Assembly (NCBI GenBank): GCA_903875045.1
Contig: CAIQUS010000059.1
Location: 1-64,000 of the forward strand
Source of the DNA: an uncultured Bacteroidales bacterium
Lineage (GTDB): Bacteria; Bacteroidota; Bacteroidia; Bacteroidales; FEN-979
Direction of reading: 5' to 3'
DNA length: 64,000 nucleotides
The notes below the pieces were generated by a model that saw only the letters and a list, made by a program, of their open reading frames with translations, was not told the origin of the DNA and did not search any database. Of the stretch, positions 1-64,000 are shown one piece after another. The translations under genes and the position numbers were made by a program. The number at the start of each line of letters is the position of its first letter. The first letter of the stretch is position 1.

Positions 1-1
1 G

Positions 2-295
2 CTTGATTGCAGGTATGTGCTTACGACCATGTCGGATAAAGGTGTTCTGATGAGCCTGAAGGATCGTATCGAAGAACAGAATATTTTCATTCCTGCACAC
101 ATGCGGATGATCTCTGATGTGTCGGGAGCCGGTGATACAGTGATCAGTGTGGCCTCCCTGTGCCTGGCCATGAACCGGACACCTCATGAAATTGCCTATA
201 TTTCGAACCTGGCAGGAGGCCTGGTTTGTGAAGAGGTTGGTGTTGTTCCGATCAGCAAAGATAAACTGCTGAAGGAAGTAATGGACCTCGTTTAG
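2..295 (+). CDS. PfkB-family sugar kinase, C-terminal end (HldE/RfaE1-like heptose-7-phosphate kinase), partial
   Basis: The reading frame is open from the window edge, so the gene starts upstream and only about 97 C-terminal residues are visible. The segment DVSGAGDTVISV carries the PfkB signature GAGD, whose Asp is the catalytic base. The following part (NLAGGLVCEEVGVVPIS) resembles the end of RfaE/HldE kinase domains, which phosphorylate D-glycero-D-manno-heptose 7-phosphate for LPS inner core synthesis. No cytidylyltransferase domain follows, so this would be a stand-alone kinase. Other ribokinase-family enzymes cannot be excluded from the C-terminus alone. The next gene starts 3 nt downstream on the same strand. 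Confidence 0.7.
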   Translation, partial: LDCRYVLTTMSDKGVLMSLKDRIEEQNIFIPAHMRMISDVSGAGDTVISVASLCLAMNRTPHEIAYISNLAGGLVCEEVGVVPISKDKLLKEVMDLV

Positions 296-298
296 CCG

Positions 299-1558
299 AT
301 GACAACAGATGCCGATGTAATCATTGCCGGGGCGGGGCCGGCAGGATCGCTGGCGGCTTATGAGCTTGCACTTCGCGGGGTTTCTGTGCTGATCCTTGAA
401 AAATCGCATTTCCCACGATACAAGGTTTGCGGTGCAGGATTAACGCATAAGATCCTGAATGAGATTCCTTTCGACGTCTCTTCTGTTTTTGAAACACAAA
501 TCCATTCATTTATCTTTTCCTGTGGGTTTAAGGAGGTTTTTTCGCGAACCACGGATGAGCCAATGTTGTATTGTACCAACCGGGATAAGCTGGACGATTT
601 TTTGCTCCGGAAAGCCATTGAAGCCGGTGCCAGAGTCATTCACGGGGAGACTGTAATGAATGTGACGCAGGAAGCACAGATCGTCTCTGTGGCTACCCGG
701 GCTGGAACATTTCGTTCAAAACTGTTGATCGGAGCTGATGGCGCTTCAAGCGCAGTTGCACGTTCGGCAGGATTGCGTGAGCATATTATGCCCGGATTGG
801 CCTGGGAGGCTGAAGTGAAGGTGGATCCGGAAACATTAAAGGCCTTTTCTCACACCGTATTCCTGGATTGGGGTTCCTTCCCGGGAGGATATGGATGGGT
901 TTTTCCGAAGGGAGATCATTTTTCCATTGGTGTTGGTGGTCCGGCAAGCCTTTCGAAATATATGATGCCCTATTATCAGAAGCTGTTGGATTATCTGTCT
1001 TCAGGGGGGGTGGATAGAGGCGATGATCTGAAATCTGAAATTCGAAATTCGAAATTTGAAATCCGGATACTGAACACGATGTCTCTGAAATCATGGCCGA
1101 TTCCTGTCCGGGTTAAAAGGAGCTCGTTTCACAAAGGGAGAGTCCTCGTGGCCGGTGATGCAGCCGGGCTTACAGATCCGCTAACGGGCGAAGGCATTTA
1201 TTACGCTGTCCGGAGCGGGATTCTTGCTGCAAGGAGTTGTTACGATTATCTTCAGGGTTCTGCTCCATCCTTGGCCTCCTATTCCACAGCCGTGAATGAT
1301 GAATTGATGACTGAACTGCTGGAGGCGAACCGGATCAAATCTTTATTCAACACTGTTCCCTTGAAGATTCACCGGTTTGTGCGCGACAGCAACCGGGCCT
1401 GGGGGGCGTTTGCAAAGATTTTGCGTGGAGAGCGCTGGTATGCGGATGTTCCGGGCGGATTTGGGAAATGGAAGGTTTTATGGGGCGCAGCCTGCTCTCT
1501 TTCGAAATTGATTTCGGATCAAAAGGAAAAACGGTTTTCAAAAAACGGGTTTAACTGA
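299..1558 (+). CDS. Geranylgeranyl reductase family FAD-dependent oxidoreductase
   Basis: A 419-residue flavoprotein. The N-terminal dinucleotide-binding motif GAGPAGS (about residues 11-17) is followed by KVCGAGL, typical of the geranylgeranyl-reductase/digeranylglycerophospholipid-reductase family. A YGWVFPKG motif lies near residue 200 and the second FAD motif VAGDAAGLTDPLTGEGI near residues 283-299. The family reduces isoprenoid double bonds or acts on related lipid substrates; the substrate here is unknown. An unusual charged segment at about residues 244-255 (KSEIRNSKFEIR) is encoded by five tandem 7-bp units, which looks like an in-frame insertion before the FAD motif. It is probably cotranscribed with the kinase fragment upstream and the SDR 6 nt downstream. 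Confidence 0.85.
   Translation: MTTDADVIIAGAGPAGSLAAYELALRGVSVLILEKSHFPRYKVCGAGLTHKILNEIPFDVSSVFETQIHSFIFSCGFKEVFSRTTDEPMLYCTNRDKLDDFLLRKAIEAGARVIHGETVMNVTQEAQIVSVATRAGTFRSKLLIGADGASSAVARSAGLREHIMPGLAWEAEVKVDPETLKAFSHTVFLDWGSFPGGYGWVFPKGDHFSIGVGGPASLSKYMMPYYQKLLDYLSSGGVDRGDDLKSEIRNSKFEIRILNTMSLKSWPIPVRVKRSSFHKGRVLVAGDAAGLTDPLTGEGIYYAVRSGILAARSCYDYLQGSAPSLASYSTAVNDELMTELLEANRIKSLFNTVPLKIHRFVRDSNRAWGAFAKILRGERWYADVPGGFGKWKVLWGAACSLSKLISDQKEKRFSKNGFN
1027..1061 (+). repeat. In-frame heptamer array (TCTGAAA/TTCGAAA), 5 units
   Basis: Five consecutive 7-bp units (TCTGAAA twice, TTCGAAA twice, TTTGAAA once) lie inside the flavoprotein gene and are read without a stop. They belong to the same AAATNNN family as the arrays elsewhere in the window. 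Confidence 0.85.
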
Positions 1559-1564
1559 AATCAG

Positions 1565-2371
1565 ATGGAAAAGGTTGTATTGATCACGGGTGCGGCGCAT
1601 GGTTTGGGATGTGCCCTGTCGCATGAATTTCTTGACAAAGGATGGTATGTGATCGCAACGGACCTGGATGATCTCCCCATGGCATGGATGCTTGGGTTCA
1701 AAAGGGCAATGGTTGCAAGAATGGATGTCACCTCCGATGATTCCGTTAACAGCCTCTTCAGATTGCTTGGCGACAAAAAAATCATGATCGACCTGGTGAT
1801 AAACAATGCCGGAATCGACGGGTATTTCCCGTTATCTGAAACACCGGTTGACCAGTTTAAACATGTGTTCGAAGTCAATGTATTTGGTGGATACCGGGTT
1901 AATCAGACCTTTTTGCCGATCATCAGGCAACCGGGTGGGCGGATTCTTCACATCAGCAGTGAGAGTCTGAATCTGACAGTGCCATTTATGCCCTATCCCT
2001 TGACAAAAAAGCTGGTAGAGGGCTACGCAAAAGCACTTCGTATCGAACTCCGGTTTTCAGGGATTGATGTGATCATTGTTCGTCCGGGAGCTATCAGGAC
2101 AAGGCTGCTTGAGACGGTATCAAACCTCAAACCAAAACCCGGCAACAGAAAATTGGAGAAAGCTTTTGCGAAATTTGCTGCAACTGCTGCCAAAGAAATA
2201 GGCAGAACACTTTCCCCTGAACAGGTTGCATCCTTTATTTATAAAGTGTCATGCATCACGAATCCTGCGGCGGTGTATCGGATTAACAACATGCTGCAAC
2301 TTTGGATTGCTTCACTTGTCCCATTCAGGTGGCTTGAAAGAGTATTTTACAAAAAGCTTTCAGGCAAGTAA
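1565..2371 (+). CDS. Short-chain dehydrogenase/reductase (SDR)
   Basis: A 268-residue classical SDR. The N-terminus holds the cofactor motif TGAAHGLG (TGxxxGxG, about residues 7-14), followed by an Asp (ATDLDD) at the end of the second strand, which favours NAD(H) over NADP(H). NNAG is present (INNAGIDG), then a Ser-rich SSES and the catalytic YPLTK (YxxxK). The substrate cannot be told from sequence. It starts 6 nt after the flavoprotein, suggesting one transcript. Its end overlaps the end of convergent yqeY by 12 bp, so no separate terminator fits between them. Confidence 0.85.
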   Translation: MEKVVLITGAAHGLGCALSHEFLDKGWYVIATDLDDLPMAWMLGFKRAMVARMDVTSDDSVNSLFRLLGDKKIMIDLVINNAGIDGYFPLSETPVDQFKHVFEVNVFGGYRVNQTFLPIIRQPGGRILHISSESLNLTVPFMPYPLTKKLVEGYAKALRIELRFSGIDVIIVRPGAIRTRLLETVSNLKPKPGNRKLEKAFAKFAATAAKEIGRTLSPEQVASFIYKVSCITNPAAVYRINNMLQLWIASLVPFRWLERVFYKKLSGK

Positions 2372-2809
2372 GTTTTTCACAATCACCGAGATCATTTTAT
2401 TATCGGCTTTACCGGCAAGTTCTTTTGAAGCAGCCCCCATCACTTTTCCCATATCTTTAACAGAGGCAGCCCCGGTTTGCGCAATAATCTTTTTAATCAC
2501 CTCAGTTACATCGGCTTCAGACATTTGTTGAGGAAGGTAGGTCTCAATGATTGAAGCATCAAATGTTTCTTTTTCTGCAAGATCCTGACGATTTGCCTGG
2601 TTATAGATATCAGCTGATTCACGGCGCTGTTTGACCAGCTTCTGAAGGATTTTGAGTTCAAGTTCTTCACTCAGTTCCCCAATAGCTCCTTCTTTGGCTT
2701 TTTCGAGCAGCAAGGCTGCCTTAATGGCTCTGATGGCTTCAAGTTTTTTGGCATCACGGGCCAGCATTGCAGCCTTGATGTCATCATTGATTTTCTTTTC
2801 GAGGCTCAT
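2360..2809 (-). CDS. yqeY: GatB/YqeY domain protein
   Basis: A 149-residue protein matching stand-alone YqeY proteins over their full usual length: an N-terminal helical part starting MSLEKKINDDIKAAMLARD and a C-terminal part with ETYLPQQMSE and GKVMGAASKELAGKAD. YqeY resembles the tail domain of the GatB amidotransferase subunit and is thought to have a tRNA-linked role. It is the last gene of the minus-strand dcw operon: its ATG follows the ftsZ TGA directly. Confidence 0.88.
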   Translation of the reverse strand: MSLEKKINDDIKAAMLARDAKKLEAIRAIKAALLLEKAKEGAIGELSEELELKILQKLVKQRRESADIYNQANRQDLAEKETFDASIIETYLPQQMSEADVTEVIKKIIAQTGAASVKDMGKVMGAASKELAGKADNKMISVIVKNLLA

Positions 2810-4420
2810 TCAATCAACCTTTTTATTGAGAAATTTATTCTCGCTTCTGATTTCCACCGTCTTGTCAGCATTTTCTGATAACATGAAATCGGCAACCTGT
2901 GTAACCGAAGAAGGGGTGACATCACTTAATTCAACGTTGCGACGTTTATAGGCAGGAATATTTTCAATTTCGTAGAGGTTATGCTCATTGAGTTGATTGG
3001 ATTTCAGTTTCTCGCTGAGTTCCCGCAATTTTGAAACACGTTCCGTGGCTTTTTTGTTCTGAAAATCGTTCACTCCGGGTTCAGCCGGGTATTGGGGAAG
3101 GCTGGCAGCCTGTGGCCTGTAAATCAACTGGGGCTCGGTCAGTTCCTGGCTTTTCACTGGTTTAATTTCATCAACCAGTGTTTCTGCCGGTTCGGGTTGA
3201 AAATCGGGTTCAGGTTTTTCGATAATGAACTCAATGCTTCGTGATTGCTCTATTTGTTCCGGTTCCGGTGAATACGTTACAGGGACAGGGACAGGAATCA
3301 CCGGGGTTATCATTGGTTCGATCCTGGATTCAATGGTTTCGTTATTTCCTGTTTCAGGGACGAAGGTGCGTTTTTCAATTTTCGTTGCGGTTTTATCATA
3401 AAGGTCAAAAACTTTCACAAGTTCCGGTTCGTTCGGGCTTTTTTGTTTATGATCATCATCAAATCCCGTTGCAACGATGGTTACGCTGATCCTGTCATCA
3501 AGGGTTTCATCAAAACCATTGCCCCAGATGATGTCACCGGTCGATTTGGTTTTTTCCTGGATATAGTCAGTAATTTCTGTAACCTCATCCATGGTGATTT
3601 CATTCTTTCCGGATGATATGTAGAGTAACAGATTTCCGGCGCCATTGATGTCGTTGTTATCCAGTAATGGTGAGTTAAGCGCTTCCTCCACAGCCAATTG
3701 TGCCCTGTGAGGTCCATTGGCTATGCCAGTTCCCATAATGGCCACGCCACTGTTTTTCATGACGGTTTTCACATCCTCAAAGTCTACGTTGATATACCCT
3801 GCCACTGTGATAATTTCAGCGATTCCTTTGGCAGCTGTCGTGAGCACATTGTCGGCGCGGGTAAATGCTTCCGACAGAGGGAGGTCGCCGCAAAGCTGCC
3901 TCAGTTTATCATTGCTGATGATCAGCAGGGCATCAACATTCTGTTTTAGCTGGCGGATGCCATCTTCGGCAGATTGACGTCTTTTGCGACCTTCAAAAGA
4001 GAAGGGGATGGTGACAATACCAACGGTAAGAATATCGAGTTCCCTGGAAATCTGAGCGATGACAGGGGCGGCACCGGTACCTGTTCCACCGCCTAACCCT
4101 GCCGTGATAAAGAGCATTTTCGTCCCTTTGTCAAGCACTTCCCTGATATCATCGGAGTTTTCAAGTGCCGCATTGCGACCGACTGAGGGAGCTGCCCCTG
4201 CACCCAGTCCGCCGGTGAGGTTTGCACCCAGCTGGATCCTTGTCGGAACAGGGCTCGATTCCATGGCCTGGGCATCGGTATTGCAAATAATGAAATCAAC
4301 ACCTTTTATTCCCTGGTGAAACATGTGGTTTACCGCGTTGCTGCCACCACCGCCAACGCCAATAACTTTTATGATAGAGGACTGATTTTTAGGTGATTCG
4401 AATTTTAACATCTCGGCCAT
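2810..4420 (-). CDS. ftsZ: Cell division protein FtsZ
   Basis: A tubulin-like GTPase that polymerises into the division ring. The 536 residues include GVGGGGSNAV (residues 21-30) and the tubulin signature GGGTGTGA (110-117), which together bind GTP; the globular domain ends near residue 325. The remaining ~210 residues are a low-complexity linker rich in Pro, Glu and Val, much longer than in E. coli FtsZ (383 aa in total). A conserved Bacteroidota tail motif PAYKRRNVEL lies near residues 488-497, the likely binding site for FtsA. ftsA lies 95 bp upstream in the operon. Confidence 0.97.
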   Translation of the reverse strand: MAEMLKFESPKNQSSIIKVIGVGGGGSNAVNHMFHQGIKGVDFIICNTDAQAMESSPVPTRIQLGANLTGGLGAGAAPSVGRNAALENSDDIREVLDKGTKMLFITAGLGGGTGTGAAPVIAQISRELDILTVGIVTIPFSFEGRKRRQSAEDGIRQLKQNVDALLIISNDKLRQLCGDLPLSEAFTRADNVLTTAAKGIAEIITVAGYINVDFEDVKTVMKNSGVAIMGTGIANGPHRAQLAVEEALNSPLLDNNDINGAGNLLLYISSGKNEITMDEVTEITDYIQEKTKSTGDIIWGNGFDETLDDRISVTIVATGFDDDHKQKSPNEPELVKVFDLYDKTATKIEKRTFVPETGNNETIESRIEPMITPVIPVPVPVTYSPEPEQIEQSRSIEFIIEKPEPDFQPEPAETLVDEIKPVKSQELTEPQLIYRPQAASLPQYPAEPGVNDFQNKKATERVSKLRELSEKLKSNQLNEHNLYEIENIPAYKRRNVELSDVTPSSVTQVADFMLSENADKTVEIRSENKFLNKKVD

Positions 4421-4515
4421 GATTTATTATTTTGAAAGGGTTAAAAGTATTAAGAATAAATATTGAAAATTGAGGATAAGTATTTAGTTATCAACGAATG
4501 ATTGTTAATAACAAT

Positions 4516-5850
4516 TCAATCAACATCTTCATCGAAAATGTTCCTGATTTTGTCAAGAAATTTTTCCGGTAAGCTTTTTGAAGGTTTTGAGGGATCGACC
4601 ACCTTCTTATCTTTTCCCTTTTTTTTCTTATCTGCAAACGCGGGTGTTTCCGCCTGAACGACCGGTTCGGGTGGTTTAATTTTATCAACTTCCTTCTGAT
4701 AGCGGCCAATTCCTTCGATCACCAGACCAACACCGGTTGCATACATCGGACTGGCCATTTCTGCCACCACATCCGTTGAAAGATGTTCATTCGGATAACC
4801 GATGCGCGTGTCGAGGCCGGTCATGAATTCTGTAAGTTGTGCAATATGTTTTAACTGGGCGCCGCCTCCGGTGAGAACGATCCCACCGATCAGTTTTTTT
4901 TCATATCCTGAATTCTTAATCTCGAAATAGATGTGTTCGATGATCTCTTCCATCCGGGCCTGAATGATCGAAGCGAGGTTTTTCAGGCTGATCTCCTTGG
5001 GTGTTCTCCCGCGCAGTCCGGGAATTGCAACAATCTCTTCTTCTCTGTTTTCGCGGGCAAGTGCTGAGCCGAATTTAACCTTCAGTTCCTCGGCATGTTT
5101 CTTGATGATAGAACAACCCTCCTTGATATCTTCACTGATAATTTCACCACCAAGGGGAATCACGGCAGTATGGCGGATGATGCCGCCATGGAAGATGGCG
5201 ATGTCTGATGTTCCCCCACCGATGTCAACCAGCACAACACCTGCCTCCTTTTCTTCCTCACTGAGAACAGCTTCGGCAGATGCCATCGGCTCAATGATCA
5301 GTTCAACCACTTCAAGCCCTGCCTTCCGGACACATTTGTAAATGTTTTTGGCAGCAGCAGTCTGGCCAATGATGATATGAAAGTTGGCTTCAAGCGAACT
5401 TCCGATCATTCCTTTGGGCGTTGTATTGCCATGCTCCCCGTCAATGCTGAATTCCTGGGGAATTACATCCAGAATCTCTTCCCCGGGGTTCATGTTGAGG
5501 TTGTACATGCTGTTGCATAACTTATCGATGTCTTCCTGGCTTATTTCAGTTTCGCTGTCTTCACGGATCATGCTGCCCCTGTGCTGCAGACTTTTGATGT
5601 GCTGACCTGCAATTCCGACATTTACATATTTAATGTCAACCCCCGATTTACCAGCTGCCTCAGCCACTGCATCCTTAATGGATTGAACCGTGTTGTCGAT
5701 GTTTGCCACTACGCCTCGTTTTACGCCAATGGACGGCACTTTACCATATCCGAGTATGTCAATTTTTCCATGTTCGTTTTTGCGGCCAACAATCACCGCG
5801 ATTTTGGTTGTACCTATGTCGAGCCCGACAATGATGCCTGATTTTTCCAT
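4516..5850 (-). CDS. ftsA: Cell division protein FtsA
   Basis: A 444-residue actin-like ATPase that tethers FtsZ to the membrane. It begins GIIVGLDIGTTKIAVIVG (phosphate 1 motif) and carries VLVDIGGGTSDIA (phosphate 2) and GIVLTGGGAQLKHI (adenosine motif). The C-terminal tail is Lys-rich (KKKKGKDKK), then ends in a short amphipathic segment (LPEKFLDKIRNIF) that fits the usual membrane-targeting helix. It sits between ftsQ (6 bp upstream) and ftsZ, the standard order. Confidence 0.96.
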   Translation of the reverse strand: MEKSGIIVGLDIGTTKIAVIVGRKNEHGKIDILGYGKVPSIGVKRGVVANIDNTVQSIKDAVAEAAGKSGVDIKYVNVGIAGQHIKSLQHRGSMIREDSETEISQEDIDKLCNSMYNLNMNPGEEILDVIPQEFSIDGEHGNTTPKGMIGSSLEANFHIIIGQTAAAKNIYKCVRKAGLEVVELIIEPMASAEAVLSEEEKEAGVVLVDIGGGTSDIAIFHGGIIRHTAVIPLGGEIISEDIKEGCSIIKKHAEELKVKFGSALARENREEEIVAIPGLRGRTPKEISLKNLASIIQARMEEIIEHIYFEIKNSGYEKKLIGGIVLTGGGAQLKHIAQLTEFMTGLDTRIGYPNEHLSTDVVAEMASPMYATGVGLVIEGIGRYQKEVDKIKPPEPVVQAETPAFADKKKKGKDKKVVDPSKPSKSLPEKFLDKIRNIFDEDVD

Positions 5851-5856
5851 GCTTGT

Positions 5857-6660
5857 TTAATTTTTAGAACAAACCACTTGATTCTTGTATTTTATATTGA
5901 TGACGTTGTATTTATTCCATCCGATTTTGTTGAGTCCCAACCTGTAAAAAGCAAACAATCTCCTGAATTTATCATCCAGATCTTCCGCTTTCCCCAAAAG
6001 GATCACATGATTTCCTATTCGCGGAATCAGTTCAAATTCCATTTGTTCATTTACGTATATCTGTGCAATCTGAGCTTTCAGGAATTTATCATGCGTGATA
6101 TACATGGTTAATTTGTAAAGATTTGTGAGCAATGAATCATAAAAAACAGAGTCGGACATTGCAAGGATGTTGACTCTGTAATTTGGATTTTTTATATACG
6201 AATCATCAATGATGCCGTTTGCCACCAATACACGCGCCGAGAAATTCGGATTCACGGGAAGTAACGCACCAGACTCATCCAGGTAAAAATTTTCATATTT
6301 CCTGTTGATAATCCGTAATAAGGGTTCACGTTGACGGATTTCAATGAACAGTGTGCCTTCATTGTTCTCATAAACTGATACTTTTGCTACATAAGCCTGT
6401 TTACGGATGGCATTTTCAATGGAACATGTATTGATATATCCCAGGGGTTTACCTTTGAGTATCCCTGCAGTTTTCAACAGGATTGAATCAACATCTCTTT
6501 TGGTAATCAGCACATCGGCAGCACCGTAGTTGATCCGGATGTCCACTTTTTTACAGGTCCTGCTGTAGTGTTCAGCTTCAGCAAACCCGACCAGAACGCC
6601 CGAGCCGGCAACCAGGAGGACCCACAAAATGATTTTTAATATTTTCAAAAACTTTTTCAT
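5857..6660 (-). CDS. ftsQ: Cell division protein FtsQ/DivIB
   Basis: A 267-residue bitopic membrane protein: a short basic cytoplasmic N-terminus, one transmembrane segment (about residues 10-28, LKIILWVLLVAGSGVLVGF), then a periplasmic POTRA-like part and beta domain. It is assigned from this topology, from weak motifs such as VSVYENNEGTLFIEIRQREP, and from its place between murC and ftsA. The ATG directly follows the stop of the murG-murC gene (TAGATG). Confidence 0.87.
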   Translation of the reverse strand: MKKFLKILKIILWVLLVAGSGVLVGFAEAEHYSRTCKKVDIRINYGAADVLITKRDVDSILLKTAGILKGKPLGYINTCSIENAIRKQAYVAKVSVYENNEGTLFIEIRQREPLLRIINRKYENFYLDESGALLPVNPNFSARVLVANGIIDDSYIKNPNYRVNILAMSDSVFYDSLLTNLYKLTMYITHDKFLKAQIAQIYVNEQMEFELIPRIGNHVILLGKAEDLDDKFRRLFAFYRLGLNKIGWNKYNVINIKYKNQVVCSKN

Positions 6661-9273
6661 CTAGCGACTTGATTCTTGCAGCAATTCAGTGATTGGTTCA
6701 ACAAACTGGTCGATATCCCCGGCACCGAGTGTCAGTAAAATCTCTGGGTTACAGTTCATGATCTCCCGGAGAAGATCGGGTTTCAGGACTAATTTTTTAA
6801 ATCCGAGGTTAATACGGTCAAGCAACATTTGTGATGTTATACCCTCAATTGGTTTTTCCCGGGCCGGGTAGATGTCGAGCAGAAGCAATTCGTCGAGCAG
6901 TTCAAGGCTGCGCGCAAAATCATCGGCGAAGTCGCGGGTTCGTGTAAAGAGATGAGGCTGAAAGACCCCGGTAATTTTTTGGTGAGGATATAAATCACGG
7001 GCCGCACTGATACAGGCCCTGAGTTCTTCGGGATGATGGGCGTAATCATCAATATACACCACACCGGGTTTACGGACCCTGAACTCGAAACGGCGTTGAA
7101 CCCCCTGGTAGGTGAGGAAAGCGGTTTTTAGAACCTGTTCAGGAAGCTCAAGCAGATACCCTGCAGACAAAGCCGCGATGGCATTTTCGAGATTGAATTT
7201 TCCGGGAACACCCAATATGATGTCATTGACAGTGCTTGTAGGGGTTACAAAATCAAAATGGAATAACCCATCCTCCACACGAATATTTTGTGGAAAAAAG
7301 GAAGCCCTGCCGCCAGCAGTGTAATCAAAAACATTGTAATTACTTGTGTTTTCAGGCGTAACTGTGATCCCTGCCTTCATGGTCAGCGAACCTCCTTTGA
7401 CAATTTTGGCGGTAAACTCCGCGAATGTCTTTTTCATGTCATCATGGTTGCCGTAAATATCAAGATGATCGGCATCTGCAGAGGTGATGATGGCTATATC
7501 CGGAGTTAGCTGAAGGAATGATTTATCGTACTCATCGGCTTCAACAACACAGAACGTTCTCGCGGAAATATCAGGTTCTGATATTGTTGCCTGTTGATTT
7601 TGGGATACAAACCAAAAATTTGTCCCGTAATTTTTTGATATTCCGCCCAGAAAAGCAATGGTTGCAACACCGGCAGTCCGCAACAAATGGGCGATCATGG
7701 TTGAGGTGGTAGTTTTGCCATGGGTTCCGGCTACGGCAATGGTTGTGTAATTTCCGGAGATCATGCCCAATACCTCTGCTCTCTTTTTCAGGAGCGTGCC
7801 GGTTTGTTTAAAATAGCAGAACTCCTTGTGATCAGTGGGAATGGCAGGGGTATACACCACCAGGTCGGGGCTGACAGGCAACAAACTCAAATCTTCTGTG
7901 AAGTGGATTTGCATTCCCTCACTGATCAATTGACTGGTAAGGTTTGTAGGCGTTTTATCATAACCTGAAACAGCAGAACCCCGCGACTGGAAATATCTCG
8001 CCAGGGCACTCATGCCGATGCCTCCTATGCCGAGGAAGTAGACCGATTTGGGAATTACGATCTGGGGCTTTGAGTTTGAAATGTGGGCTTTGAAATTTGG
8101 GATTTGGGATTTGGGATTTGGGATTTGGGATTTGGGATTTGAGATTTGAGATTTGGGATTTAAAAGGGACAGGGTGACTTCTGCGATTTTATCGGCGGCA
8201 TCTGTTATTCCGAGGGCTGAAATGTTTTTCTTAAGATCTGATTGCAGCTCATTATTCCCGAGTGTTTCAATGATCATTTTTCCCAGGATTGTTATGGCTT
8301 CTGCATCCTGTACAAGCAGTGTAGCTTTTCTGGTTTCAAGTGCACGTGCATTTTTCGTTTGGTGATCTTCTGTCACGTTGGGTGATGGAACCAGGATAGC
8401 CGGCTTACCAACCACGCAAAGTTCAGAAATGGCGATGGCACCAGCGCGTGAAACGATGAGGTCGGCTGCAGCATAAGCGAGGTCCATGCGATCGATGAAA
8501 GGCAGGATAATGGGATTTGGGATTTGGGATTTGGGATTTCCGATTTTCGGTTCAGGAAAGCTTGCCCTGATTTTATCGAAGTAGTATTTTCCTGTTTGCC
8601 AGAGTACCTGGATACTTTGGTCATCCCGTTGTTCCTGCACAAACTTCAAAATGGCCTGGTTGATGGTGGCAGAACCTAAGCTTCCCCCGATCACAAGCAC
8701 TGTTTTTCTTTCGGGTGCCAGACCGAAATATTTCATTGCTTCATCGCGTTTACCTGTAATTTTCACTACATCCTTCCGTATGGGATTGCCGGTAAATACT
8801 ATTTTGCTTTCCGGGAAAAATTTATTCATTCCTTCATAAGCCACACAGATCTTCTCTACCTTATTGCCAAGAATACGGTTGGTTACCCCTGGAAAGGAAT
8901 TCTGCTCCTGGATGAGTGACGGAATATTTATAAAAGTGGCAACCCGCAGGGTTGGACCGCTGGCATATCCTCCAACTCCGATCACCACATCTGGTTTGAA
9001 TTTCGAGATGATGGCATGGGCCCTGAGTAAACTTCCTGCAAGTTTAAAAGGGAAAGAGAGGTTTTTCCAGGTCAGTTTTCGCTGGAAACCACTGATGGTC
9101 AGCCCTTCGATCGGAAATCCTGCGGCGGGAACTTTTTCCATCTCCATCCGCCCCTTTGCGCCTATGAAAAGAATTTCGATATCCTTTACCTTGGCTTTGA
9201 GAGCATTGGCAATGGCGATGGCAGGGAAAATATGCCCTCCGGTGCCTCCTCCGCTGATGATGGCCCTTATCAT
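6661..9273 (-). CDS. murG-murC: MurG-MurC fusion: lipid II GlcNAc-transferase joined to UDP-MurNAc-L-alanine ligase
   Basis: One 870-residue frame contains two complete enzymes normally encoded separately. Residues 1-370 are MurG, starting with SGGGTGGHIFPA, the glycine-rich UDP-GlcNAc transferase loop. Residues from about 409 to 870 are MurC, starting FLGIGGIGMSALARYF, with the ATP loop GTHGKTTT and HHPEE. The linker (about residues 371-409) is a 7-residue periodic segment (NPKSQIP) translated from a heptamer DNA array. A second short copy sits within MurG (about residues 243-254). No stop or start is needed between the halves in this sequence, so the predicted product is a fusion; whether it is processed is unknown. 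It overlaps ftsW by 4 bp (ATGA). Confidence 0.93.
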   Translation of the reverse strand: MIRAIISGGGTGGHIFPAIAIANALKAKVKDIEILFIGAKGRMEMEKVPAAGFPIEGLTISGFQRKLTWKNLSFPFKLAGSLLRAHAIISKFKPDVVIGVGGYASGPTLRVATFINIPSLIQEQNSFPGVTNRILGNKVEKICVAYEGMNKFFPESKIVFTGNPIRKDVVKITGKRDEAMKYFGLAPERKTVLVIGGSLGSATINQAILKFVQEQRDDQSIQVLWQTGKYYFDKIRASFPEPKIGNPKSQIPNPIILPFIDRMDLAYAAADLIVSRAGAIAISELCVVGKPAILVPSPNVTEDHQTKNARALETRKATLLVQDAEAITILGKMIIETLGNNELQSDLKKNISALGITDAADKIAEVTLSLLNPKSQISNPKSQIPNPKSQIPNFKAHISNSKPQIVIPKSVYFLGIGGIGMSALARYFQSRGSAVSGYDKTPTNLTSQLISEGMQIHFTEDLSLLPVSPDLVVYTPAIPTDHKEFCYFKQTGTLLKKRAEVLGMISGNYTTIAVAGTHGKTTTSTMIAHLLRTAGVATIAFLGGISKNYGTNFWFVSQNQQATISEPDISARTFCVVEADEYDKSFLQLTPDIAIITSADADHLDIYGNHDDMKKTFAEFTAKIVKGGSLTMKAGITVTPENTSNYNVFDYTAGGRASFFPQNIRVEDGLFHFDFVTPTSTVNDIILGVPGKFNLENAIAALSAGYLLELPEQVLKTAFLTYQGVQRRFEFRVRKPGVVYIDDYAHHPEELRACISAARDLYPHQKITGVFQPHLFTRTRDFADDFARSLELLDELLLLDIYPAREKPIEGITSQMLLDRINLGFKKLVLKPDLLREIMNCNPEILLTLGAGDIDQFVEPITELLQESSR
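8045..8163. repeat. Heptamer array (GATTTGG/AAATCCC) forming the MurG-MurC linker, about 17 units
   Basis: Consecutive 7-bp units, near-perfect from 8094 to 8163 (mostly GATTTGG on the plus strand) and degenerate but still in phase back to 8045. Read on the minus strand the array has no stop codon in any frame and encodes a 7-residue period. It occupies the exact junction between two enzymes. Confidence 0.95.
8514..8546. repeat. In-frame heptamer array inside the MurG part
   Basis: Three perfect GATTTGG units followed by GATTTCC and a partial unit. They encode NPKSQIPNP on the minus strand within the C-terminal Rossmann domain of MurG, in a position compatible with a surface loop. Confidence 0.9.
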
Positions 9274-10481
9274 GTGGCAGGTACTGTTTTTAGGTTTTTA
9301 CTCAATGTCGGCTCCTGCAGGATTTCAATTTCGGTGCCATCTTTGGTTTCGATGTCGGCTGTGCGGCTTACGCTCAAAATAATGCCTAGCGATATACTTG
9401 TGAACCAGATGGATGTTCCACCCATACTTACCAGTGGCAGTGTTTGACCTGTAACCGGGAAAAGGTTTACTGCCACGGCCATGTTGATAAAGGCCTGGAA
9501 AACCAGGCTGAACCCAATTCCGATACTTAGCAGTGAGCCGAAATTTCCCTGGCTGCGGGTCGCAATCCTGATTACCCGGAAAAACAGGATCAGGTAAAGC
9601 AATAAAACGAAACTGCCGCCTACCAGGCCATACTCCTCAATGATGATGGCAAAAATAAAATCGGAATAGGGGTGAGGAAGGAAATTTCGCTGGGTGCTTT
9701 TCCCTGGCGACTTGCCAAGAATGCCGCCCTGTACAATAGCTATTTTAGCCTGGTCAACCTGGTAAGTGGCATCGGGATCAGCCTCCTGTTTATTGATAAA
9801 GTGATCGATGCGGGCGACCCAGGTGGTGCCGCGTGGGAATAATGCAGGAAATGTTTTTGACAGCATAAAAATCATCACAATTCCTATAACACCCAGAATG
9901 GCCAGTGAAACCATGTATTTTAAGCTGATCCTGCCGATGAACATGAGAACAATGCAGGTGACAAATAAAATTGCGGCGGTCGAAAAATTTGCCGGAAGAA
10001 TTAATACAGTAACAGCAATGACCGGGATGATCACCGGCAAAAAGCCTTTGCGAAAATCCTGCACGAGTTCCTGTTTTTTGCTGAGAACTCTTGCCAGGTA
10101 CATGATGAGAAAGAGTTTGGCCACATCTGAACTCTGAAAGGTGAGATTTACGATGGGAACAGTCAGCCAGCGGTTTGCCTCATTCAGGTTTGTTCCTGAA
10201 ACAAGCGTGATAAGCAGCAACGGGATGGTTAGATAGAGGCCGATTTGCGAAATCCGTGAATAATAGGTGTATTTGATCAGGTGGGTAATATACATCAATC
10301 CCAGTCCGAAGAGAAGGATCATGAAATGTTTGAAAAGGTAATATTCTGTATTTCCATGTTGTTTTTTATATGCAAGGGTGCCTGTTGAACTGTAAACAGC
10401 CAGCAATGAAAAAATACACAGGATGACCACAACGATCCAGATCACCTTATCCCCCTTGATATCTTTTGCAACTTTCAGCAT
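9270..10481 (-). CDS. ftsW: SEDS-family lipid II polymerase FtsW
   Basis: A 403-residue polytopic membrane protein with about ten hydrophobic segments. SEDS family markers are present: NEANRWL after the fourth segment, QSSDVAKL with the conserved Asp, and a C-terminal FPVTGQTLPLVSMGGTS motif. FtsW polymerises glycan strands together with FtsI, encoded earlier in the operon. RodA is the alternative, but the dcw position supports FtsW. Confidence 0.94.
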   Translation of the reverse strand: MLKVAKDIKGDKVIWIVVVILCIFSLLAVYSSTGTLAYKKQHGNTEYYLFKHFMILLFGLGLMYITHLIKYTYYSRISQIGLYLTIPLLLITLVSGTNLNEANRWLTVPIVNLTFQSSDVAKLFLIMYLARVLSKKQELVQDFRKGFLPVIIPVIAVTVLILPANFSTAAILFVTCIVLMFIGRISLKYMVSLAILGVIGIVMIFMLSKTFPALFPRGTTWVARIDHFINKQEADPDATYQVDQAKIAIVQGGILGKSPGKSTQRNFLPHPYSDFIFAIIIEEYGLVGGSFVLLLYLILFFRVIRIATRSQGNFGSLLSIGIGFSLVFQAFINMAVAVNLFPVTGQTLPLVSMGGTSIWFTSISLGIILSVSRTADIETKDGTEIEILQEPTLSKNLKTVPAT

Positions 10482-10493
10482 GTGCGTGCAGAC

Positions 10494-11042
10494 TTATAAA
10501 TTTTTAACGGCTTTCCGAAATGCTTCCCCGCGCTGTTCGAAATTGTCAAACAGATCGAAGGACGGGCAGGCGGGTGACAGCAATACCGCATCCCCGTTGT
10601 TGCCCATATAATAGGCCGATTCAACAGCTTCCTCCATGGAAAAAGCATCAGCCATCGGGATATCCAGTTCTTCAAATGCGTCATGAATGCGGGTTGTGTC
10701 CCTGCCAAGGCAGATGATGGATTTTACTTTGGTTCTTACCAGGTGGCGCAGGAAATCATAATTATTTCCACACTCAACACCACCCACGATCCAGATGATC
10801 GGCCTTGTGGTGCTCTCCAGTGCAAACCATGTGGAATTTACGGTCGATGATTTTGAATCATTGATGAACTCCATCCCTTTGATGACTGCAACAATTTCGA
10901 GACGGTGTTCCACTTGTTGCGAACCATAAAAGCTTTCTTTGATATACTCCTTGCGGATTCCCCTGATTTTAGGGGCAATGGAGGCTACCAGTGATTCAAA
11001 TACTGTTGTTTGTCCTTGTTTTGCCAATGCTTCGAATGTCAT
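10494..11042 (-). CDS. murD: Truncated MurD: C-terminal domain of UDP-MurNAc-L-Ala-D-Glu ligase only
   Basis: Only 182 residues, against about 440 for intact MurD. VEHRLEIV, FINDSKSSTVNSTWFAL, WIVGGVECGNNYDF and LLSPACPSFDLFDNFEQRG match the C-terminal Mur-ligase domain; the first ~45 residues (from MTFEALAKQGQ) match the end of the central domain. The N-terminal UDP-binding domain and the central ATPase domain, including GxxGKT, are absent, and there is no room for them: mraY stops 5 nt upstream of the ATG. The frame itself is clean. As encoded it cannot catalyse the ligase reaction. It may be a remnant, a strain-specific deletion, an assembly error, or an accessory domain with the full enzyme elsewhere. 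Confidence 0.9.
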   Translation of the reverse strand: MTFEALAKQGQTTVFESLVASIAPKIRGIRKEYIKESFYGSQQVEHRLEIVAVIKGMEFINDSKSSTVNSTWFALESTTRPIIWIVGGVECGNNYDFLRHLVRTKVKSIICLGRDTTRIHDAFEELDIPMADAFSMEEAVESAYYMGNNGDAVLLSPACPSFDLFDNFEQRGEAFRKAVKNL

Positions 11043-11047
11043 GGTTG

Positions 11048-12301
11048 TTATCTTAGTTTGAGTGTGACAATTGTTAAAACGGCCAGCATGATGCCAACGA
11101 TGAGGAATCTCATCACGATCTTTGACTCATGGTAACCCAGCTTTTGAAAATGGTGATGAAGCGGCGACATCCTGAATATCCTCCGTCCCTCACCAAACTT
11201 GTGTTTTGTGTATTTAAACCAGGTGACCTGCATCACTACAGAAAGGTTTTCAGCCAGAAAAACACCACAGAAAATAGGAATAAGAATCTCTTTACGGATC
11301 ATGATGGCAAAAACGGCAATGATTCCACCCAGGGCCAGGCTTCCGGTATCACCCATGAATACCTGCGCCGGAAACGAGTTATACCAAAGAAATCCGATGC
11401 ATGCCCCCACGAAAGCAGAGATGTAGATAGCCAGCTCGCCGGTATTTGGAATATACATGATATTCAGATAATTGGCGAACACAATGTTGCCAGATACATA
11501 AGCTAGTACGCCCAGTGTCAGCCCGATAATGGCAGAAATCCCGGTTGCGAGCCCATCGAGGCCATCGGTGAGGTTGGCACCGTTGGAAACGGCAATGATG
11601 ATGAAGATCACGATGGGAATAAAAACCAGCCATGTCCATTTCTTAGCCCCATCGCCCATCCAGGAAACAAGTGAGCTATAATCAAACTCATTGTTTTTCA
11701 CAAACGGGATGGTCGTCTTGGTCGATTTAACGGCGGTTTTGGAGAATATTCTGCTTTTATCCGTGGTCGACTCCATTGAGAATACATCTGTGGTGGGAAC
11801 ATAAGCGGTTTGCCTCACCCGTTCGCGGATCACAATACTGTCGCTGAAATACATGGTAAAGCCAACAATCAACCCAATTCCGACCTGCCCGAGAATTTTC
11901 AATTTTCCGGGCAACCCTTTTTTGTCTTTTTTGAACACCTTGATGTAATCATCCAGAAACCCAATCATTCCTAGCCAAACCGTCGCAACCAACACCACGA
12001 TGATGTAGAGGTTGTCCAACCTGGAGAACAGCAGCGATGGTACGAGGATGGCTGCGAGGATAATGAGGCCGCCCATTGTCGGGGTTCCCTGTTTCATATT
12101 CTGCCCTTCCAATCCGAGGTCGCGAACTGTTTCACCAACCTGCTTTCTGCGCAGAAAGTCGATAAGCCGCTTGCCGATGATCATCGAAATGAACAGGGAG
12201 GTGATCAAAGCCGCAGCAGCCCTGAATGAGATGTATTGAAACACACCGGTACCGGGGAGGTCAAATGATTCGTGCAACCACTTAAAAAGACTGTACAACA
12301 T
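11048..12301 (-). CDS. mraY: Phospho-MurNAc-pentapeptide transferase MraY
   Basis: A 417-residue polytopic membrane enzyme that makes lipid I from UDP-MurNAc-pentapeptide and undecaprenyl phosphate. Catalytic motifs are present: GFLDDYIK with the Asp pair, [10 protein letters not shown], and [11 protein letters not shown], plus the C-terminal [11 protein letters not shown] ~70-residue non-membrane insertion follows the third catalytic-region helix ([20 protein letters not shown] and onward), common in Bacteroidota MraY. It lies between murE and the truncated murD. Confidence 0.96.
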
Positions 12302-12305
12302 AGGC

Positions 12306-13778
12306 TTAAGGTTTAACTATGCTATCGTTCCCGAAAATTTCATTCAGCACCTCTTTGTCGTCGAAATGGTGCCTTATTCCCTTGATCTCCTGGTAGTTTT
12401 CATGCCCTTTCCCGGCAACAAGAATGATATCGCCGGGTCTGGCGAGCGCACAGGCCGTTTTTATTGCTTCCAGCCGGTTGACAATGACCAGTACTTTTTT
12501 TGCCTGATGAAGTTCTACACCCGATTTCATTTCAGCCAGGATGGCTTCAGGTTCTTCATTGCGCGGATTATCGGAGGTAAGGATGACCCGGTCGCTGAGA
12601 TTGGCTGCAATCTTGGCCATGACAGGCCGTTTCGTGGCATCCCGGTTTCCACCTGCCCCCACCACAGTGATCAGCTGTTCATTGTGTTCACGTATTTCAT
12701 TGATCGTTTCCAGTACATTTTTCAGGGCATCTGGTGTATGGGCATAATCCACAATACCGGTAATTCTGTCCGGTGAAATAACATAATTAAACCGGCCGGC
12801 AACAGGCTCCATCCGGCTGAGCAATGTGAGCACCTCTGTTTTATCCTGTCCGAGCAATACGGATGCAGCATACACGGTGAGCAGGTTATAGGCGTTAAAA
12901 GTTCCGATGAGTTTAAACCAAACCTCCTGTCCGTCAATATTAAGATGTATCCCATGGAACTGGTTTTCGATGATTTTGCAGCGAAAATCGGCCATGGCCT
13001 GCAGACTGAGGGTGTATTTAGCCGCCAGCGTATTTTGGATCATCACCTTGCCATTTTTGTCATCCTTGTTGATCAGGGCAAAAGCGGTTGCAGGCAGGTG
13101 ATCGAAAAACGATTTCTTGGCATGTAGGTAAGCATCAAAAGTTTTGTGATAATCGAGATGGTCGTGGGTAAGGTTGGTGAAAATTCCCCCGGCGAAGGTA
13201 AGTCCCGCAATCCTTTGCTGGTCAACGGCATGCGACGAGACCTCCATGAAACAATATTCACAGCCCTCCCTGACCATCCTGGCAAGCAATTCATTGAGTT
13301 GTATTGGATCGGGGGTGGTATGTGTTGCAGGTACTTCAACCTGATTGATCTTATTCTGAATGGTCGAGATCAGCCCGGTGCTGTAGCCAAGTTCGTAAAA
13401 TACCTGGTGCAGCAGTGTGACCGATGTGGTTTTTCCGTTGGTTCCGGTTAAACCGATCAGTTTTAGCTTTCCAGATGGATCTCCGTAGAATTTTGAGGTC
13501 ATCACCCCTAACGCCATGTTGCTTTTTGCAACCACTACGAAGGTGGTACCAGCCGGAATGGTTGCCGGAATTTGTTCGCAAACGATCGCTGTTGCACCTT
13601 TTTCAATGGCTGTTTCGATAAATGAATGTCCATCGGAAGTGGTTCCGGGAACTGCAAAAAACAGATTTCCCGGCATCACTTTTCGTGAATCGAAATGTAC
13701 ACCACTGATGGGTATGTCTGTACTTCCGGTTATTCCGGTGATGGAGAAACTGCCGATGATATCCTTTAACAGCATCAT
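12306..13778 (-). CDS. murE: UDP-MurNAc-tripeptide synthetase MurE
   Basis: A 490-residue three-domain Mur ligase. The ATP loop [11 protein letters not shown] lies near residue 113 and SHAVDQQR in the central domain. DNPR near residue 404 is the motif associated with meso-diaminopimelate as the added residue, so the peptidoglycan is predicted to be of the mDAP type. It overlaps the end of ftsI by 4 bp and precedes mraY by 4 nt. All three domains are present, unlike MurD two genes on. Confidence 0.95.
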
Positions 13779-15922
13779 GCCTGGGTTTTAGGTTTATCCT
13801 GTTTAAGCTTCAACTCGATGACCACGGGCATCCCTTTATATATTGTAAATCCGGGGTTAATGGATTGTTTGATGACAGTGCCTTTGCCATTGACAAGTAC
13901 GTTGAGCCCTTGTTGCTCAAGTAGATATAGCGCATCTTTTAATCCCATGCCACAGACATCGGGCATGGTTCCTTTTGTCACACGGGCAGATGCCAGAACA
14001 ATGTTACCGGAAGATGCTTCAGGGCGGGCCCATGTGGATGACCCGCTTTCCGGGCGGGCATTCATGTTAAGGATAGAAAAGGCATCTGATAAATCTTTCG
14101 TTTGCCCCGACTGGGCAAATGGCAGGGGTGAAGAGGCTGTATCAACAGGCAACGGAATCATGATATCGGGGCGTATGGCATACAATTTATCCGATAACTC
14201 ACGAAAAACCGGCGCTGCAACAGCTCCACCGTAGTATTTTCCTTTCCTGGGGTTGACAATCACCACGATGAGGGAATATTTGGGATTGTCGGCAGGGAAA
14301 TATCCGACAAACGAGCCTTTGTACTGGACTTGTTTGGTTCCCTGGCGATATCCTTTATTACCGGCCGCGATCTGGCAGGTGCCGGTTTTTCCTGCAATTT
14401 TATAATCTGGTGATTTAATACTGGCCCCGGTGCCCTCTTCCACAACACCTTCGAGCATCTTTCTGGCTTGTTGGATGGCCCATGGCGTTACAATCTGAGG
14501 ATTGATCACCACGGGGTTGAACCGCTGGACCAACTGGCCATTCTTACGAATTTCACGAACAAAAAGAGGTTTTACCATTACCCCATTATTGGCCACGGCA
14601 TTGTAGAGGGCAAGAAGGTGAATGGGCGCCAGAGAAATTTCATAACCAATTGACATCCATGGTAATGAAAGTGCCGACCAGTATTTGCTTTTCGTGGTTT
14701 TAATGTATGGCCTGCCTTCACCTGCGATCTGCAGACCCAGCGGGCGGTTGATACCAATGCGGTAAAGGCCGTCGATGAATCTTTGTGCAGAATCTGCATA
14801 CGCGGAATAGACCATTCTGGAGGTGCCTACATTCGATGATTTTTCGAACACCTGCAGGGCTGGGATAACCCCGATGCCCCGATGAGAATCCTCCATCTTA
14901 CGGCCAGAAAAAAAAGTTATTCCTCCGGAACAGTTGACCGGTGTAGTCAGATCAATCTTCCTGTCATTCAGTGCTACAAGAAACGATGCCAGTTTAAATG
15001 TTGAACCGGTTTCCTGGCTTTCGCCGATGGCATAGTTGAAAATTTCTTCGTATGTCCCTTTTTTTGTGAGTCCGAGGTTGGCCATGGCACGCAGGTAGCC
15101 TGTTTTTACCTCCATCAGGATTACACAGCCATGATCGGCGCTGTCGGCAATAAGTTCTTTGCGCAGGGATGCTTCTGCCAGGTCCTGGAGGTTCACATCA
15201 AGAGTGGTGATGATGTCATTTCCGTTTTGTGGTTCTATCGTGCTTTCGGGATCTATCGGTACCCAGGCGGTCGCACCAACACGCCTCATGAGGCGCTGCC
15301 CGTTGACACCCTCCAGGTTTTTTGTAAATGAGCCCTCAAGCCCCACGAACACTTTGTTTGCTCCTTCTCCGCTTTCGTAACCGATGATGCGCCTGGCCAG
15401 TGATTTGTAGGGGAGTTCCCGCTGGTATTGTGCAATGACAATCAGGCCACCTTTGAATTGCCCACGCCTGAAAATAGGAAAATGTCTCATTTTATTCAGA
15501 TCGGGATAGGTGACATCCCGTTGAATGAGCAAATACCTGCTTTTGTTTCTTCTGCCATCCCAAAGCATGTCTTTATAGGCAGATGGCGTATGGTCCTTGA
15601 ACAAATTTGAAAGACAAATCGACAAGGAATCAACATTCCGGCTGAACACCGCATCGGTAATGGAGTCGGTCATCACATCCATGCGGACTTCAAAAATGGG
15701 GATGGATACAGCAAGCAGGCTTCCGTCATCGGCAAGGATGTTGCCACGGATCGCCTCCATCTCAAACAGGTGGATCTCCTGTTTTTTGGCCATCTCCATG
15801 AATTCTTTTTTTTCAAATTGCTGAATCATCACCACGCGTGCAATGATCAGCAACCCGAATAGCAGCACACCCAGGTAAACCAGGTAAACACGGATCAATA
15901 TGCCTTTCTTGATCTCTTTCAT
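13775..15922 (-). CDS. ftsI: Division-specific penicillin-binding protein (FtsI/PBP3 class B) with PASTA domain
   Basis: A 715-residue transpeptidase: N-terminal transmembrane segment (about residues 10-30), dimerisation domain, then the penicillin-binding fold with the active-site STFK near residue 306, SSN, and KTGT near residue 515. A C-terminal PASTA domain (MPDVCGMGLKDALYLLEQQG to VVIELK) is typical of Bacteroidota and Gram-positive FtsI-like proteins. It acts with FtsW in septal peptidoglycan synthesis. Confidence 0.94.
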   Translation of the reverse strand: MKEIKKGILIRVYLVYLGVLLFGLLIIARVVMIQQFEKKEFMEMAKKQEIHLFEMEAIRGNILADDGSLLAVSIPIFEVRMDVMTDSITDAVFSRNVDSLSICLSNLFKDHTPSAYKDMLWDGRRNKSRYLLIQRDVTYPDLNKMRHFPIFRRGQFKGGLIVIAQYQRELPYKSLARRIIGYESGEGANKVFVGLEGSFTKNLEGVNGQRLMRRVGATAWVPIDPESTIEPQNGNDIITTLDVNLQDLAEASLRKELIADSADHGCVILMEVKTGYLRAMANLGLTKKGTYEEIFNYAIGESQETGSTFKLASFLVALNDRKIDLTTPVNCSGGITFFSGRKMEDSHRGIGVIPALQVFEKSSNVGTSRMVYSAYADSAQRFIDGLYRIGINRPLGLQIAGEGRPYIKTTKSKYWSALSLPWMSIGYEISLAPIHLLALYNAVANNGVMVKPLFVREIRKNGQLVQRFNPVVINPQIVTPWAIQQARKMLEGVVEEGTGASIKSPDYKIAGKTGTCQIAAGNKGYRQGTKQVQYKGSFVGYFPADNPKYSLIVVIVNPRKGKYYGGAVAAPVFRELSDKLYAIRPDIMIPLPVDTASSPLPFAQSGQTKDLSDAFSILNMNARPESGSSTWARPEASSGNIVLASARVTKGTMPDVCGMGLKDALYLLEQQGLNVLVNGKGTVIKQSINPGFTIYKGMPVVIELKLKQDKPKTQA

Positions 15923-15926
15923 TGTC

Positions 15927-16412
15927 TCACGGTTTCTTTTTTTGAAGTGAATCGCCCGAATAAAGAATTTTATATGGTGGCATTTTAGCTTCCTTCAAAC
16001 CCTGGTTCAGTGCCCGTTTTGAGATTTCCGACTGGCGCCCCTGGAACATCAGGATCGATTTTGTGGTGATATATTCGTAGCGCAGTTCCTTCAGCTCTTT
16101 TTTTGTCCGTTCAATGGCGGAGAACTTTTTTTCAGTATAGTAAGTGTTGGCAATGTAAACCATGGCAAGGAGGGCTACATAAAGGATATAACTGAGGTTG
16201 CCGGTTACCCATTCCCTCGAAAGGTAGTCGCCCCCCAGGAATTCCTGGACAGCCTTACGGCTTTTATTGGTTTTCTTTACGGCTTTTACCGGTTCATTGA
16301 CCGGCCCGGCTGCATCAAAACCACGATCCGCTTCCACCGTGGAATCCGGTGCAGGAGGATCTTTCAAACCATGTGACGGATCGTTATATTTCAGGTTTTC
16401 TTTCACCATCAT
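15927..16412 (-). CDS. FtsL-like division protein
   Basis: A 161-residue bitopic protein: a ~75-residue charged cytoplasmic part, one transmembrane segment (about residues 75-92, LSYILYVALLAMVYIANTYY), then a short periplasmic helix predicted to form a coiled coil (EKKFSAIERTKKELKELRYEY). This topology and the slot between rsmH and ftsI match FtsL, although sequence conservation is too low to prove it. Its first codon overlaps the rsmH stop by 4 bp. Confidence 0.75.
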   Translation of the reverse strand: MMVKENLKYNDPSHGLKDPPAPDSTVEADRGFDAAGPVNEPVKAVKKTNKSRKAVQEFLGGDYLSREWVTGNLSYILYVALLAMVYIANTYYTEKKFSAIERTKKELKELRYEYITTKSILMFQGRQSEISKRALNQGLKEAKMPPYKILYSGDSLQKKKP

Positions 16413-17314
16413 ATTTTTTCAGCAACCCGTAATTTTGCACTGCGGGAACGGTTGTTTTCTTCAATTTCTTTTTCTGTCGGAACAATGGCTTTGCGGGTAA
16501 TTACCTTCAATGGGGCAAGCACATTGCCATAAAAATCTTTTTCGATGGTGCCCTCAAAATTCCCGGAACGGAAATAATTTTTCACCAGTTTGTCTTCCAG
16601 GGAATGATAGGCGATCACAACCAATCTCCCTCCCGGTTTTAAAGCTTGTGTGGCCTGTTTCAGGAATTCACGCAAAGATTCTATCTCCTGGTTCACTTCA
16701 ATGCGCAAAGCCTGAAAGATCTGTGCCTGGTACTTGAATTCTTTGCCACGTTCGGCGCAGGTATTTGCTATTTCCTTGAGACTGCCGGTTGTTTCAACCG
16801 GACGGATCTTCCGTGCCTCAACAATCCGTGATGCCAGCTTTCTTGCATTCCTGATTTCACCATAGGCAAAGAAAAGGTCAGACAAACTCTCCTCACTATA
16901 ATAATTCACGATTTCCTTTGCTGTTTGCTTCTTTTTCTGATCCATACGCATGTCGAGCATTCCATCGAATCTTGTTGAAAACCCCCGCTCAGGCTGATCG
17001 ATCTGGTGTGAGGAGATACCGAGATCGGCCAGGATTCCATCAACCGGTGATGCATGGTGTAGTTTTAAAAAATTTCGCAGAAAACGAAAGTTGTTGTTTA
17101 CCATGATCAATCGGGTATCGTCGATCCTGTTTCTGATTGCTTCTTCGTCCTGGTCAAATGCAACCAGTCTCCCGCCCTCCATTTGATGCAGAATGGCTTT
17201 TGCATGCCCGCCACCTCCATAAGTGGCATCCACATAAATACCTCCGGGCCTTATTGCCAGGGCTTCAATGCTTTCCTCAAGTAGAACACTTTTATGATAT
17301 ATCATCGCCGGCAT
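16409..17314 (-). CDS. rsmH: 16S rRNA m4C1402 methyltransferase RsmH (MraW)
   Basis: A 301-residue SAM-dependent enzyme that N4-methylates C1402 of 16S rRNA. It shows YHKSVLLEES at the start, the SAM loop VDATYGGGGHAKAIL, GILADLGISSHQID, ERGFSTRFDG and the C-terminal AYHSLEDKLVKNYFR. The start may be here or at the ATG 9 nt further in (MIYHKS); both overlap the end of mraZ, as is common for this pair. Confidence 0.96.
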   Translation of the reverse strand: MPAMIYHKSVLLEESIEALAIRPGGIYVDATYGGGGHAKAILHQMEGGRLVAFDQDEEAIRNRIDDTRLIMVNNNFRFLRNFLKLHHASPVDGILADLGISSHQIDQPERGFSTRFDGMLDMRMDQKKKQTAKEIVNYYSEESLSDLFFAYGEIRNARKLASRIVEARKIRPVETTGSLKEIANTCAERGKEFKYQAQIFQALRIEVNQEIESLREFLKQATQALKPGGRLVVIAYHSLEDKLVKNYFRSGNFEGTIEKDFYGNVLAPLKVITRKAIVPTEKEIEENNRSRSAKLRVAEKI

Positions 17315-17774
17315 TGCTAGTATTTGAGTTTCCCATTACCTTTTCAGCCAGCTGTGCAAAATCATCTGGTTCATTGGAAACCAGATCCATATAGGTTTTC
17401 TTGTTCCACACTTCAATTCTGTCGGAATAGGCAAATAAAACAATATCCTTATCAATTGAGGCATAGTCAAGTAACGGTTTTGGCAGGAGCAACCTGTTCT
17501 GGTTGTCGAGTGAAAGCGGGGTTGCGCCATTGTTGAAAGCCCGGACAAACTTTCTGTGATCTTTGACAAACAGGTTAAGTTTATTCATTTTGGCAATGGT
17601 CTCATCCCATACATTCTGAGGATAGAGCACCAGACAACCTTCAAAGCCCCGGTTGATGACAAACTTGTCATGGGCTTCCGGACTGATCTGTTTTTTCAGT
17701 GCAGCCGGAAGGATGATGCGGCTTTTCTCATCAAGCCGGCATTCAAATTCACCGATTAAGTTTGTTGTTGGCAC
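17292..17774 (-). CDS. mraZ: MraZ transcriptional regulator / division cluster protein
   Basis: About 160 residues. It carries two copies of the MraZ DxxxR motif: ECRLDEKSRIILPAALKKQ and LDNQNRLLLPKPLLDYA. MraZ forms a ring-shaped oligomer and represses its own dcw operon in studied species. The GTG at 17774 is chosen as start because the protein then begins VPTTNLIGEFEC, matching the usual MraZ N-terminus, with AGAG just before it. The longer frame to 17828 would run through the operator boxes. Confidence 0.92.
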   Translation of the reverse strand: MPTTNLIGEFECRLDEKSRIILPAALKKQISPEAHDKFVINRGFEGCLVLYPQNVWDETIAKMNKLNLFVKDHRKFVRAFNNGATPLSLDNQNRLLLPKPLLDYASIDKDIVLFAYSDRIEVWNKKTYMDLVSNEPDDFAQLAEKVMGNSNTSNAGDDIS

Positions 17775-17811
17775 CTCTCTTTTTTTCGACTGTAAATATA
17801 TACAGAAATCC

Positions 17812-17836
17812 TCCACATTTCCCCACATTTTCCCAC
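17812..17836 (-). promoter_or_regulatory. MraZ operator: three GTGGG-type boxes spaced 10 bp
   Basis: On the minus strand GTGGG, GTGGG and GTGGA occur with exactly 5 nt between them (17832-17836, 17822-17826, 17812-17816), 38-62 bp upstream of the mraZ GTG. This matches the known MraZ target of TGGGN repeats at one helical turn, so the dcw operon is probably autoregulated here. Confidence 0.85.
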
Positions 17837-17975
17837 TGTTGATAACTTTTTTTCTAAAAGGATATTATGATGCCCCATGGAAATAGTTTTTCCGGGACGC
17901 CAAAAGAGGGCAAAACGATAGCGTTTACGCAGGATTTCTGTGAAAATCAGTGGGGAATCGTGGATTCAGACTTGA

Positions 17976-20273
17976 TTACATGCGACGGCTGATGATCAGC
18001 ATGGAAGTGGCCTCACCGATCCGGATGGTGTAAATCCCGGGGAGCAGACCAGATACAGATAGGGATGTTATTCCATTGAAAGGGAATTCAATAACTTTTT
18101 GTCCTAATAAATTGTAAATCTTTCCAACAGAGTTAATCTGGTTGAAATTTGTCATTTGAATGTTAACTGTTTTATCGGCCGGATTCGGAAAGATATTTAT
18201 CGAAACAGGTTGCTGTTTATTTATATCCGGAATACCCTGAATGATCTCAGCCGGTAATCGCCTGGTGATATAATTTAATCCTCCTGCGAAATTGCCGGTA
18301 ATCATATCGAACGCCTGATCATCAGTCAGATGACCAATAGACGGGGATGTTTGCCAGCCAAAAAGGGTATCCCCCGGGGTGGAGGAGAGCCAGCTGAATA
18401 ATCCACCGGATTCTGAGAATTTTCCTTCCAGGTTATTGTCAATGTTTTCAAACAGTCGGATCCGTCCTTCCTCCGAACCTGCAACCAGGAAGGTAGTTCC
18501 GTTTGGACGCCTTGAAAAGCAGGGGGTGCTGAAGCCGTTGTACGAAACGTTGTAATTTGTAACGTTCACCTTGCCGAGGCTGTCAGTAATATGGGCAAAG
18601 GTTGGATTTTCAGCGGTTCCTGTATTTTTATACAAATTAAAGTTTCCATTCTGTTCCCCGATGATCAGTTCGGCGATGTTGTCTTTGTCCAGATCGAACA
18701 GTTGAGGAGTACTGTAATCCCCGACATCAATTCCCTGCCAATTCCGTACAGGGGGATCAAATTCAGGGATACCCGGACTATTTCCGGAGTTTTTAAAAAA
18801 GAGCAAAGTCCCGTCGCTGTTTCCAAGGATCAGGTCAGGATGGTCATCGCCATTCATATCACCCAATGCTGGATAAGCCCCGCGTAAATTCAATCCTGGT
18901 ATTCCGGCCAGATGATCGGTCACAAACGTAAATACGGGGGATGATATGCTTCCTGTATTTTTAAAAAAGGTGATGTTCGAGGTGTAAACCGAATGAAGGA
19001 TGGCATCTTTGTAATAGGATCCGGCATACATGCCATCGTTTCCGACAAAGAGATCCTGTAGGCCATCCCCATCAAAATCATACAGGACAGGATGGGAGGC
19101 TGATCCGAAATCCATCATCTCGTTGCGAAATAGTTTTTCGGTCTGCAATTCAAATTGAGGTAGGGTATTCGACCCAGTGTTTTTATAGAACCACACACAA
19201 TTGTAATTATCGGAGATAAAAAGGGATGGATCAAACGGAGAAGCGATGAGGTCATCCAGTCCGTCATTGTCAATATCAATGAGCGAAAAAGCCGGAAATG
19301 AGAAAAGGTGAACAGGCAGGGAGGTGGCCGGGAAAGCAGTATCCTGGGCTACCATTTTCGCTGAATCGCGCGTACCGCCATTGATCAGTGAAATCAGATT
19401 CGGATAATCAACATCACCGAGAATCAGGTCTTTGAGACCGTCGTTGTTGAGATCAGTTGCCAGCAAAGTGGAGCCGGTGTGTCTTGATTTACGATTTATG
19501 ATTGACGATTTTAGATTTTGGGAAAGGGATGTGTCAACCATAAATCGTAAATCGTACATCGTCAATCCCAAATCCTTAAACGGGCATCCCGCATCTAAAA
19601 TGATCCGGTTTCCCCCCTCACTCTCCTTGAATTTGCCCCAGCAGGGATCAGCAAGCCTGAAATCGAGACTGTCGCAATGGCCATATTTTTCCATCGACAG
19701 ATTTTTATGGTATTCCACATACGAACCCAACCCGAAGAAGGTGAGCAGATCGGCATCGCCATCGTTGTCGATATCGGCAAGAGCAGGATAGTCAACACTC
19801 GTAACCAGGATGCCGACTTTACCTGTATAATAAAATGATTCCAGCAAATTGGTGATCAATTTGAATTTCAGGGAGGTATCTGAAATGTTTTGATACACAC
19901 GTACACCACCGTTCCCATAGGTGAAAATATCCTGTTTCCCGTCACAGTTGAAATCAGTTGTTATCACCCAGTCATGCAATTCAGGCAGTTTAAGTGCGTA
20001 TTCAGGGGCAAAAGTGTAATCCACGGTATTGGGAGTGCCATGGTTGATGAAGGTTAGCTTTCGGTTGCCATGCCGGTCGAAGATCAGCAGGTCACTGATA
20101 CCGTCGAGGTTGATGTCGATGGCACAAAACTGGCACGAATTCAGCCCGCCTGCCCAGGGAAACTTTAATGGAATTTGGGGGGACTGAGAATATCCTGAAT
20201 GAATGAAACAGAGGGAAATCCCAATAATGAATAAGAAAGAAATGCAAAAACTGGAAATATGTTGGTTTCTCAT
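17976..20273 (-). CDS. Secreted FG-GAP/VCBS repeat protein with T9SS sorting domain
   Basis: A 765-residue exported protein. It has an N-terminal signal peptide (about residues 1-29, ending HSGYSQ), then many FG-GAP-like calcium-binding blades with DxDxDG-type loops (DINLDGISDLLIFD, DIDNDGDADLLTF, DFDGDGLQDLFVG, DMNGDDHPDLILG), suggesting a beta-propeller. The C-terminus (NIFPNPADKTVNIQM onward to GIYTIRIG) is a type A T9SS sorting domain, so it is likely released or anchored on the cell surface. About residues 234-263 are encoded by a palindromic pair of heptamer arrays inserted between blades. Function beyond surface binding is not predictable. Confidence 0.85.
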   Translation of the reverse strand: MRNQHISSFCISFLFIIGISLCFIHSGYSQSPQIPLKFPWAGGLNSCQFCAIDINLDGISDLLIFDRHGNRKLTFINHGTPNTVDYTFAPEYALKLPELHDWVITTDFNCDGKQDIFTYGNGGVRVYQNISDTSLKFKLITNLLESFYYTGKVGILVTSVDYPALADIDNDGDADLLTFFGLGSYVEYHKNLSMEKYGHCDSLDFRLADPCWGKFKESEGGNRIILDAGCPFKDLGLTMYDLRFMVDTSLSQNLKSSIINRKSRHTGSTLLATDLNNDGLKDLILGDVDYPNLISLINGGTRDSAKMVAQDTAFPATSLPVHLFSFPAFSLIDIDNDGLDDLIASPFDPSLFISDNYNCVWFYKNTGSNTLPQFELQTEKLFRNEMMDFGSASHPVLYDFDGDGLQDLFVGNDGMYAGSYYKDAILHSVYTSNITFFKNTGSISSPVFTFVTDHLAGIPGLNLRGAYPALGDMNGDDHPDLILGNSDGTLLFFKNSGNSPGIPEFDPPVRNWQGIDVGDYSTPQLFDLDKDNIAELIIGEQNGNFNLYKNTGTAENPTFAHITDSLGKVNVTNYNVSYNGFSTPCFSRRPNGTTFLVAGSEEGRIRLFENIDNNLEGKFSESGGLFSWLSSTPGDTLFGWQTSPSIGHLTDDQAFDMITGNFAGGLNYITRRLPAEIIQGIPDINKQQPVSINIFPNPADKTVNIQMTNFNQINSVGKIYNLLGQKVIEFPFNGITSLSVSGLLPGIYTIRIGEATSMLIISRRM
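19485..19575. repeat. Inverted pair of heptamer arrays within the FG-GAP gene
   Basis: Five units GATTTAC, GATTTAT, GATTGAC, GATTTTA, GATTTTG (19485-19519) face the inverted series AAATCGT, AAATCGT, ACATCGT, CAATCCC, AAATCC (19542-19575) across 22 nt. The pair can fold into an imperfect hairpin and is read in frame without stops on the minus strand. Confidence 0.85.
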
Positions 20274-20280
20274 CGTTTTA

Positions 20281-20309
20281 CAAAGTTATCCAAACTTTTT
20301 TTACCTTTG
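20281..20309. promoter_or_regulatory. Divergent promoter-like -7 elements (TAnnTTTG)
   Basis: TACCTTTG at 20302-20309 (plus strand, toward the response regulator) and TAACTTTG at 20288-20281 (minus strand, toward the FG-GAP gene) match the Bacteroidota -7 consensus TAnnTTTG. Clear -33 TTTG partners at 19-21 bp are not obvious, and the minus-strand leader would be very short, so this is a candidate only. Confidence 0.35.
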
Positions 20310-20346
20310 AATAAATCTTAAGTCACCAGCGCACATGCCATCCCTT

Positions 20347-20388
20347 AAATCGTAAATCGTAAATCGTAAATCCCAAATCGTAAATCAA
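20347..20388. repeat. Heptamer array AAATCGT, 6 units, ending 1 nt before a start codon
   Basis: AAATCGT three times, AAATCCC, AAATCGT, AAATCAA, ending just before the ATG at 20390. In the gene direction it contains TAA stops, unlike the intragenic arrays. It probably forms most of the 5' leader of the response regulator gene. Confidence 0.9.
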
Positions 20389-20389
20389 C

Positions 20390-21541
20390 ATGTCCCGAAT
20401 CCTGATCATCGACGACGAAAGAAGTATCAGAAACACATTGCGAGAAATTCTTGAATACGAAAAGTATACTGTCGACGATGCTGCTGATGGTGAAATCGGG
20501 CTTCAAATGGTCAGGGAGCATAAATACGATGCCATTCTTTGCGATATAAAAATGCCAAAAATGGATGGCATTGAGGTGCTTGTGAAGATATTTGAATTGG
20601 TGGATACCCCTGTCATCATGATTTCGGGCCATGGTACCATTGATACTGCTGTGGAGGCCATCAAAAAAGGGGCTTATGATTACATTTCGAAACCCATTGA
20701 CCTGAATCGTTTACTGGTCGCTTTGCGCAATGCTCTTGACCGTACAAGCCTGGTGGATGAGGCCCGATTGCTGCGACGCAGAATCGGGGCCAGTTATGAG
20801 ATGATCGGCCTCAGTGAACCGATGATGCAGATCAGGTCGATGATTGCAAAAGTGGCGCCTACAGATGCCCGTGTACTGATAACAGGCGAAAACGGAACAG
20901 GTAAAGAGTTGGTTGCCCGTCATCTCCATGCCTTGAGCCACCGGTGTAACGGACCGTTTATTGAAGTGAATTGTGCGGCCATCCCTGCCGAACTGATCGA
21001 AAGCAACCTCTTCGGCCATGAAAAAGGTTCATTTACCTCTGCCATCAAGCAGCATAAAGGTGATTTTGAACAGGCTAACGGAGGAACGCTCTTTCTCGAT
21101 GAAATAGGTGATATGAGCCTTTCGGCTCAATCGAAGGTTTTACGGGCCCTTCAGGAAAACAAGATCACCCGGGTGGGAGGGGAGAAGGAGATTCCGGTGG
21201 ATGTGCGCATCATTGCTGCTACCAATAAAAACATCCGGGAGGAGATTCTCCATAAAACCTTTCGTGAAGATCTGTATCACCGTTTAAGTGTGATTGTCAT
21301 AGAAGTTCCGCCACTTCGTAACAGGCTGGACGATCTTCCGTTGCTGGCGGGCCAATTCCTTGCCGATTATTGCATTGGGATGGGAAAACCGCCGATGGAG
21401 TTTGATCCGCAGGCCATCGAGGCTCTTAAGGAGATTCGATGGACCGGCAACATCCGCGAGTTGAAAAATGTGGTAGAACGCCTGGCTATTTTATGCGATG
21501 CCTCGATCAATGCGGAGGATGTTAAACGGTTTGCGATCTGA
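20390..21541 (+). CDS. NtrC-like response regulator (receiver + AAA+ domain) without C-terminal HTH
   Basis: A 383-residue protein. The receiver domain has the acidic pair IIDDE and phospho-acceptor Asp52 (LCDIKMPKMDG). The AAA+ domain has Walker A GENGTGKE (about residue 166), GGTLFLDEIGDM as Walker B, and the arginine finger region. The sigma54-contact loop is GSFTSA (about residues 212-217), not GAFTGA. The protein ends at VERLAILCDASINAEDVKRF without the Fis-type DNA-binding domain found in about 450-residue NtrC proteins. Both points suggest a role other than classic sigma54 activation at a bound enhancer; similar proteins are, from memory, common in Bacteroidota. No sensor kinase is adjacent. 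Confidence 0.85.
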   Translation: MSRILIIDDERSIRNTLREILEYEKYTVDDAADGEIGLQMVREHKYDAILCDIKMPKMDGIEVLVKIFELVDTPVIMISGHGTIDTAVEAIKKGAYDYISKPIDLNRLLVALRNALDRTSLVDEARLLRRRIGASYEMIGLSEPMMQIRSMIAKVAPTDARVLITGENGTGKELVARHLHALSHRCNGPFIEVNCAAIPAELIESNLFGHEKGSFTSAIKQHKGDFEQANGGTLFLDEIGDMSLSAQSKVLRALQENKITRVGGEKEIPVDVRIIAATNKNIREEILHKTFREDLYHRLSVIVIEVPPLRNRLDDLPLLAGQFLADYCIGMGKPPMEFDPQAIEALKEIRWTGNIRELKNVVERLAILCDASINAEDVKRFAI

Positions 21542-21548
21542 CCATTTG

Positions 21549-24500
21549 CTAATAGGTTCTCAGGCACCGCAATGAAAACCCGTTCATTTTATATCCGGTT
21601 TCGTTCATCAGACAATTTGCACTTTCGAAATAGAGCCGCCATCCTTCAGTAGCACTATACTGTGCGTTGCTCCAGTATTTACCATATACACCACGGGTGT
21701 TTAGTGTACCATCCTGGTAGAGGAGTGACCCGGCAGCATGGAGTTTTAAAGCAGAATTCCATGGACCATTCCATTCTGTCCAGTTTCCAACTGCGTCCAC
21801 ATTTGTCCATTCAGTGAAAGATGGAATATGCCATTCAATGCCAAGTTCAAGCTTACATGGGTCGTTGGCAGCATCCCATTCGGCAATTTCACTAATATTG
21901 TCTATCCAGGTTGTGTTGGGAGTTCTTATGGTACCATCATGTTTATACCCCTGTTTCCGGTTAAACTGCCAGTACCATCCCGCAGATGCTTCGCTGGTAT
22001 CGCTAACTGTGGCTGCCTGATGGTCAGCTCCAAGGTTCTTGGTAATCCAACATTTGTTTGGCTCTCCGGGGATATTTGTCACTGTGCCGTAGCTGACTGT
22101 TTTTGTAATTGGTGCAATGGTTCCTGCAACGTGGCTGACGGTTATGGATAATCCACATTCAGGAGGAGTTGTAACGTTCAATTCATTCCCGTAGGAAGTT
22201 CCAATACCATTTACCGCATAAGAACGGAAATAGTACAGGGTATTCGGAGTCAGCCCGGTAATGCTGCTCACAAAAACCCCCGTGCCGTTTCCATCAGTTG
22301 TATGGCTGTTCGTAATGGTCGGGTTCGGGCTTGTACCCCAGCATACACCTCGGAAAGTAACCACAGCTCCTCCATCAGAGGTTACAATTCCTCCGCCTGT
22401 GCAAGAACTTTGTCCAAGGTTTGTGATCGAGGCAGTTGTAACTACCGGGATTACAGGATTAAGCAACGTTGTAAATGCTATTTCATTTCCATAAGCTGTT
22501 CCGGCACTGCTGGTTGCATAGGCACGCACATAATAAATCATGTTTGGCGTAAGTCCGGTTAAATTGCTGGCAAAAATTCCTGTTCCATTCCCGTCGATGG
22601 TCTTGCTGTTTGCCGTAGTTGGTGTAGGTGCGGTATTCCAGCAAACTCCTCTGGCATTCACCGTTGCTCCGCCATCCGCCGTAACATTTCCTCCGCTGGT
22701 CGCAGTTGTCAGGGTGATGAGTGATACAGCAGCAGTGGTGAGGGTGGGCAGCAACGGTGATGTTGTAAAGGTTTGCTGATTCCCGTAATAAGTTCCCGAG
22801 CCATTTGTTGCATAAGCCCGTACATAATACAAGGTCATAACTGTTAACCCTGTCATGTTGCTGGTAAATGCACCGGTTCCTGTTCCTTCGGTGGTGTGGC
22901 TGCCTGCGACCGTCGGATTTGCCGTTACACTCCAGCAAATTCCCTTGGATGAAATGGTTGCCCCGCCGCCGGCGGTAATGTTCCCTCCGCTGACAGCCGA
23001 AACCTGGGTAATGGCTGAAACGGCATTTGTAGTTATTACCAGCGATGTCACAAAGGTCACCTCATTTCCATACGCTGTTCCCACACTATTTACTGCATAG
23101 GCTCTCACATAATAAAGCGTGTTTGATACAAGTCCTGTGATGCTGCTCACAAATGCACCTGTTCCTCCGCCATCGGTGGTATGACTATTCGTAATTGTCG
23201 GGTTAGGGGTGGTACTCCAGCAAATTCCGCGGAAAGAAACAATAGCAGAACCATCTCCGGTTACATCCCCTCCGCCTGTAGCAGTGGTTTGGCTGATGTT
23301 GGTGACCGCTGTCGTAATAATGGCAGGTAGTACCGGATTTGGCAGTGTCGAAAATGTAATTTCATTGCCGTAGGCCGTTCCCACGCTGTTTGTTGCATAA
23401 GCCCTCAAATAATAAAGAGTATTCGTTGTGAGGCTTGTCAGGTTGGCGATAAACACTCCTGTTCCTGTTCCATTTGTTGTGTGGCTGCCGGTGGCCAAAG
23501 GATTCGGAGTCGTGCTCCAGCAAACCCCGCGGGCTGTGACATTAACTCCGCCGTTGCTGGTAACCTGGCCACCCACGATGGCGGTGTTTTGGGAAATGTT
23601 AGTGATGGTGCCAGTGGTAACGGATGGTATCGTTGAATTTGAAGTGGTAAATGTCAGCTGATTTCCATAAAAAGCCCCGGAACTGTTAACTGCATAAGAC
23701 CGGACATAATAAAGTGTATTTCCTGCAAGCCCTGAAAGATTGCTCACAAAGGAACCTGTTCCGGCACCATCTGATGTAGAATTGGTTGCAATTGTCGGAT
23801 TTGAGCTTGTGCCCCAGCATACGCCGCGTGCCGTTACAGCAGCGCCCCCGTCATTCGTGATATTTCCACCGCTGGCAGCAGATGTTGGGGTGACAGTGGA
23901 TATGCTGACGGTTGTAAGGGTTATTACTCCGAGGGTTGTAAAAATGAATTCATTTCCGTATGATGTTCCCACGCTGTTCACAGCAAAGGCACGGGCATAG
24001 TAGGTTGTGTTCAGTGTCAATCCTGTTATGTAACTTATGAACAAGCCATTGCCGCTGCCATCGGTTGTATGACTGTTTGAAATGGTGGGATTGGGGCTCG
24101 TACTCCAGCACATTCCGCGAAAAAAAACATCGGTTCCGCCATTGCCGATTACCTCCCCACCGCTGGTGGCAGTGGTTTGGGCAATGCCTGTGACCACAGT
24201 AGTCGTAATATTTGCCAGAGTTGGTGCAGAACTAAAGGTTTGCTGGTTGCCATAAGCAGTTCCGGCACTGTTTGTGGCATAAGCCCTCAAATAATACAAT
24301 GTGTTCCCTGTAAGGCCTGTAAGGTTGCTGGTGAACGGTCCGGTTCCGGTTCCGTTAACGGTAAAACTATTGGTGGTTGTGGGATTCGGAGAAGTACTCC
24401 AGCAAACACCTCTTGCTGTAACAGGGTCAGCTCCGTCAGAAATTACCACACCCCCACTCATTGCAGTTGTTTGGGTAATGCTGGTGACAGTAGTTGTCGT

Positions 24501-25247
24501 CAATACTGGTAGATTTGGCAACGTCGTGAATGTCAGTTGATTTCCATACGATGTTCCCAGGATATTGGTTGCATAAGCTCTTATGTAATAGACTGTTTTT
24601 GGATTAAGTCCGCTAAGGTTGCTCACAAACAAATTAGTGCCGATCCCATCAATGGTATGGCTTGAAGCAATTGTCGGACTTACTGCAGTGCTCCAGCAAA
24701 CGCCCCTGGCAATGACCGGTGAACCACCATCGGACGTTATATTTCCTCCACTTATTGCCAGGCCGGAAGCAATACCTGTTACGTCTGTCGTTGTGAGAAT
24801 GGGAAGCTGGATGCCACCCCAGGATGGAACTCCGTTATTCAAAGTCAGCACCTGCCCGTTATTGCCAACAGGTACTCTTACCCATTGAGTTCCGTTCCAA
24901 TACTGCATATCCCCGATATTTGCACCCTGAGGGGCTAAAACAGGTATCCATTTTGTCCCGTTCCAACAATAATAACCTGCTGCAACATTATTGGGGGCAG
25001 TGCCGGCTGTTGCAGTGTTATAAACAAGCAATCCAACCGCAACCGGCGTTGAAACCGGCGCTGCAACATTGATAGCTGTAAGTGCAACCCGTGGTGGGAG
25101 CAGCCCTTTTACAGTAGATTTCACATCGAGCATGGCCGAAGGGTCGGGGCTTGCGCCATCTGTGTTTATACCAATCTGCGCTTTGAGTTGGATGGAAGTA
25201 AGTAATAGAATTGTTGCAATAAGGACAGCAAGTAACCGATTTTTCAT
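21549..25247 (-). CDS. Large exported protein: nine ~95-residue Fn3-like repeats plus C-terminal FISUMP domain
   Basis: About 1,232 residues starting at MKNRLLAVLIATILLL (signal peptide ending LKAQ); this ATG is preferred to one 9 codons upstream because the signal peptide then starts normally. An N-terminal GINTDGASPDPSAMLDVKS segment is typical of Bacteroidota surface proteins. Nine tandem repeats follow, each with RGVCWSTxPNPT, a TDGxGTGxF stretch, LYYVRAYATNSxGTxYGN and ending TFTT. The C-terminal ~200 residues are a FISUMP (Fibrobacter major paralogous) domain with CWITKNLGADHQA, WHIPSFTEW and SLRCLRTY. No T9SS tail is seen. Likely surface adhesion or structural role; substrate unknown. 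Confidence 0.85.
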   Translation of the reverse strand: MKNRLLAVLIATILLLTSIQLKAQIGINTDGASPDPSAMLDVKSTVKGLLPPRVALTAINVAAPVSTPVAVGLLVYNTATAGTAPNNVAAGYYCWNGTKWIPVLAPQGANIGDMQYWNGTQWVRVPVGNNGQVLTLNNGVPSWGGIQLPILTTTDVTGIASGLAISGGNITSDGGSPVIARGVCWSTAVSPTIASSHTIDGIGTNLFVSNLSGLNPKTVYYIRAYATNILGTSYGNQLTFTTLPNLPVLTTTTVTSITQTTAMSGGVVISDGADPVTARGVCWSTSPNPTTTNSFTVNGTGTGPFTSNLTGLTGNTLYYLRAYATNSAGTAYGNQQTFSSAPTLANITTTVVTGIAQTTATSGGEVIGNGGTDVFFRGMCWSTSPNPTISNSHTTDGSGNGLFISYITGLTLNTTYYARAFAVNSVGTSYGNEFIFTTLGVITLTTVSISTVTPTSAASGGNITNDGGAAVTARGVCWGTSSNPTIATNSTSDGAGTGSFVSNLSGLAGNTLYYVRSYAVNSSGAFYGNQLTFTTSNSTIPSVTTGTITNISQNTAIVGGQVTSNGGVNVTARGVCWSTTPNPLATGSHTTNGTGTGVFIANLTSLTTNTLYYLRAYATNSVGTAYGNEITFSTLPNPVLPAIITTAVTNISQTTATGGGDVTGDGSAIVSFRGICWSTTPNPTITNSHTTDGGGTGAFVSSITGLVSNTLYYVRAYAVNSVGTAYGNEVTFVTSLVITTNAVSAITQVSAVSGGNITAGGGATISSKGICWSVTANPTVAGSHTTEGTGTGAFTSNMTGLTVMTLYYVRAYATNGSGTYYGNQQTFTTSPLLPTLTTAAVSLITLTTATSGGNVTADGGATVNARGVCWNTAPTPTTANSKTIDGNGTGIFASNLTGLTPNMIYYVRAYATSSAGTAYGNEIAFTTLLNPVIPVVTTASITNLGQSSCTGGGIVTSDGGAVVTFRGVCWGTSPNPTITNSHTTDGNGTGVFVSSITGLTPNTLYYFRSYAVNGIGTSYGNELNVTTPPECGLSITVSHVAGTIAPITKTVSYGTVTNIPGEPNKCWITKNLGADHQAATVSDTSEASAGWYWQFNRKQGYKHDGTIRTPNTTWIDNISEIAEWDAANDPCKLELGIEWHIPSFTEWTNVDAVGNWTEWNGPWNSALKLHAAGSLLYQDGTLNTRGVYGKYWSNAQYSATEGWRLYFESANCLMNETGYKMNGFSLRCLRTY

Positions 25248-25383
25248 AATAATGGAGTTTTGATTTAATTTCAACTTTATTTAATTATTTGAGAACTCTG
25301 AGCATCTTGGTTTTAGTAGTAAAGTACTTTTATATTGGAAGTGCCTGACTCATATTGTTAAAAAAGAGAGTGTTATTCAATAA

Positions 25384-30062
<4,679 letters not shown>

Positions 30063-30152
30063 TTATTTGTTCGAAAATAGGGAATTTTCCTTTATGATGA
30101 TCAAAGTTTTCCTCCTAACTTCGTACTTTGTTTACCTGTTCAACTTTGTGCG

Positions 30153-30833
30153 ATGAAAAAACTTGTTGTGCTCACCGGTGCAGGCATGAGCCAGGAGAGC
30201 GGAATTAAAACCTTCAGGGATGCCGATGGCCTCTGGAATAATTACCGTATAGAGGAAGTTGCCTCTCCTGAGGCCTGGGAGCGTGATCCGCAGCTGGTGC
30301 TCGATTTTTACAACATGCGGCGTAAGCAACTGTATGAGGTTGAGCCTAATGAGGCGCATTATGCGCTTGCAAAACTGGAAGAGAATTATGATGTTCAGAT
30401 CATTACCCAGAATGTAGATGACCTCCATGAGCGGGCTGGCTCATCGAAGGTGCTCCATCTTCACGGGGAGTTGAAAAAGGTGCGATCAACAGCCGATGCC
30501 GATCTCGTTAACACCCTCCCTGGCTGGGAACTCAAATTGGGTGATCTTTGTGAAAAAGGATCACAACTTCGCCCGCATATCGTGTGGTTTGGCGAGCCCG
30601 TACCCAATATCATGACTGCCACAACCATGGTAAAACATGCTGATATTTTCCTGGTTATTGGCACCTCCATGCAAGTTTATCCTGCCGCCGGGCTGATGCA
30701 ATATGTTCCTTCTAGGGTTCCAAAATATTTAATTGATCCGGAGGCAGAACCTCAATATTACGTGGAGAACCTTACAATTATTAAAAAAAAGGCAATTGCA
30801 GGAGTGAGGAAGTTTGTTGAGTTACTCTCGTAA
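30153..30833 (+). CDS. cobB: SIR2-family NAD-dependent protein deacylase (CobB-like)
   Basis: 226 residues. NAD-binding motifs GAGMSQESGIKTFRD and QNVDDLHERAG, then the catalytic His in HLHGEL. FYNMRR retains the Tyr and Arg that favour succinyl-lysine substrates in CobB/SIRT5. Of the usual zinc-binding Cys pairs, only one Cys (GDLCEKG) remains in this region, so the zinc module appears reduced. The TAA stop is at the edge of a heptamer array and the gene overlaps convergent cutC by 12 bp. Confidence 0.9.
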   Translation: MKKLVVLTGAGMSQESGIKTFRDADGLWNNYRIEEVASPEAWERDPQLVLDFYNMRRKQLYEVEPNEAHYALAKLEENYDVQIITQNVDDLHERAGSSKVLHLHGELKKVRSTADADLVNTLPGWELKLGDLCEKGSQLRPHIVWFGEPVPNIMTATTMVKHADIFLVIGTSMQVYPAAGLMQYVPSRVPKYLIDPEAEPQYYVENLTIIKKKAIAGVRKFVELLS

Positions 30834-31565
30834 ATCGTAAATCCCCAATCGTAAATCTCTTATCCTCCGCCAATCCGTCACCGTATGTTCAAACTCCGAC
30901 TGCTCCGGCTTTCCCATATAAACACTGGGTTGTTTGAAGGTCATACGGCTGGGTTCCTGTTTTTCCAGGTGAATGTGGACCTCTTGTGCCCCGGTTGACT
31001 CAATCAAAGCTGCCACATTGTGTTCTTTTACCCCGCTGCCGGGCATAATGATGATGCGTCCGGAAGATTTGGTGATTAAATCCCTGATCAACGGAGCGCC
31101 TTGCGGGGCAGTAGGTTGTTGTCCAGAGGTAAGAATTCTGTCGATGCCCAAACTGATAAGGTCTTCCATGGCTTTATAAGGATCGGCAGTCATATCAAAG
31201 GCACGATGACAGGTGATGCCCATCGGGCGTGCAAGTTCCACAAGCCTCTTCATCCTCACCCGATCGATTGTTCCATCGGGCAGGAGGATGCCGAAAACCA
31301 CCCCATCGGCGCCAAGTCCCTTTGCCGCCACGATATCTTCCTGCATGATCTCAAATTCATCCTCGGAATAGAGAAAATCACCCCCGCGTGGCCTGATCAT
31401 CACAAACAACCCGATATGAAGGTTTTTCCGGGCGAAGCGGATGGCGCCGGCACTCGGCGTTGTGCCGCCGTCATGCAGGTTTTCACAAAGTTCGACCCGG
31501 TCGGCGCCCCCTTTTTGGGCTTCAATGGCCGATATGGCTGAGTTTACGCAGGCTTCGAGGATCAT
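30822..31565 (-). CDS. cutC: CutC family protein
   Basis: 247 residues starting at MILEACVNS, the usual CutC N-terminus (ILEACVNSAISAIEAQKGGADRVELC). GLFVMIRPRGGDFLYS, GADGVVFGILLPDG, CHRAFDMT and GIDRILTSGQ are family motifs of this TIM-barrel. CutC has been linked to copper tolerance, but its enzymatic role is unsettled. A longer frame to 31625 would only add array-derived residues (MPTCPLAHAP), so the internal ATG is preferred. The C-terminal ~10 residues are array-encoded and probably not part of the original fold. Confidence 0.9.
   Translation of the reverse strand: MILEACVNSAISAIEAQKGGADRVELCENLHDGGTTPSAGAIRFARKNLHIGLFVMIRPRGGDFLYSEDEFEIMQEDIVAAKGLGADGVVFGILLPDGTIDRVRMKRLVELARPMGITCHRAFDMTADPYKAMEDLISLGIDRILTSGQQPTAPQGAPLIRDLITKSSGRIIIMPGSGVKEHNVAALIESTGAQEVHIHLEKQEPSRMTFKQPSVYMGKPEQSEFEHTVTDWRRIRDLRLGIYDLRE
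30832..30859. repeat. Heptamer array (AAATCGT/AAATCCC), 4 units, at the cobB/cutC convergent ends
   Basis: AAATCGT, AAATCCC, CAATCGT, AAATCTC. On the plus strand it overlaps the cobB stop; on the minus strand it encodes the last residues of CutC (DLRLGIYDLRE). Confidence 0.88.
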
Positions 31566-31593
31566 GGTGGGGGAGTTCAGAGGTTGGTGAATG

Positions 31594-31641
31594 GTGGGCG
31601 CGTGGGCGAGTGGACAGGTGGGCAAGTGGGCAAGTGGGCGT
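31594..31641. repeat. Octamer array (GTGGGCAA), 6 units, upstream of cutC
   Basis: GTGGGCGC, GTGGGCGA, GTGGACAG, GTGGGCAA twice, GTGGGCGT, lying between the stop of the hydrolase gene (31657) and the cutC start (31565). Confidence 0.92.
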
Positions 31642-31656
31642 GCATGTGGTCAAACT

Positions 31657-32481
31657 TCAGTTGTTAAAGAACCTGTATACCTGGGTGTTGAAATCGTCCT
31701 TGAAACGGATGCACGTATCATGGCCCGAACCGGGTAAAATCCAAAGGGATGCTCCCGGGATGCTTCTGTAAATTTCAAGGGTATGTTCAGTTTTAATGAT
31801 ATCGTGGTCGCCGCAAATGACCAGCACCGGACAATGGATCCGCTGCAGCGATTTGAAGGATATATTTGGCTCATCAATCATCAGTTGTGTGAGTTTGATC
31901 TCGTTTCTCGTTTTTGCATCCTGTTTTTGGTCACGGAGGCTGAGGAGATTTTCCTTCATGTATCTGATATCCGCAGCGCTTACGGCAGTGGTATCCGGCC
32001 GGATATTGGCCCCGGTCACAGCTAACTTTTTAACCTTTTCGGGATGTCTGATGGCCATCAGTAACCCGATGATTCCGCCATCACTCCACCCCACGATATA
32101 CGCAGAGTCAAGGTGCAATGAATCCATCAGGGCATTGTAATCATCGGCCATCATCTCATAGGACAATGAATCCTGTGCGTCAAAAGATTTTCCCTGTGAA
32201 CGGCTGTCGGCTGCTATCACCTGGTATGATTTTGAAAAGAAGGGAATTTGGTTTGCCATCGAAACAATGGAACCACCATTGCCATGAATCAGCAACAGCG
32301 GTTGGCCATGTCCATAAACCTCATAATGCATTTCAAAACCTCTGACGTGGATATACTTTTCGATCTCATCGTTTCTGCCATAATTAACCGCAGGTCCCTC
32401 TCCTGAACGGGGCTGTGACAGTAATGAAAGCGGCATGCCCATGCAAAAAACCAGGAAAACCGGAAGAATAAAACATTTCAT
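31657..32481 (-). CDS. Exported alpha/beta hydrolase
   Basis: 274 residues with an N-terminal signal peptide (about residues 1-22, MPLSLLSQ before the cleavage). The oxyanion region LLLIHGNGGS, the nucleophile elbow VGWSDGG (GxSxG), an Asp in VICGDHDIIKTEH and the His in GSGHDTC complete the catalytic triad. Substrate unknown; related proteins include esterases and C-C hydrolases. It is followed by an octamer array and then cutC on the same strand. Confidence 0.85.
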   Translation of the reverse strand: MKCFILPVFLVFCMGMPLSLLSQPRSGEGPAVNYGRNDEIEKYIHVRGFEMHYEVYGHGQPLLLIHGNGGSIVSMANQIPFFSKSYQVIAADSRSQGKSFDAQDSLSYEMMADDYNALMDSLHLDSAYIVGWSDGGIIGLLMAIRHPEKVKKLAVTGANIRPDTTAVSAADIRYMKENLLSLRDQKQDAKTRNEIKLTQLMIDEPNISFKSLQRIHCPVLVICGDHDIIKTEHTLEIYRSIPGASLWILPGSGHDTCIRFKDDFNTQVYRFFNN

Positions 32482-32564
32482 AAGCAGAAGATAGTCCGCA
32501 AATTTACAAAAACCTGACAGTGTCTGTAAGACCTGTCAGTGTTTTCAATAACCTTTATTTCCAT

Positions 32565-33599
32565 TCAAAAAGTCTGCGAACAGTTTGAACAAATACCAAT
32601 TGATTTCCTGTTTGTCAAAATCCGCTTTCTGAAATCACCGGATGATTTACCCTTCCAGATTTCCCGGAAACTTTGTTTTGTCATGTCGCCAGTCATATTG
32701 GCTGCATCTTTGTCGAAACAGCATGGAACCACCTTTCCGTCCCAGGTTATCACACAGGAACTCCAGGCGCGGAAACAGGCGTTGGGCATCCGGTTTTTGG
32801 GGGTGAACAGGTGGGCGGGTGGGCGAGTGGTCGAGTGGTCGGGTGGGCGAGTGGGCGAGTGGTCGAGTGGTCGGGCGGGCATGCGGATGTATCGTGAATA
32901 TTTCGGGTTTTCCGGCATCAGCGGATTACCATTTTTATAATCGTTGAACTGGGCAGTTTTAAATTCCAGTTTATCAACCTCCAGTTCTTTTGCCAACTTT
33001 TTGATTTCTGTCAGCTGATGTTCATTGGACTTAAGAACCAGGCACTGAAGTATAATCTCAGGGTTGTTTTTTTTTAGCCGTTTTTTCTCGTTGACCAGTA
33101 AACGGATCCCCCCGATGACTTTCGCGAAATTTCCTCCCCGGCGATAAGCTTCATAACTTTGCTGATCGGTGCCATCCAGGGAGATGATTAACCGGTTCAG
33201 TCCCGATCCGATGGTTTGCATTACGGAGTGTTCATCCAGAAAATGACCGTTGGTGGAGGTAGCAACAAATATTTTTTTCGACCTTGCAAAAGTGATGAAA
33301 TCGAAAAAATGTTTGCTCATGTACGGCTCTCCCTGAAAATAGAGTGTAAGCCAGGAAAGATGGGGCAAAAGCTGATTGATGATCGATTCGAATAATTCGG
33401 GTTTCATGAATCCGCGTGAACGGGAGAGTTCTTTCATCCCTGCGGGGCATTCGGGGCAACAGAGATTACAGCTGTTATTGGGTTCAATGCTTACAGCCAA
33501 TGGGTTTCCCCAATGAATGACCCGTTTCGTTGTTCGCGAAATAAGATAACTGACAACAATTTTCACAAGATTGATAAACCGGATCAAAAGGAGGTTCAT
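32565..33599 (-). CDS. Radical SAM/SPASM domain protein
   Basis: 344 residues. The radical SAM cluster motif CX3CX2C is NSCNLCCPECPAG near residue 45, followed by a TIM-barrel with LTLYFQGEPYM and the sequence IISLDGTDQQSYE. The C-terminus has a SPASM-like set of Cys (ACFRAWSS, VVPCCFDKDA, GICSNC) that would bind further FeS clusters. SPASM proteins modify peptides or sugars; the target is unknown. Between the two domains (about residues 242-263) is a Pro/His/Arg-rich stretch translated from an octamer array. The first codon overlaps the upstream small gene by 4 bp. Confidence 0.87.
   Translation of the reverse strand: MNLLLIRFINLVKIVVSYLISRTTKRVIHWGNPLAVSIEPNNSCNLCCPECPAGMKELSRSRGFMKPELFESIINQLLPHLSWLTLYFQGEPYMSKHFFDFITFARSKKIFVATSTNGHFLDEHSVMQTIGSGLNRLIISLDGTDQQSYEAYRRGGNFAKVIGGIRLLVNEKKRLKKNNPEIILQCLVLKSNEHQLTEIKKLAKELEVDKLEFKTAQFNDYKNGNPLMPENPKYSRYIRMPARPLDHSPTRPPDHSTTRPPAHLFTPKNRMPNACFRAWSSCVITWDGKVVPCCFDKDAANMTGDMTKQSFREIWKGKSSGDFRKRILTNRKSIGICSNCSQTF
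32811..32874. repeat. In-frame octamer array (GTGGGCGA/GTGGTCGA), 8 units, inside the radical SAM gene
   Basis: Eight contiguous octamers, with a three-unit block (GTGGGCGA, GTGGTCGA, GTGGTCGG) repeated at a 32-bp distance. Stop-free on the minus strand, it encodes RPxDHSPTRP-like residues between the radical SAM core and the SPASM domain. Confidence 0.93.
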
Positions 33600-33898
33600 G
33601 ACAAGGGATCATCACCAACATCCTTATGCTTGTCATGTTTCTTTTTCTTTCGTTTTGCCATGAAGGATTTACCGAAATCAAATGCCCTGGTCAACACGGA
33701 AGAACTGGTTGAAATATCATTGATTATCGTATTGGCCAGGTTTTTAAACGAAAGCGCCGAAACGATATCCCGGTAGCTGGTATGGATATTCTGTTCTGTT
33801 TTCATGATTTCAAACCGGAGACGCTGTTTTTCCATCCTGAGATCCTGCAACGAATGGATCTTTGCAGAATTTACCATGTATCGTTTACTCGTTTTCAT
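33596..33898 (-). CDS. Small hypothetical protein (100 aa)
   Basis: A basic, helical protein (ends with a Lys-rich segment AKRKKKKHDKHKD). I do not recognise a domain. It lies in a tight series on the minus strand: it overlaps the upstream holin-like gene by 14 bp and the radical SAM gene downstream by 4 bp, so it is likely expressed with them. The middle part (SFKNLANTIINDISTSSSVLTRAFDFGKSFM) might form an amphipathic helix. Confidence 0.65.
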   Translation of the reverse strand: MKTSKRYMVNSAKIHSLQDLRMEKQRLRFEIMKTEQNIHTSYRDIVSALSFKNLANTIINDISTSSSVLTRAFDFGKSFMAKRKKKKHDKHKDVGDDPLS

Positions 33899-34247
33899 CT
33901 TTGTCCTCCATCAGAATTTTTGTTAAATGTGACACCAATGGATTGATAAAAAACTGGTGCCGCTTTACATAAATCAGCAAACCACCGAGGATGTAAAATG
34001 CTGTGACGATGAGTGCCCCCAGCCATGCCGGGCCGATTTGTTCGAACCAAAAAACAAAAGCCATGGAAAGAAACAAAAGCAGGAACATTGCCAGAATAAA
34101 AAAAATGACCGCGATCAGAAAAAATGCTGCAAGCTGGGCGATCTTCTCGGTCAGGATCAGTTTGGCAAGATCGATCCGAAGATTGATGTAATCCTTCACA
34201 TTTTCCGTAATGGACGAAAAATTGTCAGAAATTTTTCCTGTTTCCAC
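33885..34247 (-). CDS. Phage holin family / DUF1469-like membrane protein
   Basis: 120 residues with two transmembrane segments (about residues 38-62 and 68-92), preceded by an amphipathic region starting SSITENVKDYINLRIDLAKLIL. This matches the holin-3/DUF1469 superfamily, chromosomal two-helix membrane proteins in Bacteroidota that often sit beside YtxH genes. No phage genes are nearby, so this is not a lysis gene. It abuts the YtxH-like gene upstream (1-bp overlap at 34247). Confidence 0.78.
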   Translation of the reverse strand: METGKISDNFSSITENVKDYINLRIDLAKLILTEKIAQLAAFFLIAVIFFILAMFLLLFLSMAFVFWFEQIGPAWLGALIVTAFYILGGLLIYVKRHQFFINPLVSHLTKILMEDKDENE

Positions 34248-34504
34248 TATTTTTCCTCCTTCACATCTATAAAGGGTTCATCCGCTGAAAATTCTTCTTT
34301 CTGTTCAGAGGTAAGCGCTGTTTTGAAAGCATTGAACTTTTCAGCCAGGTCATCCTGCATAAGGTCGGCAATTCCCATGATGCGTTTTTTTAACCGTTTC
34401 CGGGTTTTGGAACCCTTTGTCGGGGCAATGAGCAATCCAACCCCGATACCGGCAGCCAGACCTGCCAGCGCAGCAAGAAATAGTTTTGAACCTGAATTAG
34501 CCAT
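34247..34504 (-). CDS. YtxH domain-containing protein
   Basis: 85 residues. The start is a single transmembrane segment with the Gly-rich signature LAALAGLAAGIGVGLLIAPTKG followed by a basic stretch (SKTRKRLKKR), the YtxH pattern. YtxH proteins are small membrane proteins of unknown biochemical role, sometimes linked with stress. First gene of the YtxH, holin-like, small hypothetical, radical SAM run. Confidence 0.82.
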   Translation of the reverse strand: MANSGSKLFLAALAGLAAGIGVGLLIAPTKGSKTRKRLKKRIMGIADLMQDDLAEKFNAFKTALTSEQKEEFSADEPFIDVKEEK

Positions 34505-34541
34505 GTTGGGAGTTATTTATTCGTTTAACGATACTGTAAAG

Positions 34542-35645
34542 TTAACCATTTTCCGACATGTGACGAACAATTCTGAAATTACTCAGGAATTCATGGGCAA
34601 TAATTTTCACAAAACCATAGGCTGGCACCGCAACGATCATTCCGGCAATTCCGCCCAGACTGGCAGCAGCGATCACTACAAGAAAAATCTCCACGGGATG
34701 GGCTTTCACGCTTTTCCCCTGGATCAGCGGGGCAAAAACATTGTTATCAATGGTTTGCACAACAAACATCGCAGCCACAATCCGAAGGGCCATTGGCATG
34801 ATCATGGAATAATCACCGGCGCTGATCACCCCTGTTACCCCAAGGATGACCCCCATCAGCATGGAGATGATTCCTCCGAGGTAAGGGACAATGATGATGA
34901 TACCGGTAAAGAAACCGATCACGAGTGGATTTGGAACACCGACGATGTATAAGGCCAGCGAATAGGTAACGATGTTTGCAATGATCTGGATGATGAGGCC
35001 GATGAAATAGCGTGATAAAAGATCCTTGCTTTTGAACATCACATTTTTAATCTGCTCATCATATTTTTCCGGGGTTACCAGCAGGATAAACCGGGGTAGC
35101 ATCTTATAGTCCTGCATGAAAAAGAAAGAGAGGAAAAGAATTGAAAAAAGGTTGAAAAAGAATGTTCCCGTAAAGGATATTACAGAGGTAAGTACATTTG
35201 AAAACATTCCGAAATCAATTATTTTCAAGATGGCCTGCTTGGCAATTGTTTCGATGGTTGCCCCTCGGGGCATGATGCCGTAATGGATAAGTGTATGCTG
35301 TAAACTGGCAACATCGCTTTGGTAATAAGCCATGAATTGTTTCCCGTCGATGTTGCTGATGAGGTTCGCCTCATTCACGATAAGCGGAATAAAAAGGCTG
35401 AACATGCCAACAAACAAAAGCAACATGATCAGGAGTGTGACAGAAACGCTTAACACATGAGGAAACGTAAACCGCCCGATTTTAATTTTATCAAACAGGG
35501 CAACCAATGGGGATCCTATGATGGATATCACGCCGGCCACAATGATGAAAATGACGATGTTTGAGAAATACCAAACCAGAAATCCGGCTGCACCGATGAG
35601 CAGGATCAGAAAAAAAAGTTTATTTTTCTTATAGAGTTCACGCAT
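34542..35645 (-). CDS. AI-2E family transporter (PerM/UPF0118)
   Basis: 367 residues from MRELYKKNKLFF; this ATG gives a standard N-terminus, while a longer frame to 35711 adds an unlikely polar lead. It has the typical layout: two N-terminal transmembrane helices, a third, a soluble loop, then five C-terminal helices with the motif GVPNPLVIGFFTGIIIIVPYLGG and VQTIDNNVFAPLIQGK. Members export varied substrates (autoinducer-2, Na+/H+ exchange); substrate unknown here. Its start is 134 bp from the divergent outer-membrane gene. Confidence 0.88.
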   Translation of the reverse strand: MRELYKKNKLFFLILLIGAAGFLVWYFSNIVIFIIVAGVISIIGSPLVALFDKIKIGRFTFPHVLSVSVTLLIMLLLFVGMFSLFIPLIVNEANLISNIDGKQFMAYYQSDVASLQHTLIHYGIMPRGATIETIAKQAILKIIDFGMFSNVLTSVISFTGTFFFNLFSILFLSFFFMQDYKMLPRFILLVTPEKYDEQIKNVMFKSKDLLSRYFIGLIIQIIANIVTYSLALYIVGVPNPLVIGFFTGIIIIVPYLGGIISMLMGVILGVTGVISAGDYSMIMPMALRIVAAMFVVQTIDNNVFAPLIQGKSVKAHPVEIFLVVIAAASLGGIAGMIVAVPAYGFVKIIAHEFLSNFRIVRHMSENG

Positions 35646-35694
35646 GGTGGTAGTTTTTTTAACATACAAATATAAGATGAATTGCTTTGTAAGC

Positions 35695-35728
35695 TTGTCA
35701 AAGCTGTACAATATAATTTATACCTTTG
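35695..35728 (+). promoter_or_regulatory. Candidate promoter, Bacteroidota type
   Basis: TACCTTTG (35721-35728) matches TAnnTTTG, with TTG at 35695-35697 about 23 bp upstream as a possible -33 element. It would drive the gene starting at 35779 with a ~45-nt leader. Confidence 0.45.
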
Positions 35729-35778
35729 GTCTATATCGTTCAGTGCATACTAAATGCTTGCTAAAAACAAACCTTGCC

Positions 35779-36309
35779 ATGAAACTGCTCCTTCTCATCC
35801 CAGTTTTTCTACTTGTTTCTTTGTTCGGATATAGTCAGGATACCCTTGAGGTTACACCACGGGTTTACCAGAAGAACAGCATCTATTTTGAACTTTTCGG
35901 AAACGCCCTGATTTATGGCTCGCTTAATTATGAAAGGATTGTGCTCCACCGAAAGTTTTTCTATCTTTCGGTCCGGGCAGGAATTGGCGGAGGTTATATA
36001 CCAAAGGCCACCGTATTCTCATTTCCATTGATGGTCAACACGATTTTTCAGGTACACAAAGGTGGCTCAGTAGAACTTGGAACAGGAGCAACCATGATGT
36101 TTATGGGCATCGAAGATGGAGAAGCCAATGAACTCGGCATATGGGAAAATGGCAATGCCCCCATTCCCACCGGAACAATTGGTTATCGTTATCAGGCCAA
36201 AAAAGGGTTTTTATTGCGGGTGAATTTCACGCCATTTACCAATTTCGAAGAATTCTTCTATTTTGTCGGGATCAGTTTTGGCTATAGTTTCAACGGGAAG
36301 AAACATTGA
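35779..36309 (+). CDS. Exported hypothetical protein, outer-membrane beta-barrel-like
   Basis: 176 residues from MKLLLLIPVFLL, a signal peptide cleaved near GYSQ; a longer frame to 35644 lacks this signal layout. The mature part has alternating hydrophobic/aromatic strands (FYLSVRAGIGGGYIP, FLLRVNFTPFTNFEEFFYF) and ends in an aromatic-rich strand (GISFGYSFNGKKH), consistent with a small outer-membrane barrel. No named family recognised. Confidence 0.65.
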   Translation: MKLLLLIPVFLLVSLFGYSQDTLEVTPRVYQKNSIYFELFGNALIYGSLNYERIVLHRKFFYLSVRAGIGGGYIPKATVFSFPLMVNTIFQVHKGGSVELGTGATMMFMGIEDGEANELGIWENGNAPIPTGTIGYRYQAKKGFLLRVNFTPFTNFEEFFYFVGISFGYSFNGKKH

Positions 36310-36337
36310 GGGAGATACAATCAAAGATATTCAATTG

Positions 36338-36826
36338 TCATTCGCTCCTGGTTCGGCGACAGAAAATATTTTGTAAATATCGCCGGATAATTTTTAACCA
36401 ACTCTGAGTTTCCCCAGGGGGCTCCATTTGTTTGCTTTGTGGATGGCCCCCACTTTCACTGGCAATAGTTTGTGCAAAGTCATTCCCGTTTTTCCAGCTT
36501 TCTGCCACAAGCGTGTTGTCAAGGTTCCGGTCATCACTGAACTCCGATTGGGGATCATAAACCAGAAACCCGAATCGTTCAACCAGCGATGAAATTTCAC
36601 TGTCTGCCTCGGTCATATAAGATTCCGAACGGTTGTAACTCATCCTGAAAGTAACCGGATAGGATGAGTCATTCAATTCAAACCTGAACGTGGTCCCTGT
36701 TTCAGGATGCTCATAATAGAACTCATCGCCAAGGTCGAGGTAATGTTGCCTGGTTGCAAAAAAATCCCGGATCTGATCAAAACCAATGTTTTTACCGGGA
36801 TTTCTGAAATGAAGTTCGAAACTCAT
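36338..36826 (-). CDS. Hypothetical protein (162 aa)
   Basis: I do not recognise a domain. It lacks a signal peptide and membrane segments, and is rich in Phe, Tyr, Asp and Glu (RDFFATRQHYLDLGDEFYYEHPETG), suggesting a soluble cytoplasmic protein. Its end is 28 bp from the convergent barrel gene. Codon usage resembles the neighbours. Confidence 0.55.
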   Translation of the reverse strand: MSFELHFRNPGKNIGFDQIRDFFATRQHYLDLGDEFYYEHPETGTTFRFELNDSSYPVTFRMSYNRSESYMTEADSEISSLVERFGFLVYDPQSEFSDDRNLDNTLVAESWKNGNDFAQTIASESGGHPQSKQMEPPGETQSWLKIIRRYLQNIFCRRTRSE

Positions 36827-37231
36827 GTTAAAGTTGATTTTTAGCCTGGTCCTTCAGCAGTTTTAAATAGTCCTGGCTGCCCACTCAGGATACAAAGGAT
36901 CAAATATACGATTTACGTGTAATAATATTTCCGTAAAACACGCAAGTCCGCCCCACCCGGTAAACTATTTTTATGATTTTTTGCAAAAAAGAGCTGCGAA
37001 GTGACGCTTTTTTTGATTTTTTGCAAATTGCCCCCCACCTCCTTCGATGTTTTAGGATTTTTTGCAAAAAGTGCTTTTTGTGTCGCGAAAACCAATTTTG
37101 ATTCCCCTGTTTTCGGATTTACTTTTGTTTTGATTTTTTAATCACACCCAATCCCGGGGAAGTTGGTCGCCCTTTTACCCTGAGATTCAAGACAGATTCA
37201 CTGAATATTATGATCCTTAAAACCAATAATC
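36827..37231. other. 405-bp gene-free region
   Basis: No convincing gene. A 60-codon minus-strand frame (36913-37095) overlaps the repeats at 36975-37070, so its partial internal duplication (FAKNPK/FAKNHK) may simply reflect them. The region is AT-rich toward the plus-strand gene that starts at 37232 and probably contains its promoter; no clear TAnnTTTG was found. Confidence 0.6.
36975..37070. repeat. Three GATTTTTTGCAAA direct repeats at 40-41 bp spacing
   Basis: GATTTTTTGCAAA starts at 36975, 37015 and 37056. The intervening sequences are unrelated and GC-rich. Spacing close to four helical turns could suit a protein-binding array; nothing else identifies it. Confidence 0.8.
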
Positions 37232-38713
37232 ATGAGAAAACTACACAATCCTGACCATTCAATGTTGTTTTTGCCTGCATTATTATGGTGCTTCCTGGTC
37301 CTTTATCTGGTGGCAGCGTCGAATGCCCTCATTGCGGACAATGTCCTGTTCAGCGGGACAACCATGAAAATTACCGCTGGAACATCACTGGTATCTGTTG
37401 ACAACCTGCTTATTAAAAACGGTGCCACCCTTAACAACACCGGTACGGTGATTTTGAAAAAAAATCTGAGCAATGAAAATCTTTCACCCAACGCCATTGG
37501 CAGCGGTTTGGTTGTACTGTCAGGAACACAGATACAAACCATCAACGGACAAAACATCATTCAAAACCTCACAGTGAACAACACTGCCGGTGTAAACAAC
37601 GGTGGGGAAACAAGGACCAACGGGGTCTTGATGCTTTCCAACGGAACTATATCCCTGGGAGGCAACAACCTGTTATTAGGACCTGCTGCAACCATCGCCG
37701 GAACACCCTCAGCGGCCATTATGATTATCGCAACAGGATCGGGACAACTGCGCAAGGAATTTGCAGTGGGCTATTCCGGCAGTTTCGTGTTTCCGGTGGG
37801 GGATGATACCAATGTTCCGGAATATTCGCCGGTGACACTTAATTTTACCTCTGCATCGTTTGGTGCCGGAAACTATGTTGGGGTTAACCTGGTCAATGCG
37901 AAATATCCTGATCCCGGGATTATTGGCAATTACCTGAACCGTTTCTGGACAATCACCCAGTCGGCGGTAACCAATTTCAATTGCAATGCAACATTTCAGT
38001 ACACGGGAGCCGATGTGGCCGGTGACGAAAATGTGCTATCGTGCGCCAGGTTAAATCCAGCTCCATGGACAACCTACAACCTTTCGAATCCCTTTACGCA
38101 TCAGCTTCTGGCCAACGGCCTCGTGATCTTTGGCACATTTACCGGAGTTAAAAGCACTACACCGCCAGCGAATCAGCAACTTGAAAATATTACGCTGGCA
38201 AATGGGGTTTCTACCTGTTACGATGCCACACAAGAATTGACACTTGCAGGCAATGGAACCACATTTCTGGTTGAGAATGGCGGGGATGTTACTCTTGTAG
38301 CCGGTTATAAAATCCACCTGCTCCCCGGAACGAAGGTTATCAGCGGCGGAACGCTGCATGGGTATATCACTACCACGAATACCTATTGTAATTCAAACTT
38401 CAACCCCCTGGTGGCCAATAATGATAATTCGGGGGAAGCACTTGAAGTTGAAAGCCTGGTTAAAAACAAGTTTATTAAGATTTATCCAAATCCCACCACA
38501 GATATCGTTATTGTGGAGTTGGCCGATTTTGATCCAGCCACTTCAATCAATATCACCGTTTACACAATCTGTGGGGAAAAACTTTTGCAAAAAACCATCC
38601 GCGGGGATTCCAGATTCCGGTTCTCACTGACAGGCAAATCTGAGGGGCTCTACATGGTCCAAGTGCAATCGGGAGAGCGGTCGGAGATTGCCAAAGTAAT
38701 TAAAACGAATTAA
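37232..38713 (+). CDS. Exported protein with T9SS sorting domain
   Basis: 493 residues. An N-terminal signal/transmembrane segment (about residues 11-32) precedes a stretch of beta-helix-like short repeats (DNVLFSGTTMKITAG, VDNLLIKNGATLNNTG, IQNLTVNNTAGVNNGG). The C-terminal ~80 residues, starting IKIYPNPTTDIVIVEL and containing GLYMVQVQSG, form a type A T9SS sorting domain. Likely a surface-exposed or secreted protein of unknown activity. Followed 58 bp later by a FISUMP protein on the same strand. Confidence 0.8.
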   Translation: MRKLHNPDHSMLFLPALLWCFLVLYLVAASNALIADNVLFSGTTMKITAGTSLVSVDNLLIKNGATLNNTGTVILKKNLSNENLSPNAIGSGLVVLSGTQIQTINGQNIIQNLTVNNTAGVNNGGETRTNGVLMLSNGTISLGGNNLLLGPAATIAGTPSAAIMIIATGSGQLRKEFAVGYSGSFVFPVGDDTNVPEYSPVTLNFTSASFGAGNYVGVNLVNAKYPDPGIIGNYLNRFWTITQSAVTNFNCNATFQYTGADVAGDENVLSCARLNPAPWTTYNLSNPFTHQLLANGLVIFGTFTGVKSTTPPANQQLENITLANGVSTCYDATQELTLAGNGTTFLVENGGDVTLVAGYKIHLLPGTKVISGGTLHGYITTTNTYCNSNFNPLVANNDNSGEALEVESLVKNKFIKIYPNPTTDIVIVELADFDPATSINITVYTICGEKLLQKTIRGDSRFRFSLTGKSEGLYMVQVQSGERSEIAKVIKTN

Positions 38714-38771
38714 AAATTGAGAATAGAGAATTGAAAGCAGTATTTCATAAACCAAATTAAAATCCTGAAAT

Positions 38772-41540
38772 ATGAAAAAAAATCTATTAGTTATGCTTTT
38801 TCTGCTGATCAACAGCAGTTTGATGCTGGCCCAGGTGGCTATCAACAACGACAACAGCGACCCGGATGGTTCGGCCATGCTGCATGTTAAATCGACCACC
38901 AGAGGGTTTTTACCCCCGCAAATGTCTACCATACAACGGAATGCGATTTCAAATCCGGCGGAAGGCCTGACAATATATAACCTTGATTTGAAATGTCTGG
39001 AGTTCTATACCGGTTTGGAGAATGGATGGTATAGTCCGTGTTTGAGTTTCGGGACAATCAGTTGTTCCAACCCGGTTGTTACCGGTCAGTATTTGGTTGC
39101 CGTACCACTTACGGCTTCCAATACGGTAACTTTATCCGTAACCAATATGACAACCGGAGGGTATAATATTGCGACTACAACAGAGAATGGTTTCAGGTTT
39201 TCAAAAATGGGAACCTTTACTACTATTGGTTCTCAGGTAATCGTTTTAACTGGCAGCGGCACCCCGTTAGCCACCGGAACAACCACATTTACTGTAACGT
39301 ATGGCAATGCAACCTGCACCTTCCCGGTTACAGTGATTAACCCCGGGGAAAATCCCTGCCCTGGCATGCCAACAGTCAGTTATGGAGGAAAAACCTACAA
39401 CACGGTACAGATTGGCACCCAATGCTGGTTGAAGGAAAACCTCAACATCGGCACCATGATCAATAATTCTCAGGAACAAACCAACAATGGGATTATTGAA
39501 AAATACTGTTACGAAAACCTTAGTTCGAATTGCGATACTTATGGAGGATTATACCGCTGGAATGAGATCATGCAATATTCCAGCACGCCTGGTGCACAAG
39601 GGATTTGTCCTCAAGGCTGGCACCTGCCAAAAAGCACCGAATGGGTAATACTTCGCGATTTTCTTGGAGGTGATTTTATTGCAAGCGGGAAAATGAAAGA
39701 GGCCGGGTTTGTGCACTGGCTGAGTCCCAACACCGGTGCAACCAACGAAAGCGGTTTTACCGGCCTTCCGGCAGGAAATTGCACCTTCCCCGAGAGTTCT
39801 TATGGTTTGGGTATTCTTGCTGGTTTCTGGTCTTCCTCTGAGTACTCCGCCACCTACTCGGACGCAGGCATCCTGACATCCGAAAATCTGGGTGTTCTTG
39901 TCCAAAACCATCCGAAAATAATTGGTTTTAGTGGCCGTTGTATCAAAGATACCTGTGGCTCTGTTCAACCCCCTGCCATCGGCACACATGAATCATCACA
40001 AACCAATATTATCTGGAACTGGAATCCAGTTCCTGGTGCGACAGGATATAAATGGAGTACGGTAAACCAATATGCCACGGCCACCGATATGGGGACACAA
40101 ACGACCAAAATGGAGGGCGGGCTTACCTGTAGTACAGCGTATACAAGGTTTGTATGGGCCTATTCCGCCTGTGGGGAATCAACAGCTACCACCCTGAATA
40201 AAAGTACCATGGCATGCACCGCCCCCGGGGCGCCATGCCCGGGAACACCCACTGTGACTTATAGTGGAAAAACCTACAACACAGTTCAAATTGGCGAGCA
40301 ATGCTGGCTGAAGGAAAATCTCAATGTCGGAATACGTATCAATGGTTCACAAAACCAAATGAACAATGGGGTTTTTGAGAAATACTGTTACGATGATCTT
40401 GAATCCAATTGCGATACCTATGGCGGAATGTATCAGTGGAGTGAGATGATGCAAAATGTTACTGTTGAAGGGGCTCAGGGAATCTGTCCCACAGGCTGGC
40501 ATCTTCCAATGGATGTTGAATGGTCAATACTGGAAAATTATCTTGGAGGCATGGAAGTTGCAAGCGGGAAAATGAAAGAGAGTGGGTTCATTCATTGGTT
40601 GTCACCCAATACCGGTGCAACCAACGAATCTGGCTTTACTGCCCTTGCCGGGGGCTATAGTTCTGTGCCTTATTTTGGTTTTGTTGGCGAAGTTGGTTCT
40701 TTTTGGACTTCAACTGAGGTTACTCCGGCAGATGCAAAAACCCGGTATTTGGCCAACAATACTGCTACTTTGAGTTCTCCGTTGCCAACTGAAAAGACCT
40801 GGAGCATGAGCGTCCGTTGCCTGAAAACTATGTGCACCTCTGCTCCGGACGCACCCGCATCAGGAATGCATACTTCCTATCCAAATGCAATCGATTGGTT
40901 CTGGTACACTGTTGCCGGTGCCATCGGATATAAATGGAATACTGTCAATAATTATGAAACGGCAACAGATCTGGGCATTTATAATAATATGCCCGAGTCA
41001 GGATTAATTCCCGGCACTACCTATACAAGGTATACTTGGGCCTACAACGAATGCGGACATTCGCCCGAAACAATTCTCACAGGTTCAACCACTTCTTTCT
41101 CCATAGGCCAAAACTATGGTGGAGGTATCGTTTTCTATCTTGATGAAACCGGGCAACATGGGTTGATTGCGGCCGAAAGCGACCAAAGCACGGGTGCGGC
41201 CTGGGGATGCAATTATATCCCAATATCTACCTCTACAGCTATTGGTACCGGGCAGGCCAATACAAATGCCATTCTCAATGTGTGTACGGGAGGCGAGGCT
41301 GCCCGTGCTTGTGATAACCTTGTATTGAATGGCTATCATGATTGGTTTTTACCATCAAAGGATGAACTTAACCAGATGTATTTACAAAAAACTGTTATCG
41401 GCGGTTTTCTTGATGGTAATTACTGGAGTTCTTCCGAGTTCAATACAAGCAATGCATTTTTCCAGGTATTCACCGATGGTAGCCAACTCAACGCCAATAA
41501 GAGCAACTCAAACAGGGTGCGGGCGATACGTGTTTTTTAA
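38772..41540 (+). CDS. Exported protein with two FISUMP domains and a DUF1566-like C-terminus
   Basis: 922 residues with signal peptide (about residues 1-20, ending LMLAQ) and the SDPDGSAMLHVKSTTRGF segment shared with the 1,232-residue FISUMP protein at 21.5 kb. Two FISUMP copies (about residues 195-395 and 490-690) share GKTYNTVQIG, CWLKENLN, GICPxGWHLP and WSSSEYS/FWTSTE. The C-terminal part (GGGIVFYLDETGQHG to NRVRAIRVF) resembles DUF1566. No T9SS tail seen. Surface role probable, ligand unknown. Confidence 0.85.
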   Translation: MKKNLLVMLFLLINSSLMLAQVAINNDNSDPDGSAMLHVKSTTRGFLPPQMSTIQRNAISNPAEGLTIYNLDLKCLEFYTGLENGWYSPCLSFGTISCSNPVVTGQYLVAVPLTASNTVTLSVTNMTTGGYNIATTTENGFRFSKMGTFTTIGSQVIVLTGSGTPLATGTTTFTVTYGNATCTFPVTVINPGENPCPGMPTVSYGGKTYNTVQIGTQCWLKENLNIGTMINNSQEQTNNGIIEKYCYENLSSNCDTYGGLYRWNEIMQYSSTPGAQGICPQGWHLPKSTEWVILRDFLGGDFIASGKMKEAGFVHWLSPNTGATNESGFTGLPAGNCTFPESSYGLGILAGFWSSSEYSATYSDAGILTSENLGVLVQNHPKIIGFSGRCIKDTCGSVQPPAIGTHESSQTNIIWNWNPVPGATGYKWSTVNQYATATDMGTQTTKMEGGLTCSTAYTRFVWAYSACGESTATTLNKSTMACTAPGAPCPGTPTVTYSGKTYNTVQIGEQCWLKENLNVGIRINGSQNQMNNGVFEKYCYDDLESNCDTYGGMYQWSEMMQNVTVEGAQGICPTGWHLPMDVEWSILENYLGGMEVASGKMKESGFIHWLSPNTGATNESGFTALAGGYSSVPYFGFVGEVGSFWTSTEVTPADAKTRYLANNTATLSSPLPTEKTWSMSVRCLKTMCTSAPDAPASGMHTSYPNAIDWFWYTVAGAIGYKWNTVNNYETATDLGIYNNMPESGLIPGTTYTRYTWAYNECGHSPETILTGSTTSFSIGQNYGGGIVFYLDETGQHGLIAAESDQSTGAAWGCNYIPISTSTAIGTGQANTNAILNVCTGGEAARACDNLVLNGYHDWFLPSKDELNQMYLQKTVIGGFLDGNYWSSSEFNTSNAFFQVFTDGSQLNANKSNSNRVRAIRVF

Positions 41541-41582
41541 TAACCAAAGCCTGAGGTTGTATTAACCAGTGTTTTTTACGAT

Positions 41583-41618
41583 AAATCCCCTCCTGTGAAA
41601 TTTCATGGGAGGGGATTT
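41583..41618. terminator. Bidirectional intrinsic terminator hairpin
   Basis: AAATCCCCTCC (41583-41593) pairs perfectly with GGAGGGGATTT (41608-41618); the 14-nt loop itself holds the palindrome GAAATTTC. It lies between the ends of the convergent FISUMP and ctaB genes. T-rich flanks on both sides suit termination in both directions. Confidence 0.8.
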
Positions 41619-41626
41619 GCTTTGCT

Positions 41627-42493
41627 TCAGCCATTCAGAACCTTATCAGCAATGAGCGACAGCATCACGATCATCATAAACAGGTTGGCAGCCATGAAAA
41701 TGAGGCGGTAACGCATGGGGTTTGCAATGAAAAGCTGCCAGACCATTATAAACAGCAACGAAATGTTTAACCCGAAAATTGTAAACCCCAGGGCAGGGTG
41801 GTGAATGATGTTAAAATGAACCAGCAACATGGAAGCTCCTGAGGAGGCTATCATCCATCCCATCACCACCAGTTTGATCTGTAATTCACTGAAGAAATCA
41901 GTTAAGACAGGGAATCCTGCATGGCGGTATTCATGGCCATATTTTAGCGTGAGCAGCCAGAAATGCGGCATCTGCCATAGAAATAGAAAAAAAGCCAGGA
42001 AGAGTGCTTCCGGGGCGGTGAGCAATCCGCCGCCTGCCGTCCATCCCATGAAAATGGGAATAGCCCCGGTAAGCGCTCCGGGGACTACCGCAAAGGCTGT
42101 TTTTCGTTTCAAATATGTATAAACGCCGTTATACCAGATGAGATTGAGCAAGCCGAGGATAAAACAGACGGGCGGTGCATAATAGAGCAAAAGCAACATG
42201 CCCCCAATGATGAAGATCATGGAAATTCTCAATGCTTCTGCCGTACTGATCCGACGCGAGGGAAGCGGACGTTTCCGTGTGCGTTCCATTTTTTCATCAT
42301 AAGGCCATTCCTGGTATTGGTTGAATGCAGATGCACCCGAGGCGAGCATGAAAATTCCGGCGATGGGAATAAGCGAAGTAAGGGTGAGTTGGGCTGAACT
42401 GAGCATCATGGCTGTAAATGCCGTGAAGGTAACAGCCAGTGAAACAGGAAACCTGGTTAAGGTAAGAATTACTCGGAAACCGGAAGTGTGCAA
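41627..42493 (-). CDS. ctaB: Protoheme IX farnesyltransferase (heme O synthase)
   Basis: 288 residues, about eight or nine transmembrane helices, UbiA superfamily. The polyprenyl-diphosphate motif NQYQEWPYDEKMERTRKRPLP and a second acidic loop near YGHEYRHAGFPVLTD are visible. It makes heme O, the precursor of the oxidase hemes, for the oxidase encoded directly upstream; it is the last gene of the cox operon. Confidence 0.93.
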   Translation of the reverse strand: MHTSGFRVILTLTRFPVSLAVTFTAFTAMMLSSAQLTLTSLIPIAGIFMLASGASAFNQYQEWPYDEKMERTRKRPLPSRRISTAEALRISMIFIIGGMLLLLYYAPPVCFILGLLNLIWYNGVYTYLKRKTAFAVVPGALTGAIPIFMGWTAGGGLLTAPEALFLAFFLFLWQMPHFWLLTLKYGHEYRHAGFPVLTDFFSELQIKLVVMGWMIASSGASMLLVHFNIIHHPALGFTIFGLNISLLFIMVWQLFIANPMRYRLIFMAANLFMMIVMLSLIADKVLNG

Positions 42494-42506
42494 AAGTGAA
42501 ATGAAT

Positions 42507-43412
42507 TTACTTGGTACTCTTTAAATAGTCAATGATCTTTGTCATTTCATCGTCAGTCACAAGGCCTTTGTAAGTTTTCATGATCCCTTTCTGATAACCG
42601 ACAACAACATCTTTATCAGGCTCCATCATGGATGATTTGATATATGCATCATCAACGGTGACCGATCGCTCTGTGCCATTCGTCATGACTTTTTCGGTTT
42701 TCCCGTAAAGGCCTTTGAAAGAGGTGCTTACAATTTTTGTTCCATCAATGGAATGACACCCGGTACAGGCATTTTTCTTAAGGATCACCAGGCCTTCAGG
42801 GTCATTTGTCTTTTCGGGCAATGATTTCAGCCAGACAGCATACTCTGCCTCAGAAACCACCTTTGTTTTGGTTTCCATATATGAATGCCGGAGCCCGCAA
42901 TAAACGGTACACAGTACATCGTATTCGCCCAACTGCTGGGCGATGAACCACATGTAGTTTTGTTTGCCGGGAACAACATCCTCCTTAATCCGGAATGCCG
43001 GAATGAATAAGCTGTGGATCACATCAACAGATTGAAGATTCAGTTTTACCGCTTTGTTAATGGGAACAACCAAAACCGGCGATTGCTTTCCGCCTTCGTA
43101 TTCAAAGGTCCAGACCCACATTTTACCAATTACTGTAATTGGGATGGCTCCTTTAGGAACAATCCGCTGCGGGCTGAAGGCCACATATCCATAATAAAAC
43201 ATGAGCAGCACAAGAATCAAGGGGATGGTAATCCATGTGATTTCCAGGATATTGTTGTCCTTGAACTGCACGGCATGCGGATGTCTTTTCCGGCTGTAGC
43301 GGAATACGAAATAAAGCATCACTGTTGTAATTCCAACCAGGAAAAACAGACTTATTCCGAAAATGACCTTAAAGGCCAGATCAACACCTTCAACAAAATT
43401 TGAAGCACCCAT
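42507..43412 (-). CDS. coxB: caa3-type cytochrome c oxidase subunit II (CuA + cytochrome c)
   Basis: 301 residues: two transmembrane helices, a cupredoxin CuA domain and a fused cytochrome c. CuA ligands are seen in VIHSLFIP and CTVYCGLRHSYM (C, C, H, M); the usual Glu between the two Cys is Val, tolerated because only its backbone binds. The C-terminal domain has one heme site CTGCHS and a Met in the MMEP/IMKTY region. It accepts electrons, probably from the cytochrome encoded in the same locus, and passes them to subunit I. Confidence 0.93.
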   Translation of the reverse strand: MGASNFVEGVDLAFKVIFGISLFFLVGITTVMLYFVFRYSRKRHPHAVQFKDNNILEITWITIPLILVLLMFYYGYVAFSPQRIVPKGAIPITVIGKMWVWTFEYEGGKQSPVLVVPINKAVKLNLQSVDVIHSLFIPAFRIKEDVVPGKQNYMWFIAQQLGEYDVLCTVYCGLRHSYMETKTKVVSEAEYAVWLKSLPEKTNDPEGLVILKKNACTGCHSIDGTKIVSTSFKGLYGKTEKVMTNGTERSVTVDDAYIKSSMMEPDKDVVVGYQKGIMKTYKGLVTDDEMTKIIDYLKSTK

Positions 43413-43419
43413 ATCTTAA

Positions 43420-43512
43420 AATTACGAATTACGAATTACGAATTACGATTTATTGCTTTGCCATCCGTTTTCCTGCCACTTGCCCACTTGCCCACTTGCC
43501 CACTTGCCCACC
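43420..43512. repeat. Composite array between coxD and coxB: AATTACG heptamers plus TGCCCACT octamers
   Basis: Four AATTACG units (43420-43447) next to coxB, then about five TGCCCACT units (43474-43512) ending 3 nt from the coxD stop. In the gene direction the order is stop, octamers, heptamers, start. Confidence 0.92.
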
Positions 43513-43515
43513 CGT

Positions 43516-43800
43516 TTACCTAAACAAATAATCCGACAAAGTAAACAAAATAACCAGCACATAAATGGCGAGCACCATAATTACGAATACACGAAATAGG
43601 GATGATTCGAACTTCAGGTGCATAAAATATGTCAGAACTATGTATGCTTTCACAGAAGCAATCAATAACGCGATGGCTACAGTAAGCGCTGATAAATCAA
43701 TCCATGTTACGGTTATTGTGACGAAAGTCAGTGCAAGCAGGGTAATCAGTACCCACGCATGCGTGCGGTATGGAGTGATATGAACTGTTTCGGTATGCAT
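43516..43800 (-). CDS. coxD: Cytochrome c oxidase subunit IV-like membrane protein
   Basis: 94 residues with three transmembrane segments and the motif YIVLTYFMHLKFESSLFR, typical of the prokaryotic COX4/CtaF family that helps oxidase assembly. Position between subunits III and II supports it. Bounded on both sides by composite arrays. Confidence 0.85.
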   Translation of the reverse strand: MHTETVHITPYRTHAWVLITLLALTFVTITVTWIDLSALTVAIALLIASVKAYIVLTYFMHLKFESSLFRVFVIMVLAIYVLVILFTLSDYLFR

Positions 43801-43807
43801 ATTTTTA

Positions 43808-43896
43808 AAATTACGATTTACGATTTATGATTTACGATATCTCTGCTAATCGAACCTGCCCACTCGCCCACCTGCCCACTTGCCCACTTGCCCACC
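43808..43896. repeat. Composite array between coxC and coxD
   Basis: TTACGAT/TTATGAT heptamers (43808-43838) beginning 8 nt from the coxD start, then TGCCCACT/CGCCCACC octamers (43857-43896) whose last base is part of the coxC TAG stop. Confidence 0.92.
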
Positions 43897-44489
43897 TAAG
43901 TAATCAAATACAACAACGGAAATAAAAATATCCAGATTAAGTCAACAAGATGCCAGTAAAGGCCTCCGTTTTCCAGCAGGACATAACGTCCCGGATTGAT
44001 CGTTCCTCTATGAACTTTAACCATCACGATAGTGAGGATAATACCGCCCACCACCAGGTGGAACATGTGCAATCCGGTCATGAAATAATAGAGGCTGAAG
44101 AACATCACCTGACCATGGCTCAGTGTAAGCATAAGATCAGATCCCGGATAGAGCCCGATGTGAATTTTATGCCCCCATTCAAAATATTTGTTTACCATGA
44201 ACACTGCAGCGCAAAGAAGCGTGATAAATAAAAGAATCACGGCCAGTTTATTATTGCCTTTCTGGACTGCAGTAATTGACATGGCCACAGTGGCACTGCT
44301 CAACAGCAGCACAACCGTATTAATACTTCCGATAAAAGCGTTTAAATGGTGTGCGGCCTGATGGAATTCAACGGAATAACTGCTGCGCATGATCGCATAA
44401 ACGAGAAATAACCCGCCAAACAGAAGTATCTCAGTAAAAATAAAAACCCACATGCCCAATTTTGCCCCAATGTCGTCGCGATGTTCCAT
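43896..44489 (-). CDS. coxC: Cytochrome c oxidase subunit III
   Basis: 197 residues with five transmembrane helices: MWVFIFTEILLFGGLFLVY, SSATVAMSITAVQKGN, SLYYFMTGLHMFHLVVGG, NGGLYWHLVDLIWIFLFPLLYL. These match the short five-helix COX3 seen in caa3 oxidases. TAG stop overlaps the adjoining octamer array by one base. Confidence 0.93.
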   Translation of the reverse strand: MEHRDDIGAKLGMWVFIFTEILLFGGLFLVYAIMRSSYSVEFHQAAHHLNAFIGSINTVVLLLSSATVAMSITAVQKGNNKLAVILLFITLLCAAVFMVNKYFEWGHKIHIGLYPGSDLMLTLSHGQVMFFSLYYFMTGLHMFHLVVGGIILTIVMVKVHRGTINPGRYVLLENGGLYWHLVDLIWIFLFPLLYLIT

Positions 44490-44497
44490 GTTTCAAT

Positions 44498-44594
44498 TTA
44501 CGATTTATGATTTACGATTTACGATTTCCCTGCCCACTTGCCCACTCGCCCACTTGTCCACTCGCCCACTTGTCCACTCGCCCACTTGTCCACT
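44498..44594. repeat. Composite array between coxA and coxC
   Basis: TTACGAT heptamers (44498-44525) starting 9 nt from the coxC start, then eight octamers (44531-44594) alternating CGCCCACT and TGTCCACT. Two bases of the coxA TAG stop (44593-44595) belong to the last octamer. Confidence 0.93.
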
Positions 44595-46203
44595 ATTTAT
44601 AATCATACGGCTCCTCATTCACACCCATCTCCGGCATCACATCAAAGTTTTCAAGCGGAGGGGGAGAAGGGACACGCCATTCAAAGGTTGAACCTCCCCA
44701 TGGGTTATCCGGTGCTTTTGCACCTTTTTTACTGAAGAGGGTAATCAGCATGATGATGAACCCGATGGACAATAATAGCCCTCCAAAAAACGATAACTGA
44801 TGTCCGAAGGCAAACTGAGGCAGGTAATCAAAGTATCTGCGTGGCATACCCATGATGCCGATGATAAATTGAGGAAAATAGAGCAGGTTGAATCCGGCAA
44901 ACAGAAAAACACACGACCAGTTGGCCATTTTGAAGTTGTACATCCGGCCATACATCTTTGGATACCAGTAGTAAACTGCTGCAAAGAATGCAAATCCCAC
45001 ACCGCCAAATACAATATAATGGAAATGGGCTACCACATAAGCTGTATCATGAACATGAATGTTTGTAGCGAGGGCGCCAAGCGACAGCCCGGTCATTCCA
45101 CCGATCATGAACAGGAAGATAAACCCCAGCGCGAAAAGGAATGGTGGTTTCACCGAAATAGAACCTTTGTACATGGTGGCTACCCAATTGAAAACCTTGA
45201 TGGCGCTTGGTACGGCAACCAGAAAAGTGAGTAGTGAAAAGACCCAGCGTGCGGTTGAACTCATTCCGGAGGTATACATGTGGTGAGCCCATACGAAATA
45301 TCCAACCAGTGCGATGGCGAGACTGGAAATGGCGATGGCTTTATAGCCAAATACTTTTTTTTGTGCGAAGGTTGGCACAATTTCAGTGATGACACCCATG
45401 GCTGGTAAAATCATAATGTACACGGCAGGGTGAGAATAGATCCAAAAGAGGTGCTGGTACAATACAGGATCACCTCCCAGGGATGGATCGAAAAAGCCGA
45501 TGCGCAACCAGCGTTCAGCAATGATCATGAGCAGGGTAATACCCACAATGGGTGTCGCCAGCACCTGGATCCAGGCGGTGGCATACAGCGACCAGGGAAA
45601 TAGTGGCATTTTGAAAAAAGTCATTCCAGGGGCACGCATACGGTGCATGGTTACAATGAAATTCAACCCCGTGAGGATGGAAGAAAATCCGAGCACAAAT
45701 GCACCGAAAACAGCCGCTACCACATTGGTATGTGTTTGAATGCTGTATGGTGCATAAAACGTCCATCCTGTGTCAGGAGGGCCGTTGCCCATAAATTGGG
45801 AAGCCAGGGCAATGGCAGCTCCCAGCACATAAAGATAAAATGAAAACAAATTTAGCCTGGGAAATGCAACATCTTTTGCACCAATCATGATGGGCATCGA
45901 GAAATTCCCGAATACTGCAGCCAGCCCGGGAATGACAACGGTGAAGATCATAATGATGCCATGGATGGTGAAAATTCCATTGTACATCTGTGGTCCGTAA
46001 AACTGCTGGCCGGGAAAGAATAATTCCAGGCGCATAATAATACCCAGTAATACCCCAACGCCGAAGAAAACCATCATGGCATACATATACATCAATCCGA
46101 TCCGTTTGTGGTCGGTTGAGGTAAGCCAGGCCATCAGGCCTTTATACTTTCCGGTATCTTCGAGATAACTTGGCTCAGGGTGATGAGTCTTTTCTTCTGT
46201 CAT
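44593..46203 (-). CDS. coxA: A2-type heme-copper cytochrome c oxidase subunit I
   Basis: 536 residues from MTEEKTHHPEPS; an earlier in-frame start (46248) would extend into sco, so it is not used. Twelve transmembrane helices. Heme a ligand in FTIHGIIMIF; CuB ligands in IYSHPAVYIM and WAHHMYTSG; the heme ligands in VAHFHYIVFGG. The YSHP motif in helix VI replaces the Glu of A1 enzymes, so this is an A2-type oxidase. It reduces O2 to water and pumps protons, together with CoxB, CoxC and CoxD. Confidence 0.96.
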   Translation of the reverse strand: MTEEKTHHPEPSYLEDTGKYKGLMAWLTSTDHKRIGLMYMYAMMVFFGVGVLLGIIMRLELFFPGQQFYGPQMYNGIFTIHGIIMIFTVVIPGLAAVFGNFSMPIMIGAKDVAFPRLNLFSFYLYVLGAAIALASQFMGNGPPDTGWTFYAPYSIQTHTNVVAAVFGAFVLGFSSILTGLNFIVTMHRMRAPGMTFFKMPLFPWSLYATAWIQVLATPIVGITLLMIIAERWLRIGFFDPSLGGDPVLYQHLFWIYSHPAVYIMILPAMGVITEIVPTFAQKKVFGYKAIAISSLAIALVGYFVWAHHMYTSGMSSTARWVFSLLTFLVAVPSAIKVFNWVATMYKGSISVKPPFLFALGFIFLFMIGGMTGLSLGALATNIHVHDTAYVVAHFHYIVFGGVGFAFFAAVYYWYPKMYGRMYNFKMANWSCVFLFAGFNLLYFPQFIIGIMGMPRRYFDYLPQFAFGHQLSFFGGLLLSIGFIIMLITLFSKKGAKAPDNPWGGSTFEWRVPSPPPLENFDVMPEMGVNEEPYDYK

Positions 46204-46204
46204 A

Positions 46205-47011
46205 TTATGAATTTTGTGTTTTCGATTTCTTCCGGGATGACCGGACAACTAAAATGATAAATAATAAAGCAGCAAAGAAAATAATGATGGTCGCAGTGAT
46301 TTTTGTTACCTGAAGCGTGTATTTCCGCCCTTCAGGGTCATAGCTGAAGCAATATTCCAGTACACGGTTTATCGTGGGCCTCGACTGGCCTTTCTGTGCT
46401 TCAATGAGGGCCATTTTGACATCGAAAGGCAGGTATGAAGTGCCATAAAGATAGCGTGTAACTTTACCTTCAGGACTGAGCACCATAATAACCGACGGAT
46501 GCATGAAGTCGTTGCCGGCCCGTGTAAAATTATACCCAACCGTATGTGTCAGCGAATAAATGTTGGCGCTGTCGCCTGTCAGGTATTCCCAAAAGGCGGC
46601 CCTGGGTTTGCTGTGCGACCTTAAAAAATTCTTCTTCTTCTCAACAGAGGCTTCCGGTGTGTCGTTATCATTGAAACTCACCGTGATCACCTGGTAATCT
46701 TTTCCCAGTTCCAGTCCCATTTTTTCGATCACATCAGAAACACCGGAGAGCAGTTGCGGACAGATTCCCGGGCAATCATAGTATACCAGGGATAAAATTG
46801 TTGGTTTGGTAATCAGTGATTTAAGTTGAACAACCTGGCCCAGTTCATTCTTAAATGTCAAATTAGCGGGAATAATGGTGTCTAAATGTTCCACAATGCC
46901 AACCTCCTCCTCCAAACCTTCCACCTGGGCAAAAACAGGCAAGGAAAACATTCCCGGCAAAAGCAAAAACAAAACCCCCAATCCCAACCCCCATTTTTTC
47001 ATAATCATCAA
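46205..47011 (-). CDS. SCO1/SenC family copper chaperone
   Basis: 268 residues: signal peptide (about residues 1-28, ending PVFAQ), thioredoxin-like fold with the copper motif YYDCPGICPQL (CxxxC) and the conserved His in DFMHPSVIM, then a C-terminal transmembrane helix. SCO proteins deliver copper to CuA of subunit II. It lies just upstream of coxA (1-nt gap); its own 5' side holds a TCATCACA octamer array. Confidence 0.93.
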   Translation of the reverse strand: MMIMKKWGLGLGVLFLLLPGMFSLPVFAQVEGLEEEVGIVEHLDTIIPANLTFKNELGQVVQLKSLITKPTILSLVYYDCPGICPQLLSGVSDVIEKMGLELGKDYQVITVSFNDNDTPEASVEKKKNFLRSHSKPRAAFWEYLTGDSANIYSLTHTVGYNFTRAGNDFMHPSVIMVLSPEGKVTRYLYGTSYLPFDVKMALIEAQKGQSRPTINRVLEYCFSYDPEGRKYTLQVTKITATIIIFFAALLFIILVVRSSRKKSKTQNS

Positions 47012-47020
47012 ATTTTCAAA

Positions 47021-47116
47021 TTATCACATTATCACATTATCACATCATCACATCATCACATCATCACATCATCACATCATCACATCATCACATCATCACT
47101 TCATCACTTCATCACT
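47021..47116. repeat. TCATCACA octamer array, 12 perfect units in three blocks
   Basis: Three TTATCACA, six TCATCACA and three TCATCACT, with no interruption. It fills the whole gap between the DoxX-like stop (47117) and the SCO start (47011). In the gene direction (TGTGATGA) it holds stops in every frame. Confidence 0.97.
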
Positions 47117-47491
47117 TCATCCAACCTCATCCTCCTTATACATCCCGGCAATCAACAGCGAACCTCCCAACAGGGACGTGTCTTTTAATAATTCAATCAG
47201 CGCCATATTGGCTGAAGACGGAACGAAAAGCCCGGGGATATGAATGGTACTGATAAAAACCAATAGCAGTAGAGCCAGTAACAGACAAGCGATCCGGATG
47301 AACTTTTTAGAAATGATGGCGATACAGGCTGCAATCAGCGCCATCCCTGTAATGATCACCGTAAAACCACCACCGGGGATAAAAGAACTCACCATCCCGA
47401 CATAATAATTGTACATGATGAAGTGATTCAAACCCATCATGCCAAACGGCAATGCAAAAAGAAACCTACCGATTGTTGAAAGATGTTTCAT
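47117..47491 (-). CDS. DoxX-like membrane protein
   Basis: 124 residues with four transmembrane segments and the N-terminal LSTIGRFLFALPFGMMGLNHF, fitting the DoxX family (role unclear, sometimes quinone or redox related). It sits between the cytochrome c and SCO genes, so it is probably part of the same respiratory operon. The TGA stop directly abuts the TCATCACA array. Confidence 0.75.
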   Translation of the reverse strand: MKHLSTIGRFLFALPFGMMGLNHFIMYNYYVGMVSSFIPGGGFTVIITGMALIAACIAIISKKFIRIACLLLALLLLVFISTIHIPGLFVPSSANMALIELLKDTSLLGGSLLIAGMYKEDEVG

Positions 47492-47552
47492 CCAAATTCA
47501 TTTACAAATCATTGTCTTCATTGCTTGCAGTGTTTTCATTCAATTTTCAATG

Positions 47553-48452
47553 TTACCCATTGCTTAACTTCCTGATTTTTAATATGGAGTAAACTATGTA
47601 TAGTATAAATCCCCAAACGATAATAACTGAAAGTGTGTATGTTAACAGAATCCAAACCGGTGCTTTCCCCCTTGTTGACCACCAGGCCCGGGTCTCGGTG
47701 AGGCCGGGTTTGAGGGTGGGTACACCGATGGCAAAATTTGCCTGTGCCGGGGTGGTCTTCATGGCATTTTTCGGATCATTGACCGTTGCAGAAACGTCAA
47801 CATATCCCTCCTGGTTACCTGGCAGATCAGCTGGAAATTCAAAAAATGCCTTCCCACTGGTATTGGTTGTTTTTATATCACCTACCTGCATTTTCCCAAA
47901 ATAGCGCTTGACAAACAGCATGATCTCCACACTGGCTGCAGGTCCTGTTTTGCCATCTTTTAATTGTTCGGTTGCTGTAACAACGATTTTCTTCATTGGA
48001 TCGCTGTATTCCATTGCAAGTGTGACTGTTCTTCCGGCAAAGGCGGCTTTTGCCACAGGGTTGGGCTGAATATATTTGGGGTTGAAGCTGCGAATGTATG
48101 CGATTAACCACCAACGGTCATCTTCCGCAATGATGTTGCGAAACTCAGGCATGGGTACTTTACCTGCAGTGATCCGGTAAAATAATTCCCCGTCGGTTTG
48201 TATTTGAGCTTTCTCTTTTGCAAGATCGCCCGGAGGCGGGGTAAGTTTTACCCAATTATCCTTTCCCGGCAGTCCATGACAGGACTGGCAGTTTTTCAGG
48301 TAGATTTGTTCTCCCTGTTTCTGCATTTCCGGAGTGAATTTGAAGGGTGCCGTTATAGCTTTCTGATCATCGGGAACAACCCAGGTTTGGGCCGACAGCC
48401 TTGTTCCGAAGGAAAAAATGAATATGATGAATAGTAGTTTTGTGAAACGCAT
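47553..48452 (-). CDS. Membrane-anchored monoheme cytochrome c
   Basis: About 299 residues from MRFTKLLFII, chosen because it gives a normal signal peptide (ending RLSAQ) and follows an AAGGA. One heme site CQSCHG (about residue 54) with a Met candidate in GKVPMPEF. The middle ~130 residues are Ig/bacterial-like beta structure without further heme sites, and a transmembrane helix lies at the C-terminus (ILLTYTLSVIIVWGFILYIV). It probably carries electrons from the NrfD/FeS proteins to the oxidase. Confidence 0.85.
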   Translation of the reverse strand: MRFTKLLFIIFIFSFGTRLSAQTWVVPDDQKAITAPFKFTPEMQKQGEQIYLKNCQSCHGLPGKDNWVKLTPPPGDLAKEKAQIQTDGELFYRITAGKVPMPEFRNIIAEDDRWWLIAYIRSFNPKYIQPNPVAKAAFAGRTVTLAMEYSDPMKKIVVTATEQLKDGKTGPAASVEIMLFVKRYFGKMQVGDIKTTNTSGKAFFEFPADLPGNQEGYVDVSATVNDPKNAMKTTPAQANFAIGVPTLKPGLTETRAWWSTRGKAPVWILLTYTLSVIIVWGFILYIVYSILKIRKLSNG

Positions 48453-48471
48453 AGTTCCTTGATTATGATGG

Positions 48472-49800
48472 TTAATCAAATTTTATATGTTCGATGCCTT
48501 TTTCCCTTGCAGTCTCATGAAGCGGAATTACCGGGAAGAACTTTGAAATCAGGGTGATGATGATGAGAACCAGGATAAACGGGGCTATTGAAATAAGGGT
48601 CTCTATCAGCGTTGGAGAATAATGGACAAAGTTTTGCGGTACATGCTGGATGGGTAGAAACGGATGTTCCTGAGTTGGTACGACAATAAGGTACCTTTTA
48701 ACCCAGGCTGCCATCAGCACAGCTATTGAAATAAGCATGATCGGCAAGGGTTTTCGGAAACGGCGGAACAGCATAAAGAGAATCGGTAAAATCAGCCCGC
48801 CAATCTGGACGATCCAGAACAGGATGGCATCTTTACCCACAAATAGTTCATGGAGGTGCACAGCATCGGCGCGCTTCAGTTTATATCCGGGGACAAGAAA
48901 TTCATTGATGTTGAAATACAGGTAAACCAGTGAAACGGTGGCAAGTACTTTACCCATGTTGTTAAAGTGCATGTCGGTAAGGTAATCCTGCAGCTTGTAA
49001 TTTTTCCGAAAGAAAAACATCGCGATGATCACCGCGGCGGAACCGGCAACAAAAGCGCCGGAAACAAAATAAGGGCCAAAAATGGTGCTGTCCCATCCGG
49101 CACGGGAGGTAACGGCAAACAACCAGGATGTGACGGTATGGATCGACAACGCAGCAGGAATCAGCAGGATCAGCAGGATGCGTATGGCACGGTTGATGAT
49201 TTTATTTTGTTCGGGATGATCAGTGAAATTAAGGGATAAAACCTTGTAAACTGGTTTGAGCCAGGATGGCAATGTGGAAACTTTGCGGTGGATGATGGCC
49301 ATATCGGCAATCAGCGGGAGAAACAACAACAGCAGGCTCAGTACAAAATAGGTTGTGATGACCGTAACGTCCCAGAGGATGGGTGATTGCGGGCGGCCAT
49401 AAAGAAAGACGTAAGCAAGCCGTTCAGGGCGCCCCATGTCGGATACGATGACTAATCCGGCTACGGCAGCAAAAGCAACGGCAATTGTTTCGGCGATCCG
49501 GGTTATCGGGGTAAGCCATTTCATTCCGATCAAACCAAGCACTGCGCTGATGAGCATCCCGATCAGGCTGGCTGCCACAAAGAATACAAAGTTTGCAAGG
49601 TACATTCCCCAGGTTACGTAGTCGCGGATGCCTGCCACGCCAAGTCCTTTGCTCAACTGAAGGGAATAGGCATAAAGGCAGATCAACAGAGATATGGTAA
49701 GAAAGCCCATCCAGATCAGGAAGCCTTTGTTGATCCTGATATGATGTGTCAGATCGCTGGTGATTTTATCGAAGGTCAATTTGTTGTCATCCATGGTCAT
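48472..49800 (-). CDS. NrfD/PsrC-family quinol-interacting membrane subunit
   Basis: 442 residues from MTMDDNKL, whose ATG shares one base with the TGA of the upstream gene (TGATG). It has about ten transmembrane helices and conserved elements of NrfD/PsrC (VTWGMYLANFVFF, DMGRPERLAYVFL, PQSPILWDVTV). Family members exchange electrons with the quinone pool in partnership with an FeS protein, encoded just upstream here. No molybdopterin subunit is encoded nearby. Confidence 0.9.
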   Translation of the reverse strand: MTMDDNKLTFDKITSDLTHHIRINKGFLIWMGFLTISLLICLYAYSLQLSKGLGVAGIRDYVTWGMYLANFVFFVAASLIGMLISAVLGLIGMKWLTPITRIAETIAVAFAAVAGLVIVSDMGRPERLAYVFLYGRPQSPILWDVTVITTYFVLSLLLLFLPLIADMAIIHRKVSTLPSWLKPVYKVLSLNFTDHPEQNKIINRAIRILLILLIPAALSIHTVTSWLFAVTSRAGWDSTIFGPYFVSGAFVAGSAAVIIAMFFFRKNYKLQDYLTDMHFNNMGKVLATVSLVYLYFNINEFLVPGYKLKRADAVHLHELFVGKDAILFWIVQIGGLILPILFMLFRRFRKPLPIMLISIAVLMAAWVKRYLIVVPTQEHPFLPIQHVPQNFVHYSPTLIETLISIAPFILVLIIITLISKFFPVIPLHETAREKGIEHIKFD

Positions 49801-50771
49801 CAAACTTTTTCAGGTGTTGCATCGGTGGCTTCTTCAAAAGGGAACAGGCGGTTTTTGGGAGGAAGGTAATACACCCTTGGCTTGGTCCCCAGTTCGGGCA
49901 TCAGCTGGTAGCCGCCATTGTCGCGGAGGAGTTTGCTCAGCCGCACGGTTTCTTTGGTTGTCCCGTTGGTCACGGCATCTTCGTTTTCATCGCCGAAATA
50001 ATAAACGCCATTGGGACAGGCTTCAACGCAATAGGGTAATTTACCTTCCCGCAACCTGTCGGCGCTGAAAAGGCATTTTGAAATGGTACCCACCTTTTGG
50101 GGAACATTCAGTTCAACATTATAATCCTGACCCTGGTAATTGGCAGCATCTTTGGGCTCTATCCAGTTGAATATGCGTGCTGAATACGGGCAGGCGGCCA
50201 TACAAAAGCGGCAGCCAATGCAACGTTCGTTGTCGATCAATACAACACCATCCGGACGCTTATAGGTTGCATCCACCGGGCAAACTGCCACACAGGGGGG
50301 ATTGTCGCAATGCTGGCAGTTTTTGGGCATGTTGTAAGGTGCCGTTGCAGGTGTGTCCTGCATCTGCAGGGTATTCATGTGATACTGTTCAGGACGCAAC
50401 TGGTGTGCATCCTGGCAAACATTGATACACTTACGGGCATTGCGGCATTTTGAAAGGTCGGTTACCATCACCCAGCGGCGGCCAGGGATTCCTTCACGGC
50501 CCTCCACTTCATGCAGTGCAACACCGGTTTTTTCCAGCGCCTTGATCTCAAGTGAATCAACCTGCACCAGTTTGCCATCTTGTGTGAGCAATACTTTTTG
50601 GTCGCCCGAAACATCCTTTTTAGCCTCAAAAATATGGCCCGAATAAAGCGCTGCAGCACCTGTGGCTACACCAACACCGGCTAAACCAAGATTCTTCAGG
50701 AAGTCGCGGCGCGAGGAATTTTTTTGCGTTTCAGATTCATTCGGGGCATGAGGAGTATTCTTATCTTCCAT
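49800..50771 (-). CDS. Tat-exported four-cluster FeS protein (DmsB/PsrB/NrfC-like)
   Basis: 323 residues with a Tat signal SSRRDFLKNLGLAGVGVA. Four Cys motifs: C109-A112-C115-C119, C152-C155-C160-C164, C184-C187-C190-C194, and C233-S236-C248-C252. Motifs 1 and 4 each lack their second Cys (Ala112, Ser236), so those two clusters probably have three Cys ligands. It should pass electrons between NrfD and the cytochrome. First gene of the operon; a perfect TACATTTG lies ~30 bp upstream. Confidence 0.9.
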   Translation of the reverse strand: MEDKNTPHAPNESETQKNSSRRDFLKNLGLAGVGVATGAAALYSGHIFEAKKDVSGDQKVLLTQDGKLVQVDSLEIKALEKTGVALHEVEGREGIPGRRWVMVTDLSKCRNARKCINVCQDAHQLRPEQYHMNTLQMQDTPATAPYNMPKNCQHCDNPPCVAVCPVDATYKRPDGVVLIDNERCIGCRFCMAACPYSARIFNWIEPKDAANYQGQDYNVELNVPQKVGTISKCLFSADRLREGKLPYCVEACPNGVYYFGDENEDAVTNGTTKETVRLSKLLRDNGGYQLMPELGTKPRVYYLPPKNRLFPFEEATDATPEKV

Positions 50772-50800
50772 AATTCGCTACTTGTCGGAATTTATATGCA

Positions 50801-50808
50801 CAAATGTA
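50801..50808 (-). promoter_or_regulatory. Candidate -7 promoter element of the respiratory operon
   Basis: TACATTTG on the minus strand (50808-50801) fits TAnnTTTG exactly, ~30 bp before the FeS gene start. A well-spaced -33 TTTG was not found; the nearest TTTG is too close. Confidence 0.4.
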
Positions 50809-50863
50809 AATAAATATTCAAACCTTTGATTGGGTAAATGTAATTTTGAGCCGATCTAAATTA

Positions 50864-51065
50864 ATTACGATTTACGATTTACGATTTACGATTTACGAAT
50901 TCCTCCGTCCATCCGCTCACCAGTTTACTTGTTTACCAGTTTACTTGTTTACCCGTTCACCCGTTCACTTGTTTACCCGTTCACCCATTTACCTGCCCAC
51001 TCGCCCACTTGCCCACTTGCCCACCTGCCCACTTGCCCACTTGCCCACCTGCCCACTCGTCCACC
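50864..51065. repeat. Composite array upstream of the respiratory operon: TTTACGA heptamers plus ~18 octamers
   Basis: Five heptamers (50864-50898), then about 150 bp of octamers (50916-51065): first half mainly TTTACTTG/TTTACCAG/TTCACCCG, second half CCCACTTG/CCCACCTG. The array abuts the TAG stop of the DUF5686 gene (51066-51068). It is the longest array in the window. Confidence 0.93.
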
Positions 51066-53585
51066 CTAAAAAGGAAATATCATCGAAACCTTATACGCAA
51101 AATTATCCCCAACCTTGTCGAAAGAGTATGGCCCCCAGCGATAAAAAGCGCCGATTCCAATGGTGTAAACCTGAAGGTTGATGAGGTTGTTGATGAGCAA
51201 CCCTGATTCGTAGTACCCAAGGTCCATCACTTTTGGGTAAATGGTGTTGTATGCGTATTTCTCCTGGTGATCGAGCCAGCCGAAGCCAATGTTCTGTGAC
51301 AACGCAAATTCGGGATGAAACCAGCTTTTGCCTTTAAAAAGCAGGTACCCAAAGTCGTGGTAGAAATACAGGGAGGCATATTTACTTGAGAGAAATTCAT
51401 TGCTCCGCATGGTACCGAAACTGTTTGGGGCAAATAACGTGAATAGCCGGTAACTGGCAGGTGCGTAATAGAGGTTGCATACAGGGATTGGCTGGTCAAC
51501 ATACCCGCCGTTGAACTGAACAGTGAGTTTTCCCAGGTATTTAATATTGAAGGTTTTTCTTATTTTCAGGTCGAAACGATTATAATCAAATTCTCCGCCC
51601 AGGAAATTTTTAATCCCCCGTGTATACTCAAACCAAACAACCGGATATTTTGTGCCCAGGGAAATTTTATTGTTGATGGTCTGGATAAACTTCTCTCCAT
51701 AAGCCCATTTGAAACCTGCTGTAAGGGTCGTAAACCGAAACTGATCCTGAAGCATGACCGCAGAACCTTCAGTTGTAGCGAGGTCATACGTAGTTGTTTT
51801 TTTGAAATTATTGGACAAGCCGACGTTGAAAAGTACGTATTTCAATGCCCTGAATCCCATGGAAAAATTAAAACTCTGGGTGCGATCGAGTTTTTTGATC
51901 ATCAATTGCCGGAAGTTGCCGGAGAGAATAGATTCATAATCTGCGGGATAACTCAATCCCCCTGATTCCACCAGATCATAAAATCCTGAGGCGGTCATTG
52001 TTATATCATGACGCCGGCTTAATAAGAAACTTACATCCCCACCATATTTTGATGTGGATACCCCGAAGGCGTATTGATAAAACCCGCCGATTTTAAACCA
52101 GTCCGACAGCCGGTCGTTTGTATGAATACCTGCACCAAGTACCAGACCTTCGTAGGTGTTGTAATTGATAAAGCGGTTGATATCAATATCGATGGGGCCC
52201 CAGGGGATTCGTCCGGTTAGCAGCGTTTGAAGGGTTTTGGCCATTTTATCAAAATTATTGGCCTTCCCAACGCTGTCGAGTACCTTATAGGTTTGACGGT
52301 CTTTTCGGCTCAGACTGTCAACCCGGTACTGGTTCCAGAAGGGTTCGCTGCGGGTGGTGGCGTCTTTATCGACCTCCACATCAAGATGATTGAATTCACG
52401 CCGCACAAGGTCGGGGTTTAGTACGATGTCGCGGATATAACTCCGGCCACTGCCCACCGGCTTGAATTTTCCGATGCGCATATTGTTGAAAGCCACATCG
52501 GTATTCAATTGCACAGGGAACCATTGCACACCGTCAATCAGTTCATACAATTGGTGGATCCTGATCATCATGCCTCCGGTGTTCGGATAGGGTTCGGCAG
52601 TAACATTCTGAATAGCCCAGTTGTGGGTGTTAATGGCAATAATACCCTTTAATCCATCGAAATTGGTTCCTTTCCTGGGCCTGAATGATACTATATATAT
52701 TGTATCCTTGCCCATATAGGTAGTATCCTCGATTTTAAAGAAATATTTGCTGAAGCTCCCGCTCCCGATCGGGTTCACATAATCTTTCATCATGATCGAG
52801 ATGATGGGTTTGTAAAATGAAAATGACTGAATCTGGGTGGCAAGGAACACCAATATGGGATCTTTAAATCCAGACATCTTGGTAGCAATCACTTTGTTGT
52901 AGCTTTTGTCAGGCGCCATGAATTTACGCTTGGTTACATTTTCCATCAGAAACAAATACTGGTTGCTGATCAGCTTTTCAATCAACCGGGTGGCAGAATC
53001 CTTCATGGAGGAATCCATTTTCACCGAATCGGGATTCATGGTAAATCCGATACCAATTCCATTGATGTTCTGCATCATTGAAGTATCAACAAGAGCAGCG
53101 AAGTCACCTTTGAGGGTGGTGTCGTTGTCGGCTGTAAATACAGTTTTATCATAAGCCGTGTATGAAAAGGTGCTTACTTTTTCCGGGTCGTTGATGTCGC
53201 GGTGATCAATCACATTGCGGATGATCCTATGGGCAGGGTTGATTCCCGGAAGTATCTCAACTTCCTGCAAATCAATGTCCTTCTGATTCATCTGGATGAT
53301 GAGTCCCTTGGTGTGACTTCCCGGCGTAACTGTTATAGGTTCATAACCCACGTATGTAAGCCTGAGGGTTTGTACCGGCTGTGCCGACCGTAGGTTGAAT
53401 TTACCGTCAATGTCGGTGGTCCCCCCCCTGCTGTTGCTGTTGTTGATCACAATATTCACAAATGCAAGTGATTCCCGGGTTTTTGAATCGATCACTCTGC
53501 CTGTTACGAAAAAAGAATCCTGTGAATAGCAAGGTAAATAGGTCATCAACAGAATCAAGAGGAGAGGAAAAAGACGGTGGGTCAT
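51066..53585 (-). CDS. DUF5686/carboxypeptidase-regulatory-like outer-membrane protein
   Basis: 839 residues: signal peptide (about residues 1-22, ending LPCYSQ), a carboxypeptidase regulatory-like domain (FVTGRVIDSKTRESLAF, GGTTDIDGKFNL, RLTYVGYEP), then a long DUF5686 part that ends in aromatic strands (FAYKVSMIFPF), consistent with an outer-membrane beta-barrel. Common in Bacteroidota, function unknown. It precedes the respiratory operon on the same strand but is separated by a 294-bp array region. Confidence 0.85.
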   Translation of the reverse strand: MTHRLFPLLLILLMTYLPCYSQDSFFVTGRVIDSKTRESLAFVNIVINNSNSRGGTTDIDGKFNLRSAQPVQTLRLTYVGYEPITVTPGSHTKGLIIQMNQKDIDLQEVEILPGINPAHRIIRNVIDHRDINDPEKVSTFSYTAYDKTVFTADNDTTLKGDFAALVDTSMMQNINGIGIGFTMNPDSVKMDSSMKDSATRLIEKLISNQYLFLMENVTKRKFMAPDKSYNKVIATKMSGFKDPILVFLATQIQSFSFYKPIISIMMKDYVNPIGSGSFSKYFFKIEDTTYMGKDTIYIVSFRPRKGTNFDGLKGIIAINTHNWAIQNVTAEPYPNTGGMMIRIHQLYELIDGVQWFPVQLNTDVAFNNMRIGKFKPVGSGRSYIRDIVLNPDLVRREFNHLDVEVDKDATTRSEPFWNQYRVDSLSRKDRQTYKVLDSVGKANNFDKMAKTLQTLLTGRIPWGPIDIDINRFINYNTYEGLVLGAGIHTNDRLSDWFKIGGFYQYAFGVSTSKYGGDVSFLLSRRHDITMTASGFYDLVESGGLSYPADYESILSGNFRQLMIKKLDRTQSFNFSMGFRALKYVLFNVGLSNNFKKTTTYDLATTEGSAVMLQDQFRFTTLTAGFKWAYGEKFIQTINNKISLGTKYPVVWFEYTRGIKNFLGGEFDYNRFDLKIRKTFNIKYLGKLTVQFNGGYVDQPIPVCNLYYAPASYRLFTLFAPNSFGTMRSNEFLSSKYASLYFYHDFGYLLFKGKSWFHPEFALSQNIGFGWLDHQEKYAYNTIYPKVMDLGYYESGLLINNLINLQVYTIGIGAFYRWGPYSFDKVGDNFAYKVSMIFPF

Positions 53586-53793
53586 TAAGGGAAGATTTTT
53601 TTCAAAGGTAAGAATTTAAAATATTCGTAACTTTCCAAAAAATTACCCCATCCTTCCAACCTGTTTCCCGAAAAGGGAACAAGGTGTTTGTTCCTCTCTT
53701 TTTGGAAAGGGATTTTGAAGGGGGCCATGTTCGTGAAAGGACAGAGCATGTAGTCAGTAAAGTGTAATTCACTGTTAACAACTATGATCAATT

Positions 53794-54960
53794 ATGACAG
53801 GACTGAAAAATGAAAAGTCGTTCCCGTTAATCGCTAAAACCATTTCAGGTCTTGAAGAGGTATTGTCGCATGAGTTGGAATCCCTGGGTGCAGGAGATGT
53901 CATGAAACTCAACCGTGCTGTTTCATTTTCGGGCAATACTGAAATGATGTACAAGGTAAATTATGCCTGCCGGACTGCACTGAGAATCCTCAAGCCGCTG
54001 TTTCATTTTGAAATCCTGGAGCAAAAGGACCTGTACGAAAAAATATATGAATTTCCATGGGAGGATTATATTGATACAGATCATTCCATTGCCATTGATG
54101 CGGTGATTTCGTACACGGTTTTCACCAATTCACAGTTTGTGGCACAGCGGTCGAAAGATGCCGTTGTTGACAGGTTTCGCGACAAATTGGGCAAACGGCC
54201 TTCGGTAGATCTGGAGAATCCTGATCTCAAGATAAATGTACACCTTTTCAAGGATTCCTGTACGGTAGCCCTCGATTCATCGGGGCAATCGCTGCACCGG
54301 CGCGGATACCGGAAAAGTACCGGCCCGGCACCGATCAATGAAGTGCTTGCTGCAGGATTGGTGAAACTGTCGGAATGGGATACCACGACACCGTTGTTTG
54401 ACCCGATGTGCGGAGCAGGAACGATTCTGATCGAGGCAGCCATGGTGGCGAAAAATATGCCTGCGGGTTATTTTCGTGAAGATTGGGGGTTTATGAAATG
54501 GAAAGATTTTGATGAAACGCTGTTCGGTAAAGTAAAAGCTGATTGCATCGCGCTTATCTCCGAAACGCATTTGAAAATGCATGGAGCCGACAGATCAGAC
54601 CGGGCCATTGATTCTGCACGCGAGAATTTGAAGTTTACCAGCCTTTACGAGGATATTACGCTGGAAGTTAAAACTTTTGAAGATTCACACCCGCCATTCG
54701 AAAAAGGGTTTATTATTTCTAATCCTCCTTATGATGAACGGCTGAAAATCGAAGATTCCCTGGTGTTTTATAAAATGATCGGTGATACGCTGAAAAGAAA
54801 ATATGCCGGTTATACAGCCTGGCTGATTTCATCGGACCTTGAATCGATCAAGTTTATCGGATTAAGGCCTTCTCGCAGAATACCCGTTTTCAACGGTCCG
54901 CTGGAGTGCAGGTTTGTGAAGTTCGATCTTTTTGCAGGAAAGAAAGGGTTTCAGGCATAA
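53794..54960 (+). CDS. THUMP-domain class I SAM methyltransferase (RlmL-type)
   Basis: 388 residues. The N-terminal THUMP domain precedes the methyltransferase domain with FDPMCGAGTILIEAA (motif I) and ISNPPYDERL (NPPY motif, typical of base N-methylation). It resembles RlmL/RlmK-type enzymes that make m2G in 23S rRNA. Start at MTGLKNEKS is supported by the position of the THUMP domain. The 177 bp to pfkA hold a composite array. Confidence 0.88.
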   Translation: MTGLKNEKSFPLIAKTISGLEEVLSHELESLGAGDVMKLNRAVSFSGNTEMMYKVNYACRTALRILKPLFHFEILEQKDLYEKIYEFPWEDYIDTDHSIAIDAVISYTVFTNSQFVAQRSKDAVVDRFRDKLGKRPSVDLENPDLKINVHLFKDSCTVALDSSGQSLHRRGYRKSTGPAPINEVLAAGLVKLSEWDTTTPLFDPMCGAGTILIEAAMVAKNMPAGYFREDWGFMKWKDFDETLFGKVKADCIALISETHLKMHGADRSDRAIDSARENLKFTSLYEDITLEVKTFEDSHPPFEKGFIISNPPYDERLKIEDSLVFYKMIGDTLKRKYAGYTAWLISSDLESIKFIGLRPSRRIPVFNGPLECRFVKFDLFAGKKGFQA

Positions 54961-54998
54961 CAAGAGGTGCAAACCTTCAAAATTTGTATTTTTGTCGG

Positions 54999-55118
54999 GT
55001 GAAATGGTAAAATGGTAAAATGGTGAAATGGTGAAATGGTAAAATGGTGAAATGGCTACAAGCGATCCACCTGCCCACTTGTCCACCTGCCCACTTGCCC
55101 ACTTGCCCACCTGCCCAC
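54999..55118. repeat. Composite array upstream of pfkA: GTGAAATG octamers then TTGCCCAC octamers
   Basis: Seven GTGAAATG/GTAAAATG units (54999-55054) followed by seven CTGCCCAC/TTGCCCAC units (55063-55118), 20 bp before pfkA. It joins two octamer families in one leader. The first part contains ATG and TGA and could create short upstream frames (M-V-K-W-stop). Confidence 0.92.
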
Positions 55119-55137
55119 CAATTAAAACTAACAAACT

Positions 55138-56118
55138 ATGGCTCAAATTACAAGAATCGGAGTGATGACCTCCGGAGGCGACTCCCCGGGGATGAATGCC
55201 GCCGTACGGGCGGTGGTACGAACGGCAATTTTCAGCGGGGTGGATGTATTTGGCATTTACCGTGGCTATGAAGGAATGATCGACAACCAGATCGAACAGT
55301 TGTACAGCAACTCAGTTTCGAACATAATCCAGCGGGGGGGGACCATTCTGAAAACAGCACGAAGCAAGCGGTTTTTGGAGTATAACGGACGGCTTCAGGC
55401 ATACAACAATCTCAGGGAACACAACATCGATGCACTCGTGACAATTGGCGGGAACGGCACATTTACCGGTGCATCCATTTTTGATAGGGAGTTTGATTTT
55501 CCAATCATCGGGTTACCCGGTACCATCGACAACGACCTTTATGGAACCGATGCCACGATCGGATATGACACGGCCGTTAATACCGTTGTGGAAGCGGCCG
55601 ATAAGATCCGTGATACGGCTAATTCACACGAAAGGCTCTTTTTTATCGAGGTGATGGGCCGTGATGCAGGATTCATTGCGCTGCGAAGCGGTATTGCCTG
55701 CGGGGCCGAGTTTATCCTTGTTCCGGAAACCACTACTTACATCGACAATTTTGCACGCCTGCTCAAGCATGACTGGCGCAGAAGCAAAACATCGGGCATT
55801 GTTATCGTGGCTGAGGGTGATGACATGGGTGGTGCATACGAAGTTGCAAAAAAAGTAAAGGAAAAACTTCCTGAGATGGACGCCCGGGTGACCATCCTGG
55901 GCCATATACAGCGTGGAGGTGCACCAAGTGCCTACGACCGGGTGCTGGCAAGTACGCTTGGATATGTCGCAGTGCAGGGACTCCTGGCCGGACATCGTGG
56001 CGAGATGGCCGGGATTGTTAACAAGGAGGTGGTGTATACGCCGTTTGAAAAAGCCATCAAACACCATAAGGATATTAACAAGGAGATGCTCGAAATGTCG
56101 CGGATCCTTGCCCTGTAA
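55138..56118 (+). CDS. pfkA: 6-phosphofructokinase
   Basis: 326 residues, ATP-dependent PFK fold. GVMTSGGDSPGMNAAVRA is the phosphate-binding loop; PGTIDNDLYGTDATIGYDTA and GRDAGFIA are typical. The MgATP-loop motif reads GGNG (GGNGTFTGA) where E. coli PfkA has GGDG; from memory this occurs in other Bacteroidota PFKs too. It catalyses fructose-6-phosphate to fructose-1,6-bisphosphate, the committed step of glycolysis. Followed 20 bp later by priA. Confidence 0.93.
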   Translation: MAQITRIGVMTSGGDSPGMNAAVRAVVRTAIFSGVDVFGIYRGYEGMIDNQIEQLYSNSVSNIIQRGGTILKTARSKRFLEYNGRLQAYNNLREHNIDALVTIGGNGTFTGASIFDREFDFPIIGLPGTIDNDLYGTDATIGYDTAVNTVVEAADKIRDTANSHERLFFIEVMGRDAGFIALRSGIACGAEFILVPETTTYIDNFARLLKHDWRRSKTSGIVIVAEGDDMGGAYEVAKKVKEKLPEMDARVTILGHIQRGGAPSAYDRVLASTLGYVAVQGLLAGHRGEMAGIVNKEVVYTPFEKAIKHHKDINKEMLEMSRILAL

Positions 56119-56138
56119 AGCGTTAAAGTTTCTGCTGA

Positions 56139-58643
56139 TTGGAACGAATCACCCTGTTTGCTGATGTTTTATTGCCGCTTCCGGTAGGAGGGACATTTAC
56201 CTATCGTGTTCCATTCGATCTCAATGACCAGGTACATGCAGGTGTTCGCGTAGTGGTGCAGTTCGGTGCCCGGAAAATCTATACTGCGCTTGTTGTCCGT
56301 ATCCATGAAGATCCTCCCACACGATATATTCCAAAATATATTCTTTCAATTCTGGATGAAACCCCGATTGTTACACCGGTTCAGTGTGCTTTTTGGGATT
56401 GGCTGGCCGGATATTACCTTTGCTATCCCGGCGAAGTGATGAATGCGGCATTGCCTTCTGCATTCAAACTGGCAAGCGAATCAAAAATCGCCCTGAACCC
56501 GGTTCTCCCCGACGACCTTACCGGCTTAACAGAAAAGGAACTTCTGCTCATTGAAGCCCTGCACCATCGTAAAAGTATTGCCATTTCTGAGGTTGCCAAA
56601 ATTCTTGACCAGCAGAAGACCATCCCGGTTATTAAAACACTCATGGAAAAGGGGATTATTCTCCCGGAAGAAGAGCTGAATGACCCATACAAACCCCGAC
56701 GGGAAGTTTTTGTGCGCCTGATGCCTGAATTTGCAGATGATGAGGATGCCTTGAAGGTTTTGTTTGATCAGCTTGAAAAGCGGGCTAAAAAACAACTTGA
56801 GATTCTGATGACATTCATCAGACTGTCAAAGTTTGGGTTTGGACAGTTGCAGGAGGTGAAACGCCAGGAACTTTTAAAACAATCAAATGGCAGTGCTGCC
56901 CAGCTTGACACCCTCATCCGGGGAAAAGGAGTGTTCGAATGTTATGATAAACTTGTAAGCCGGTTTGATACGGCAGGGCAGGAGTCGGATACAGAACTGA
57001 TCGGACTTACCAGTGCACAGCAGGATGCACTGACAAAAATCAGGGAATTATTTGTAACCAAAGATGTCGTTTTACTGCACGGTGTAACCTCAAGTGGAAA
57101 GACCGAACTCTATATCAAAATCATACGGGACGTGATCGATCAGGGAAAACAGGTACTCTTCATGCTGCCTGAAATTGCCCTGACGACCCAAATTGTAACC
57201 AGGTTGCGAAAATATTTTGGCGACCGGGTCGGGGTGTACCATTCCCGGTTCAATGTACATGAGCGGGTTGAAATCTGGAACGCGGTTATTGAAAAAAGCG
57301 TGGCAGGATCCACGGTCGGGAGAAAGTATGACATCATTCTGGGAGCCCGTTCAGCGTTGTTTTTGCCATTTTCAAACCTGGGATTGGTGGTTGTCGATGA
57401 AGAACATGATCCTTCTTTTAAACAGATGGAACCTGCACCACGTTATCATGGACGTGATTCTGCCATATATCTTGCCCACATGCACGGTGCCAAAACGCTC
57501 CTGGGGTCTGCAACTCCTTCCGTTGAGAGTTATTTCAATGCCCTGCAGTGTAAATACGGACTTGTCGAACTGTTTGAGCGTTTCGGGAGCATGGAAATGC
57601 CTCAGATCCAGATAGTGGATGTTAAAGAATCATTGCGACAGGGATTGATGAAAAGTCATTTTTCCGCTACTTTGCTCGGCCAGATTGCAACAGCACTCAG
57701 TCTTGGGGAGCAGGCCATTCTGTTTCAAAACCGTCGTGGGTTTTCACTCCGCCTGGAATGCGAGGTTTGCAACTGGATGCCATCCTGTAAAAATTGCGAT
57801 GTGACACTGGTTTACCACAAAAAGAGCAACCAGTTGCGTTGTCATTATTGCGGATATGTTTCGCGAATTCCTGACAAGTGCCCTGAATGTAACGGGGTAA
57901 ATATTAAAATGAAGGGCTTTGGTACTGAAAAAGTGGAAGAGGAACTCGGGCTGATCTTTCCAAAAGCAAGGATTACCCGCATGGATCTTGACACGACACG
58001 GAGCAAACATTCGCTGCAGCAAATTATCGGCGATTTCGAGGCACGTAAAATTGACATCCTCGTTGGTACCCAGATGGTGACCAAAGGACTTGATTTTGAT
58101 AATGTAAGCCTGGTTTGCATTCTGAATGCCGATAATATGCTGAGCTATCCCGATTTCAGGGCAGCCGAACGTAGTTTTCAGCTTATGGCTCAGGTTAGCG
58201 GACGCTCCGGGCGTAAATACAAACAGGGCAGGGTGATCATTCAAACCTTCCGCCCCGACAATCCTGTGATCAGGGATGTTGTGAAAAATGATTACCTGGC
58301 CATGTTCAAACAACAATTGGTGGAACGGCAGAAATACAAATATCCTCCTTATACCCGGCTGGTTCTTTTGAAGTTGAAACACAAAGACCCTGATTTACTG
58401 AACAGGGCGGCCGATGAACTTGCCCGGGCATTGCGCCTCGTTTTCGGAAAACGTATTCTTGGCCCTGAGTTTCCGATGGTATCACGAATCATGAACTATT
58501 ATATCAAACACATCATGTTTAAAATGGAACGCGAGGTTTCATCGGGCGGGATGAAGGAAAAAATGGTGGCGGTCATCGAGAAATTTAAACAGGAAGCTGT
58601 TTTCAGACCGGTGAAAGTGCTCATGGATGTTGATCCACAGTAG
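56139..58643 (+). CDS. priA: Primosomal protein N' (replication restart helicase PriA)
   Basis: 834 residues with a TTG start giving MERITLFADVLLPLPVGG, the standard PriA N-terminus. The 3' DNA-binding domain is followed by a helicase core: Walker A GVTSSGKTEL (near residue 315), Walker B VDEEHDPSF, and a zinc-binding pair CEVCNWMPSCKNC and CHYCGY/CPECNG. PriA restarts stalled replication forks. Its end overlaps convergent divIC-like by 23 bp. Confidence 0.95.
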   Translation: MERITLFADVLLPLPVGGTFTYRVPFDLNDQVHAGVRVVVQFGARKIYTALVVRIHEDPPTRYIPKYILSILDETPIVTPVQCAFWDWLAGYYLCYPGEVMNAALPSAFKLASESKIALNPVLPDDLTGLTEKELLLIEALHHRKSIAISEVAKILDQQKTIPVIKTLMEKGIILPEEELNDPYKPRREVFVRLMPEFADDEDALKVLFDQLEKRAKKQLEILMTFIRLSKFGFGQLQEVKRQELLKQSNGSAAQLDTLIRGKGVFECYDKLVSRFDTAGQESDTELIGLTSAQQDALTKIRELFVTKDVVLLHGVTSSGKTELYIKIIRDVIDQGKQVLFMLPEIALTTQIVTRLRKYFGDRVGVYHSRFNVHERVEIWNAVIEKSVAGSTVGRKYDIILGARSALFLPFSNLGLVVVDEEHDPSFKQMEPAPRYHGRDSAIYLAHMHGAKTLLGSATPSVESYFNALQCKYGLVELFERFGSMEMPQIQIVDVKESLRQGLMKSHFSATLLGQIATALSLGEQAILFQNRRGFSLRLECEVCNWMPSCKNCDVTLVYHKKSNQLRCHYCGYVSRIPDKCPECNGVNIKMKGFGTEKVEEELGLIFPKARITRMDLDTTRSKHSLQQIIGDFEARKIDILVGTQMVTKGLDFDNVSLVCILNADNMLSYPDFRAAERSFQLMAQVSGRSGRKYKQGRVIIQTFRPDNPVIRDVVKNDYLAMFKQQLVERQKYKYPPYTRLVLLKLKHKDPDLLNRAADELARALRLVFGKRILGPEFPMVSRIMNYYIKHIMFKMEREVSSGGMKEKMVAVIEKFKQEAVFRPVKVLMDVDPQ

Positions 58644-58935
58644 TGTCAATGACCAGGAACAGGTCTTCAGTCTCCTTTTTCATCAGGTAGCGTTCTCTCG
58701 CAAACTTCTCAAGCTGGGTACTATCGGTCATTAACTGGTTGGTGAGCGTTGAATCTTTTCTGATTTCTTCCAGATAGAACTGCTTTTCAAGGTTAAGTCC
58801 ATCCAGCTTTTCCTGCAAATGATTGCGGGTCAATAGGTTGTTGCTGTCGAAAAATACCATCCATACTACAAATGCAACCGTTGTGAGGAAGTATTTGTTG
58901 ATGAGGACGCGGAAAATGAATTTTAAGACAGACAT
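58621..58935 (-). CDS. FtsB/DivIC-like septum formation protein
   Basis: 104 residues: one N-terminal transmembrane helix (about residues 13-29) followed by a coiled coil (NHLQEKLDGLNLEKQFYLEE) and a short C-terminal part with ARERYLMKKETEDLFLV, matching the FtsB/DivIC family. It would pair with the FtsL-like protein of the dcw cluster in the FtsQ complex, although it lies 42 kb away. Confidence 0.82.
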   Translation of the reverse strand: MSVLKFIFRVLINKYFLTTVAFVVWMVFFDSNNLLTRNHLQEKLDGLNLEKQFYLEEIRKDSTLTNQLMTDSTQLEKFARERYLMKKETEDLFLVIDTTVDQHP

Positions 58936-58945
58936 GAAAAGGTAA

Positions 58946-58982
58946 GATTTACGATTTATGATTTATGATTTACGATTTACGA
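58946..58982. repeat. Heptamer array (GATTTAC/GATTTAT), 5 units
   Basis: Five GATTTAC/GATTTAT units begin ~10 bp before the divIC-like start on the minus strand. A short 9-bp repeat (CATTGTTTT, two units, about 59018-59035) follows between the array and the end of ppk1. Confidence 0.88.
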
Positions 58983-59047
58983 AAAGGGCATCGATTTCAG
59001 TTTCCTGCATATCCTACATTGTTTTCATTGTTTTCATTGCCCTCATT

Positions 59048-61105
59048 CTACTCCACCTGTCCCTTTAAATAATTATAGATCTCCACTTGCGATCGAATGG
59101 CAGGCCCGCTGGTCTTCTTATATTTGTTTTGTTCTTCCGGGCCAATGATCCTGGCTTTGACATTGTCCGATAATTGAAGTTCAAGCATTTTCCAAAGCTG
59201 CTGCTGAATCCCGGGGTCGAGAATCGGGGTGGCCACCTCAATACGGTTATCAAAATTCCTTACCATCCAGTCGGCGGAGGTAATATAATATTGGTTGTCG
59301 CCGCCATTGCAGAAAACAACGATCCGGGCATGTTCAAGGAAACGGTCAACAATACTGATGGCTTCAATGTTTTCGCTCAAACCCGGTATCCCCGGAACAA
59401 GCGTACATATCCCCCTGATGATGAGTTTTATTTTAACACCGGCCTGACTGGCTTTGTAAAGTTTCTTTACCATGGCTCCGTCAACAAGGCTGTTCAGTTT
59501 GATGATGACCCAGGCATCCCTTCCTGCTGCAGCATGTTGCATCTCATTGTGTAACATCTTAATATAGAAATTACGCATATTGACGGGGGCAACAACCAGC
59601 AATTTAAACTTGTAGGGGCGGTAGCTTTCCTCGATCAGGTGAAAGGCATTCACCACATCATTGCAAATCGTTTGATTGGCCGTAAGAAGGCTCACATCAG
59701 AATAAATCTGCGCTGTAGTTTCATTGAAATTTCCGGTTCCGATGAAGGAGAAGAAAAAGTCGCTGTTGTTCTCTTTCCTGCGGATCAGAATCAGCTTGCT
59801 GTGAACTTTAAAACCCGGGATGCTGTGAATAACCCTTACACCCTCTTCACGCAGCCTTTCTGTCCAGAAAATATTGGCTTCCTCATCAAAGCGCGCCTGG
59901 AGTTCCATAAAAACGGTAACATATTTGCCATTCCTTGTAGCGTTGATCAGTGCATTGATCACTCCCGAATTTTTAGCGGCCCGGTAGATGGTCATTTTGA
60001 TCGACCGTACTTTTGGATCGATGGAAGCTTCACGTAACAGATCAATAATGTATTGGAATGACTGATACGGATAGTGAAGCATGATGTCTTTCTCCCTGAT
60101 CGATGCAAGAATACTCCGGTTCAGCGGCAAATCCTTATGCATCAGGGGTATGAGGGGTTCGTATTCAAGTTCACGGTGCCCGAGGTTTGGAAATCCCATA
60201 AAATCCTTGAAATTATGATACCGTCCACCACCACGGATGGGATCGTCTTTGGTGATTTCCAACCGTTTGGTGATGATCTTCAACAGGTCGGCCGGGATCG
60301 ATTTGTCATAAACAAACCGTACCGGGATTCCGCGCTTCCGCTGTTTCAGGCTTTCAGTCATCACTTCCAGAAAACTTTTTGAAACGTCGGTGTCAATGTC
60401 TATCTCAGCATCGCGGGTAATTTTAACAGTATAGGCTGAAAAAGTATCATATCCGAAGATGGAAAATATTTCGGAAAGGCAGTATCTGATTATATCGTCG
60501 AGCAGGATGATGTAGCGTTTCTCCCCCTCGGTTGGCAGGATCAGGAAGCGCGAAATGGTTTTCGTGGGAAGTTCTATCAGCGCGTAATCATCTTTGAGGG
60601 CTTTGTCATGTCGACCTACGATAACGGCAAGATAGATGGATTTATCACGAAGTGAAGAGATGTCGCGTAAACTGCTGATCATGATGGGAAATAATCCGCC
60701 ACGAACTGTTTCCCGAAAATATTTACGAACAAATATTCCCTGGGATTCAGAGAGTTGTGTTTCGTCAACAATAAATATATTGTGCGGGGCCAGGTCTCCC
60801 AGGATTTTTTCGTAAACATGCATGAATTCACGCTCCTGCGATTGAACAAGGACACCGATCTCCTTAAGCGCTTTCTTTGGGTTTACAGGTGTATCGTAAT
60901 GAAATCTTTCTACTTTCATCATCCGGTTCAGCGTAGCAACGCGTACCCTGAAAAATTCATCCCGGTTATTAGAGAAAATTCCCAGAAATTTCAACCGTTC
61001 AAGCAAAGGATTACGTACATCAGCAGCCTCCTGCAATACCCGGCCATTGAAATAAAGCCAGTTGAGGTCGCGGTTCAGGATGGGCACTTTTTTACGGTCG
61101 GCCAT
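59048..61105 (-). CDS. ppk1: Polyphosphate kinase 1
   Basis: 685 residues with the four PPK1 domains: N-terminal helical (LNRDLNWLYFNGRVLQEA), head, and two phospholipase-D-like catalytic halves. The phosphorylated His is in GFKVHSKLILIRR and the second conserved His region lies near DRFLEHARIVVF. It makes polyphosphate from ATP reversibly. It follows sixA with a 1-nt gap. Confidence 0.95.
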   Translation of the reverse strand: MADRKKVPILNRDLNWLYFNGRVLQEAADVRNPLLERLKFLGIFSNNRDEFFRVRVATLNRMMKVERFHYDTPVNPKKALKEIGVLVQSQEREFMHVYEKILGDLAPHNIFIVDETQLSESQGIFVRKYFRETVRGGLFPIMISSLRDISSLRDKSIYLAVIVGRHDKALKDDYALIELPTKTISRFLILPTEGEKRYIILLDDIIRYCLSEIFSIFGYDTFSAYTVKITRDAEIDIDTDVSKSFLEVMTESLKQRKRGIPVRFVYDKSIPADLLKIITKRLEITKDDPIRGGGRYHNFKDFMGFPNLGHRELEYEPLIPLMHKDLPLNRSILASIREKDIMLHYPYQSFQYIIDLLREASIDPKVRSIKMTIYRAAKNSGVINALINATRNGKYVTVFMELQARFDEEANIFWTERLREEGVRVIHSIPGFKVHSKLILIRRKENNSDFFFSFIGTGNFNETTAQIYSDVSLLTANQTICNDVVNAFHLIEESYRPYKFKLLVVAPVNMRNFYIKMLHNEMQHAAAGRDAWVIIKLNSLVDGAMVKKLYKASQAGVKIKLIIRGICTLVPGIPGLSENIEAISIVDRFLEHARIVVFCNGGDNQYYITSADWMVRNFDNRIEVATPILDPGIQQQLWKMLELQLSDNVKARIIGPEEQNKYKKTSGPAIRSQVEIYNYLKGQVE

Positions 61106-61106
61106 G

Positions 61107-61601
61107 CTATTTTAACATTTTAGGAAATACAACGAATTCCTGAATTGCCTCGATTGATGGAATTTCTTCCCATTTTCCTGTGTTAAATGACAGGCAAACG
61201 ACACACGATGTGGCCATGTCTGCAATCCCCGGATGTAAAAACAGGTTCGCCAGGTTGGTAATGGTCGGATTGTGCCCAAAGATTATCAGCGAGTTAAATT
61301 CATTGGAGGTGCCATAGATCATATCGAGTACCCTGTCGTAGTAGCCATCATAAATTTTCCGGTCGGTTTTGATTTTATTTACCGGAAAGTTTAACCCCTC
61401 TGCAACGATTTTCGCGGTCTCGTATGCACGAACTGCCGGGCTCGATATCCACAGATCGATGGATGTTTCACGTTTTAAAAGGAAATCCACGATCAGTTTT
61501 GTTTTTTTGACCCCTTTGGGAATCAGCGGACGGTCAGCATCCGACACACCCGGCTCCTCCCAGGAGGCTTTGGCGTGGCGCATCAGGTATAGGGTCTTCA
61601 T
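61107..61601 (-). CDS. sixA: SixA-type phosphohistidine phosphatase
   Basis: 164 residues, histidine phosphatase fold. RHAK in LYLMRHAKASWEEPG gives the catalytic His, with Arg and a second His in SLIIFGHNPTIT. SixA removes phosphate from phosphohistidine of signalling proteins. Coupling with ppk1, which also forms a phosphohistidine, is by position only (1-nt gap). Confidence 0.9.
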   Translation of the reverse strand: MKTLYLMRHAKASWEEPGVSDADRPLIPKGVKKTKLIVDFLLKRETSIDLWISSPAVRAYETAKIVAEGLNFPVNKIKTDRKIYDGYYDRVLDMIYGTSNEFNSLIIFGHNPTITNLANLFLHPGIADMATSCVVCLSFNTGKWEEIPSIEAIQEFVVFPKMLK

Positions 61602-61621
61602 AGGCTTTTTGGTTTATCCCC

Positions 61622-61685
61622 ACGCTGAAGCGTAGGGTTAGGCAGCGTATCAGCACTACGCTTCAGCGTAGGGTTAGGTAGCGTA
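61622..61685. repeat. Inverted plus direct repeats between sixA and glyA
   Basis: A 14-bp perfect inverted repeat ACGCTGAAGCGTAG (61622-61635) with CTACGCTTCAGCGT (61656-61669) and a 20-nt loop. A 20-bp direct repeat with one mismatch (61630-61649 and 61666-61685) overlaps it. It lies just past the glyA stop and may act as a terminator or as an RNA-processing signal. Confidence 0.7.
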
Positions 61686-61693
61686 GGCATACG

Positions 61694-62974
61694 TTAGTAG
61701 GCAAACAGCGGAAATTCCGCCATCATTTCATTCACTTTTGTACGCACCTTAATAATATTCGATTCATTATCAATATCACAAATCACATCATCAACCAGCT
61801 TTACGATTTTGGCCATGTGTTTTTCTTTTAATCCACGGGTCGTAATGGCCGGTGTGCCAACGCGTAAACCAGAGGTTTGGAAGGGCGAACGGCTGTCGAA
61901 GGGAACCATGTTTTTGTTAACGGTGATGTCGGCCCGTACAAGAATATTTTCAACTTGTTTTCCGGTAATGTTGGGGAATTTTGTTCTCAGATCAATGAGC
62001 ATCAAATGGTTGTCTGTTCCACCGGAGATAACATGGTAACCCTTGTCGGTGAATGCCTTGGACATGGCGGCAGCATTTTTCTTAACCTGGAGCACATAGT
62101 CCATGTATTCGTCTGAAAGGGCTTCATAAAAAGAAACAGCTTTTGCAGCGATGACATGTTCCAGCGGCCCACCCTGGATCCCGGGGAAGACAGCAGAATC
62201 GAGCAATTGCGACATCATTTTTATTTCACCCTTCGGAGTGGTAAGTTTCCATGGATTCTCGAAATCCTTGCCCATGAGGATCATTCCTCCGCGTGGACCA
62301 CGCAGGGTTTTATGGGTGGTGGTGGTAACAATATGACAATGGGGTAACGGATCGTTCAGGAGTCCGCGTGCGATCAGTCCGGCCGGATGGGCGATGTCTG
62401 CTAGAAGTAAAGCGCCGATCTTGTCGGCGATGCTCCGCATACGTTTGTAATCCCAATCGCGCGAGTAGGCTGATGCGCCTGCAATGATCAGTTTGGGCAT
62501 TGTAGACAGCGCCTTCTCCTCCATTTTGTCATAATCAATCATACCAGACTCCTGCTCAACCTGGTAGGCAACGGCTTTGTAAAGAATTCCGGATGAATTC
62601 ACCAGCGACCCATGCGAAAGGTGACCTCCATGCGAAAGATCAAGTCCCATAAAGGTATCACCCGGTTTCAAACAGGTCATCAATACAGCCATGTTGGCCT
62701 GGGCACCGGAATGGGGTTGTACGTTGGCCCATTCAGCGTTGAATAACTCTTTGGCACGGTCAATGGCCAACTGCTCTGAAATGTCTACGTTTTGACATCC
62801 GCCATAATAGCGTTTGCCGGGATATCCCTCGGCATATTTGTTGGTAAGACAGGAACCCATGGCTTTCAATACCTGATCGCTGACAAAATTTTCTGAAGCA
62901 ATCAGCTCCAGCCCGTTGGTTTGCCTATGCAATTCATCCTTAATGACCTTGAAAATCGCACTATCTTTTTTCAT
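61694..62974 (-). CDS. glyA: Serine hydroxymethyltransferase
   Basis: 426 residues, PLP-dependent enzyme. The PLP-lysine sits in [15 protein letters not shown]-terminal [21 protein letters not shown] and QPHSGAQAN are also conserved. It interconverts serine and glycine and supplies one-carbon units to tetrahydrofolate. A -7-like TACTTTTG is located 60-70 bp upstream. Confidence 0.97.
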
Positions 62975-63034
62975 AACAGATTAAAATTTTGGAGATTAAA
63001 TATCGTTGATTTGAATGAAGGTCGTTTGGAAGAA

Positions 63035-63063
63035 CAAAAGTAAAATTATTTCAGATAAAAACT
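63035..63063 (-). promoter_or_regulatory. Candidate glyA promoter
   Basis: TACTTTTG on the minus strand (63042-63035) matches TAnnTTTG; a T-rich stretch (TTTTT) at 63063-63057 could serve as the -33 element, roughly 15-18 bp away. The leader would be about 60 nt. Confidence 0.4.
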
Positions 63064-63155
63064 GGATATTTGCTTGGAAATCTTAAAAGTTAAAAATGAA
63101 GCCCGTACCCGGGTGTTTCATTAGCTTCCCGGTCGAACAGACAAAAAAAATTACG

Positions 63156-64000
63156 ATGAGAATTTTTCAAAATAAATGTTTACCCGGAAACATATTCCTC
63201 CGTTTTCATTTTTCATTTTTCATTTTTCATTTTCCTATTATCCTTTTCGCCCTGATTGGTTTTACGGCATTGAATGCTTTCTCTCAATTGTCTGCGGGAA
63301 AAGACGATACCATCAACCCGGGCGTCCCTGTCACCCTCACTGCCAGATTCGGACAGCTGGCCAATGGTGTTACGACACTCGATAACAGAGTGGAAGGTCC
63401 TTTCGATATCGGATTTGATTTTACATTTTACGGAAATAAATATACCCGGTTTTCAATCGGCGAAAATGGCTGGATCAGCTTTACCCATGTACCCAGCTGG
63501 GGTGCCACCAGGAATATCCGCCTTCCAAGCGCTGCAAACGACAGTCCCAAGAATTGTATTTTAGGCGCGATGGAGGACTTGAATCCCAAGCTGGCAGGAA
63601 GTCCATATATATTTTATCAAACAGTCGGACAGGCTCCAAACAGAAAACTCGTCGTCATGTGGTGCCAGTGCCCCATGTTTGGCTGCGATGATCTTTCGGT
63701 TTCATTTCAAATAATTTTGAAGGAGGGGGACACTATTGAAACCCATATTTACAACAAACCGGTATGTGCCAATTGGGATAATAAATGTACCATCGGAATA
63801 CAGGATGAATCGGGTTACAATTGCGATACTTTGCCAAATATGAACCGGAATTCGACTTCGTGGAGTGCCAGCCAGGAAGGCTGGAGATTTGTGCCGACTT
63901 CATTCGACACCTATGAGGTTACTCAAATTCCTTACCGCATGGAACCGATCACTCCGGGAGATAAAATTTCTTACCGTTGGTATATCGGATCCGAATTTTT
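63156..64000 (+). CDS. Exported hypothetical protein, partial, with repeat-encoded signal peptide
   Basis: Open frame from ATG 63156 (MRIFQNKCLPGN) to the window edge, 281 codons visible. The signal peptide (ending NAFSQ) has hydrophobic residues FHFSFFIFHF encoded by CATTTTT heptamers. The mature part (LSAGKDDTINPGVPVTLTARF; FDIGFDFTFYGNKYTRFSIG; ENGWISF) resembles exported beta-rich domains seen in large Bacteroidota adhesins; Cys pairs (CQCPMFGCD) suggest disulfides. Function unknown; the C-terminus, where a T9SS domain would be, lies outside. Confidence 0.75.
   Translation, partial: MRIFQNKCLPGNIFLRFHFSFFIFHFPIILFALIGFTALNAFSQLSAGKDDTINPGVPVTLTARFGQLANGVTTLDNRVEGPFDIGFDFTFYGNKYTRFSIGENGWISFTHVPSWGATRNIRLPSAANDSPKNCILGAMEDLNPKLAGSPYIFYQTVGQAPNRKLVVMWCQCPMFGCDDLSVSFQIILKEGDTIETHIYNKPVCANWDNKCTIGIQDESGYNCDTLPNMNRNSTSWSASQEGWRFVPTSFDTYEVTQIPYRMEPITPGDKISYRWYIGSEF
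63203..63233. repeat. CATTTTT heptamer array inside a signal peptide
   Basis: Three perfect CATTTTT units plus partial units on each side. In the gene direction it is stop-free and gives hydrophobic residues; the reverse (AAAAATG) would contain TGA. Confidence 0.88.

Follow-up and report, generated by a model that had tools for sequence, protein, structure and literature searches.

An open reading frame of 870 residues, on the minus strand of the DNA we analyzed (64,000 nucleotides from an uncultured Bacteroidales bacterium, referred to here as the window), encodes a complete MurG domain and a complete MurC domain in a single stop-free frame. The fusion is real and inherited in the genus of this bacterium and is not an assembly slip. 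We consider it quite probable that the frame encodes a bifunctional MurG-MurC enzyme inherited within the genus, and that a spreading, stop-free microsatellite, held to multiples of three units, lengthened its linker. Judging from the sequence, both domains are predicted to be active and the protein to be made at full length.

The frame runs from position 9273 to position 6661. The MurG part (residues 1-370; 8164-9273, minus strand) matches TIGR01133 across residues 2-366 with 275.5 bits against a curated cut-off of 250.25, covering model positions 6-352 of 353. The MurC part (residues 411-870; 6661-8043, minus strand) matches TIGR01082 across residues 411-860 with 344.2 bits against a curated cut-off of 335.1, covering model positions 2-447 of 449. 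Pfam assigns two GT28 domains to the frame (5-142 and 191-361) and three Mur ligase domains (411-508, 514-704, and 727-822). The two parts are joined by a linker of 40 residues (371-410; 8044-8163, minus strand), whose 120 bases consist of 17 heptamers (8045-8163) and one further base. In a profile search of the window's genome, a single MurG and a single MurC scored above the curated cut-offs; contig C94 encodes a MurC/Mpl-like ligase that falls below both cut-offs.

The fusion gene lies in what we take to be a dcw cluster with the order rsmH (mraW), ftsI, murE, mraY, an open reading frame for a MurD C-terminal domain, ftsW, murG-murC, ftsQ, ftsA, and ftsZ. Apart from murG, murC, and the MurD domain, these genes were named from the look of their sequences and the usual gene order rather than by family search. 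The free-standing MurD C-terminal domain (182 residues; 10494-11042, minus strand) sits between mraY and ftsW and aligns to positions 270-440 of TIGR01087 with a score below the cut-off. It is present in 20 of the 23 fetched family loci besides the window, and the remaining three loci end before that place. Elsewhere, the window's genome has a complete murD that exceeds the cut-off (G000:C160:55138-56514).

The linker is built from a tandem array. A preliminary description of this DNA had counted about 17 heptamers joining MurG to MurC in one frame, and 8045-8163 indeed holds exactly 17 units of 7 nucleotides. The AAATC core is kept in 10 of these units, and the other 7 are degenerate. Tandem Repeats Finder reports period 7 at 8084-8161, with 11.1 copies and 90% matches. 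The period-7 self-match of the linker is 0.73. Across every 119-base stretch of the window the mean is 0.25 (SD 0.05), and a value of 0.73 is reached by just three of them, which overlap one another at the linker site. The sequence AAATCNNAAATCNNAAATC has 22 overlapping occurrences in the window, against 0.01 expected from dinucleotide shuffles. The array had also been described as stop-free on the coding strand. Two of the three frames, the coding one included, are indeed free of stops, but the remaining frame contains two, one in the first unit and one in a late degenerate unit. The stretch of perfect AAATCCC units is free of stops in every frame on both strands. A second, shorter array of the AAATCCC-type family, with 5 units, lies in a MurG loop (8512-8546, minus strand) that varies in length in a 14-row alignment.

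We examined how widely the fusion occurs among relatives. MurG and MurC are fused in one stop-free frame in 15 of the 19 genomes of the genus, counting the window's own, which amounts to 14 of the 18 others. Two of these (G001 and G005) have frames cut by a contig end and were counted as fused because the junction itself could be read through; the G005 contig (L016) leaves 589 codons. Three genomes (G007, G009, and G010) carry separate murG and murC genes, and neither MurG nor MurC was found in G004, which is 81% complete. The nearest named records are metagenome-assembled genomes of uncultured Bacteroidales and Bacteroidetes. The recurrence of the fusion bears on whether an indel in sequencing or assembly joined two separate genes at this locus. 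The window's assembly is fragmented (253 contigs) and there is a repeat at the junction, as such an error would require, but the same fused frame appears in 14 other assemblies of the genus, mostly with different linkers. Sequencing or assembly error as the cause of the fused frame is contradicted by these 14 relatives, and we regard it as extremely unlikely.

Fusions were not found in the family outside the genus among the 13 of 24 genomes whose junctions were read; the remaining 11 were judged by matches alone, and one of them (G058) has only a MurC fragment. At the order level, none of the 6 genomes (of 16) whose junctions were read was fused. The phylum search covered 395 genomes, sampled evenly from a larger set. 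No other row among the matches listed spanned both domains without a stop, and none of the 28 genomes of the 395 in which junctions were read (19 chosen as full-length rows, 9 for a joint open frame) was fused. Phylum rows with a joint open frame of 814-898 residues were candidates that turned out to be separate genes once their junctions were read. From named genomes we took 80 loci, dropped 7 that had no motif, and read 73. Nine of these are fused: eight that we take to be genus genomes already counted, and one (L099) from Lewinellaceae bacterium SD302, which encodes a MurG-MurC fusion of 867 residues at 2974-5577 on the plus strand. No heptamer is visible in the SD302 linker peptide when inspected by eye, its period not having been computed. 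This fusion looks independent of the one in the genus and belongs to a different lineage.

Linkers within the genus vary in length and sequence. They range from 12 to 40 residues, and the window's is the longest. A period-7 signal is present in 9 of the 15 fused linkers (matched by at most 1 of 5000 shuffles), and G016 gives a marginal signal (136 of 5000). The array is not a required part of the fusion, since five of the 15 (G005, G006, G011, G012, and G013) show no period-7 signal against 5000 shuffles. The units themselves differ, with AAATCCC in the window, AAATCTG and AAATCCG in G015 and G001, and AATATTC in G002. The number of overlapping four-unit matches genome-wide ranges from 0 to 340 across the genus. 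The number of AAATC units in the linker correlates with this genome-wide count (Spearman 0.62, p = 0.017; 14 genomes, with the window's excluded and kinship ignored), and the correlation of linker length with the same count is not significant (rho 0.28, p = 0.33). Six of the 15 fused linkers (G001, G005, G006, G008, G011, and G016) contain ATG, GTG, or TTG in frame. In G006 and G011, the linker TTG is followed by a stretch that resembles the usual MurC N-terminus. A separately started MurC is possible in these six relatives, as far as sequence can indicate.

The order in which fusion and array arose was examined with a tree of nine neighboring dcw proteins, leaving out MurG and MurC, from 23 genomes (15 fused and 8 separate). 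The 15 fused genomes and G009 form one clade with support of 97, and G007 and G010 fall outside it. G006 and G011 are the first branch of the fused clade, and the rest of the clade without them is supported at 99. The split genome G009 is sister to the fused G008 with support of 100, and it falls among fused genomes in the single-gene trees of both MurG and MurC. Those trees are otherwise weaker: in the MurC tree, G006 and G011 sit on a long branch within the fused clade, with low support, and the MurG tree places the unfused G007 and G010 nearer the other fused genomes, also with low support. The order of fusion thus rests mainly on the neighbor-gene tree. The simplest account is one fusion followed by one later split in G009; three separate fusions in the genus would need one more change. 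In G009 (L155 / L017), murG and murC are separate with an ATGAATAA overlap and no array at the junction, which is probably a return to two genes.

The preliminary description had inferred that expansion of the array made the fusion. The reading frames offer a route: where the genes are separate (G007, G009, and G010), the stop of murG and the ATG of murC overlap, and murC is read in another frame. Insertion of one heptamer (or 4, 7, and so on) just upstream of an ATGA stop-start overlap would, by reading-frame arithmetic, take the stop out of frame, bring murC into the murG frame and fuse the genes. The neighbor-gene tree points the other way. G006 and G011, which branch first, are fused and have no match to four tandem AAATCNN units anywhere in their genomes, and their linkers are non-repeat, with no period-7 signal in the shuffle test. 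The array was therefore not needed for fusion. The SD302 fusion, with no heptamer to be seen in its linker peptide, also stands against this origin. A comparison with relatives lacking the array, which the preliminary description had proposed, gave fused genes in G006 and G011 and split genes in G009. We conclude that the array is probably younger than the fusion and that its expansion is unlikely to have created it; the array could have had a transient role in the original fusion and been lost later in G006 and G011.

We considered whether the array makes the locus a switch between fused and split enzymes, as had been suggested earlier. Slippage would toggle the cell between the fused enzyme and MurG alone, or MurG with a separately started MurC. 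The arithmetic behind this suggestion is correct: with a 7-nucleotide unit, gain or loss of one unit, and also of two, throws MurC out of frame. After such changes, the shifted frames meet a stop 27 codons beyond the end of the linker or 5 codons short of it. Split genes are viable in G007, G009, and G010, so that the split state exists in evolution, as G009 illustrates, and canonical in-frame starts occur in the six fused linkers listed above. Against this, the window linker contains no ATG, GTG, or TTG in any frame. The first ATG in the MurC frame of the window is the Met of GIGGIGM, and a MurC started there would, given the usual role of this motif, miss the first strand and the nucleotide-binding glycines. 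The genome has only one MurC over the cut-off. Among the 18 genus genomes that have both genes (one genome per species), there is no case of an array at the junction followed by an out-of-frame MurC, and the three split genomes lack an array there. A fused/split switch by slippage at the window locus is unlikely because the linker offers no canonical start and a one-unit slip removes the only MurC over the cut-off; as a contingency mechanism it seems to us highly improbable. Non-canonical starts and rare out-of-frame cells are possible. An equally slender chance attaches to reversible one-unit slippage, in which a rare subpopulation with MurG and without MurC would arrest wall synthesis until back-slippage restored it. 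If this were true, an essential bifunctional enzyme would carry a built-in rare dormancy switch. Given what is established about peptidoglycan synthesis, loss of MurC should be lethal, and selection should therefore hold the unit number modulo three. We infer such selection on unit number in the window's linker.

The template strand of the linker array is G-rich. Four runs of G3N4 form a G-quadruplex-like pattern on the plus strand at 8099-8136. Three of the four overlapping matches to this pattern in the window lie at the linker array and the fourth lies at the MurG-loop array (8512-8535), with none expected in shuffles. The GGGATTT repeats might act as a DNA G-quadruplex that tunes transcription between murG and murC, with the coding role as a by-product. 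Related G-rich heptamers from Xanthomonas and Nostoc form quadruplexes in biophysical tests, according to passages of PMC4692102. This account is very unlikely in our estimation, and the linkers of relatives with AAATCTG and AATATTC units lack such GGG runs.

The heptamer family of the linker occurs throughout the window's genome, with 233 overlapping matches to four AAATCNN units and none for the reversed control. It also occurs between the domains of other enzymes. DNA polymerase I carries NPKSQIPNPKSQIENP in frame between its 5'-3' and 3'-5' exonuclease domains (array at residues 347-364; flanking Pfam domains end at 280 and start at 379). The E2 component of a 2-oxoacid dehydrogenase has NPKSQISNPKSQ between the lipoyl domain and the E3-binding domain (array at residues 84-96, between Pfam domain limits 77 and 128), and the opposite strand is open across this array as well. 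Relatives were surveyed at both sites, with counts that had no shuffle control. The PolA linker has a nine-unit run in G014 and a four-unit run in G018, and those of G009 and G015 carry other repeats, such as an LTNLPxxQ type with another period. G018, G001, and G017 have E2 linkers with runs that are three to five units long. The remaining relatives have no AAATC run of at least three units at the PolA linker or, among the 12 of 17 rows that could be parsed and counted, at the E2 linker.

In the arrays sampled, stop-free and stop-containing units differ in where they lie. Arrays bearing AAATCCC lie in an open frame with at least 60 codons on each side in 5 of 13 sampled cases, which fall in four open reading frames, one of them a weak case near the N-terminus of a TPR protein. 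None of 14 sampled five-unit arrays, which are mostly AAATCGT, lies in a long open frame. This contrast between coding and intergenic arrays comes from small, order-based samples, the distinct arrays in the first 30 loci of 37 and of 130 matches. Read forward, AAATCGT carries TAA, whereas AAATCCC is stop-free. AAATCGT-type arrays lie in the window at 20347, 43815, 44502, 50869, and 58946. A FAD-dependent oxidoreductase gene (299-1558, plus strand) contains a short in-frame SEIRNSKFEIRILN stretch that resembles the AAATCCC-type heptamer family. Beside the 7-nucleotide family, the window holds 8-nucleotide tandem arrays of GTGGGCGA, TGCCCACT, ATCATCAC, and others, at 29984-30049, 31594-31639, 32810-32880, 43476-43511, 44531-44594, 47004-47121, 50905-51057, and 54998-55119.

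An AlphaFold2 model of the fusion was built from 14 fused sequences. The five models had mean pLDDT values from 66.9 to 82.3, and the best had a pLDDT of 82.3 and a pTM of 0.55. Four segments fall below a pLDDT of 50 (125-130, 242-251, 373-405, and 559-569). Segments 373-405 and 242-251 coincide with the linker array and the MurG-loop array, and the other two contain no array. The model suggests that the linker and MurG-loop array segments are probably disordered. It agrees with a picture of two folded enzymes joined by a flexible tether, and it does not fix how the domains are placed relative to each other.

These observations can be assembled into a mechanism for the inherited enzyme and its microsatellite-lengthened linker. 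The MurG-MurC fusion would have been inherited in most of the sampled genomes of this Bacteroidales genus, and a dispersed family of 7-nucleotide tandem repeats would have invaded and lengthened the interdomain linker. Stop-free units such as AAATCCC encode one heptapeptide, similar to NPKSQIP, whatever the frame, and this repeat peptide, which is probably disordered, would tether the domains flexibly. The array would persist because this spot in the linker tolerates changes of sequence and length. The frame is locked in that MurC is kept only by three-unit changes (21 nucleotides, 7 residues) or by compensating indels. A spreading microsatellite with a non-triplet unit could in this way supply the material from which linkers of core enzymes are made, within the limits set by the reading frame. 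With most of the genus fused and a natural split in the nested G009, the two states can be compared.

Heptanucleotide repeats dispersed over the genomes of Nostoc, Calothrix, and Xanthomonas are known as STRR. Passages of PMC4692102 describe these repeats, which resemble the family reported here in that tandem 7-nucleotide units are spread over the genome. The consensus differs, being GGGATTT/AAATCCC and AAATCGT here and GGGGA(C/T)T in Nostoc, with GGGAATC also in the set of PMC4692102. The repeats in that work are described as mainly intergenic and under-represented in coding regions. A high density of short tandem repeats, both genome-wide and in coding sequence, has been reported for Bacteroidota in the part of PMC12699852 available to us; that survey gives a phylum-level coding background, with no linker or fusion described there. 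The open-licence literature yielded no report of the repeat peptides, and the titles and opening abstract lines of the linker and microsatellite papers among the matches listed held nothing on linkers made from microsatellites.

MurG-MurC fusions are already in print. A murG/murC fusion in the dcw cluster of Cellulomonas gilvus is described in PMC4929429, and MurG-MurC fusions are also mentioned in PMC6420597, as far as the available passages of both papers go, in which C. gilvus is the one species named for this fusion; none from Bacteroidota was among the literature matches listed from open-licence papers. Other Mur enzymes also share one chain. The MurB/MurC fusion of Verrucomicrobium spinosum complements E. 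coli murB and murC mutants (in the excerpt of PMC4803751), a MurE-MurF fusion occurs in Bordetella pertussis (PMC6420597, in part), and a MurC-Ddl fusion in Chlamydia is cited in sections of PMC6420597 and PMC4803751. The fusion reported here is like these in joining Mur enzymes, but they have other partners, and the sections consulted mention no tandem repeat. Fusions of non-consecutive Mur enzymes have been taken as a sign that Mur enzymes may form a complex in the cytoplasm with MurG as its scaffold (excerpts of PMC4929429 and PMC6420597). The closest parallel is the Cellulomonas gilvus fusion, which likewise joins the MurG and MurC genes within the dcw cluster (PMC4929429, in part). Compared by description rather than by sequence, the two differ in that C. 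gilvus is an actinomycete for which the passages of PMC4929429 give no description of a linker, whereas the fusion reported here belongs to a Bacteroidales genus and has a linker made from a microsatellite.
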